A DNA stretch of 36,568 nucleotides from Phycisphaerae bacterium (lineage in GTDB: Bacteria; Planctomycetota; Phycisphaerae; Sedimentisphaerales; Anaerobacaceae), in contig JAGOLX010000058.1 of NCBI GenBank assembly GCA_017993835.1, positions 1 to 36,568 of the forward strand, written 5' to 3'. Under the pieces are notes generated by a model. It was not told the DNA's origin and made no database searches. It saw nothing but the letters and a program-made list of their open reading frames with translations. Positions 1 to 36,568 of the stretch are shown here, piece after piece; the stretch's first letter is position 1; every line of letters begins with the position of its first letter. Both the position numbers and the translations under genes were made by a program.

Positions 1-1
1 C

Positions 2-436
2 GCGGAGGTCTTCATTCCGAGCGCCGGGTTGTTGGGCATCTGCTCGATGGCGTGTCTCGTGGGCGGCCTCTGGATCTTCTTTCAGCACAGTCTGGTTGCC
101 GGATGGATCGGCGTAGTGGTTGCCCTAGTGATGGTGCCGCTGCTGTTGGCAACGGCCTACAAGGTGTTGCCAAAGACACGGTTCGGCCGGAGGGTGATCC
201 TGACGCCGCCGACCCGGGATCGCGGCGATGCAATCGCGGACACGCCGGAACTGGCTCGCCTGATTGGACGCACAGGCAGGGTCATCACGACCATGCGCCC
301 CGTGGGCATGTGCGATTTCGACGGGCGAAGGGTTGAATGTGTCGCCGAATCCGGGTATCTACAGAAGGACAGGCAGGTCAAGGTGATTCGCGTTGAAGGG
401 ACCCAGGTGACCGTGCGGGTCATGGACGAGGCTTAG
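2..436 (+). CDS. NfeD-like membrane protein, C-terminal part (5' end outside window)
   Basis: The reading frame is open to the left edge (AEVFIPSAGLLG precedes the first possible in-frame start, a TTG at 29), so the gene is cut by the window and the TTG is probably internal. Two hydrophobic segments (LLGICSMACLVGGLWIFF and AGWIGVVVALVMVPLLLATAY) are followed by a soluble domain from about LIGRTGRVITTMRPVG to the end. This matches the NfeD C-terminal OB-fold, with its typical 'G-x-TG-x(n)-RP-x-G' start and 'G-x-x-V-x-V' ending. NfeD proteins are membrane partners of flotillin/SPFH proteins and are usually encoded next to them. floA follows 15 bp downstream, which supports the call. Whether the missing N-terminus holds a ClpP-like protease domain (long NfeD) cannot be seen. 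Confidence 0.85.
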   Translation, partial: AEVFIPSAGLLGICSMACLVGGLWIFFQHSLVAGWIGVVVALVMVPLLLATAYKVLPKTRFGRRVILTPPTRDRGDAIADTPELARLIGRTGRVITTMRPVGMCDFDGRRVECVAESGYLQKDRQVKVIRVEGTQVTVRVMDEA

Positions 437-451
437 GGAAAGGATCGGAAG

Positions 452-1453
452 ATGTCACAGATCGATGGAGTGTTGCTGCAGCTTGATCCGATGATCGCGG
501 GGATTCTGATCATCATCGGGATCGGGGTACTGGTGGTGGCCCTGATCGTGCTGAAATTCGCGCGGTTGTGGCTGCAAGCGTACTTCTCCCGCGCCGATGT
601 CCGACTCAGCGAGTTGATCGGGATGTGGCTTCGCCGTGTGGATTCTCGGACCATCGTACTGAGCAAGATCACCGCGGTCCAGGCGGGCCTGCAACTGACG
701 ACGAAAGACCTCGAAAGTCACTACCTGGCGGGCGGGCGCGTCCCGAACGTCGTGCGGGCGCTCATCGCGGCGGATCGCGCCAACATCGACCTGAGCTTCA
801 AGACGGCCACCGCCATTGACCTGGCAGGGCGGGACATCCTCGATGCGATTCAGACCAGCGTCAATCCGAAGGTGATCGACTGCCCCGACCCGAAGAAAGG
901 CAAGGAGACCATCGACGCGGTCGCCCAGGACGGAATCCAATTGAGGGCCAAGGCCCGCGTGACCGTGCGGACGAACATCCAGCGCCTCGTCGGCGGCGCC
1001 ACGGAGGAGACGATCATCGCCCGAGTCGGCGAGGGCATCGTGACGACCATCGGCAGTTCGATCACGTACAAGAACGTGCTCGAGAACCCGGACCGGATCT
1101 CCAAGGCGGTGCTGGACAAAGGGCTCGACGCCGGCAGCGCGTTCGAGATTCTCTCCATCGATATCGCGGACGTGGACGTCGGCGAGAACGTCGGCGCCCA
1201 GCTCCAGGCGGCCCAGGCGGAAGCCGATATGCGGCGGGCCAAAGCCGAAGCCGAGAAACGACGCGCCATGGCCGTCGCGCGGGAGCAGGAAATGCGGGCG
1301 CTGGTCGTCGAGAACGAAGCGAAAGTCCCGCTGGCCATCTCCGAGGCCTTCCGCGCGGGCAATCTCGGCATTATGGATTACTACCGGCTCAAGAACATCG
1401 GCGCCGATACGCAGATGCGCGAGTCGATTGCCAAGCCGAAGAAGACGGACTAG
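452..1453 (+). CDS. floA: Flotillin-like protein FloA
   Basis: The protein has 333 residues, the usual length of the FloA (YqfA/UPF0365) family. An N-terminal hydrophobic hairpin (about residues 13-35) is followed by an SPFH-like domain with family-typical stretches: [28 protein letters not shown], and [25 protein letters not shown] long Ala/Glu/Arg-rich coiled coil (about 245-290, [21 protein letters not shown]) follows, and the tail ends in [15 protein letters not shown]. FloA assembles into functional membrane microdomains that scaffold signalling and secretion proteins. The ATG at 452 has AGGA-type ribosome-binding bases about 7 nt upstream. It lies between an nfeD-like gene and a membrane-anchored hypothetical protein, all co-directional, so they are likely one operon. 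Confidence 0.95.
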
Positions 1454-1482
1454 GCGTCATGAGTTGCAGCTAGGATGGGCCG

Positions 1483-2178
1483 TTGCTGATGGCACCGTTG
1501 ATCGCACAACTTGATCTCCTGGCCCAAGGGCTGGATATCGACCAATGGGGCGATATCCTCGTCATCGTCGTGATGGCGGTCCTCTGGCTGGGGGGCACCC
1601 TGGCCAAGGCCCTCACCGCCAGGAAGGGCTCTGCCCAGTCACGCCAGCAGAAAGAACAGGCCGCGGCCAAGGGGCAAGGCGGCCGCCGAGAGACGTGGCA
1701 GGAGCGTCTGACCCGCAAAGTCCAGGAGATCCAGCAGGCCGCCCAACAGGCACAGGCCAGGCAGTCGAAGCCTCAGACGCGTCCGCGATCCTCCGCGCAG
1801 GCTCCTCAGCCGCCCACCGGCAAGATCACGATCCGCCGCGGTACCCAGGGCGACTCCGTCATGGTCTACGAGCGTCCCGCGCCTTCGCCGATCCGTGAGA
1901 CAGCATACGACGCCGTTCCCGTCAATCGGAAGACCACCGGACCCGGACCGGTCGAGCCGGAGGTCGCGTTGCCCGTCGAGCGGTCGTTGCAGCCAGTTGC
2001 GAGCGACTCCGCACGGAAGGCCGCGTCGCGGCCGGACACACAATCCGAGTCGTTCCCGCACGAAGAGATTTTCGACACCGCGGACTCCGACGCACTCAGG
2101 AAGGCCATCCTGCACTACGAGATTCTTGGCAAGCCGATGGCTCTGCGTAGCCCCTCAGAGGAAGCGTCCACGTTCTGA
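1483..2178 (+). CDS. Hypothetical single-pass membrane protein of the floA operon
   Basis: I do not recognise a named family over its full length. One transmembrane segment (about residues 24-44, ILVIVVMAVLWLGGTLAKAL) is followed by a long low-complexity region rich in Gln, Ala, Arg and Pro. The protein closes with a short ordered-looking segment, DALRKAILHYEILGKPMALRSP. The start is uncertain: TTG at 1483 sits 7 nt after an AGGA, while ATG at 1489 is 13 nt away. It lies 29 bp after floA, so co-expression is likely, and the architecture (anchor, flexible linker, short C-terminal peptide) suggests an adaptor or tether. The conserved-looking C-terminal peptide would be the first place to look for a binding motif. 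That role is inference. Confidence 0.7.
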   Translation: MLMAPLIAQLDLLAQGLDIDQWGDILVIVVMAVLWLGGTLAKALTARKGSAQSRQQKEQAAAKGQGGRRETWQERLTRKVQEIQQAAQQAQARQSKPQTRPRSSAQAPQPPTGKITIRRGTQGDSVMVYERPAPSPIRETAYDAVPVNRKTTGPGPVEPEVALPVERSLQPVASDSARKAASRPDTQSESFPHEEIFDTADSDALRKAILHYEILGKPMALRSPSEEASTF

Positions 2179-2334
2179 AGGGCCGGCGGACCGCCCGCAG
2201 TGAGGGGCTCAGACCGATCCTCCTCGCACAGAAATGGGCTGTGAAGCCCCCCTGCTCAACGTCCCATAAGATATGTTATGTTTCATTGGGCTTGGGCGGG
2301 CGGGTCGGTCTTTGCGGCGTGATTCCAGGCCTTT

Positions 2335-3936
2335 TCACGGGCTTCCGACAGCTGCATGGGCCGCGGTCTGGCAGAGATTCTCCCACATCAGGCCAATCGT
2401 GTCCGAGAGGCCGAGATTCTGCAGGACGATCGAGATGTTCGTCGCAGGATCGACGCCTGTGCCGGCCTTCTGGTCGATCTGTCGCTGGAGGTTGATGACC
2501 GAGGACGCGAACTTCACCCGGTTGCAGTACAACAGCGCGGTCTTGTAGTACAGATCCAGTGTCTTGGCATCGTACTCCTGCGGCGGCGCGATCAGTGCGA
2601 GGGCTTCCGGCGCCTTGCCGAGCTCGAACAACGCGACCGCCAGCTTCGTGGTGGCGCGTGCGAACGTCGGGTTGATCTGCAGAGCCGCCTGGAAACAATC
2701 GCAGGCTTCCTGGAGGTGCGACGCATTCATGTGGAGGATGCCCAGCCTGTAGTGCAGATCCGGATTGTGCGGGAAGCGAACCGACTGGCGTTCGTGGGCA
2801 GCCAGAATGGTCTGTTCCAGAGACCGTCCGTCCGTCGGGGCCGGCAACAGGTTGGCTTCGAGGGCGGCTTTCAGGATGAGTTTGGCGGTCTCGGCGAACA
2901 GGAACGACGTATTGGGCTGGATGGCCGATGCCAGCGACAGGGTGTTCAATGCCTCCGCGTCCTGTCCAGCCAGCTTCTGGGCCGCGGCCAAGCCCATATA
3001 GGCCTCGACGATCTCGTCGTTGATCTCGATGGCCTTGTTGAATTGCTGAGCGGCAAGCTGGTCGGCGTGCATCTTCAGGTAGCTGGTGCCCAGCTTGATG
3101 GTCACCTCCAGGAAGTCCGGGCAGATCCGCAAGGCTTGCTGGTACAGGGCGATCGCATCGCTAATCCCCCCCATCATGCTCACGATATCGGCCTGCTTGG
3201 CGATCAGGTCCGCCCGGTCGGGCTCCTCGGTCAGGAGGACCTCCACTCGATCCAGGGCCTCCTGGAACTGCCCCTCGCACAGGTGCTGTTCGAGCGTGTC
3301 ATCGGGAGCGATGAAGTTGTCCGGGTGGATCAGGATGGCCGTGTTGAAGGTGGCAATGGCCTTCGGGTACTCGCCCATGGCGGTGTACAGATGCCCGAGC
3401 ATGACCAGGGTGGAGATGTCGTCCGGATAGAACTCCTTCAACGGTTCGTACTGGGCGATGGCATCGGGGATACGTCCGTCTTTGAAGTAGATCGCCGCCA
3501 GTCGCTGGGCGGGCAGTTGGAGCTGACCGTTGAACTTGATGCAGTCCTGGTAGAACTCCACGGCCTGGGCCTCGTAGCCCAGTCGCTCGTAGCAATGGCC
3601 CAGGGCATACAAAGCCAGCGTGTTGCTGGGCTGTCGCATGTAGATCGAGTTGAGTTCCTGGATGGCGTCCTTGAGGTCGTCTTCCTGCAACAGCAACGCG
3701 GCGGCAGCCATTCGCCCCAGGCAGCAGGACGGACGACTGAACAGATACAGCTTCACCTGCTCTCGGGCCTCCGAGAACTTGCCGTGGCCCATAAGGTCGA
3801 GGACGTGGTCCAGTTGCGGATTCTCGGACATGTCGGTATCCGCCTGGGCCCGTCTTCGCTCATGGAGCCAGTGCCAGATCAGTTCGGAGGTGTTGACCGC
3901 AATGGCCTTGCCGAGAATCTCCAACAAACCGCACAT
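2335..3936 (-). CDS. Tetratricopeptide repeat protein
   Basis: The 533 residues are almost entirely TPR units. I count at least nine helix pairs with the A-x-x-x-G-x-x-x-x and A-x-x-x-[YF]-x-x-A-x-x-x-x-P spacing, for example ALYALGHCYERLGYEAQAVEFYQDCIKF, LVMLGHLYTAMGEYPKAIATFNTAILIHP, and LHYRLGILHMNASHLQEACDCFQAALQINP. No signal peptide or membrane segment is visible, so a cytoplasmic scaffold is likely. The N-terminal approximately 45 residues are not TPR. The start ATG at 3936 is preceded by GGAG six bases upstream, which fixes the start. It stands alone between an opposite-strand operon end and a response regulator on the same strand 253 bp upstream. Its partner is unknown. Confidence 0.85.
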   Translation of the reverse strand: MCGLLEILGKAIAVNTSELIWHWLHERRRAQADTDMSENPQLDHVLDLMGHGKFSEAREQVKLYLFSRPSCCLGRMAAAALLLQEDDLKDAIQELNSIYMRQPSNTLALYALGHCYERLGYEAQAVEFYQDCIKFNGQLQLPAQRLAAIYFKDGRIPDAIAQYEPLKEFYPDDISTLVMLGHLYTAMGEYPKAIATFNTAILIHPDNFIAPDDTLEQHLCEGQFQEALDRVEVLLTEEPDRADLIAKQADIVSMMGGISDAIALYQQALRICPDFLEVTIKLGTSYLKMHADQLAAQQFNKAIEINDEIVEAYMGLAAAQKLAGQDAEALNTLSLASAIQPNTSFLFAETAKLILKAALEANLLPAPTDGRSLEQTILAAHERQSVRFPHNPDLHYRLGILHMNASHLQEACDCFQAALQINPTFARATTKLAVALFELGKAPEALALIAPPQEYDAKTLDLYYKTALLYCNRVKFASSVINLQRQIDQKAGTGVDPATNISIVLQNLGLSDTIGLMWENLCQTAAHAAVGSP

Positions 3937-4018
3937 CCCTCACTCCTGTTATCTTGCCACGTGATGCAGGGAAAAAGAGTACTGTTGAGCTATCGTCCAA
4001 TTCGAGCAGGGTGTTAAC

Positions 4019-4146
4019 CCGCGTTCCAGGACGCGGCAACTCGCAAGGGCCTTCCGAAGCGTCAACGTGGCGGTTGTGTGTGCTGTAGGGTCTGTCTGGG
4101 ATTGGAGGACGTGTTATCGGGCAGTCTGCGGAGGCGCCCCCCCCCC
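4019..4146. other. Spacer 3937-4189 with a hairpin and a 10-C homopolymer
   Basis: The 253-bp gap between the TPR gene and the response regulator (both minus strand) has no plausible gene. It contains a 6-bp perfect stem at 4019-4036 (CCGCGT/ACGCGG, 6-nt loop) without a T-run, and an uninterrupted run of ten C at 4137-4146 that is unusual even at this base composition. Promoter elements for the TPR gene should lie here, but I do not see a convincing -35/-10 pair. Confidence 0.5.
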
Positions 4147-4189
4147 GCCGGGTGACACGCGGTCTGCAAAGGACGGACTCTCTCCGAAG

Positions 4190-4663
4190 TTATCTGCCGT
4201 CAGCCTGGGCGTGTCCCTCGATCTCGCCCAGATAGGCCAGGGTCCGCTGGAGATGATCCGTGACGTGTTTGAGCCGGAGCATGGTTCGGATCCGCGTGAG
4301 CAACTCCAGGCGGTTGATCGGCTTGCTGACGAAATCGTCGGCGCCGGAGTCGAGGCCCCGCTCGATGTCCCCGAACTCGTTCAGGGCGGTCACCATGATG
4401 ACCGGGATGTCGGCGGTCTGCGGGTTGTTCTTCAGCCTGCGGCAGACCTCGAAACCGCTCATCTTGGGCATCATGACGTCGAGGAGAATCAAATCGGGCT
4501 TCTTCCGGGCCACCCGCTCCAGGGCCTCGATCCCGTCGTGGGCTGCTTCCGCCTGGCACTCGACATCCTCCAGGTAGGCCTGGATCAATTCGAGGTTCTG
4601 CTGGTTGTCGTCCACAACAAGGACAATAGGCAGTTTGCCCCGGCTCTTGCTGTCTTCAGCCAT
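4190..4663 (-). CDS. Single-domain response regulator (receiver, PleD/CheY-like)
   Basis: The 157-residue protein is a receiver domain with a short C-terminal helix and no output domain. The acidic pair is D18/D19 (VLVVDDN), the phospho-acceptor is D62 (LILLDVMMP), the switch Thr is T92 (VMVTAL), and the conserved Lys is K114 (FVSKP). The frame remains open far upstream to about 5698, but that stretch is antisense to a histidine kinase. ATG 4663 has GGGAG eight bases before it, so I chose that start. It is divergently transcribed from the histidine kinase starting at 4829 and is its most likely partner. Lacking an output domain, it probably acts by protein-protein contact. The tail RTMLRLKHVTDHLQRTLAYLGEIEG may be a coiled coil. 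Confidence 0.9.
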   Translation of the reverse strand: MAEDSKSRGKLPIVLVVDDNQQNLELIQAYLEDVECQAEAAHDGIEALERVARKKPDLILLDVMMPKMSGFEVCRRLKNNPQTADIPVIMVTALNEFGDIERGLDSGADDFVSKPINRLELLTRIRTMLRLKHVTDHLQRTLAYLGEIEGHAQADGR

Positions 4664-4752
4664 TCGGTACACTCCCGGTCGGTTCCACGGATTCACGACA
4701 CCGGATTCGGCGGACCACTCCAAAAAAACCGGTCGCCTGACGGGGTAGCCCC

Positions 4753-4781
4753 TTGTGGGACGGCCGCCGGCGGTAGATAAT
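4753..4781 (+). promoter_or_regulatory. Candidate sigma-70 promoter for the histidine kinase operon
   Basis: TTGTGG (4753-4758) and GATAAT (4776-4781) are separated by 17 bp. The pair lies in the 165-bp divergent region upstream of the kinase and its downstream CNNM and glycosyltransferase genes. This is a motif match only. Confidence 0.4.
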
Positions 4782-4828
4782 GCTCCGGTACGGACACCAA
4801 GAAGGGATTGTATACAAGGAGTGTGCCG

Positions 4829-5620
4829 TTGACAAGCATCATCGAAAAACGCCTGTCGTTGCATCAATGCCTTGCCCAGAAGGAAGAGGAGAACGCCGCG
4901 CTGCGGTCCCAGAATCTGCAGCTTCAGGCGCTGGCGACCCTCGGCTCCGCCACGTGCATGATCGCTCATGAGATCAACAACCTCCTGACCCCGTTGACGA
5001 CCTATGCGGCGCTGGCCGTGCAGAACCCGAATGATACGGAACTGGCGAAGAAGGTCCTCGACAAGACGGTGCGGAACTGCCAGCGGGCCTCCAGGATCAT
5101 GCAGAGCATGCTCGCCATGGCCAACGGTCAGAAGAGCCAGCGGGAACAGGTGGCGGTCAAGACGCTCGTTGAGCAGGTGTTCACCTGCCTGTGCCGGGAT
5201 CTGGCCAAAGACGCCATCACGGTGCAGACGGACATTCCCGACGGCGCGTGCGTCCACTGCGTGCCGGTCCAGATCGAGCAGGTGCTGATGAACCTGATCC
5301 TGAACGCCCGCGAGGCGATGCTGCCCGGCGGGGGGATTCTCAGAGTGATCGCGGCGACGGAGGACGACCATGTCACGCTGGCGGTGAGCGACACCGGCCA
5401 CGGCATTCCCGCCGAGCACATGGCGAGCATCTTCCGGCCTTTCTTCACGACCAAGACCGCGAAGGACTCCCCCACCGGTTCCGGCTCGGGAGTCGGTCTG
5501 GCTTTCTGCAAACGGATCGCGGACGCGCATGGCGGCGAGATCGGCGTCACGTCGCGGGTCGGCCGGGGGAGCACGTTCACGATTCGCCTGCCGCGGACCC
5601 CGCCGCACGATCGGCCATGA
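4829..5620 (+). CDS. Sensor histidine kinase, cytoplasmic (HisKA + HATPase)
   Basis: The protein starts with a short coiled coil (about residues 12-35). A HisKA dimerisation domain follows with phospho-acceptor H47 in IAHEINNLLTPL, then a HATPase_c domain with N box (LMNLILNAREAM), G1 box (VSDTGHGIP), F region (IFRPFFTTK) and G2 box (GSGSGVGLAFCK). There is no transmembrane or PAS sensor region, so input must come through the coiled coil or a partner protein. The start is taken as TTG 4829 because AAGGAG lies 7 nt upstream; the TTG at 4808 lacks such a site. The stop overlaps the next gene's ATG (ATGA at 5617-5620), so the kinase is translationally coupled to a CNNM-family membrane protein. 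Its likely partner is the divergent receiver protein at 4190-4663. Confidence 0.9.
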   Translation: MTSIIEKRLSLHQCLAQKEEENAALRSQNLQLQALATLGSATCMIAHEINNLLTPLTTYAALAVQNPNDTELAKKVLDKTVRNCQRASRIMQSMLAMANGQKSQREQVAVKTLVEQVFTCLCRDLAKDAITVQTDIPDGACVHCVPVQIEQVLMNLILNAREAMLPGGGILRVIAATEDDHVTLAVSDTGHGIPAEHMASIFRPFFTTKTAKDSPTGSGSGVGLAFCKRIADAHGGEIGVTSRVGRGSTFTIRLPRTPPHDRP

Positions 5621-6882
5621 TTGCCCAAGTCTACCAACACCTTGGCCATTCCATCGTGATGCTTTTGCTGCTCTGTGGCTCCGCGTTCTTCTCGGCATCG
5701 GAGACGGCCCTGTTCAACCTGACCCGCCGGCAAATCAAGCAGCTGCGGACCTCTGGCCATCGGGTCCACAAACTCACGGCGCACCTGCTCCAGAAGCCCG
5801 GGCACCTGCTGAACTGCCTGCTGCTGGCGAATATCACCGTCAACGTCCTGTACTTCGCTTCGTCCAGCGTGCTCGTCCTGCGCATCGGTCAGTCCTGGGG
5901 GGTCGCGGCCGCGACCGGCACGGCTGCGGCCACCTTCGTCGCCCTCGTCGTGTTCGGCGAGATCGTGCCCAAATCAGTGACCTACGCGGACTCGCGCTCC
6001 TTGGCGATTGCAGTCACGGTTCCGGTCTTCCTGGCCATGCAGGTGCTCGGTCCGGTCGCCTTGGTATTCCGCGTTGTGATCCTGGAGCCCATTCTCCGCC
6101 TGCTCTTTGGCGGGGCCCGTTCGCCCGAGATGATCACCCTGGCGGAGTTCCGCTCGCTGGTGAATCTCAGCCGCCAGCGGGGCCTGATCACCGCCAGCCA
6201 GAACAAGCTCATCGGCGAGGTGGTCGAGTTGGGCCTGCTCAAGGTCCGGCATGTGATGCAGCCGCGGGTGGACATGGTGGCCTGCGACGTGATCGAACCC
6301 CCGGCGGTCGTCCGCGAGCGGATGCAGAAGCGACGGCTGACGAGGATGCCGGTCTACGTGAAGAAGCTGGACAACATCGTGGGGACGATCCATCTGCGCC
6401 AGTTGCTCTTGAAGCCCGAGGCCTCGATCGACCGGCTCGTCCAGCCTGTGCATTTCGTTCCCGAACAGAAGACGGTCGAGTCGCTGCTGGACTTCTTCCG
6501 CAGGACGGGGACGGATATGGCCGTGGTGGTAGACGAGTACGGCGGGATTGCCGGGGCGGTCCGCCCGGAAGATATCGCCGAGGAGCTGTTCGGGCGGATG
6601 GAGCACGTCTCGGACATCGAGCCGATGATGCAGTTGGGTCCCTTCGAGTACCGTCTCGCGGGCGACCTGGCCGTTCACGACTGGGCGGACGTGTTCGGGG
6701 TCGATATCGAGGAGACCCGTTCGTCCACCATCGGCGGACTCGTGACCACTCTGCTGGGCAAGATCCCGCGCGAGGGCGACATCGCCCACCTGGGGAACCT
6801 GAAGTTCACCGTGGACCGGATGAACAGGCACCGCATCGAGACGGTGATTCTGTCGTTCGAGCCGATCAAGTCGGATGGATAG
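5617..6882 (+). CDS. CNNM/CorC-HlyC family membrane protein (DUF21-CBS-CorC_C)
   Basis: The 421-residue protein has the full family architecture. A DUF21 transmembrane domain (about residues 1-190) opens with the SAFFSASETALFNLTRRQ motif and contains a VVFGEIVPKSV stretch. A tandem CBS pair (about 205-325) follows, with VMQPRVDMVACD, MPVYVKKLDNIVGTIHLRQL and MAVVVDEYGGIAG. The protein ends in a CorC_HlyC transporter-associated domain (about 335-415). Relatives are Mg2+/Co2+ efflux or homeostasis proteins, often mislabelled hemolysins. The ATG overlaps the stop of the upstream histidine kinase by 4 bases, and the next family member overlaps its 3' end by 8 bases. The two CNNM proteins may work as a pair, which is inference. 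Confidence 0.93.
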   Translation: MIAQVYQHLGHSIVMLLLLCGSAFFSASETALFNLTRRQIKQLRTSGHRVHKLTAHLLQKPGHLLNCLLLANITVNVLYFASSSVLVLRIGQSWGVAAATGTAAATFVALVVFGEIVPKSVTYADSRSLAIAVTVPVFLAMQVLGPVALVFRVVILEPILRLLFGGARSPEMITLAEFRSLVNLSRQRGLITASQNKLIGEVVELGLLKVRHVMQPRVDMVACDVIEPPAVVRERMQKRRLTRMPVYVKKLDNIVGTIHLRQLLLKPEASIDRLVQPVHFVPEQKTVESLLDFFRRTGTDMAVVVDEYGGIAGAVRPEDIAEELFGRMEHVSDIEPMMQLGPFEYRLAGDLAVHDWADVFGVDIEETRSSTIGGLVTTLLGKIPREGDIAHLGNLKFTVDRMNRHRIETVILSFEPIKSDG

Positions 6883-7882
6883 GCGTATGGGCATCGCGTT
6901 GACACTGGCGCTGGTTACCGTGGTTCTCTCGGGCACGTTCTCCGGCCTGGAAACCGGGATCTACCGTCTGAGCCGGCTCCGCCTGCGTCTGGGAGCGGAG
7001 CGGGGCGAGTTGAGATATGTACTGCTGAGCCAAGCCTTGTGCGACGGTTCCTCCCTGCTCCTGACGCTGCTGGTCGCGAACAACCTCGCCAACTACCTGG
7101 CAACGAGCAGCATCACGTACCTGTTTCTGACAGTCGCCTCGGACCACACGGCCGAACTGCTGGCCACGTCGCTGACCGCCCCTCTGTTGTTCGTCTTTGG
7201 CGAGTCGCTGCCGAAAAACACCTTCCTGTATCGCGCGGATGTCCTGACGCCGTACCTCGGACCTTTTGTCTATGTGATCCACAAGGTTCTGACCTGGTCG
7301 GGCGTCGTGCCGCTCCTGGGGATGATCTCTCGGTCTCTGGCCCGTCTGGGCGGGGCGCCGGTCCCGTCGAAGAAGATGATGGTGTCCAGCCAGATCCACC
7401 AAGTCAAGGCCATCCTGCGCGACATGCAGGAGGAAGGACCGTTGAGCCATGTGCAGACGGAAATGCTCGACCGCGTCGTGAACATCCCGAACCTGCGTCT
7501 GGGCACGGTGATGATCCCCATGCCGCGCGTCCGGGCAATCCCGCTGGAGACCGACCGGGCCGCCCTGCTGGAAGGGCTCAAGCGACAGGCGTTCACTCGC
7601 CTGCTGGTCTGGAGGGACGGCCCCGCCAACGTGATCGGCTTCGTCAATGTCTACGAAGCCCTCGCCTCCGCGGAGGAGTTCCGGACCGTCGAGGGCTTCC
7701 TCCAACCGATTCGGAGCCTGGACACGGATACCCTGGTGACCGAGGCCATCGAGACGCTGCGCCGAGAGCAGATCAAGATGATTCTCGCGACCCGGCGGCG
7801 CAGTGGGCGGGATGTGCCTGTGGGGATTGTCACGATGAAGGACCTCGTTGAGGAGCTCATGGGTGAACTCGCGGAATGGTAG
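6875..7882 (+). CDS. Second CNNM-family protein (DUF21-CBS, no CorC_HlyC domain)
   Basis: The 335-residue protein has a DUF21 membrane domain with the diagnostic GTFSGLETGIYRLSRLRLR and FVFGESLPKN motifs. A CBS region follows (LGTVMIPMPRVRAIPLETD, FTRLLVWRDGPANVIGFVNVYEAL, then RREQIKMILATRR ending VGIVTMKDLVEELMGEL). It stops at the end of the CBS pair, so the roughly 80-residue CorC_HlyC domain found in the upstream paralogue is absent. It also has 'LLVWRDG...' where full-length members have the stronger adenosyl-binding CBS consensus. The start ATG 6875 overlaps the previous gene by 8 bases; ATG 6887 is an alternative. The pairing of one long and one short CNNM gene suggests a heteromeric unit. 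Confidence 0.88.
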   Translation: MDRRMGIALTLALVTVVLSGTFSGLETGIYRLSRLRLRLGAERGELRYVLLSQALCDGSSLLLTLLVANNLANYLATSSITYLFLTVASDHTAELLATSLTAPLLFVFGESLPKNTFLYRADVLTPYLGPFVYVIHKVLTWSGVVPLLGMISRSLARLGGAPVPSKKMMVSSQIHQVKAILRDMQEEGPLSHVQTEMLDRVVNIPNLRLGTVMIPMPRVRAIPLETDRAALLEGLKRQAFTRLLVWRDGPANVIGFVNVYEALASAEEFRTVEGFLQPIRSLDTDTLVTEAIETLRREQIKMILATRRRSGRDVPVGIVTMKDLVEELMGELAEW

Positions 7883-9485
7883 ACGTAGGACGGGCGCATC
7901 TGTTGGCAGGACGCCGTCCCTTGATGCCGGCGACCGGCCTTTGACCTCAGGGACGTTCATCCCATTCCTGGCCGTGGGCGTGATCCTCGTGCTTGCCGTC
8001 GCAATCCTGGCCAACAGCATGACCAAGGAGATCGCACGCGACGAGCAGATGTACTGCACCGCCGGCGCGATGCTGGCACAGGGCAAGCTCATCTACCGGG
8101 ACTTCTCCTATCCCTCGCAACTGCCTTACCACCCTTTGCTGCTGGCGGCCTGCTACAAGGTCCTGGGCACGACGCACTACCTGCTCGTGGGCCGATTGGT
8201 CTCGGTCGTCAGCGACGTCCTCGTCGTCCTGGTGATTCTCCAGATCTACCGCTCGGTGTTCGCACCTCGGCGGACCGAGGGATCGTTGTTTGGCCTCGCG
8301 GCGGTGGCGCTGTATGTCTTCAACCCGTTCGTGGACTACGCCGCGGGATATGCATGGAATCACGACGTGGTGACCCTGTGCGTCGTTGGCGCCCTGTGGC
8401 TGCTCATGACCGCCGATTTCGCCCAAAGGACCTGCTGGCGCGTCGGGCTGATCGGTGTCCTGCTCACCGCCGCAACCTGCATGCGCGTGACGACCCTGTT
8501 GGTCGAGGCGCTATTCCTGGCGGCCGTCCTCTGGATGGCGGCCGGCTCCCTGAAGAACAGGGTCCGGACCGCCCTGCCCTTCCTGGCGGGGGCCTTGGCG
8601 ACGCTGGCCTGGCCGGCGTGGGTAATCGCCCAGGCACCCGAGGCGTTCCGTCTGAACCTCGTGCGAATCCCCACCCTCTACGGGCAGTGGCTCCATGAGA
8701 TCGGGATGACGTTTGACAAGGTCACGCTGACTTTCGAGGCACTCTCCATGCCCGCCAGCCTGGTCCTTCTGGTTCTCGGGTGCGGTTTGCTGGGGGTCGG
8801 GCTGCGACGCCGCTCGAACCTGGACGCCCAGGAGAGGCGAAAGGCGCTCGCAGCGATCGTGCTGCCGCTGGTGTTCATCGTGATTGCGTACATCCCCCCT
8901 ACGATGTGGCTTCAGTATCTGGCCGTTCCGGTCCCGTTCATCGTGATTGCCCTGGCGTACCCGTTGGTCGCGGCCCGCCGACAGGCGTCCGCCCAGGATC
9001 TGCTAAAGCGTGTGGCGACGTTCGTCCTGCCCGCCGCGGCAGGTGTGTCGATCCTTCTGGATGCTCTCATGGGGTCGGCGGCGCTGTCTCGATGTGTGTT
9101 TGCGCTCGTCCCTGAGAAGTGGGAGCCCGTTCGAATACACCAGGTCTCGCGGGCGATGCTGGAACAGGTGAAAGAGCCGAAGCGCGTGCTGACTCTGGGG
9201 CCGCTCTACGCACTCGAAGCGGGCTGCGAGATCTACCCGGAACTCTCCAGCGGCTCGATTGCCTATCGGATCGCAGATCGAATGACGGCCGAGGAGCGCC
9301 GGATCACGCACGCGGTCGGTCCCCAGACGATCGACGACATGGTGAGCGACCGCCCTGCCGACGCGGTGATCGTGGGCGTGGAGCTGGACAAGTTCAGCGG
9401 TCTGGAGGACCCTCTGCGGCGGAGCGTTCCGTTGGACTGGCACGGCAAAAGCATCGAGCCTTTACAGGCGTACTGGCGACCCTGA
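7863..9485 (+). CDS. GT39-like (ArnT/PMT-type) polytopic glycosyltransferase
   Basis: The protein has about 540 residues with roughly nine to eleven hydrophobic segments in the first 420 residues, then a soluble C-terminal region. The first periplasmic loop carries ARDEQMYCTAGAMLAQGKLIYRDFSYPSQLPYHPL. This is the pattern of the lipid-phosphate-sugar-dependent C-type glycosyltransferases of the ArnT/GT39/GT83 group, where an Asp (here D60) is the presumed catalytic base. Such enzymes transfer sugar from a polyprenyl-phosphate donor at the outer face of the membrane. The acceptor is unknown. I chose GTG 7863, preceded by GAGGAG at 7-nt spacing, which overlaps the CNNM gene by 20 bases; TTG 7848 is possible. 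It ends 11 bp from the convergent dacB-like gene. Confidence 0.8.
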   Translation: MNSRNGRRRTGASVGRTPSLDAGDRPLTSGTFIPFLAVGVILVLAVAILANSMTKEIARDEQMYCTAGAMLAQGKLIYRDFSYPSQLPYHPLLLAACYKVLGTTHYLLVGRLVSVVSDVLVVLVILQIYRSVFAPRRTEGSLFGLAAVALYVFNPFVDYAAGYAWNHDVVTLCVVGALWLLMTADFAQRTCWRVGLIGVLLTAATCMRVTTLLVEALFLAAVLWMAAGSLKNRVRTALPFLAGALATLAWPAWVIAQAPEAFRLNLVRIPTLYGQWLHEIGMTFDKVTLTFEALSMPASLVLLVLGCGLLGVGLRRRSNLDAQERRKALAAIVLPLVFIVIAYIPPTMWLQYLAVPVPFIVIALAYPLVAARRQASAQDLLKRVATFVLPAAAGVSILLDALMGSAALSRCVFALVPEKWEPVRIHQVSRAMLEQVKEPKRVLTLGPLYALEAGCEIYPELSSGSIAYRIADRMTAEERRITHAVGPQTIDDMVSDRPADAVIVGVELDKFSGLEDPLRRSVPLDWHGKSIEPLQAYWRP

Positions 9486-9496
9486 TTCGTCGCCTG

Positions 9497-10897
9497 TCAG
9501 TTGGTGGCTCTGTACTCGTCGATGATCGCCTTGGCGACGTCGTTGATCGCATCGCGGCTGAGACCCTTGGGCCCGTTGGAGAGAATGGAGAACAGATACG
9601 GCCCAGCGTCCGTCAGGCAGACGCCGGAGAGGGCCCTCACGCCGCTGATGTAGCCCGTCTTGGCGTGGATCTTGCCCTGGTACCGCGGCTCGTTGAAGTA
9701 CCTGTCGATGGTGCCCTCTTCGCCCCCCACGGCCAGTGACACCTGGAAGAGCGGCCAGTTGGCGCCCCGATACTGGTCGAGAAGCAGACGCGTGAGGATA
9801 TGAGTTGTGAGCCGGTTCTGGCGGCTCAATCCGCTGCCGTCGTCGATCTTGAACTGGTCGGCCGACGCGCCGAGATCCGTGAGGTATCGAGCGATCAGTT
9901 CCCGCCCTCCCGCCCAGCTTCCGCCTTTTCGCGTCGGCAGGCTGTGTGCGTGGATCGTCTTGAGCAGAGCCTCGGCAGCCAGGCCGAGACTGTCGGTATT
10001 GGCTCGGTTCAGGGCATCCGACAGCGGTGTGACGAACTCCACTAACGGCTGGAACGCTTCGCTTTCGACGAATGCCCCTTCGATCAGCCTGCCCTTGGCG
10101 GTGATGCCGGATCGAGCGAGTTGCTCGGCCAGCAGGAAGCCGAAGAACGCGGCCGGCTTCTCGATGGCCACCTTGAACGGACCGTCCTTGGTCTTGCACT
10201 TGCCGAAAACCACGATCTTGTTCGGCTGGGCCGTCCGATGGGAGCCGACTGCACTGTCGCCGGAGGAGATGGCCTCGACCTGGTTGGCCATCTCGACGAA
10301 GGTGGTCTTCGGCTCGACCTGGATGGCGACGCTCCCGCCGACGTTCGTGGTCGTCAGTTCGATGCAGTTGACGTTATAGTTCAGGCCGCAGACTTCGCAG
10401 GCGTACCACTTGTTGTGGTCTTTGGCGGGCCAACTGGGATGTACTCGCTCATCGTCGAAGACCGTCGTGTCGATCACGATGTCGTTGATCTCGGACACGC
10501 CCCGGTCGCGGAGCGCCCCCACGATCTTCTCGAAGATCCAGCCGCTCGTCCGCCCGTACTTGCGGTCGGTCTCGGCATCGCCCAGGATCGGATCGCCGCA
10601 GCCGAGGACGATGAGCGAGCCGTTGTGCAGTCCCACGCGGGTCTTGTATTCGAAGTTCGGCCCGAGATACTTCAGGGCCGCCGCGGTCGTCACGAGCTTC
10701 ATGTTGGAGGCCGGGATCAGCGGCTTGTCCGGCAGGTAGCCGTATAGGCTGGCCCCCGAACCGGGGTCCACCACATGGATGGAATAGTCGGAGGCCTTCT
10801 GCGAATCCACGATCTTCCCGATGCGCTGCGACAGCGAGGCGCCTGCGGCCCCACACAATCCAAGGACCGCCACCAGCGTACACAACCGATGGTTCAT
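9497..10897 (-). CDS. dacB: D-alanyl-D-alanine carboxypeptidase/endopeptidase, PBP4 (S13) family
   Basis: The 466-residue exported protein (signal segment about residues 2-21, LCTLVAVLGLCGAAGAS) belongs to peptidase family S13, which trims peptidoglycan stem peptides in the periplasm. Motif 1 SxxK is S64-N-M-K67 (IPASNMKLVTTAAAL), motif 3 KTG is K413-T-G415 (HAKTGYISGVRALSG), and the family stretch DDGSGLSRQNRLT is present at about 352-364. Motif 2, normally S-x-N before L-x-A-E, reads S303-L-G305 (NTDSLGLAAEALL), so the conserved Asn is replaced by Gly. ATG 10897 begins the best signal peptide; an in-frame GTG lies 12 bases upstream. The presence of a PBP4 homologue is compatible with a peptidoglycan-containing planctomycete. 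Activity is uncertain given the altered motif. Confidence 0.9.
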   Translation of the reverse strand: MNHRLCTLVAVLGLCGAAGASLSQRIGKIVDSQKASDYSIHVVDPGSGASLYGYLPDKPLIPASNMKLVTTAAALKYLGPNFEYKTRVGLHNGSLIVLGCGDPILGDAETDRKYGRTSGWIFEKIVGALRDRGVSEINDIVIDTTVFDDERVHPSWPAKDHNKWYACEVCGLNYNVNCIELTTTNVGGSVAIQVEPKTTFVEMANQVEAISSGDSAVGSHRTAQPNKIVVFGKCKTKDGPFKVAIEKPAAFFGFLLAEQLARSGITAKGRLIEGAFVESEAFQPLVEFVTPLSDALNRANTDSLGLAAEALLKTIHAHSLPTRKGGSWAGGRELIARYLTDLGASADQFKIDDGSGLSRQNRLTTHILTRLLLDQYRGANWPLFQVSLAVGGEEGTIDRYFNEPRYQGKIHAKTGYISGVRALSGVCLTDAGPYLFSILSNGPKGLSRDAINDVAKAIIDEYRATN

Positions 10898-10956
10898 GCA
10901 ATAACCCACAATCCCTCGACTCCACTGACGGTTTCAGACACGGACACATACCCCCC

Positions 10957-10986
10957 GTGACGGCTTCTCACGTTCGAAGCCGTCAC
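10957..10986. terminator. Perfect 11-bp inverted repeat between the lipoprotein gene and dacB
   Basis: GTGACGGCTTC (10957-10967) and GAAGCCGTCAC (10976-10986) are exact reverse complements with an 8-nt loop. The hairpin lies 76 bp past the stop of the minus-strand lipoprotein gene and 60 bp upstream of dacB. Neither strand has a T-run after the stem, so it is either a factor-dependent or atypical terminator for the lipoprotein gene or a dacB leader/operator element. Confidence 0.45.
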
Positions 10987-11061
10987 ATTCTCAGAAATGT
11001 TCGCGGAATCGTCAAGCGGCAAACCCCGACTGCCCGGCAAATCACGTGGACCAGGCCGAAG

Positions 11062-12327
11062 TCATGGCAGCGCGACCTTGATCTGCGCGACACCGACTCC
11101 CAGGACGGCCTTTGCGATGGCATCCAGATGGGACTCCTCGCCGACGAAGTGGAAGGTCCGGTGCGTGTGCAGAATACTGCCTCCCGGGGCCAGAGCCGCC
11201 GCCGGAGACGACGTCTCGAGCTCGTAGAACGGCCCCATGGGCTTGGCGCCGGGCGACGCCGGCCCGTCGTTGTAGGAGTTGACCACGTCGCCCTGGAAGG
11301 GCTTGTCCTGGACCTTCTGCCACATCGAGTTGACGTAGTCCGCGGCGCCCTCGGGCTTGCTGTACTGCACGATCGTGAGAACGCCGTGGCCGGCGTCGTA
11401 GCTGCCGGCAACGTTCTTGGCCCGCTGCGGCAACAATCCGATCTTGCTGCGATACCGGCCGTCGCCGCTGAAGAAGATCACGCCGTTCTTGATGACCAGA
11501 CGCTCAGCGGGCACTTTGCCGAAATAGGTGTCGTTGACCACGGGGCCCAGCTCGCTCTCCGGCCCCTCCTTGAACGGAATCGCGATCGTGGTGTCGGGCG
11601 ACGGGGTGAACATGCCCAGGATCCAGATGGAGAGCAGGCCGGTGTCCTTGGTCCAGGGATTCGCGCCGGTGTTCACGATCTTGTTGCTCGACTCGAAGGC
11701 GATCATCTCGACGGCGGGATTGGCCGTGGTCCCGAGCATCTTGAGAGCCGCATCACGGTCGAGGACCCGGATCTGCCGATCCACCCGCAGGTCGAACTGC
11801 GCCCCGGAGTAGTTCTTCATCTGAATGGTCTTCTGCAGTGTCGCGGCGTGCGCGGACTTGGAGGCCAGCGTCCACGATTCCGTGTCGATGGCGGCCGGTG
11901 TAAACCAGTTCTCGAAGGTCTGCTCGACGCCCGGTGCGAAGAAGATGGAGAACTGCCCGCCCTCGGGTCCCAGCCAGAAGCGGTCCTCGCCCCCGAAGCC
12001 GTTCATGTGCTCGATGAACTTGCCCGAGGCGACCAGCTCGCGGTTGATCCAGCCGAAACTCAGGCCGTCCGGGCCGGAGGCCGTGCTGGTCATCACGCGA
12101 CCCTGCATCTTCGGGAGAACGGCCACCTGCCCTTGTCCCGACCGGTCCTTCAAGATCAGGACGTCCGTGTGCGCCTGCAGGAAGTCGATGTCGTCCGCGA
12201 ATCCGCTCTTCTGTGCGGTCGCCACGGTCTTCGCCTTGCCCGCCTGGGATGTCTCCTTTGCGCCGTCCGTCGCACAACCGGCAATCCCCAACAAGATGCC
12301 CACCAGCACAATCACCTTCAGGTTCAT
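11062..12327 (-). CDS. DUF6786-like lipoprotein
   Basis: The 421-residue protein has a lipoprotein signal peptide (MNLKVIVLVGILLGIAGC, lipobox Cys at 18). The mature part begins with GFADDIDFLQAHTDVLIL and QVAVLPKMQGRVMTSTASGPDGLSFGWINRELV, followed by HMNGFGGEDRFWLGPEGGQFSIFF. This strongly resembles the DUF6786 family as I remember it; its beta-sandwich-like sequence recalls aldose-epimerase-like sugar-binding proteins, but no catalytic function is established. The start ATG 12327 has GGGAGG six bases upstream; the TTG six bases before it overlaps that site and is less likely. It is monocistronic or followed by dacB after a strong inverted repeat. It probably sits in the outer compartment and handles saccharides, which is inference from the family's usual genomic company. 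Confidence 0.75.
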   Translation of the reverse strand: MNLKVIVLVGILLGIAGCATDGAKETSQAGKAKTVATAQKSGFADDIDFLQAHTDVLILKDRSGQGQVAVLPKMQGRVMTSTASGPDGLSFGWINRELVASGKFIEHMNGFGGEDRFWLGPEGGQFSIFFAPGVEQTFENWFTPAAIDTESWTLASKSAHAATLQKTIQMKNYSGAQFDLRVDRQIRVLDRDAALKMLGTTANPAVEMIAFESSNKIVNTGANPWTKDTGLLSIWILGMFTPSPDTTIAIPFKEGPESELGPVVNDTYFGKVPAERLVIKNGVIFFSGDGRYRSKIGLLPQRAKNVAGSYDAGHGVLTIVQYSKPEGAADYVNSMWQKVQDKPFQGDVVNSYNDGPASPGAKPMGPFYELETSSPAAALAPGGSILHTHRTFHFVGEESHLDAIAKAVLGVGVAQIKVALP

Positions 12328-12372
12328 GCTCAACCTCCCTTTTGCCTAATCCGTCTACCGATCTCTTTGACC

Positions 12373-12400
12373 TCTGCCGACGCTTCGGCGTCCTGGCAGA
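12373..12400. promoter_or_regulatory. UUCG-capped hairpin in the divergent region
   Basis: TCTGCC-GACGC (12373-12383), loop TTCG (12384-12387), then GCGTC, a CT bulge and GGCAGA (to 12400). This is an 11-bp stem with a C(UUCG)G tetraloop and one 2-nt bulge. No T-run follows on either strand. It would lie in the 5' leader of the minus-strand lipoprotein gene (start 12327) if transcription starts upstream of it. The rest of the 300-bp divergent gap holds only a candidate promoter for the plus-strand kinase. Confidence 0.45.
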
Positions 12401-12496
12401 CCATGCAGGAGCATAGTCCATTCGGGGTCTGCTGACAAGTGTCCGGTTTGGATTCCGCCGGGTCTGGATCATGGAACCGAGAATGGTGGTTTCCCA

Positions 12497-12524
12497 TTGA
12501 TTCAATGGCCTCTGCGCGTATCAT
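12497..12524 (+). promoter_or_regulatory. Candidate promoter for the NarX-like kinase
   Basis: TTGATT (12497-12502) and TATCAT (12519-12524) have a 16-bp spacer and lie about 100 bp upstream of the kinase start. The same TATCATAGG extended -10 form occurs upstream of the hydrolase at 16366. This is a motif match only. Confidence 0.35.
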
Positions 12525-12627
12525 AGGGGCCAGGCCGTCTGGGTGGCCGGATGTGGAATTCCCGGCGTCCCGTGGCATATATGACCGAGAGGCGGACGCG
12601 CCGGGATGGGAATGAGGGACTCTGCGT

Positions 12628-14766
12628 ATGGCTGAGGACAAAGGAATCGCCCGTGATGAGGGACCTTCTGCCTCCGGCGAGGGGCAGGCTCAGACGCTGT
12701 GGCTCCAGACCGTTCTGGACTCGCTTCCCCACCCGTTCTATGTGATCGACGCGTCCAACTATCAGATTCTGCTGGCCAATCGAGCTGCCTGGCAGATGCA
12801 CGATGCGGGGACCTGGACCTGCCACGGCCTGACACACCGGCGCGAGCAGCCCTGCGACGGCGCGGGGCAGCGTTGCCCGCTGGAACTCATTCGACAAACG
12901 GGGACGCCCGTCACGGTGGAGCACGTCCACCAGGACGCCCAGGGCCGTTGCCATACGGTCGAAGTTCACGCCTTCCCGATCCTCGATAGCCAGGGGCGCG
13001 TGGCGCAGATCATTGAATACTGCGTGGATATCACAGAGTACCGTCGCATCATCGAGGACTATCGCTGGGAGATGGCGGTCGACGAGGCCCTCGTCGAACT
13101 GGCGGACGCCTTGATCGATCCGTCCTTCTCGCTGGAGGAGGTGGCCGAGACGGTTCTCGAACAGGCCCGTCGGCTGACTGACAGCGAGCACGGCTTCGTC
13201 TCCTCGATCGATCCAGAAACCGGCGACAGCGTTGCCCACACGCTCAGCGCGATGATGGAAGGTCAGTGCCGGATTTCGCCTGACAGACAGCAGATTGCCT
13301 TTCCTCCCCGCGCCAATGGCACGTTCCCCTCGCTGTATGGACACGCGATGAATACCCGGCAGGGTTTCTACACGGACGCACCGGCCCGGCATCCAGCGTC
13401 AACCGGTCTACCGAAGGGACACATCCCGTTGAAGAACTTTCTGACCGTACCGGCCGTTGTATGGGGACAGGTCGTCGGACAGATCGCCCTGGCCAATTCC
13501 ACGAGGGACTACTCGGCCAGAGACCTCCACGCCATCGAACGCATGGCCAAGTTGTATGCGTTGGCCATCCAGAGAATGCGCAGGCAGACCGCCCTGAAGG
13601 CCAGTGAGGAGCGGTACTCGCTCGCCCAGAAGGCCGCCAACATCGGCTGCTGGGATTGGAACATCGCGACAGGGAAGCTCCTGTGGTCGGAACAGATCGA
13701 GCCGATGTTCGGATTGGCACGGGGTGCTTTCCCGGGCACCTACGAGGCATTCTCGGAGTCCGTTCACCCCGAGGACCGGCAAGCTGTCATCGATTCCATC
13801 AAAGCGTGTATGGATCGTCACGACAACTACCGGATCGAGCATCGCATCGTCTGGCCCGACGGAACCGTGCGGTGGGTCGACGAGACAGGCGACGTCGTCT
13901 GCGACGCGAATGGCAACGCAGTCCGTATGGTCGGCGTCGTCCGGGACATCACGGAGCGCAAGAAGGCCCAGCTCGAGATTCGCAAGCTCAACGAGGATCT
14001 GGAACGCCGGGTCCTCGAACGAACCGCGGAATTGACCGAAGCCAACGAATGCCTTCACCTGGAAATGCAGCGTCGCAAGTACCTGGAGAAGGAGATCCTC
14101 GGGATCATCGAGAGGGAACAGACGCACATCGGACGAGAACTGCACGACAGCCTCGGTCAGCAGCTCACCGGTATCGCGATCATGAGCAAGGTGCTGGAGC
14201 AGAGACTGGTCTCCCGGTTGCCGGAGGAGGCCGCGAGGGCCGCCGAACTGGCGCGTCTCACAAGCCGGGCGATTGAGGAGACGCGACAGCTCTCCCGAGG
14301 CCTGCACCCGGTCACGCTCGACGAGAACGGCCTGATGGCGGCGCTGCAGTCGCTGGCCGCGAGCACCGAGACCGTGTCCGGCGTGGCATGCACCTTCCAG
14401 TGCGACAGGCCTGTCCTGGTCCGCGACGCTTCGGTGGCGGTCCACCTCTACCGCATCGCCCAGGAAGCCGTCTCCAACGCCATTCGCCATGGCAAAGCCA
14501 GGCACATTGCCATCTCGCTCGCTGCCGACCACAGTCGAGCCACCCTGTCCATCATCAATGACGGCCGGCGATTCCCGAAACGCCCCGCCAAGAAAAAGGG
14601 TATGGGATTGCAGGCGATGGGCTACCGCGCCGAGGTGATTGGTGGTATACTGAGCATCACGCAAGGTCCCGCCGGCGGCACGCGGGTCACCTGCGAGTTC
14701 GATGTCGGGCCCAAGAGGCGCAGAGGGGCGAAGAAGAATGTCGCAACGGACACAACCCAGCACTGA
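12628..14766 (+). CDS. PAS-GAF-PAS sensor histidine kinase of the NarX/DegS (HisKA_3) type
   Basis: The 712-residue soluble kinase has no transmembrane segments. An N-terminal PAS domain (about 25-140) contains a Cys/His cluster: C65, H66, H70, C76, C83-P84 in TCHGLTHRREQPCDGAGQRCPLE. A GAF-like domain (about 145-315, with GHIPLKNFLTVPAVVWGQVVGQIALAN) follows, then a PAS_3-type domain (about 325-447) ending VVRDITERKKAQ. A coiled coil (about 450-495) leads to HisKA_3 with phospho-acceptor H506 (GRELHDSLGQQLTG), and a HATPase domain (N617 in QEAVSNAIRHG, INDG, GMGL at 658-661). Its stop lies 29 bases inside the next gene, a NarL-type regulator, so the two are co-translated and almost certainly a cognate pair. 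The Cys/His cluster suggests a metal, heme or redox input, which is inference. Confidence 0.9.
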   Translation: MAEDKGIARDEGPSASGEGQAQTLWLQTVLDSLPHPFYVIDASNYQILLANRAAWQMHDAGTWTCHGLTHRREQPCDGAGQRCPLELIRQTGTPVTVEHVHQDAQGRCHTVEVHAFPILDSQGRVAQIIEYCVDITEYRRIIEDYRWEMAVDEALVELADALIDPSFSLEEVAETVLEQARRLTDSEHGFVSSIDPETGDSVAHTLSAMMEGQCRISPDRQQIAFPPRANGTFPSLYGHAMNTRQGFYTDAPARHPASTGLPKGHIPLKNFLTVPAVVWGQVVGQIALANSTRDYSARDLHAIERMAKLYALAIQRMRRQTALKASEERYSLAQKAANIGCWDWNIATGKLLWSEQIEPMFGLARGAFPGTYEAFSESVHPEDRQAVIDSIKACMDRHDNYRIEHRIVWPDGTVRWVDETGDVVCDANGNAVRMVGVVRDITERKKAQLEIRKLNEDLERRVLERTAELTEANECLHLEMQRRKYLEKEILGIIEREQTHIGRELHDSLGQQLTGIAIMSKVLEQRLVSRLPEEAARAAELARLTSRAIEETRQLSRGLHPVTLDENGLMAALQSLAASTETVSGVACTFQCDRPVLVRDASVAVHLYRIAQEAVSNAIRHGKARHIAISLAADHSRATLSIINDGRRFPKRPAKKKGMGLQAMGYRAEVIGGILSITQGPAGGTRVTCEFDVGPKRRRGAKKNVATDTTQH

Positions 14767-15427
14767 TCGTCGCAGCAAACGAACGATTGTGATCGTGGAT
14801 GACCACCCCATCGTGCGCCAGGGGCTCGCGCAGTTGATCAACCAGGAAAGCGACCTGCTGGTCTGCGGCCAGGCGGAGGACGCGCACGAGGCGATGCAGA
14901 CCATTCGGGAATCCGATCCCGACATGGTGATCGTGGATATCTCGCTCAAAGAAACGAGCGGCGTGGAACTCATCAAGGACCTGAAGATTCAGTATCCGGA
15001 TCTGCCCGTCCTGACGCTGTCCATGCATGACGAGACGGTATACGGCGAGCGAGCGCTGCGAGCCGGTGCGCGCGGATACATCATGAAGCAGGAGGCCACG
15101 GAAAAGGTGGTCACAGCCATTCGACGCGTGCTGGCGGGCGAGGTCTACGTCAGCAACGGCATGGCCGCCAAGATGGTCAGCAAGCTCGTCGGCGGGCCCG
15201 GCAGGAAGACGGGCTCTCCCGTCGAATGCCTCAGCGATCGGGAACTCGAGGTCTTCCGCATGCTCGGCGAGGGCTATAACACGCGGGAAATGGCGGATAA
15301 ACTCCACTTGAGCGTCAAGACGATCGAGACCTATCGGGCGCACATCAAAGACAAGCTCGGCCTGCAGGACGCCAGCGAGTTGTTGCGTTCGGCCATCCGA
15401 TGGGTCAACACGGAATTGCAGCGCTAG
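14738..15427 (+). CDS. NarL/FixJ-type response regulator (receiver + LuxR HTH)
   Basis: The 229-residue protein has a receiver domain with D21/D22 (IVIVDDHPIVRQGL), phospho-acceptor D67 (MVIVDISL), S95 in the Thr/Ser switch position (VLTLSMHD) and K117 (YIMKQEA). A LuxR-type winged helix-turn-helix (about 163-225) follows, with the signature LSDRELEVFRMLGEGYNTREMADKLHLSVKTIETYRAHIKDKLGL. It binds DNA as a phosphorylation-controlled transcription factor. I chose ATG 14738, which has GAGGGG upstream; ATG 14702 in the same frame is deeper inside the kinase gene. The 29-base overlap with the NarX-like kinase indicates translational coupling. Direct targets may include the downstream FlgM-like and receiver-only genes. 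Confidence 0.92.
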   Translation: MSQRTQPSTDRRSKRTIVIVDDHPIVRQGLAQLINQESDLLVCGQAEDAHEAMQTIRESDPDMVIVDISLKETSGVELIKDLKIQYPDLPVLTLSMHDETVYGERALRAGARGYIMKQEATEKVVTAIRRVLAGEVYVSNGMAAKMVSKLVGGPGRKTGSPVECLSDRELEVFRMLGEGYNTREMADKLHLSVKTIETYRAHIKDKLGLQDASELLRSAIRWVNTELQR

Positions 15428-15445
15428 ACCGCCCGGCCAACCACC

Positions 15446-15462
15446 ATCGGGGAAAACCCGAT
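15446..15462. terminator. Weak hairpin downstream of the NarL-type gene
   Basis: ATCGGG (15446-15451), loop GAAAA, CCCGAT (15457-15462). It starts 18 bp after the regulator's stop and has no T-run, so a terminator role is tentative. The remaining spacer to 15654 shows no other clear signal. Confidence 0.3.
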
Positions 15463-15654
15463 AACGGATCAGGCCGTCCAGCCTATGGCAAATACAGCTT
15501 CCGCCCCGATTCCCTATTTTGCTTGGGTTCTGTATCCTGAGTCTGTGTGTGTGGGCGAACTGCCCAGAGTTCCTCGCCGGAACCGTCATGGTGGGCGAAG
15601 GGGCAAGGAAGCCCAGGCTCGGATGTCGTCGGACAGGACAGGCAGGACACAGCG

Positions 15655-15846
15655 ATGCAGGCCATATGCACAGAAGAGATGATCGAAATCGAAGAGTTCG
15701 TGGGCAGAGGCCGCGAGGTGAAGGCTGAACCACGCGGCAATCGAATCCGGATGGTTCGACGCAGGCTGGCGGAAGGCTGGTACGATCGGGACGATCTCCT
15801 GGACGCCATTCTGGAACGAATTCTCGTCGACTTGTCGATTGCATGA
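15655..15846 (+). CDS. Small FlgM-like protein (possible anti-sigma factor)
   Basis: This short gene encodes 63 residues, MQAICTEEMIEIEEFVGRG then a basic segment, then NRIRMVRRRLAEGWYDRDDLLDAILERILVDLSIA. The C-terminal half matches the pattern of the FlgM anti-sigma-28 core, 'R-[IV]-x-x-[IL]-[RK]-x-x-[IL]-x-x-G-x-Y-x(3-4)-[DE]-x-[IL]-x-x-A-[IL]-x-x-[IL]-[IL]-x-D-L'. FlgM holds sigma-28 (FliA) inactive until the flagellar hook is complete. No flagellar gene lies nearby, so it may instead be an orphan anti-sigma or a small adaptor of the two-component genes around it. ATG 15655 has AGGA seven bases upstream. A longer frame begins at 15547 but its extra N-terminus looks non-coding. It ends 70 bp before the receiver-only regulator. 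Confidence 0.5.
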   Translation: MQAICTEEMIEIEEFVGRGREVKAEPRGNRIRMVRRRLAEGWYDRDDLLDAILERILVDLSIA

Positions 15847-15916
15847 GTCGATCTGGATGCAGAGGACGCGCACCACGGTTGCGGGAAAAGCCGCGGTATC
15901 CGCACCAGGGGATGTG

Positions 15917-16336
15917 ATGAGTGTGTGCAGTCATGAAGAGGCGACTGGCCGGACGAGAGTCCTCGTGGTCGATGATCACTATGTCATGAGAGCCGGGCTT
16001 TGCGAGATGCTCAAAGAGCGACCAGGATTTGCCGTCCCTTCGGCTGTGGCTGACGCAAGACAGGCCCTGGAAATCACACGGCGACAGCCGTTCGATCTGG
16101 CGATTGTCGACATCTCGCTTGGAGAGACCGACGGCATCACATTGACCGGCATGCTCAAGTCGGAGCACCCCGATCTCGTCGTGCTGATCCTCTCCATGCA
16201 CGAGGAGGCCGTCTACGGGGCTCGAGCTGCGGGCGCGGGCGCCGCCGGCTTCGTCGAGAAACAGCGGGCCAGCGAAACCCTGCTGCCTGCCATCGATTGC
16301 GTCCTGCATGGCGGGCATCACTTCAGTTGTATCTGA
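15917..16336 (+). CDS. Receiver-only response regulator, NarL-derived
   Basis: The 139-residue protein is a NarL-type receiver with an intact site: D19/D20 (VLVVDDHYVMRAGL), D65 (LAIVDISLGETDG), S93 (LILSMHEE), K115 (FVEKQRA). It ends 24 residues after the conserved Lys, exactly where NarL proteins have the linker to the LuxR helix-turn-helix, so the DNA-binding domain is missing. It resembles the receiver of the regulator at 14738 (both have HDDH/VDDH-type starts, VDISL, LSMH[DE]E-x-VYG, and a K-Q after the switch Lys), suggesting duplication followed by loss of the output domain. It could act as a phosphate sink or competitor for the NarX-like kinase. ATG 15917 is chosen; the upstream frame from 15839 looks non-coding. 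Confidence 0.8.
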   Translation: MSVCSHEEATGRTRVLVVDDHYVMRAGLCEMLKERPGFAVPSAVADARQALEITRRQPFDLAIVDISLGETDGITLTGMLKSEHPDLVVLILSMHEEAVYGARAAGAGAAGFVEKQRASETLLPAIDCVLHGGHHFSCI

Positions 16337-16342
16337 GCGACC

Positions 16343-16371
16343 TTGCTCACGGTCCAGCCGGGGGCTATCAT
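16343..16371 (+). promoter_or_regulatory. Candidate promoter for the alpha/beta hydrolase gene
   Basis: TTGCTC (16343-16348) and TATCAT (16366-16371) are spaced by 17 bp and sit between the receiver-only gene and the hydrolase, 55 bp before its start. This implies the hydrolase is not simply read through from the signalling genes. Confidence 0.4.
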
Positions 16372-16426
16372 AGGCGAGGATGGGCCATCCGGTCCCTCGG
16401 AACCGACACACAGGCTGGAGTCGCTT

Positions 16427-17491
16427 ATGCTGGACGCATCGCACACCCTCAAGGGCCGATTTCCTGCGTTCCAGACCGCACGACCGACCGGTGCGGCGCA
16501 GTGGGACAGTGACAAGGCCAGGCTCGAGGGAACGATTCGACGGCTCCTCGGGGATTGGCCGTCGTTATTCGTGCCGCAGGCGAGCGTGCTAGGCACCGAC
16601 GCACGACACGACTGCATCGTCGAGCGGTTCGCATTCGATAACGGCGTCGGCGACACGGTATACGGCTTGATGCTGATCCCGGCCGGGCGCACGGGACCCG
16701 GACCGGCCATCCTCTACAATCACTGGCATGCGGACAACTATGAGCTGGGCAAGGATGAGATCCTGACCCGGGTGCATCCCGACCTGGGCTTCGCCACCGG
16801 CGAGCGGCTCGTGCAAGCAGGATACGTCGTGCAGTGCATCGACGCGTATGGCTTCGGCGAGCGCCGTTTCCAGGGGCCCGCCGGCGGAAAAGAACACGGG
16901 GCCGCCGTCGAAGCCGCCCTGTTCAAGACGTTCCTCTGGGAGGGACGCACGCTCTGGGGAATGATGGTCCGCGACGACATGCTGGCGCTGAGCTACCTGG
17001 CGTCGCGTCCCGAGGTCGATCCGGGCCGGATCGCCGCGATGGGCGTGAGCATGGGCTCGACGCGGACCTGGTGGCTCGCGGCACTCGACGACCGCATCAG
17101 AGTGGCGGTGTGCGTCGCCTGCCTGACGCGGTACCAGGACCTGATCGCCCGCGGCGCGGTCAACGCCCACGGAATCTACTACTACGTCCCAAACATGCTC
17201 AGGGAAGGAATCGACGCGGAATCGGTCGTGGGCTTGATCGCCCCGCGGCCGCTGCTCACGTTGACCGGCGACTGCGACGAGGGCTCCCCCGCCGACGGCG
17301 CGCGGACCATCAACACGTTCCAGGAACACCTCTATCGCCTCTACGGCCGACCGGGGAATTTCCGTGGTCTGCTCTATCCCGGCGTAGGACACGCCTACAC
17401 CCGCGAAATGTGGCAGGAAACCCTGGACTGGCTGCGGACACACCTCCAATACGGACTCGGATCAGTACGTGCGCGGTTCCTGTCATGCTGA
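16427..17491 (+). CDS. Alpha/beta hydrolase, dienelactone hydrolase/acetyl-esterase-like
   Basis: The 354-residue protein has a complete alpha/beta-hydrolase triad: nucleophile S208 in GVSMGS, acid D282 or D284 in LTLTGDCDEGSP, and H322 in PGVGHAYT. The strand-turn HWHADNY at about 99-105 is in the oxyanion-hole position where relatives read H-[GD]-H-x-x. No signal peptide is visible, so the enzyme is probably cytoplasmic. Related proteins are carbohydrate esterases or lactone hydrolases encoded near sugar-degradation genes, which fits the downstream GH172 and DUF1080 genes. ATG 16427 has GGAG seven bases upstream. The stop codon and the last residues (FLSC) lie in a dispersed repeat beginning at 17481, so the C-terminal tail may have been replaced by repeat insertion. 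Confidence 0.85.
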   Translation: MLDASHTLKGRFPAFQTARPTGAAQWDSDKARLEGTIRRLLGDWPSLFVPQASVLGTDARHDCIVERFAFDNGVGDTVYGLMLIPAGRTGPGPAILYNHWHADNYELGKDEILTRVHPDLGFATGERLVQAGYVVQCIDAYGFGERRFQGPAGGKEHGAAVEAALFKTFLWEGRTLWGMMVRDDMLALSYLASRPEVDPGRIAAMGVSMGSTRTWWLAALDDRIRVAVCVACLTRYQDLIARGAVNAHGIYYYVPNMLREGIDAESVVGLIAPRPLLTLTGDCDEGSPADGARTINTFQEHLYRLYGRPGNFRGLLYPGVGHAYTREMWQETLDWLRTHLQYGLGSVRARFLSC

Positions 17492-17600
17492 ACGAAGTAG
17501 AGGGATGACAAGAGGTGGGCCTCCAACCATATGAGCTTGGTGAAACGCCCGTGTCCTTTCCGGCACCAGCCGCCAAGCGGCTGAGCGACTCAGGATGACA
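17481..17600. repeat. MITE-like repeat with TGTCAT-type inverted ends
   Basis: The element begins TGTCATGCTGA (17481-17491) and ends TCAGGATGACA (17590-17600), which are inverted repeats matching at 10 of 11 positions. Inside are GGGATGACA (17502-17510) and a short hairpin AGCCGC-CAA-GCGGCT. A third copy of the terminal motif, TGTCATCCTGA, occurs at 22023. Its minus-strand translation (RHSVILSRSAAWRL...) is of the kind seen in spurious proteins called from such repeats. No transposase is encoded. Confidence 0.6.
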
Positions 17601-17674
17601 GAATGGCGACTGCGCATTGCCGCGGATCGAGTTGCAGTCTTCCAGAGAACTCGATCACACGCCGCCAATCCCGA

Positions 17675-17747
17675 GATTGGGTTCGTTTCGCACGATTCAG
17701 CCTCGCCCGTCGCTCCGCCATTGGATCTGTGCCAAACGAAGCCAATT
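17675..17747. repeat. Head-to-head pair of a 19-bp dispersed motif
   Basis: The left arm (17675-17693), read on the minus strand, is GTGCGAAACGAACCCAATC. The right arm (17729-17747) on the plus strand is GTGCCAAACGAAGCCAATT. They match at 16 of 19 positions and face away from each other across a 35-bp spacer, with similarity extending inward (TGAATC versus TGGATC). The conceptual peptides are CETNPI and CQTKPI. I have seen this motif as an intergenic dispersed repeat in planctomycete genomes. Confidence 0.55.
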
Positions 17748-18174
17748 CCACCGGCTTGTCGCTTGTCCGACGCGATTCTCGCTGTCTGCGGAGTTCGGCT
17801 ATCGTGCGGTACAGGCCGCTCTCGATCCTCGCCTGATGAGCCCTCCGGATTCATGATTCTCGATTTGCGATTCGTCGCTCCCAACGGGGCGACACTCATG
17901 TAGATTATATCATAGCCGCACGCAATTCCAACAACAATACAACAAACTGCATTGATATTTTCCGCACCCTAAGCCCTGCTCCCGCCGGGACTAATGGAAT
18001 CCCGCGAGGGAATCTTCGCCCCAGATACGCCTTTGCGGGACAGGTGGATGTGTGGGTGCGGGCTGCGGACGCCCGCAGTTCAGCCGTTTCTTCTTGCCAC
18101 TCCCGGTCACCCCTGCCACAATAGTGGAGTAGTGCGTGTTGAGATCGGGGATTAAGGTATTAGGGAGAACCAGT
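17748..18174. other. Remainder of the 683-bp gap 17492-18174
   Basis: After the two repeats above, 17830-17880 carries the AATC/GATTTGCGATT-type repeat (also at 23385). 17900-17970 is locally AT-rich (ATTATATCATAG, then CAACAACAATACAACAAACTG), unlike the rest of the window. No open frame here looks coding: those present give compositionally repeat-derived peptides. A candidate promoter lies at 18094-18122. Confidence 0.5.
18094..18122 (+). promoter_or_regulatory. Candidate promoter for the secreted propeller-like gene
   Basis: TTGCCA (18094-18099) and CACAAT (18117-18122) are spaced by 17 bp, about 50 bp upstream of the start codon. The -10 is weak. Confidence 0.3.
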
Positions 18175-19962
18175 ATGAGACACGGCTTCGTTCTGTCGGT
18201 GGTGGCGTTCATCGTGTGGATCGGGACGGTCGCGGAGATACAGCCCGTTGTCCGGGCGGAGGAACTGGCGTCTCCGACCGGTGATCGCGACCTCATCGTC
18301 TTCGTCGCCAAAGAGAAGCCGGACTTGTATCGGCTCGTTGGCCAGGAGCCGACGCCCTACGGGACCGCGAAGTTCTCCAATCCCAAGGCGATCGTGGCCG
18401 ACGCGGGATCTCAGTGTTTTTACGTCTTTGACGAGCCCCCGCGGCTCGATCAGATGCGCAAGGTCTGGCGCATCGACGGGCAGGGAAATGCCACGCTTGT
18501 CTTTCAGGGACACCTGACCACCCATGGCGGCCCATTCGATTGCCCCGTCGGGCTGGGACTCGATGAAACCGGCAGACTGCTCGTGGCGGACGCCATCACA
18601 GGACTGTGGCGGCTCGAGGGTGCCGGCCGGCTCCAGCGGCTCGTGGACGGCAAGGACAAGCCACTCTACCGGATCACCGCAGCAGCCGCGACGCGCGAGT
18701 ACGGCCTGATCGTCGGCACCAGCTACCTGTATGAAATCACAGGCGGCCATATGCTGAACCTGCCGAAACATATGATTGGCAACATTGAATTCGAGGGTAC
18801 CTGGGACCCCACGCCGTCCTATGGTGCAGTGTCCGAAACGTCGTTGGGTCCGGACGTTCCCACCGTCAATCTCACGAATACGGGTGTGGGGAACTCCACG
18901 GGCCGCCAGGTCCCCATTCGAATCTGGAGGAATCAGGGCGGATTGTATCGTGTCGATCCCGGGCGTGCGCCGGCCGGCGTGGACGGTCTGCTCGTCAACC
19001 GCCGGCCCGACGGCGAGGAATATGACACCTACTGGCGGACGCTCAGGCAGGTCTTCGTCGATGCCGCGGGCCGCGTGGTGCTCGTCGACGCCGGCAGCGC
19101 CCGGCAACGCACCGAGCTGTCCTATACCGGCGGACGTCCCACCGACCACCCGCAGACCCGAACGAGCACCTCGGTCATCAACGGCGGCGTCTTCCTGCTG
19201 TACCCCGACGGCCGGTTCGAGGACTTGACCTTCAAGACGCCGGACCAGAGTTCCGGACCGATGCGCCATCCCGTCGGTGCCGCCCAGTGGTCCGACGACA
19301 CCTACATCGTCGCCGATCCCGAACTGTATGTGGAGGGGATCAACGGCACCGGAGGCCTGCTCCTGCTGAAACTCGACGGCTCCCGCGAGGCACGCTGGCC
19401 CTTCGGATACCGCCTCAAACCCATGGGCGTGGCGATCCTGCGAGGCGCGGGCGCGCCTGCCGAGACGAAACCCGCGATGCCCCTGCGGATTGCGGACCTC
19501 GTGGGCGTCATGACCGCCGGACCGATTACGCGGATCGAGAGCGTCTCGCTCGAACGCAAGCCCCAGCCCACGGGCGGCGGCCTGCTCCCCCCGATCATCA
19601 TCAACTGGGACAAGCTACCGGCGGCGCAGGCGGAACAGAAGCTCCGATCATTCGTCGAAGCAGCGCGGTGGGCGGTCGCGAAAGACGGGACGGTGCGCTT
19701 CGTTGGGCGGGGCGTAAACCCACGCGAGGAAGGCAATCCCTGGGTCATGCACGGCCGAATCACCATGCACGGGCAGATGGTCAACGCCTCGGTGAGCTAC
19801 CAGCGCAAGAACCTGTATGACATCCAGATCGGTTCGATCGATGCACGCTGGCGCCGCACCGGACCCGACACGGTGACGATGAACGCAACAATGAACGTCT
19901 TCACCACGACGGAGCGCCTCAAAGCCACCTTCGAGCAGACGATGCCATTGCAGAAGAACTGA
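18175..19962 (+). CDS. Secreted hypothetical protein, propeller-like N-terminal region
   Basis: The 595-residue exported protein has a signal peptide at about residues 1-29, FVLSVVAFIVWIGTVAEIQPVVRA. Residues about 35-430 contain repeated strand patterns typical of NHL/SMP-30-like beta-propellers, for example FSNPKAIVADAGSQCFYVFDEPP, GGPFDCPVGLGLDETGRLLVADAITGLWRL, RQVFVDAAGRVVLVDAG and MRHPVGAAQWSDDTYIVADPEL. A separate C-terminal domain (about 455-595) has WVMHGRITMHGQMVNASVSYQRKNLYDIQIGSIDARWRRTGPDTVTMNATMNVF, a beta-rich module I do not recognise. ATG 18175 has GGGAG about eight bases upstream. It is followed by the FG-GAP/DUF1080 gene after a 238-bp repeat-bearing spacer. An extracellular binding or lyase role on polysaccharide is possible but not shown. 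Confidence 0.7.
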   Translation: MRHGFVLSVVAFIVWIGTVAEIQPVVRAEELASPTGDRDLIVFVAKEKPDLYRLVGQEPTPYGTAKFSNPKAIVADAGSQCFYVFDEPPRLDQMRKVWRIDGQGNATLVFQGHLTTHGGPFDCPVGLGLDETGRLLVADAITGLWRLEGAGRLQRLVDGKDKPLYRITAAAATREYGLIVGTSYLYEITGGHMLNLPKHMIGNIEFEGTWDPTPSYGAVSETSLGPDVPTVNLTNTGVGNSTGRQVPIRIWRNQGGLYRVDPGRAPAGVDGLLVNRRPDGEEYDTYWRTLRQVFVDAAGRVVLVDAGSARQRTELSYTGGRPTDHPQTRTSTSVINGGVFLLYPDGRFEDLTFKTPDQSSGPMRHPVGAAQWSDDTYIVADPELYVEGINGTGGLLLLKLDGSREARWPFGYRLKPMGVAILRGAGAPAETKPAMPLRIADLVGVMTAGPITRIESVSLERKPQPTGGGLLPPIIINWDKLPAAQAEQKLRSFVEAARWAVAKDGTVRFVGRGVNPREEGNPWVMHGRITMHGQMVNASVSYQRKNLYDIQIGSIDARWRRTGPDTVTMNATMNVFTTTERLKATFEQTMPLQKN

Positions 19963-19994
19963 CAATCTGGGGACAACATGCTCGGGGACTTCCA

Positions 19995-20080
19995 GGGGAA
20001 ATCCGACGGGAAGATCCGAAGCTCGAGGCTCGAAACAAATCCAAAGCACGAAGCACAAATGACCGAAACGCTGTCGCACG
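19995..20080. repeat. Dispersed repeat of the 'CTCGAAACAAATCCAAA' type
   Basis: Between 20010 and 20072 the spacer has serial short elements: GATCCGAAGCTCGAGG, CTCGAAACAAATCC, AAAGCACGAAGC and ACAAATGACCGAAA. This matches a dispersed repeat often mis-translated in planctomycetes (minus strand FRSFVLRALDLFRASSFGS). No gene is supported here. Confidence 0.5.
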
Positions 20081-20113
20081 CCGGGGGGATGTCTCATTGA
20101 CGGGACCTGGCTC

Positions 20114-20142
20114 TTGACTGATTGCGGGCTGGCGGCCATGAT
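20114..20142 (+). promoter_or_regulatory. Candidate promoter for the FG-GAP/DUF1080 gene
   Basis: TTGACT (20114-20119) and CATGAT (20137-20142) have a 17-bp spacer and sit about 60 bp upstream of the start. A similar TTGACT...TATGAT pair precedes the GH172 gene (22082-22115), but with 22 bp between boxes. Confidence 0.35.
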
Positions 20143-20200
20143 TGGGGCTGTTACGTTTGGTCTTGTGCCGTTCAGGAGTTGTCCGTAGGAGGTGTCTGTC

Positions 20201-21976
20201 ATGTCGAGTCGCGGCGAACAGAAATGGTTTGGGCTTTTGTCGTGGGTGGTCGGTGTGGCTGTGGCGGGGACCGCCTGGGGCCAACCGGGACAGTTCACCA
20301 AGGTGGTTCTCGACAAGACGTTTCGGTCGGAGGGCGTTGGCGTCGCAGATATCAACCACGACGGCAAGCTCGACATCCTGGCGGGTGAGGTGTGGTACGC
20401 GGCCCCCGACTGGCAGATGCACGAGATCCTGCCCCCGGGAAAGTACGATGGCAATACCGGGTACAGCAAGACCTTCGCGAACTACACGTGCGACGTCAAC
20501 CGCGACGGCTGGGTGGATTCGGTCATCACGACGATGATGGGCGAGCCATCCCTGTGGTATGAGAACCCGCAGAATCAGCCGGGACACTGGAAGGTCCACA
20601 AGGGGACCCGCAGCGCGTGCAACGAGACGCCGCTGTTTGCGGACCTGCTGGGCGACGGCAAGCCCGTCGCGGTCTGGGGGGTGCAGCCGGACGGGTACAT
20701 CGCCTGGTTCAGCATCCCCGAGGACCCGTACAAGGAATGGGACATGCACATCATCGGCGGTCCCAAGGCCCCCGGCAGCGAGCGGTACGACCACGGCTTA
20801 GGCGTCGGCGACCTCAACGGCGACGGCCGCAACGACGTGCTCGTGACCAAAGGGTGGTGGGAGGCGCCGCAGGACCGCAAGCAGGAGCAATGGAGGTTCC
20901 ACGAGGTCGATTTTGGCCCGCCGTGCGCGGACATGGTCGTCTACGACCTCAACGGCGACGGCCTGAACGACGTGATCACCAGCTCCGCCCACAACTACGG
21001 CATCTGGTGGTTCGAGCAACTGCCCGGCTCCAACGCGGAGCGATTCCACCTGCAGGACATCTGCAAGACCTTCTCGCAGGTCCACGCGATCCGCCTGGCG
21101 GACATGAACAACGACGGCATCCTGGACTTCGTGACAGGCAAGCGGTACTTCGCCCACTGCGGCAACGACCCCGGCGCCCGCGAGCCGGCGCTGCTGGTCT
21201 GGTTCGAGATCCAGCGGCCCGAGAAGGGCAAGGTGAAGTTCATCCAGCACGTGATCGACGACGACTCCGGCATCGGCACGCAGTTCGAGGTCGTCGACAT
21301 GAACGGCGACGGGCGGATGGACGTGGTCACCGCGAACAAGAAGGGCGTTCATCTGTTCCTGCAGGCTGGCAACGTGAACGCGGGCGAGAAGAAGATAACG
21401 CCTGACGGCGTCACTACGAACTTGCTCTTCGACGGGCGGACTTTCTCCGGCTGGGAGGGCAATCTCGACTGGTTCCGCATCGAGGACGGCGCGATCGTCG
21501 CGGGCAGTCTGAAGAAGGCGGCGCCGCGGAACGAGTTCCTTTGTACGACGAAGGCCTACGCGGACTTCGAGCTGCGTCTGAAGGTCAAGCTGGTCGGGGA
21601 CCTGAGTCAGGCGAACGCGGGGATTCAGATCCGCAGCCGGCGGATTCCCAACCACAACGAGGTTTCCGGCTACCAGGCGGACATGGGCCAGCAGTACTGG
21701 GGATGCCTCTACGACGAGTCGCGGCGAAACAAGGTCCTGGCTCAGCCCGACGCCGAGCTGCTGAAGAAGGCCCTGAAGGCAGGCGAGTGGAACGAGTACG
21801 CAATCCGCTGCGAGGGCCGACGGATCCAGTTGTCACTCAACGGCGTTCAGACCGTCGATTACACCGAGCCCGATGAGTCCATCGAGCAGACGGGCGTGAT
21901 CGGGCTCCAGATCCACGGCGGCCCGCCCACCGAGGCGTGGTACAAGGACATCCAGATCGTCGAACTCGCCCGCTAG
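20201..21976 (+). CDS. FG-GAP/VCBS seven-bladed propeller fused to DUF1080 (LamG-like) domain
   Basis: The 591-residue secreted protein (signal peptide about 1-27, ending TAWGQ) has two parts. Residues about 30-390 carry seven D-x-[ND]-x-DG-x-x-D blade motifs: DINHDGKLD, DVNRDGWVD, a degenerate DLLGDGKPV, DLNGDGRND, DLNGDGLND, DMNNDGILD and DMNGDGRMD. This fits a seven-bladed propeller with Ca2+-binding loops. From about 405 (LLFDGRTFSGWEG) to the end is a DUF1080 domain, a concanavalin-like fold recently linked to 3-keto-disaccharide hydrolase activity; it contains ELRLKVKL, NAGIQIRSRR and GLQIHGG strands. ATG 20201 has AGGAGG eight bases upstream. Its neighbours suggest extracellular oligosaccharide processing. 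DUF1080 alone does not prove catalysis. Confidence 0.88.
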   Translation: MSSRGEQKWFGLLSWVVGVAVAGTAWGQPGQFTKVVLDKTFRSEGVGVADINHDGKLDILAGEVWYAAPDWQMHEILPPGKYDGNTGYSKTFANYTCDVNRDGWVDSVITTMMGEPSLWYENPQNQPGHWKVHKGTRSACNETPLFADLLGDGKPVAVWGVQPDGYIAWFSIPEDPYKEWDMHIIGGPKAPGSERYDHGLGVGDLNGDGRNDVLVTKGWWEAPQDRKQEQWRFHEVDFGPPCADMVVYDLNGDGLNDVITSSAHNYGIWWFEQLPGSNAERFHLQDICKTFSQVHAIRLADMNNDGILDFVTGKRYFAHCGNDPGAREPALLVWFEIQRPEKGKVKFIQHVIDDDSGIGTQFEVVDMNGDGRMDVVTANKKGVHLFLQAGNVNAGEKKITPDGVTTNLLFDGRTFSGWEGNLDWFRIEDGAIVAGSLKKAAPRNEFLCTTKAYADFELRLKVKLVGDLSQANAGIQIRSRRIPNHNEVSGYQADMGQQYWGCLYDESRRNKVLAQPDAELLKKALKAGEWNEYAIRCEGRRIQLSLNGVQTVDYTEPDESIEQTGVIGLQIHGGPPTEAWYKDIQIVELAR

Positions 21977-22022
21977 AATGGCGAGCGACCGTATCGATGA
22001 CGGCGAAGAGAAGGTCCGTGCG

Positions 22023-22050
22023 TGTCATCCTGAGTCTTCCGAAGGGATCT
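22023..22050. repeat. Short copy of the TGTCATCCTGA dispersed repeat
   Basis: TGTCATCCTGAGTCTTCC at 22023-22040 is followed by GAAGGGATCT. The first 11 bases equal the reverse complement of 17590-17600. It occupies the spacer between the DUF1080 and GH172 genes. Confidence 0.5.
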
Positions 22051-22187
22051 GGTCACGCCGTGGAGGCGGGCGGCCGGGGAATTGACTGGCCGGGGCCGGC
22101 GGGGGTCGCTATGATCGTGGGTCGGGGACGCCGGGAAACGTCGCGGCGTCGTGACGAAGGAAAGGTTGGTCCAAAGGAGGTATTGCC

Positions 22188-23381
22188 ATGAGGAGCTTCC
22201 CATCGATTCTTGCGGCGGGTCTGTTGTCGATCTGTCTGCTGTGCAGCACGAGCCTGGCCGCCGGGCCGGATGATCTGGCCGGCCTGGCCCGCATCCGCTC
22301 GGGCGTGAAGACCCAACGCGTCAGCAGCTACGACCGCTCCGGCGGCAACAACGACCGGTTCGAGCACATCAAGGACGGCGAGACCCGCGAGCTGTTCAAC
22401 GTCCAGGGGGCCGGCATCATCAACCACATCTGGATCACCATCGCGCCAACGCCGGAGACGTTGAGCCGAAACGACATCATCCTTCGCATGTACTGGGACG
22501 GGAACAGCTTTCCGTCCGTCGAGTCGCCCATCGGCCCGTTCTTCGGGCAGGGCTGGAACGAGAGCTATCCCTTCGTGAGTCTGCCCCTGGCGGTCGGCCC
22601 GGTGGAGGGTCGGGCGATGGTCTCGTACTTCGCCATGCCGTTCGCCAACGGTGCGAGGATCGAGATCGAGAACCAGGCCGGGCGGGAAATCTCCGCTTTC
22701 TACTACTTCATCGACTATGTCGAGGTTGAGAAGCTCCCGGACGACTCGGGTCGGTTCTGCGCCTGGTACAACCACGAGCTGACCGAGGCCCTCCCCGACG
22801 GCGAGAACGAATGGGGCACCCTGGGACCCGAGGGCAAGAACACCACGGGCAAGGACAACTACATCTTCGCGGACATCAAGGGCAAAGGGCACTACGTCGG
22901 AGTCAACTATTACGTCCACAGTCCTTCGCCGATGTGGTACGGCGAGGGCGACGACATGATCTTCATCGATGGCGCCGAGACGCCCACGCTGCACGGCACC
23001 GGCACCGAGGACTACTTCAACACGTCCTGGTGTCCGAAGACCCTGTACAGCCATCCGTACTTCGGCTACGGTCGCGTCAACGACGACCTCGGCTGGCTCG
23101 GCAGGACCCACGTGTATCGGTTCCACATCGCCGACCCGGTCTACTTCGACAAGTCGTTGAAGGTCACCATCGAGCATGGTCACAACAACTGCCTGACGCT
23201 CGACCTCGCGAGCGTCGCCTACTGGTACCAGGCTCCCCCGCTGACGAAGCTGGCGTCCATCCCGAACAAGGAGGCCCGCAAGCCCAAGTCGTTCATCGGC
23301 GTGACCGACGTCCACAAGTGGCGAGACGCCTGGCGCAAAGCCCACGGTGGCGACGACCAGCTCTGGGGCAACGAACGGTGA
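22188..23381 (+). CDS. GH172 (DUF2961) family glycoside hydrolase, secreted
   Basis: The 397-residue protein has a signal peptide (about 1-25, ILAAGLLSICLLCSTSLAA) and the family landmarks RVSSYDRSGGNNDR, VQGAGIINHIWITI and WYGEGDDMIFIDG, followed by HGTGTEDYFN. Glu253 and Glu274 in the last two motifs are 21 residues apart. As I recall, that is the spacing of the catalytic Glu pair of the characterised alpha-D-fructofuranosidase/difructose anhydride enzyme of this family, so activity is likely preserved. Characterised members act on D-fructofuranosides or D-arabinofuranosides. A strong AAAGGAGG ribosome-binding site at 22173-22180 fixes the ATG at 22188. It closes the carbohydrate block, convergent with recQ. 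Confidence 0.9.
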   Translation: MRSFPSILAAGLLSICLLCSTSLAAGPDDLAGLARIRSGVKTQRVSSYDRSGGNNDRFEHIKDGETRELFNVQGAGIINHIWITIAPTPETLSRNDIILRMYWDGNSFPSVESPIGPFFGQGWNESYPFVSLPLAVGPVEGRAMVSYFAMPFANGARIEIENQAGREISAFYYFIDYVEVEKLPDDSGRFCAWYNHELTEALPDGENEWGTLGPEGKNTTGKDNYIFADIKGKGHYVGVNYYVHSPSPMWYGEGDDMIFIDGAETPTLHGTGTEDYFNTSWCPKTLYSHPYFGYGRVNDDLGWLGRTHVYRFHIADPVYFDKSLKVTIEHGHNNCLTLDLASVAYWYQAPPLTKLASIPNKEARKPKSFIGVTDVHKWRDAWRKAHGGDDQLWGNER

Positions 23382-23382
23382 C

Positions 23383-23430
23383 ACTCGATTTCTGATTTGT
23401 GATTTGAGATTGTTGATTGTGGACTTCCAC
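23383..23430. repeat. GATTTGTGATTT-type dispersed repeat between convergent genes
   Basis: The 56-bp gap between the GH172 and recQ stops is mostly iterated GATTT/TGATT words (CTCGATTTCTGATTTG, TGATTTGAGATTGTTGATTG). The same word set is seen at 17850-17870 and, as its A-rich complement, at 35803-35838. No T-run terminator is present. Confidence 0.5.
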
Positions 23431-23437
23431 AGCGTCG

Positions 23438-25264
23438 TCAGTCCACGACCGTCAGGTCCATTCCGACCGCGTGCTCGACGCAGTAGGCGCGGATTCGCTC
23501 GACCATGATCCGCCCGTACTGCTTGGTTTTCGTCTGACCGACGCCTTTGACTTCGAGGAACCGGTCCAGGGTCGAGGGCCGACGTCGGGCCATGTCCCGC
23601 AGGGCGGCGTCGCCGAAAATGACGAAGGCCGGGACGCCGCGCTCCCGGGCCAGCTTCGCGCGGACTTCGCGGAGCGCGTCGAACAGGCCCCGGTCGGTGC
23701 CCTGCCAGGCGTCGGTGGCTACCTTGGCCTTGCGCCCCGGCTTCTCCGCCGGGCGCAAGAGTCGCGGGACCACCTCGCCGCGCAGGACTCTCCGGCCTTC
23801 CGGGGTGACGACGAGCACGTTGTACTCGCCGGTCTTCTCCAGGAAGCCCTGCCCGACCAACTGCTCGATCCAATTGTGGACGGCCCGCGTGTCGCAATCG
23901 GCCAGCAGGCCGTAGGTGCTGAGAGTGTTATGTCTATTGTCCAAGATCCGCTGATCGCGCGAGCCCGTCAGGACTTGGGCGGTGTACGCGCCGCCGAAAC
24001 GCTGATCCAGACGCAGAACACAGGAGAGGATCTTCTGCGCTGTCACGAGTGCGCCTTCGATCGAGTCCACGTCTTCCAGACAGATGTCGCACGCGCCGCA
24101 GTCGCTCTTGCCGAGCGATTGCCCGAAGTAGCCGAGAATGGCCTTGCGGCGGCAGACGCCCTCCGTACAGTAGCTGTACATCCGGTTGAGCTTGGCCAGT
24201 GCGACCTTCAATGCCTGCGGGTCCATGTCCCGCATCAGGCTCTTCCAGGTGCCGTAGTCGCCGGGGGAGTAGAACAGACAGCACTCGGCCTCCAGTCCGT
24301 CCCGCCCGGCGCGGCCGCTTTCCTGCTGGTAGTGCTCGATCGATTTGGGCATGCCGGCGTGGACCACGTAGCGGACGTTCGACTTGTCGATCCCCATGCC
24401 GAAGGCGATGGTCGCCACGATGGTATCGACCCGCTCCGCGACGAAGTCGTCCTGGTTCTTCTTGCGGGCCTCGTCGGTCATCCCGGCGTGATAGGGCGCC
24501 GCGCGGAATCCCTTCTGGGTGAGAGCCACGGCCATCTCATTGACATCGACCCGCCGGATGCAGTAGACGATGCCGGACTCGTTGCGATGGCGATCGACGA
24601 CCTCGCAGACCTGCTTGACGATCCGGCTTCGCGGGCGGACCTTGTAGATCAGATTGGGCCGGTCGAACGAGCCGACCAGCATGGCGGGGTCCTTGAGAGA
24701 CAGTTGTTCCGCGATGTCACGCCGGACTTGCTCGGTCGCGGTCGCGGTGTAGGCGCCGATGGTCGCCTTGGGGAAGACCGTCCGCAGCGAGCCGAGCTGG
24801 CGGTACTCGGGTCGGAAATCGTGGCCCCACATGCTGATGCAGTGGGCTTCGTCGATGGCGATGAAGGACAGCGGGAGCGTCTGGAGGAGCCTGCTGAACG
24901 ACTCAGAGACCAGCCGCTCGGGCGAGACGTACAGCAGTTTGAGCTGGTGCTTGCGGACCCGCGTCAGAGCGTTGTCCCGTTCTTCAGGCGTCAGCGAGCT
25001 GTCGATCCTCGCCGCGGGCACGCCGCACTCGGCCAGCGCGTCCACCTGATCCTTCATCAGCGAGATCAAGGGCGACACCACGATGGCCAGCCCCTCGGAC
25101 GTGACCGCAGGGACCTGGAAACACAGCGACTTGCCGCCGCCGGTGGGGAGCACGACGACGACATCCCGACCGGCGCAGAGACAGTCCATGGCCTCCTTTT
25201 GCAAGGGCCGAAACTCCCTGTATCCCCAGTACTTCTCCAATGCTGTTGCGAGCGGCTCGGTCAA
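23438..25264 (-). CDS. recQ: ATP-dependent DNA helicase RecQ
   Basis: The 608-residue 3'-5' helicase acts in recombination and replication-fork repair. Walker A is TGGGKS at 41-46, DEAH at 138-141, and the aromatic-rich loop SMWGHDFRPEY follows. Motif V/VI region reads VATIAFGMGIDKSNVRYVVHAGMPKSIEHYQQESGRAGRDG. The RQC zinc site has four Cys in YCTEGVCRRKAILGYFG...CGACDIC. An RQC winged helix and a C-terminal HRDC domain (about 525-600, VFGDAALRDMARRRPSTLDRFLEVKGVGQTK) complete the full bacterial architecture. The start is a TTG at 25264, preceded by AGGAG at 10 nt; no better ATG exists upstream. A consensus -10 (TATAAT) lies at 25305-25300 on the minus strand. Standalone gene. Confidence 0.97.
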   Translation of the reverse strand: MTEPLATALEKYWGYREFRPLQKEAMDCLCAGRDVVVVLPTGGGKSLCFQVPAVTSEGLAIVVSPLISLMKDQVDALAECGVPAARIDSSLTPEERDNALTRVRKHQLKLLYVSPERLVSESFSRLLQTLPLSFIAIDEAHCISMWGHDFRPEYRQLGSLRTVFPKATIGAYTATATEQVRRDIAEQLSLKDPAMLVGSFDRPNLIYKVRPRSRIVKQVCEVVDRHRNESGIVYCIRRVDVNEMAVALTQKGFRAAPYHAGMTDEARKKNQDDFVAERVDTIVATIAFGMGIDKSNVRYVVHAGMPKSIEHYQQESGRAGRDGLEAECCLFYSPGDYGTWKSLMRDMDPQALKVALAKLNRMYSYCTEGVCRRKAILGYFGQSLGKSDCGACDICLEDVDSIEGALVTAQKILSCVLRLDQRFGGAYTAQVLTGSRDQRILDNRHNTLSTYGLLADCDTRAVHNWIEQLVGQGFLEKTGEYNVLVVTPEGRRVLRGEVVPRLLRPAEKPGRKAKVATDAWQGTDRGLFDALREVRAKLARERGVPAFVIFGDAALRDMARRRPSTLDRFLEVKGVGQTKTKQYGRIMVERIRAYCVEHAVGMDLTVVD

Positions 25265-25299
25265 ATCCCGTGGTCTCCTATGGTCTCCAACGCCTGCCC

Positions 25300-25305
25300 A
25301 TTATA
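25300..25305 (-). promoter_or_regulatory. Consensus -10 box upstream of recQ
   Basis: TATAAT on the minus strand, 36 bp upstream of the recQ start codon. The sequence at the -35 position (TGTCCT with a 17-bp spacer) is poor, so this is a partial promoter match. The rest of 25306-25550 shows no gene. Confidence 0.35.
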
Positions 25306-25550
25306 CTGGCCGCCGCCTTGACAGGACAGACCTCTTGTCGTACAGAAAGCCAATCATGGTGTTTCGATCGGAAAACGGGTCCATATTCGCATGTGATTAT
25401 CGGACAACTCTCCAGGAAAGGGCACGCTGCGAGGCGCCGACGCATGCCCGTGCCGTCGCCCGATCGGGTTTGTGCCTGCGCACATGCCGGGAAGAGAGGC
25501 AGGTGGGTAATGCCCTATCCCTCGGCAGCCGAAATACGTAATGAGATGCT

Positions 25551-26489
25551 ATGCTGACCGGTTATCTCCATCCTGATTACGCCAAATCGCTGGCGGCCTA
25601 CGGCCTGCCGCGCGAGCTGCCGCGCAGCGGCGTCTGGCTCCTTGAGCGAGCGATTCCCGGTTCGACCTCTCGGGACGCTATGGGGTGCTATCCGCTGTCT
25701 GCGTGCCGGGACTGGTCGGCGTTGAAAGGCGATCTGGACGCGCTGGCCTCGGATCTCCTGTCCGTCTGCCTCGTGGCCGATCCCTTCGGAGACTACACGG
25801 AAGCGCAACTTCGCGAGTGCTTCCCCGATCACATGATCGTCTTCAAACAGCACTACGTGCTGGACACGCAGTGCCCCATCGAGCAGGCGGTCAGCAAGAG
25901 CGCCCGACGAAACGCCCGGGCCGCGTTGCGCCGGCTCGACGTGGAACTGTGCTCCCAGCCGACCGACTACCTCGCCGACTGGGTCCGGCTTTATGACTGC
26001 CTGATTCGCAGACACGACCTCCGAGGTCTGCACCGATTCTCCCCGGAGGTCTTTCTCGCACAGATGAGGATCCCGGGTCTCGTGATGTTCCGGGCCGTCA
26101 GCGGGCGCGACACAGTCGGAATGATGGCCTGGTACGTCCAAGGGGACGTTGCCTACAGCCACCTGGCGTGCTCGGATGCGGTTGGGTACACGCTGCGGGC
26201 GGCCTACGCGCTGTACTGGTCGGCGATTCGGCACTTCGTCGGCAAGGTTCGCTGGATCGACTTCGCCGGGCCTGCGGGCAGTCGTCACAACGAGAAGGCC
26301 GGCTTGGCCGAATTCAAGCGGCAATGGTCCTCCGGGACCAAACCCGCCTATCTCTGCGGTCGCATCTTCGATCGGGCCCGCTACGACGAAATCGTGAGAG
26401 CCCGGGGCATCGCTCAGACCGACTACTTCCCCGCCTATCGGTCGGGGGAGCTGATCGCCTCGTCCTGCGAGAAGAACGCGGCCAGATAG
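25551..26489 (+). CDS. GNAT/FemAB-like acyltransferase family protein
   Basis: The 312-residue soluble protein resembles the BioF2-like/FemAB acetyltransferase group. It has DHMIVFKQHYVLDTQCPIEQAVSKSARRNARAALRRLDVEL, with the Arg-rich helix typical of FemAB-like proteins (S-x-x-x-R-x-x-x-R). RLYDCLIRRHDLRGLHRFSPEVFLAQMRIPGLVMFRAV and VGMMAWYVQGDVAYSHLACSDAVGYTLRAAYALYWSAIRHF are the acyl-CoA-fold strands, and GPAGSRHNEKAGLAEFKRQWSSG matches the common C-terminal 'GL-x-x-FK-x-x-[WF]' pattern. Such enzymes often modify exopolysaccharides or cell-wall peptides. ATG 25551 lacks a good Shine-Dalgarno sequence. Its neighbours (recQ, uvrC) do not suggest a pathway, so the substrate is unknown. Confidence 0.7.
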   Translation: MLTGYLHPDYAKSLAAYGLPRELPRSGVWLLERAIPGSTSRDAMGCYPLSACRDWSALKGDLDALASDLLSVCLVADPFGDYTEAQLRECFPDHMIVFKQHYVLDTQCPIEQAVSKSARRNARAALRRLDVELCSQPTDYLADWVRLYDCLIRRHDLRGLHRFSPEVFLAQMRIPGLVMFRAVSGRDTVGMMAWYVQGDVAYSHLACSDAVGYTLRAAYALYWSAIRHFVGKVRWIDFAGPAGSRHNEKAGLAEFKRQWSSGTKPAYLCGRIFDRARYDEIVRARGIAQTDYFPAYRSGELIASSCEKNAAR

Positions 26490-26518
26490 ACGGCCTCCGC
26501 GGCCTGCCCATGGAGCGG

Positions 26519-27898
26519 TCAGGGGTTCTCGTTCAGCATCTTCTTCGTGCGGAGAATGTGGTGATAGTGCTGAGCAAAACGGTGGGCCTCGTCGCGGACG
26601 TATTGCAGGAGCTTGCGGACGGGCGAGTTGGCGGGCAACTTCAGGGGCTCCGCAGCGCCCTGGAGGTAGATGTCCTCCTCGCGTTTGGCAATTGAGGCCA
26701 TCTTCGTGTGTGGTCTCTGGAGATCCGCCCCCCCCGCCGCGACCGCCTCGTCGATCATGCCCGCCAGCGCCGCCTGGGCAGCGTGCAGGTGGCCCAGGCC
26801 GCCGTCGATGAGGATCAGGTCGGGCCAGAGCTCCTCGCCCCGCAGGGTGTACTTGTAGCGGCGCCGGACCACTTCCGCGATCATTGCATAGTCGTCGATG
26901 CCCTTGACCGTCTTGATGCGGAAACGGCGATAGCCGGTCTTGAAGGGCCGGCCGTCGATGAACTTGACGAGCGAGCCGACCGCCTCGGCGCCGCTGATAT
27001 TGGCGATGTCGATCCCCTCGATGATGCGGACCTGGGCAGGCGTCTGGAGGATGTCACGGAGCTTGATGAGCCCCTCGGCAGGGTCAGCGGCGAAGACTTC
27101 CGGCTGGACGTGCTCGTCCGGCGTGCCACGCTGGTCCAGGCTCTCGATCAGGCGGATGCGGTCGCGGAGCATCGCGGCCTTCTCGTATTCCAGGTGCTTC
27201 GACGCCGCGGTCATCTGCTCGTACATCTCTCGCAGCACCGCGGACCGCTTCGACCGCAGGAAGCGGACGAGGTCCTTGACCGTCCTGCGGTATTCGGCTT
27301 TCTCGATCCGGGCCGCACAGGGAGCCGTACATTGATGGATGCTGTGCAACAGGCACGGGCGGAAGAAGCGCCGCTTCGGGTCATCCGCATCGATCTCCAG
27401 GCCGCACGTGCGGAACCGGAAGATCTTCTGCATCTCGACGAGGACGCCGCGAAGGTCGCGGACGTTCGTGAACGGGCCGAACAGGATGGTCCCCTTCTCC
27501 TGCGGCTTGCGGGTGATGTAGACGCCAGGGAAGTCCTCACGGACCGCGATCTCCAGATAGGGGAACGTCTTGTCGTCCGTCAGGTCCATGTTGTACGGCG
27601 GACGGATGTCCTTGATCAGCCGGGCCTCCTTGAGCATGGCGTCGACCTCGCTCTCGGTCTCGATGCAATCGACCGTGTGAACCCGGCTGACCATCTCCAC
27701 GATGTGGGGTCCGCGGGAGGCTTCCAGGTTGCTGGAGGGCTGGAAGTAGCTGCCGACGCGGGATCGCAGGGACTTGGCCTTGCCGATGTAGAGCACGACG
27801 TCGTCGGGGCTCTTCATGAAGTACACCCCCGGCCCGGTCGGGAACTCCTTGATCCGCTCGCGGATTCTCTCGATTCTCTTGCTGTCGTCCTGGCTCAC
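26519..27898 (-). CDS. uvrC: UvrABC excision nuclease subunit C, lacking the C-terminal HhH domain
   Basis: The protein has about 459 residues. An N-terminal GIY-YIG nuclease domain (GPGVYFMKS at 22-30, YIGKAKSLRSRV at 37-48) makes the 3' incision. A Cys cluster (C-x-x-x-x-C region FRPCLLHSIHQCTAPC) and the UVR helix (about 225-260, MTAASKHLEYEKAAMLRDRI) bind UvrB. The RNase H-like endonuclease (about 295-455) has Asp in IEGIDIANISG and LILIDGG and His in RDEAHRFAQHYHH. The protein stops at KKMLNENP, where typical ~600-residue UvrC proteins continue into tandem helix-hairpin-helix motifs, which are absent here. I chose GTG 27898 (GGGAG eight bases upstream); the ATG at 27979 would add a Gly/Pro-rich, unconserved leader. 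Confidence 0.92.
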   Translation of the reverse strand: MSQDDSKRIERIRERIKEFPTGPGVYFMKSPDDVVLYIGKAKSLRSRVGSYFQPSSNLEASRGPHIVEMVSRVHTVDCIETESEVDAMLKEARLIKDIRPPYNMDLTDDKTFPYLEIAVREDFPGVYITRKPQEKGTILFGPFTNVRDLRGVLVEMQKIFRFRTCGLEIDADDPKRRFFRPCLLHSIHQCTAPCAARIEKAEYRRTVKDLVRFLRSKRSAVLREMYEQMTAASKHLEYEKAAMLRDRIRLIESLDQRGTPDEHVQPEVFAADPAEGLIKLRDILQTPAQVRIIEGIDIANISGAEAVGSLVKFIDGRPFKTGYRRFRIKTVKGIDDYAMIAEVVRRRYKYTLRGEELWPDLILIDGGLGHLHAAQAALAGMIDEAVAAGGADLQRPHTKMASIAKREEDIYLQGAAEPLKLPANSPVRKLLQYVRDEAHRFAQHYHHILRTKKMLNENP

Positions 27899-28030
27899 CG
27901 CCCGACTCCCGAGACTGCCGCCGCCCTGCCGCGGAGGACCGATGGGATCGCCCGCCGGCAGGCCGGACTGCCTGATCATGCCTATGATATCGACAGGAAT
28001 CCGCGCGGTTCATTTCGCAAAATAAAATAC

Positions 28031-28059
28031 TTGGCAGCACGATTCCTCCCAGATATACT
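28031..28059 (+). promoter_or_regulatory. Sigma-70-type promoter for the ptsN-like gene
   Basis: TTGGCA (28031-28036) and TATACT (28054-28059) with a 17-bp spacer, both close to consensus. The predicted start is near 28066, giving a leader of about 45 nt before ATG 28111. Confidence 0.6.
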
Positions 28060-28110
28060 CCCTGGCTCGTTCCGAAACAATCAGTGTGGGTTTCTTTGGT
28101 CGTTCGTGAG

Positions 28111-28569
28111 ATGATTCTGACGCAGATACTACAGCCAACGTGTGTGAAGATTCCGTTGGAAGGCAAGGACAAAGACGCCATCATCACGGAGCTGATCGAC
28201 GTTCTTGACCAGAACAAGCTGATCCAGAACCGACAGACAGTCATCGACGCAGTCTTCACGCGGGAGCGGACCCGGAGCACCGGCATCGGCTCGGGCATCG
28301 CAATTCCGCACGGCAAGTGTACGGCGGTCAAAGAGCTGGTGATGGCCCTGGGGGTAGCCGAGTCCCCGATCGATTTCGAGAGCGTTGACGGCAAACCGGT
28401 GTCTATCGTGATCCTGCTGGTGTCTCCGCAGGATCAGACGGGTCCTCATATCCAGGCGCTGGCGAGGATCAGCCGGCTCATGCTGGACGTCGATTTCAAG
28501 GCCGCCCTGGAGAGAGCGACTTCCGCGGAGGTCGCCTACGAGCTCCTGAGCGAGCGAGAGACCAAGTAG
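28111..28569 (+). CDS. ptsN: PTS EIIA-type protein (PtsN/fructose EIIA-2 family)
   Basis: The 152-residue protein is a single EIIA (PTS_EIIA_2) domain with phospho-acceptor H67 in STGIGSGIAIPHGKC, followed by VMALGVAESPIDFESVDGKPVSIVILLVSPQD, all standard for PtsN/EIIA-Ntr. These proteins receive phosphate from HPr-type carriers and regulate enzymes or transporters rather than move sugar. No EIIB/EIIC genes are adjacent, so a regulatory role is likely. ATG 28111 starts the family-typical MILTQILQPTCVKIPLEGKDKD; a GTG at 28087 in frame is less likely. A good promoter lies at 28031-28059. It converges on glgP with only 12 bp between stops, so a functional link to glycogen use is possible but unproven. 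Confidence 0.9.
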   Translation: MILTQILQPTCVKIPLEGKDKDAIITELIDVLDQNKLIQNRQTVIDAVFTRERTRSTGIGSGIAIPHGKCTAVKELVMALGVAESPIDFESVDGKPVSIVILLVSPQDQTGPHIQALARISRLMLDVDFKAALERATSAEVAYELLSERETK

Positions 28570-28581
28570 CTCGCGGTATGC

Positions 28582-31182
28582 TCAGTTCCTCTCCCACAGG
28601 ATCAGGCCCATCTCGAACGGGCTGCTCTGGTCCGGATGATTGGGGAGAATCCGCACGGCCACCCCATGCTGGCCCGTCGCACGGCATTCCATGCGTCCGG
28701 TGAACCAGTGGTCGCCGTTGTCGCCGGCCTTCTGCTCGTGGGTCATGGCGATCGCCATTCCGTCGCGGATGTTGCCCCAGGAATCGGTCGGGCCGTGATA
28801 GAGTTCGACGCTGACATCTCGCGGCTGGGCCCGCCCGAGGTTGACCAGTGCTCGCACCGCCAGTTCCGTCCCCACCTTCAACTGCGGCTGGCGCGGATTC
28901 AACTGCTCGCCGCCGTTGCCGTTGGCGGCGTTCAGGACCACCTCGCGGACCGCGAACTGCGACCAGGCCTGTCGCATCTCGGACTTCCATCGCGCGAAGG
29001 CCTTCGCCTTGCTCATCGCGCCGGAGGTCAGATGGTGATATCGGGTCGCCGCCGGACAGTAGAACCGCCGGGTGTACTCCGCCAACATGCGATGCGTGTT
29101 GAACCGTGGCGCCACCCACTTGACACAGGCCTTCATCCTCGCGATCCACCCGCGAGGCAGGTTGTCCGCCGACCGGGCATAGAACAGCGGCACGATCTCG
29201 TTCTCCAGCACGTTGTATAGGGCCTGGGATTCGACGCTGTCCTGGTACTCGAGATTCTCGTAGTTCTCGCCGGCCCCGATCACCCAGCCGCCGTCGGGGA
29301 TATAGCCTTCGCACCACCAGCCGTCCAGCGTGCTGAGGTTCAGGACGCCGTTGGCGGCCGCCTTCATGCCGCTGGTGCCGCTGGCCTCCATGGGTCGCCT
29401 CGGGTTGTTCAGCCAGACGTCGACGCCTCGCACGAGGAATCGGGCGACATCGATATCGTAGTCCTCCAGGAAGACAATCCTCCGCCGGACCGCGTCCTGG
29501 GAGGTGAAATGGGCGATATGGCGGATGATCTCCTTGCCCGCGGTGTCCTTCGGATGCGCCTTGCCGGCGAAGACGAACTGCACGGGCCGATCTGTGTCGT
29601 TGACCATCCGGATGAGACGCTCCACGTCCCGCAGGAGCAGGTCGCCTCGTTTGTAGGCGACGAACCGTCGGGCGAAACCGATGGTCAGCGCCTCGGGGTC
29701 GAGCACTTCCTCCGCCTGTCGCAGCTCGCCCTGGCAGGTGCCCCGACGCTGCATCTGGGCCATGAGCCTCTTGCGGGCAAAGACGATCAACTGGTCCTTG
29801 CACCGCTGGTGCCCGCTCCAGAGCTCCTCGTCCGGGATGTGGTCCACCTGTTCCCAGTTCGACTTGTCGAAGACCGTGGACGACCACGTCGGTCCGATGT
29901 ACCGCTCGTAGAGAGAGGAGACTTCGTCCGACAGCCAGCTCTTGAGATGAATCCCGTTGGTGATCGAGACGATCGGGACCTCTCGCGATGGCAGTCCGGG
30001 CCACAACGAGCCCCAGACCTCGCGGGAGATCTGGCCGTGCAGCTTGCTGACACCATTGAGGTAGCTGCTGAGCTTGATCGCGAGCACGGGCATCTTGAAC
30101 GGCTCGTTCTCGTCGTCGGGCAGGATCCTGCCCAGGGACAGGAACTGCCGGCGGTCCACCCCGAGCTGCGGGTAGTAGCCGCCGAAGTACTTGTCCATCA
30201 GATCCACTTCGAACTCATCGAGTCCCGCTTTGACGATCGTGTGTGTGGTGAAGACGTTGCCCGCCTTCGTGGCCTCGACGGCCTCCTCGAACGTCATGTT
30301 CGTCTCGCCTCGAATCTGGCGAATGCGTTCGAGGGCCATGAATGCCGCATGTCCTTCGTTCATATGACAAACCGACGGCGCGATGCCCATCGCCGCCAAC
30401 GCCCTCAAGCCCCCGATGCCCAGCAGGATCTCCTGGCGAATCCGCAGCTCGCGGTCGCCGCCGTAGAGGCTGCTGGTCACCATGCGGTCGCCGGGAGAAT
30501 TCGACGGGATGTTCGTGTCGAGCAGATACAGTTTGAGCCGGCCGACGTCGATGCACCAGATCTGCGCCTCGACCGAGCGTCCCGGATACTCCACCCAGAT
30601 CGTCATGGGCCGGCCGCCCGAGTCGCGCACGAGCGAAGCCGGCATGTTGAACAGGTCGTTCTCGTGGTACGCTTCCTGCTGCCAGCCGTCGAGGTTCAGA
30701 TACTGGCGGAAGTAGCCCGTCTGATACATCAGGCCGATGCCCACGAGAGGGATGCCCAGGTCCGATGCGCTCTTGAGATGGTCGCCCGCCAGGATGCCCA
30801 GTCCGCCTGCGTAGATCGGCAGGCACTCGTGCAGTCCGAACTCCGCGCTGAAGTAGGCGATCACCGCGTCGGGATTGTCGCTGCAGACCTTCTGGTACCA
30901 GGTCGATGCCTGCATGTACTCCGCCAGCGTCTCCGATGCGCGGCGCAGCTCGTTGAGAAAACTCTCGCTCTGCGACAGCGCCTCCAATCGGGATTGCGAG
31001 ACCGTACCGAGGAGCTTCACGGGATTGTGACCACACGAGGCCCAGAGGGCCGGATCGATCCTCTTGAACAACTCCACGAACTGCGGATTCCAGGACCAGA
31101 CCAGGTTCCTCGCGAGAACATCCAGTTCCATCAGGGATTCGGGCAGCGCCGGCAGGACCGTGAAACTTCGAACACTCGGCAT
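28582..31182 (-). CDS. glgP: Alpha-glucan (glycogen) phosphorylase, DUF3417-containing type
   Basis: The 866-residue GT35 enzyme releases glucose-1-phosphate from alpha-1,4-glucan. The N-terminal ~120 residues (LPESLMELDVLARNLVWSWNPQFVELFKRIDPALW) are the DUF3417 module found in the shorter bacterial/archaeal phosphorylases. The core has YFSAEFGLHECLPIYAGGLGILAGDHLKSASDLGIPLVGIGLMYQTGYFRQ, HMNEGHAAF, and TTHTIVKAGLDEF. The pyridoxal-phosphate site is EASGTSGMKAAANGVLNLSTLDGWW, with the Lys in GMK. ATG 31182 is preceded by GAGGAG within about 6 bases. A probable 6S RNA with a terminator lies 182 bp upstream on the same strand, so glgP needs its own promoter in 31183-31363; I see no clear one. 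Confidence 0.95.
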   Translation of the reverse strand: MPSVRSFTVLPALPESLMELDVLARNLVWSWNPQFVELFKRIDPALWASCGHNPVKLLGTVSQSRLEALSQSESFLNELRRASETLAEYMQASTWYQKVCSDNPDAVIAYFSAEFGLHECLPIYAGGLGILAGDHLKSASDLGIPLVGIGLMYQTGYFRQYLNLDGWQQEAYHENDLFNMPASLVRDSGGRPMTIWVEYPGRSVEAQIWCIDVGRLKLYLLDTNIPSNSPGDRMVTSSLYGGDRELRIRQEILLGIGGLRALAAMGIAPSVCHMNEGHAAFMALERIRQIRGETNMTFEEAVEATKAGNVFTTHTIVKAGLDEFEVDLMDKYFGGYYPQLGVDRRQFLSLGRILPDDENEPFKMPVLAIKLSSYLNGVSKLHGQISREVWGSLWPGLPSREVPIVSITNGIHLKSWLSDEVSSLYERYIGPTWSSTVFDKSNWEQVDHIPDEELWSGHQRCKDQLIVFARKRLMAQMQRRGTCQGELRQAEEVLDPEALTIGFARRFVAYKRGDLLLRDVERLIRMVNDTDRPVQFVFAGKAHPKDTAGKEIIRHIAHFTSQDAVRRRIVFLEDYDIDVARFLVRGVDVWLNNPRRPMEASGTSGMKAAANGVLNLSTLDGWWCEGYIPDGGWVIGAGENYENLEYQDSVESQALYNVLENEIVPLFYARSADNLPRGWIARMKACVKWVAPRFNTHRMLAEYTRRFYCPAATRYHHLTSGAMSKAKAFARWKSEMRQAWSQFAVREVVLNAANGNGGEQLNPRQPQLKVGTELAVRALVNLGRAQPRDVSVELYHGPTDSWGNIRDGMAIAMTHEQKAGDNGDHWFTGRMECRATGQHGVAVRILPNHPDQSSPFEMGLILWERN

Positions 31183-31363
31183 TTCATCTCCTCACTATCC
31201 AATCGTCCGTATGAAGCAGGCCCCCCTCAACCGACGCGGGCAAGCCCTGCGTTGTCATCGGCAGGATAAGGGGATTGCTTAACCTCAAAAGGGCTCAGGA
31301 TTTGCAGGGGTCGAATGTCCCTGTGCCCGATAAAGCGGGCGAGGACGATGTCACGAGGAAATG

Positions 31364-31398
31364 AAAAAAGGCCTGCGCAAAACACAGGCCCTTTTCTT
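31364..31398 (-). terminator. Bidirectional-looking intrinsic terminator of the 6S RNA
   Basis: GGCCTG (31370-31375) and CAGGCC (31385-31390) flank a 9-nt loop. On the minus strand the stem is followed by TTTTTT, and on the plus strand by CTTTTCTT. It lies about 15 nt beyond the predicted 3' end of the mature RNA and upstream of glgP. Confidence 0.85.
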
Positions 31399-31403
31399 AT
31401 ATG

Positions 31404-31599
31404 CCAGCTCACCTCCACCTGTGCCGTAAAAGGGGCGATTGAAGGGAACCCATTACTTCAAGTGGGCAGATCGTTGCTTGCGTCCAAACTTCCTGCTGGC
31501 AGGCATGTTCGGCCCGGCAAGGCCTGATCCTCCCTCAGTACGGGTATCGGTTCCTTCAAATACACGCCCTGAATACGAACACTGCAGGGGTCAGCCTGC
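31404..31599 (-). ncRNA. ssrS: 6S RNA (RNA polymerase-binding regulatory RNA)
   Basis: The transcript of about 196 nt runs from a promoter at 31634-31606 to just before a terminator. Pairings, given as plus coordinates: the closing stem joins 31585-31598 with 31404-31421. Next, GTG-TT-CGT (31582-31575) pairs with ACG-G-CAC (31427-31421), the same 'TT opposite G' internal loop that E. coli 6S has in GATG-TT-CGC/GCG-G-CATC. Then GGGCG (31569-31565) pairs with CGCCC (31437-31432), and TTTGAAGGAACC (31560-31549) with GGGTTCCCTTCAA (31451-31439). Primary-sequence echoes of E. coli 6S include GTTCG near the 5' end, CCGATA after the second stem, and CACTTGAA...GGGTTC on the 3' side. 6S RNA mimics an open promoter and sequesters sigma-70 holoenzyme, typically in stationary phase. 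The exact ends are estimates. Confidence 0.82.
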
Positions 31600-31605
31600 A
31601 ATCTA

Positions 31606-31634
31606 CATATAACAAATCCGCGGCGCTCGGTCAA
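31606..31634 (-). promoter_or_regulatory. Sigma-70 promoter of the 6S RNA
   Basis: On the minus strand TTGACC (31634-31629) and TATATG (31611-31606) are separated by exactly 17 bp. A start 7 nt downstream (about 31599) coincides with the first base of the closing stem of the RNA. The remaining 270 bp to the end of pheT (31635-31905) holds no gene or clear terminator. Confidence 0.75.
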
Positions 31635-31905
31635 GGAAATCTGGGCGACCTGCGGCACACCACACACACGAGCCCCGCCGTCGCGGCTGCTCGTCCACTG
31701 CGTCCAGTGTGTTATCGGCTCTGCGCGTGCCTTCTCTTCAGAAAATCGCGAAGCCTTCGAAAGTGATTCGCGAGCCCGATGCATGGACGCACCACCCGCC
31801 CGACGTTCGTTCGTAGTGACGCCGTCAGGCGCTCTCTTCTTCCGCCTGCACGATATGCCCTCACGGGCACACTACGAGCGCAACGCATCCCGTGCGGCGC
31901 CTCTC

Positions 31906-33918
31906 CTACACGGTCCGCAGCTCGGCGCCGACCGCCTTGCGCAGGCTCTCCACGATGGCCGCCTGGTGGCGGTCCACCACATCGTGCGTGAGAGTGCCGT
32001 CGTCGTCGCGGAACCGAAGCGAGAGCGTGACGCTCTTGACGCCGGGGGCGATCCCCTTGCCGCGGTAGATGTCCACGAAGCGGGTCTCCTCCAGCTCGGC
32101 CGGCGCTACGCTCTCGACCGCCTGCGCGATCTGCGCCCAGGCCGTCGGTTCCGGAACGAGGATGGACAGGTCGCGGTCAATGGCCGGGAAGCGAGGGATG
32201 GGTCGGATCTTGATCGGCCCACTCCTGAGGGCCGCCAGCTCCTCGAAGTCCAGCTCAGCCCCGCAGGGGGCGAGGTCCTTGAAGTCGAATTTCTGACGAA
32301 TGGCATCCGCAAATACGCCGGCCCAGCCGATCTCGCGTCCATTCACCACGATGCGGCCCCCCACCTCGGCCCAGACCAGTTCCACAGGGTCGAATCGGAC
32401 GTCCGCCGTGCGGTTGATGCTCTGGACCAGCCCCTCCACCGCCCCGCGAAGCTGACGCAGCGAGCCGTCGGTCACCAGGGCGACCTTCGTCCGTTCCATC
32501 GGCAGCGAGCCCGAGGTCCCCGACGGCACGAACGTATCCGCCATCTCGTAGATGCAGCACGGCAGGTTCCGCGCGTTCACGTTCGTCTTGAGCACCTCCA
32601 GCAGCGAGGTCAGGAGGGTCTGGCGCAGCAGGTTGCCCGTCTTGCGAGTGACATCGCGGACGGCCAGGTGTCCCGCGCCGGGCGCGACGAACAGGTCCGC
32701 GACGCCCCGGTCCACGAATGTCACGTTGACCGTCTCGTAGTAGCCGCACCCATTCAGGAAGGTTCCGACCGCCTCGGAGAGCTTCTGCCGGGCGTCGGCG
32801 GGCCGGGCCTCGATCTGAATCCGCGTCCGCGTGCCGACCTTGTCGTAGCCGTACACCCGGGCCACCTCCTCGATCAGGTCCACCTCGCGAGAAATGTCGC
32901 TCCGCCAGGTGGGCGAGGTGCAGAGGATCGAGCCGTCCTCCAAACGAGGCTCGAACTGCAGCGCCGCGAGGATCTTCATCGCAGCCTCCTGGGGCACCTC
33001 GATCCCGAGCAGCTTGTTGAGCCGGGACAACCTCATGCGGACCTGCCTGGGCTTGGGCCGGCGAGGATAGGCGTCCACGACGCCGTTGGCCACCCTGCCG
33101 CCCGCCCACTCGACGATGAGCTGCGCGGTCCGACGGGAGGCCCAGTCAATTCGCTCGACGTCCACGATCCGCTCGAACCGGAACGACGCCTCCGATGGCA
33201 ACGAGAGCCGCCGGGAGGTCGTGCGGATTGTGACCGGGTCGAACCAGGCGTCCTCCAGGAGGATCGTCGCGGTCGCGTCTTTCACTTCCGTCTGCAATCC
33301 GCCCATGATGCCCGCCAGCGCCACTGGCTGCCGGGCGTCGGCGATCACGAGCATCTCCGGCGTCAGCTCGCACTTCGTCCCGTCGATGCTGACGAGCTGC
33401 TCGCCCGCGACCGCTTTTCGTACGATGATCTTGGCGCCCTCGATGGTCGCACAGTCGAACGCGTGGGGCGGCTGGCCCGTCTCCATCATCGCGTAGTTCG
33501 TCGCGTCGACGACGTTGTTGACGCTCCGCATGCCGACCGCTTCGAGCCGCTTGACGACCCAGTCGGGCGACGGGCCGATCTTGACCCCTTCGATCACCCT
33601 GGCGGTGTATCGGGCGCAGGCCGCGGGCTCGCGGATCTCCACCGAGACGAAATCCGACGCGGGGCGATCCATCTCCTCCAGGCGCACGTCGGGCAGCCGG
33701 AGCGCTTTGCCTGTCGCGGCGCCCAGCTCCCGGGCGATCCCGATGTGGCTCAGGCAGTCGCCGCGATTGCTCGTGACTTCGACATCGATCACCGCGTCGT
33801 CGGCTGTCTGCTCGATCCCTTCGCAGGGCAGGCCCAGATTCATCAGGATCTCGGCGATCCGCTCGGCCGAGAGGTCGATTTCCACGTAGTCGCGAAGCCA
33901 GTTGACGGATACTTTCAT
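31906..33918 (-). CDS. pheT: Phenylalanine-tRNA ligase beta subunit, short form lacking the tRNA-binding insert
   Basis: The 670-residue subunit of the alpha2-beta2 PheRS is normally about 790 residues. The N-terminus MKVSVNWLRDYVEIDLSAERIAEILMNLGLPCEGIE runs directly into DDAVIDVEVTSNRGDCLSHIGIARELGAATG. The EMAP/Trbp111-type tRNA-binding domain usually inserted at this point (about 110 residues) is missing. The B3/B4 editing domain (RSVNNVVDATNYAMMETGQPPHAFD), B5 domain (RLNKLLGIEVPQEAAMKILAAL) and catalytic-like core (VDLIEEVARVYGYDKV) are present. A C-terminal ferredoxin-like anticodon-binding domain (IPRFPAIDRDLSILV...VKSVTLSLRFRDDDGTLTHDVVD) closes the protein. ATG 33918 has AAGGG eight bases upstream. 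No pheS is adjacent upstream: the next gene is divergent. Confidence 0.95.
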   Translation of the reverse strand: MKVSVNWLRDYVEIDLSAERIAEILMNLGLPCEGIEQTADDAVIDVEVTSNRGDCLSHIGIARELGAATGKALRLPDVRLEEMDRPASDFVSVEIREPAACARYTARVIEGVKIGPSPDWVVKRLEAVGMRSVNNVVDATNYAMMETGQPPHAFDCATIEGAKIIVRKAVAGEQLVSIDGTKCELTPEMLVIADARQPVALAGIMGGLQTEVKDATATILLEDAWFDPVTIRTTSRRLSLPSEASFRFERIVDVERIDWASRRTAQLIVEWAGGRVANGVVDAYPRRPKPRQVRMRLSRLNKLLGIEVPQEAAMKILAALQFEPRLEDGSILCTSPTWRSDISREVDLIEEVARVYGYDKVGTRTRIQIEARPADARQKLSEAVGTFLNGCGYYETVNVTFVDRGVADLFVAPGAGHLAVRDVTRKTGNLLRQTLLTSLLEVLKTNVNARNLPCCIYEMADTFVPSGTSGSLPMERTKVALVTDGSLRQLRGAVEGLVQSINRTADVRFDPVELVWAEVGGRIVVNGREIGWAGVFADAIRQKFDFKDLAPCGAELDFEELAALRSGPIKIRPIPRFPAIDRDLSILVPEPTAWAQIAQAVESVAPAELEETRFVDIYRGKGIAPGVKSVTLSLRFRDDDGTLTHDVVDRHQAAIVESLRKAVGAELRTV

Positions 33919-34066
33919 GTCGCACACCCTTACAGAAAGCGGTAGAAACCCGGTAGATTACCCTCGGCCAGCCAGCCTGTCAACAGCGTGCTGAAGCCCG
34001 CGCATGCGTCGCGTGCACGACCGCCGTTACGGCCTCCTGTGGGGCGACGAGGCATAGGCCGGACGC

Positions 34067-34152
34067 TGTCATTCCTGCGTCAAGCAGGAATCCAGGAACC
34101 GTGGGACTTGGCACACCGCGGAGAGTGGATTCCCGCTTTCGCGGGAATGACA
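34067..34152. repeat. 86-bp repeat with nested hairpins and TGTCATTCC ends
   Basis: The outer ends TGTCATTCC (34067-34075) and GGAATGACA (34144-34152) are perfect inverted repeats. Inside, ATTCCTGC-GTCAA-GCAGGAAT (34071-34091) and ATTCCCGC-TTTC-GCGGGAAT (34129-34148) each form an 8-bp stem. The ATTCC...GGAAT hairpin style is a widespread bacterial intergenic repeat, comparable to Neisseria dRS3. It fills most of the 374-bp divergent gap between pheT and the AAA ATPase; the rest shows no clear signals. Confidence 0.7.
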
Positions 34153-34292
34153 ATCCAGGGTCTCCCCCCACCGCAAGCGAGCAAGAACGCTCATCACCCG
34201 CGTGCGAGCTTGCCGACGGCGGACGTTTGCGGTATCCTGGCGACACGTCGGGAACGCCCGCGAAGAGTGCAGGACCTGGCCGAGGTAAAGGA

Positions 34293-35780
34293 ATGAACGA
34301 TTTCGAACGATTCGAGCAACTGATCGAGAACGGCACGTATTGCATCTCCATCGTGACGCACGAGGAGCGATACGCCCTGGAGATCGTGCGTAAGACCGCA
34401 GCCAAGCTCAAGCGAGACCTGTGGGTCTGGTCCGTGGCGGACGGCGTCCGCGACGGCGCCATCGACGGCGGCCCGTGCATCTCGGACACGGACGTGCCCG
34501 CGGCAGGACTGCTGAACATGGCCCAGGCCAAGCCCGGCTCGATCTGCGTCACGCTCGACCTGGCCGACCACCTCAAGAGCGGCAAGGCCCTCCGCATCCT
34601 GCGGGACCTCGTGGACAACTTCCACAAGACCGGCATCACCATCGTCATGATCGACAGCAGCGGGAATCTGCCCGAGGTCATCAAGACGTACGCCCGCCCG
34701 TTCGAGATCTCCTATCCGGACGAGCAGGAGCTTCAGGAGATCATCCGGGCCACGCTGAGCCGGCTCCGCCGCAAGAAGCCGATCGAGATCGGCATCTCCC
34801 AGAAGGGACTCGACACCATCGTGCGAAACCTGCGAGGGCTCACCCGCCGCCAGGCGGTCCGGGTCATCAGCGACGCGGTCGCGGTCGATCGGCGGTTCAG
34901 TGACGACGACATCAACGTCATCATTGCCAACAAGCGGCGCATGATCCAGCAAGGCGGCCTGCTCGAGTACATCCAGACCCCGCTGGACCTCGACGAGATC
35001 GGCGGCATGGCCAACCTCAAGAAGTGGCTCAACCACCGCAAGGACGTGTTCAGTCCCGAGGCCAAGGCCTTCGGGATCGTTCCGCCCAAGGGCGTGCTCA
35101 TGCTGGGCGTCCAGGGCGCGGGCAAGAGCCTGTGCGCCAAGGCCATCGCCACCGCCTGGCAGCAGCCCCTGCTGAGACTGGACCCGAGCACGCTGTACGC
35201 CAGCTACATCGGGGAGTCGGAGAAGAACCTCCGCGAGGCGTTGCGCCAGACGGAGATGATGGCGCCGGTGATCCTGTGGATCGACGAGATCGAGAAGGCG
35301 TTCGCGTCCGCGGCCAGCCGCAGCGCCGACGGCGGACTCTCGCAACGGATGTTCGGCACTCTGCTCACCTGGATGCAGGAGCACCTGATGCCGGTGTTCG
35401 TGGTCGCGACCGCCAACGATATCGAAGCCCTCCCGCCGGAACTGCTGCGAAAGGGCCGATTCGACGAGATCTTTTTCGTGGACCTGCCGTCGCGCGAGGT
35501 CCGCAAGGAGATCTTCGCGATCCACCTCCACAAGCGCAGCCGCGACCCGGCCCGCTTCGACCTGGATGTGCTCGCGGAGGCGTCGCAGGACCACAGCGGC
35601 TCGGAGATCGAACAGGCGGTGATCGCGGCCCTGCACGACGCCTATGCAGCCAAGGCCGATCTCGACACGGACAGGATCATCGCGGCGTTGAAGGGTTCGC
35701 CCCCCCTGTCGGCGACGATGGCGGAGAAGGTGGCGTCGCTGCGCCTGTGGGCCAAGGGCCGGTGTGTGATTGCGGAATGA
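34293..35780 (+). CDS. Ycf46-like AAA+ ATPase
   Basis: The 495-residue protein has an N-terminal RecA-like degenerate region (about 1-150, FEQLIENGTYCISIVTHEERYALEIVRKTAAK, then VTLDLADHLKSGKALRILRDLVDNFHKTGITIVMIDSS). A linker with LRGLTRRQAVRVISDAV follows, then a complete AAA+ module from about 235: Walker A GVQGAGKS (272-279), Walker B ILWIDEIEKAF (327-337), sensor-like FVVATANDIEALPPELLRKGRFDEIFFVDLP and a helical lid (SGSEIEQAVIAALHDAYA). This is the architecture of cyanobacterial/plastid Ycf46, whose role is unclear but has been linked to CO2 use. ATG 34293 follows GAGG at 7 nt. A PEGA lipoprotein gene follows 12 bp downstream, likely co-transcribed. Confidence 0.85.
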   Translation: MNDFERFEQLIENGTYCISIVTHEERYALEIVRKTAAKLKRDLWVWSVADGVRDGAIDGGPCISDTDVPAAGLLNMAQAKPGSICVTLDLADHLKSGKALRILRDLVDNFHKTGITIVMIDSSGNLPEVIKTYARPFEISYPDEQELQEIIRATLSRLRRKKPIEIGISQKGLDTIVRNLRGLTRRQAVRVISDAVAVDRRFSDDDINVIIANKRRMIQQGGLLEYIQTPLDLDEIGGMANLKKWLNHRKDVFSPEAKAFGIVPPKGVLMLGVQGAGKSLCAKAIATAWQQPLLRLDPSTLYASYIGESEKNLREALRQTEMMAPVILWIDEIEKAFASAASRSADGGLSQRMFGTLLTWMQEHLMPVFVVATANDIEALPPELLRKGRFDEIFFVDLPSREVRKEIFAIHLHKRSRDPARFDLDVLAEASQDHSGSEIEQAVIAALHDAYAAKADLDTDRIIAALKGSPPLSATMAEKVASLRLWAKGRCVIAE

Positions 35781-35792
35781 GGACAGGAACGG

Positions 35793-36239
35793 ATGCCGAT
35801 GCCAAAAAATCAAAAAACAAAGATCAAAAACCAAAAATGGTTCGGTCTTACCCTGTGCCTGGCGGTGATTCTCCTGGCAGGCTGCGTGGAGCGGACGCTG
35901 ACGATCAACACGGAGCCGCAGGGCGCCGTGGTCGTGTTGAACGACCAGGAGATCGGGGTCTCGCCGGTGACGGTGCCGTTCAACTGGTATGGCGACTACT
36001 GGGTCCGCGCCGGCAAGGAAGGCTATGAGACGCTCAACACGCACCGCAGGCTGAAGGCCCCACTGCTCGACTACCCGCCGTTCGATTTCTTCGCCCAGGT
36101 TCTCTGGCCCGGCCGGATCGTGAAAGCGTATGATTGGACCTTCGACCTGTCCCCCAAGGTCTATCCCACCCGCGACGAGCTGATCCAGGAAGGTCAGTCG
36201 CTCCGCACGCAACTTCAGCCGGCGGCAACACAGCCATAA
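35793..36239 (+). CDS. PEGA-domain lipoprotein
   Basis: The 148-residue protein has a lipoprotein signal (WFGLTLCLAVILLAGC, lipobox Cys31). A single PEGA domain follows (about 33-85): ERTLTINTEPQGAVVVLNDQEIGVSPVTVPFNWYGDYWVRAGKEGYE. PEGA domains are small beta modules often found on the outer side of the membrane or in surface layers. The C-terminal approximately 60 residues (APLLDYPPFDFFAQVLWPGRIVKAYDWTFDL) resemble the tail shared by many planctomycete PEGA lipoproteins. The charged N-region (KNQKTKIKNQK) is encoded by an A-rich dispersed repeat (35803-35838). The start could be ATG 35793 or 35799. It lies 12 bp after the Ycf46-like ATPase, so the two probably share a transcript. Confidence 0.85.
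   Translation: MPMPKNQKTKIKNQKWFGLTLCLAVILLAGCVERTLTINTEPQGAVVVLNDQEIGVSPVTVPFNWYGDYWVRAGKEGYETLNTHRRLKAPLLDYPPFDFFAQVLWPGRIVKAYDWTFDLSPKVYPTRDELIQEGQSLRTQLQPAATQP
35803..35838. repeat. A-rich dispersed repeat inside the lipoprotein signal peptide
   Basis: Words AAAAAATCAAAAAAC, AAAGATCAAAAACC and AAAAATGG form an A-rich run that is the complement type of the GATTT repeat at 23383-23430. It codes for KNQKTKIKNQK, the positively charged n-region of the signal peptide. Confidence 0.5.
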
Positions 36240-36257
36240 CAACGGAGCCCTGGGTAG

Positions 36258-36274
36258 GGTGCGTATCACGCACC
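36258..36274. terminator. Hairpin between convergent genes
   Basis: GGTGCG (36258-36263), loop TATCA, CGCACC (36269-36274) in the 57-bp gap between the PEGA lipoprotein and the epimerase stops. There is no T-run. GGTGCG..CGCACC hairpins also occur as dispersed repeats in many genomes. Confidence 0.35.
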
Positions 36275-36296
36275 GCTGGCCCCCTCGCACATAGTC

Positions 36297-36568
36297 TCAC
36301 CCGAGGTTGCGGCGGTACCAGTCGATGGATCGCTCCAAACCCTCACGGAACGGGACGACGGGCTCGAAGTCGATCAGTTTTCTTGCGGCGGTGATGTCGG
36401 CAAGCGAGTGCTTCACGTCGCCCACGCGGGCGGGGACGTAGTTCGGCTTGACGCTTTTGCCGAGCAGGCGGTTGATCATGGCGATGATCGCGTTGACTGT
36501 CACGGCCTCGCCACAGGCGACGTTGACGACCTGGCCTGCGGTCTTCTTCGCGCGGGCGGCCAGCAAGT
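36297..36568 (-). CDS. NAD-dependent nucleotide-sugar epimerase/dehydratase, C-terminal end (5' part outside window)
   Basis: About 90 residues are visible. They read AGQVVNVACGEAVTVNAIIAMINRLLGKSVKPNYVPARVGDVKHSLADITAARKLIDFEPVVPFREGLERSIDWYRRNLG. This is the substrate-binding C-terminal part of extended short-chain dehydrogenases of the UDP-glucose/UDP-N-acetylglucosamine 4-epimerase and UDP-glucuronate epimerase group. The diagnostic R-x-GD-[VI]-x-[HK]-[ST]-x-[AG]-D-x-x-x-A stretch and final G-L-x-x-x-[IV]-x-W-[YF] motif are present. The catalytic Y-x-x-x-K and the NAD-binding Rossmann fold would lie beyond the window edge. The exact substrate cannot be decided from this fragment. Confidence 0.88.
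   Translation of the reverse strand, partial: LLAARAKKTAGQVVNVACGEAVTVNAIIAMINRLLGKSVKPNYVPARVGDVKHSLADITAARKLIDFEPVVPFREGLERSIDWYRRNLG

Follow-up and report, generated by a model that had tools for sequence, protein, structure and literature searches.

The stretch of DNA between pheT and a glgP-type gene in the window (the whole 36,568-nucleotide stretch that was analysed) raises the question of whether it encodes a genuine 6S RNA or merely something that resembles one. An Rfam 15 scan of the whole window returned RF00013 as the sole match at the gathering level (31593-31408 on the minus strand; 55.7 bits against a gathering score of 46.4, E = 1.3e-8), so that the covariance-model search suggested in the initial annotation gave a score above the threshold. 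The model is covered from end to end (positions 1-187 of 187), and a single 6S match was found genome-wide (E = 5.4e-10; 6.37 Mb, 115 contigs). A second covariance model, R1, which was built from relatives together with the 6S sequence of the window, covers 31397-31601 of the locus. The locus is a real 6S RNA gene; the kind of RNA is ordinary and the member is new. Almost certainly, the gene is a 6S (SsrS) orthologue that has a promoter and a terminator of its own. The features discussed below are collected in Table 1.

Table 1. Positions of the 6S RNA gene, its parts and its neighbours in the window, and of 6S loci near rarA in family f33.
Feature	Position	Strand	Basis
pheT, phenylalanine--tRNA ligase beta subunit, upstream neighbour	31906..33927	-	TIGR00472, 513.7 bits
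-35 box TTGACC	31629..31634	-	sequence; similar TTGAnn at equal distance in relatives
-10 box TATATG, 17 bases past the -35 box	31606..31611	-	sequence; layout conserved in relatives
Predicted 6S primary transcript, start to end of T-run	31364..31599	-	inferred from promoter and terminator
6S RNA (RF00013, full-length)	31408..31593	-	55.7 bits versus gathering 46.4
Closing stem 5' arm with UU/G internal loop	31570..31590	-	A2 helices 1 and 2, 92-98% of cells paired, 8 pairs changed on both sides
Central bubble 5' side with AACCGAU; predicted template of product RNA 5'-AUCGGUUCCUUCAAAUACAC	31546..31565	-	AACC[G/T]AT or AGCCGAT in 29/30
Apical hairpin CCTGCCAGCAGG	31492..31503	-	A2 helix 9, 99.2% of cells paired, 2 pairs changed on both sides
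Central bubble 3' side, CCCACTTGAAGTAATGGG	31449..31466	-	conserved in A2
Intrinsic terminator GGCCTG-TGTTTTGCG-CAGGCC-TTTTTT	31364..31390	-	folding; found at all 29 loci
glgP-type alpha-glucan phosphorylase, downstream neighbour	28582..31182	-	TIGR02094, 865.4 bits
6S RNA loci near rarA, family f33	L131:4247-4432; L155 (minus strand); L159:866-1052; L164:945-1131; L105:4080-4272; L130:4166-4373		

The fold was assessed with an alignment, A2, of 30 sequences in the same orientation. RNAalifold yields a rod of 43 pairs, 25 of which show changes on both sides, and the nested complementary segments noted in the initial annotation are thereby confirmed by covariation across related genomes. With the structure fixed, 93.8% of the alignment cells are paired, compared with 83.4% in shuffles and 37-46% with slid partners, the latter being a control that favours the tested structure because this was derived from A2 itself; the full-length Rfam match is independent of A2. 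Changes on both sides occur in 148 cells, compared with 45.4 in shuffles. The rod-like arrangement of closing stem, central bubble and apical arm is thus supported by compensatory changes, with far lower values in the controls. The TT/G internal loop of the E. coli type is present in the window (TGTTCG opposite ACGGCA) and recurs in the same form or as a close variant in all 30 aligned sequences. The fold of the single sequence is not unusually stable (z = -1.26) and its central bubble is partly closed. As folding energy does not single out the 6S RNA, the evidence is that of covariance: family membership is shown by the covariance model and the rod-shaped fold by the compensatory changes, and both uphold the 6S assignment.

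The 5' side of the central bubble carries the motif AACCGAU (31552-31546), which is kept in 22 of the 30 sequences; a further five have AACCTAT and two AGCCGAT, giving 29 of 30 if one substitution is allowed. The E. coli 6S product RNA starts 5'-AUCGGCUC, and by analogy the product RNA in the window would be 5'-AUCGGUUCCUUCAAAUACAC, with its start predicted opposite the U at 31546. In a crude test in which the template was blocked before refolding, the hairpin on the 3' side of the bubble scored 0.00 to 0.01 for the window 6S RNA and was clear in only two of the 17 sequences computed; the test thus lends no support to the release step, nor does it speak against it. Conservation of the template motif also bears on a different reading, in which a 6S-derived RNA would bind core RNA polymerase that lacks the primary sigma factor, like Ms1 of Actinobacteria. 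PMC9130861 describes Ms1 as structurally related to 6S RNA, and the fold alone is therefore no proof of holoenzyme binding. Such an RNA is nevertheless very unlikely here, since Rfam 15 gives RF00013 only, and at full length, and the product-RNA template motif is conserved.

A small protein gene was also considered. A 108-aa open reading frame with an ATG start runs from 31784 to 31458 on the same strand as the 6S RNA, and tblastn finds matches to it in relatives, including a near full-length match in one close relative. Most of these matches, however, cover only the part that is conserved as RNA (from about residue 47-62), with the N-terminus missing, and the frame is broken by indels in A2. 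The chance that this frame is the gene is negligible. The open reading frames of the 6S region were rejected as genes; the initial annotation had likewise seen no credible protein frame here.

The promoter described in the initial annotation, TTGACC-N17-TATATG, lies at 31634-31606, and transcription of the 6S RNA would start near 31599. The layout TTGAnn-N17-TATANN recurs upstream of the 6S match at most of 29 loci of the taxonomic order (that of the window included); the -10 box and the beginning of the match are usually 12-13 bases apart, and the best 12-base promoter score averages 9.2 at the related loci compared with 7.1 in shuffles. A scan with a strict sigma-70 pattern did not list the 6S promoter, as its rule requires a final T and this -10 box ends in G. 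The intrinsic terminator is also present as described: it folds at -19.0 kcal/mol (shuffle mean -5.6, with none of 40 shuffles as low), and terminators are found at 29 of 29 loci with a mean of -16.9 kcal/mol, compared with -4.5 in shuffles. The terminator pattern scan left it unlisted, its limit being a loop of 8 bases where the loop here has 9. In blastn comparisons with related loci, conservation in most hits reaches no further than about 31357 on one side and 31640 on the other, and the borders of DNA conservation thus correspond approximately to the terminator and the -35 box. The conserved promoter and terminator suggest an independent transcription unit of about 200 nt.

The placement of the RNA between pheT and glgP given in the initial annotation is borne out by the protein-family matches on either side (TIGR00472 upstream and TIGR02094 downstream). 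The PheT protein has relatives of up to 86% identity in MAGs that bear the names Planctomycetota, Phycisphaerae, Phycisphaerales and Sedimentisphaerales, which places the window in an uncultured planctomycete near Phycisphaerae/Sedimentisphaerales. A downstream 6S match was found at 39 pheT loci, one of them cut by the end of its contig; the 6S RNA starts 85-355 bases past pheT in 35 of these and 1.7-4 kb past it in the other four. In 27 of the 34 loci with room for it (a share of about four in five, with one shorter glgP-bearing locus counted inside the 27 or beside it), glgP comes next in the same orientation, at a distance of about 140-330 bases, and it adjoins the 6S RNA in all four loci with a distant pheT. 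Because the loci were gathered through pheT, the linkage to pheT is over-represented; the linkage to glgP is free of this bias. Outside the taxonomic order, pheT lies close upstream of the 6S RNA in several other families, and many families have 6S neighbours other than pheT. The gene order pheT - 6S - glgP is conserved, and it offers a positional route to divergent 6S genes.

The same linkage could be read to mean that the RNA is a 6S look-alike leader or cis-element of glgP, with the promoter reading through a regulated terminator. The frequency with which glgP comes next on the same strand, including at the loci with a remote pheT, would fit such a leader, but the RNA fits the 6S consensus in full and ends in a strong terminator, and in other families it occurs without glgP nearby. 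A leader in place of a 6S RNA is accordingly highly improbable; a leader role could be additional to the 6S function. For the 6S RNA itself, it is conceivable but unlikely that the linkage is functional, with leaky termination feeding glgP and thereby putting glycogen breakdown and the sequestration of polymerase under a common switch in the taxonomic order. The initial annotation had held that the position next to glgP would suit a stationary-phase regulator; the linkage is real and conserved, while its functional meaning goes beyond the evidence. So does the claim that the terminator proves glgP to be a separate transcript, as terminators can be read through.

By analogy with known 6S RNAs, the transcript would mimic an open promoter, bind the housekeeping RNA polymerase holoenzyme and block it when nutrients are low. 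On recovery, the polymerase would use the central bubble as a template, starting at the U at 31546, and make a short product RNA (predicted as 5'-AUCGGUUCCUUC...), which would open the 6S RNA and set the polymerase free. Polymerase binding, product RNAs and abundance in stationary phase are what we infer from this analogy.

The window RNA resembles E. coli SsrS (RF00013) in its closing stem with the UU/G loop, the CCGAU on the 5' side of the bubble and the apical arm, as well as in its length of about 200 nt and its own promoter and terminator, and differs in having pheT and glgP as neighbours. The E. coli 6S product RNA is AUCGGCUCAGG, whereas AUCGGUUCC is predicted for the window. The 6S RNA of Aquifex aeolicus is listed at a pheT locus (PMC4227106), as in the window; product RNAs of Aquificaceae have been proposed to begin with G (PMC4227106), whereas a start with A is predicted here. 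For lactic acid bacteria, GG at positions 4/5 or 5/6 of the product RNA is reported to be a feature whose conservation extends beyond this group (PMC8414754). The window RNA is likewise a canonical 6S RNA with GG predicted at 4/5 (AUCGG), although the 6S gene of lactic acid bacteria lies between rarA and uspA rather than between pheT and glgP.

RF00013 matches were found in 49 of 61 genomes from the same and related species and, with strict filters, in 111 of 244 from the phylum as a whole, a survey in which ten candidates were scored per genome, so that a missing match is weak evidence of absence. With model R1, 41 of 61 genomes from the class gave a match. A 2014 survey of 6S dissemination, as relayed in PMC5673643, reported no 6S RNA in Pirellula and Rhodopirellula. 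A 6S RNA from Phycisphaerae is nowhere described in the literature searched, in which planctomycete 6S RNA is mentioned only as absent (Pirellula, Rhodopirellula and Thermogutta), and the remark that 6S RNA is poorly described in such bacteria is a fair one. Against this literature of absence, the survey places 6S RNA in many planctomycete families, and the locus adds a well-supported 6S RNA with a promoter, a terminator and a predicted product RNA for a deep, mostly uncultured planctomycete lineage.

Within the class Phycisphaerae, four near-complete genomes of family f8 (G062, G092, G141 and G205) gave no 6S match with RF00013 or R1, reflecting either true loss or divergence past both models. 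The 6S RNAs of family f83 of the same class (L135, L136, L137, L138, L139 and L140) are 251-279 nt long. In most of them the apical arm bears an additional hairpin on its 3' side, of which CAGGAGAACCCTCCTG is one example, and L135 scores above RF00013 gathering (47.4 bits). Two different 6S-like matches occur in genome G331 (C129:49838-50014 and C84:12692-12869, the latter being L154; 66.1 and 40.1 bits), possibly two 6S genes or contamination. In six of 16 genomes of family f33, a RarA-like AAA ATPase has its start codon 4-10 bases past the 6S match, and the closing stem of the 6S RNA carries, on its 3' strand, a GGAGG at Shine-Dalgarno distance from that codon; the 3' end of this 6S RNA may also serve as the ribosome-binding site of rarA. 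Elsewhere in the window, a 486-aa protein encoded on the minus strand (26519-27979) matches UvrC, best over the N-terminal nuclease part (residues 41-284).
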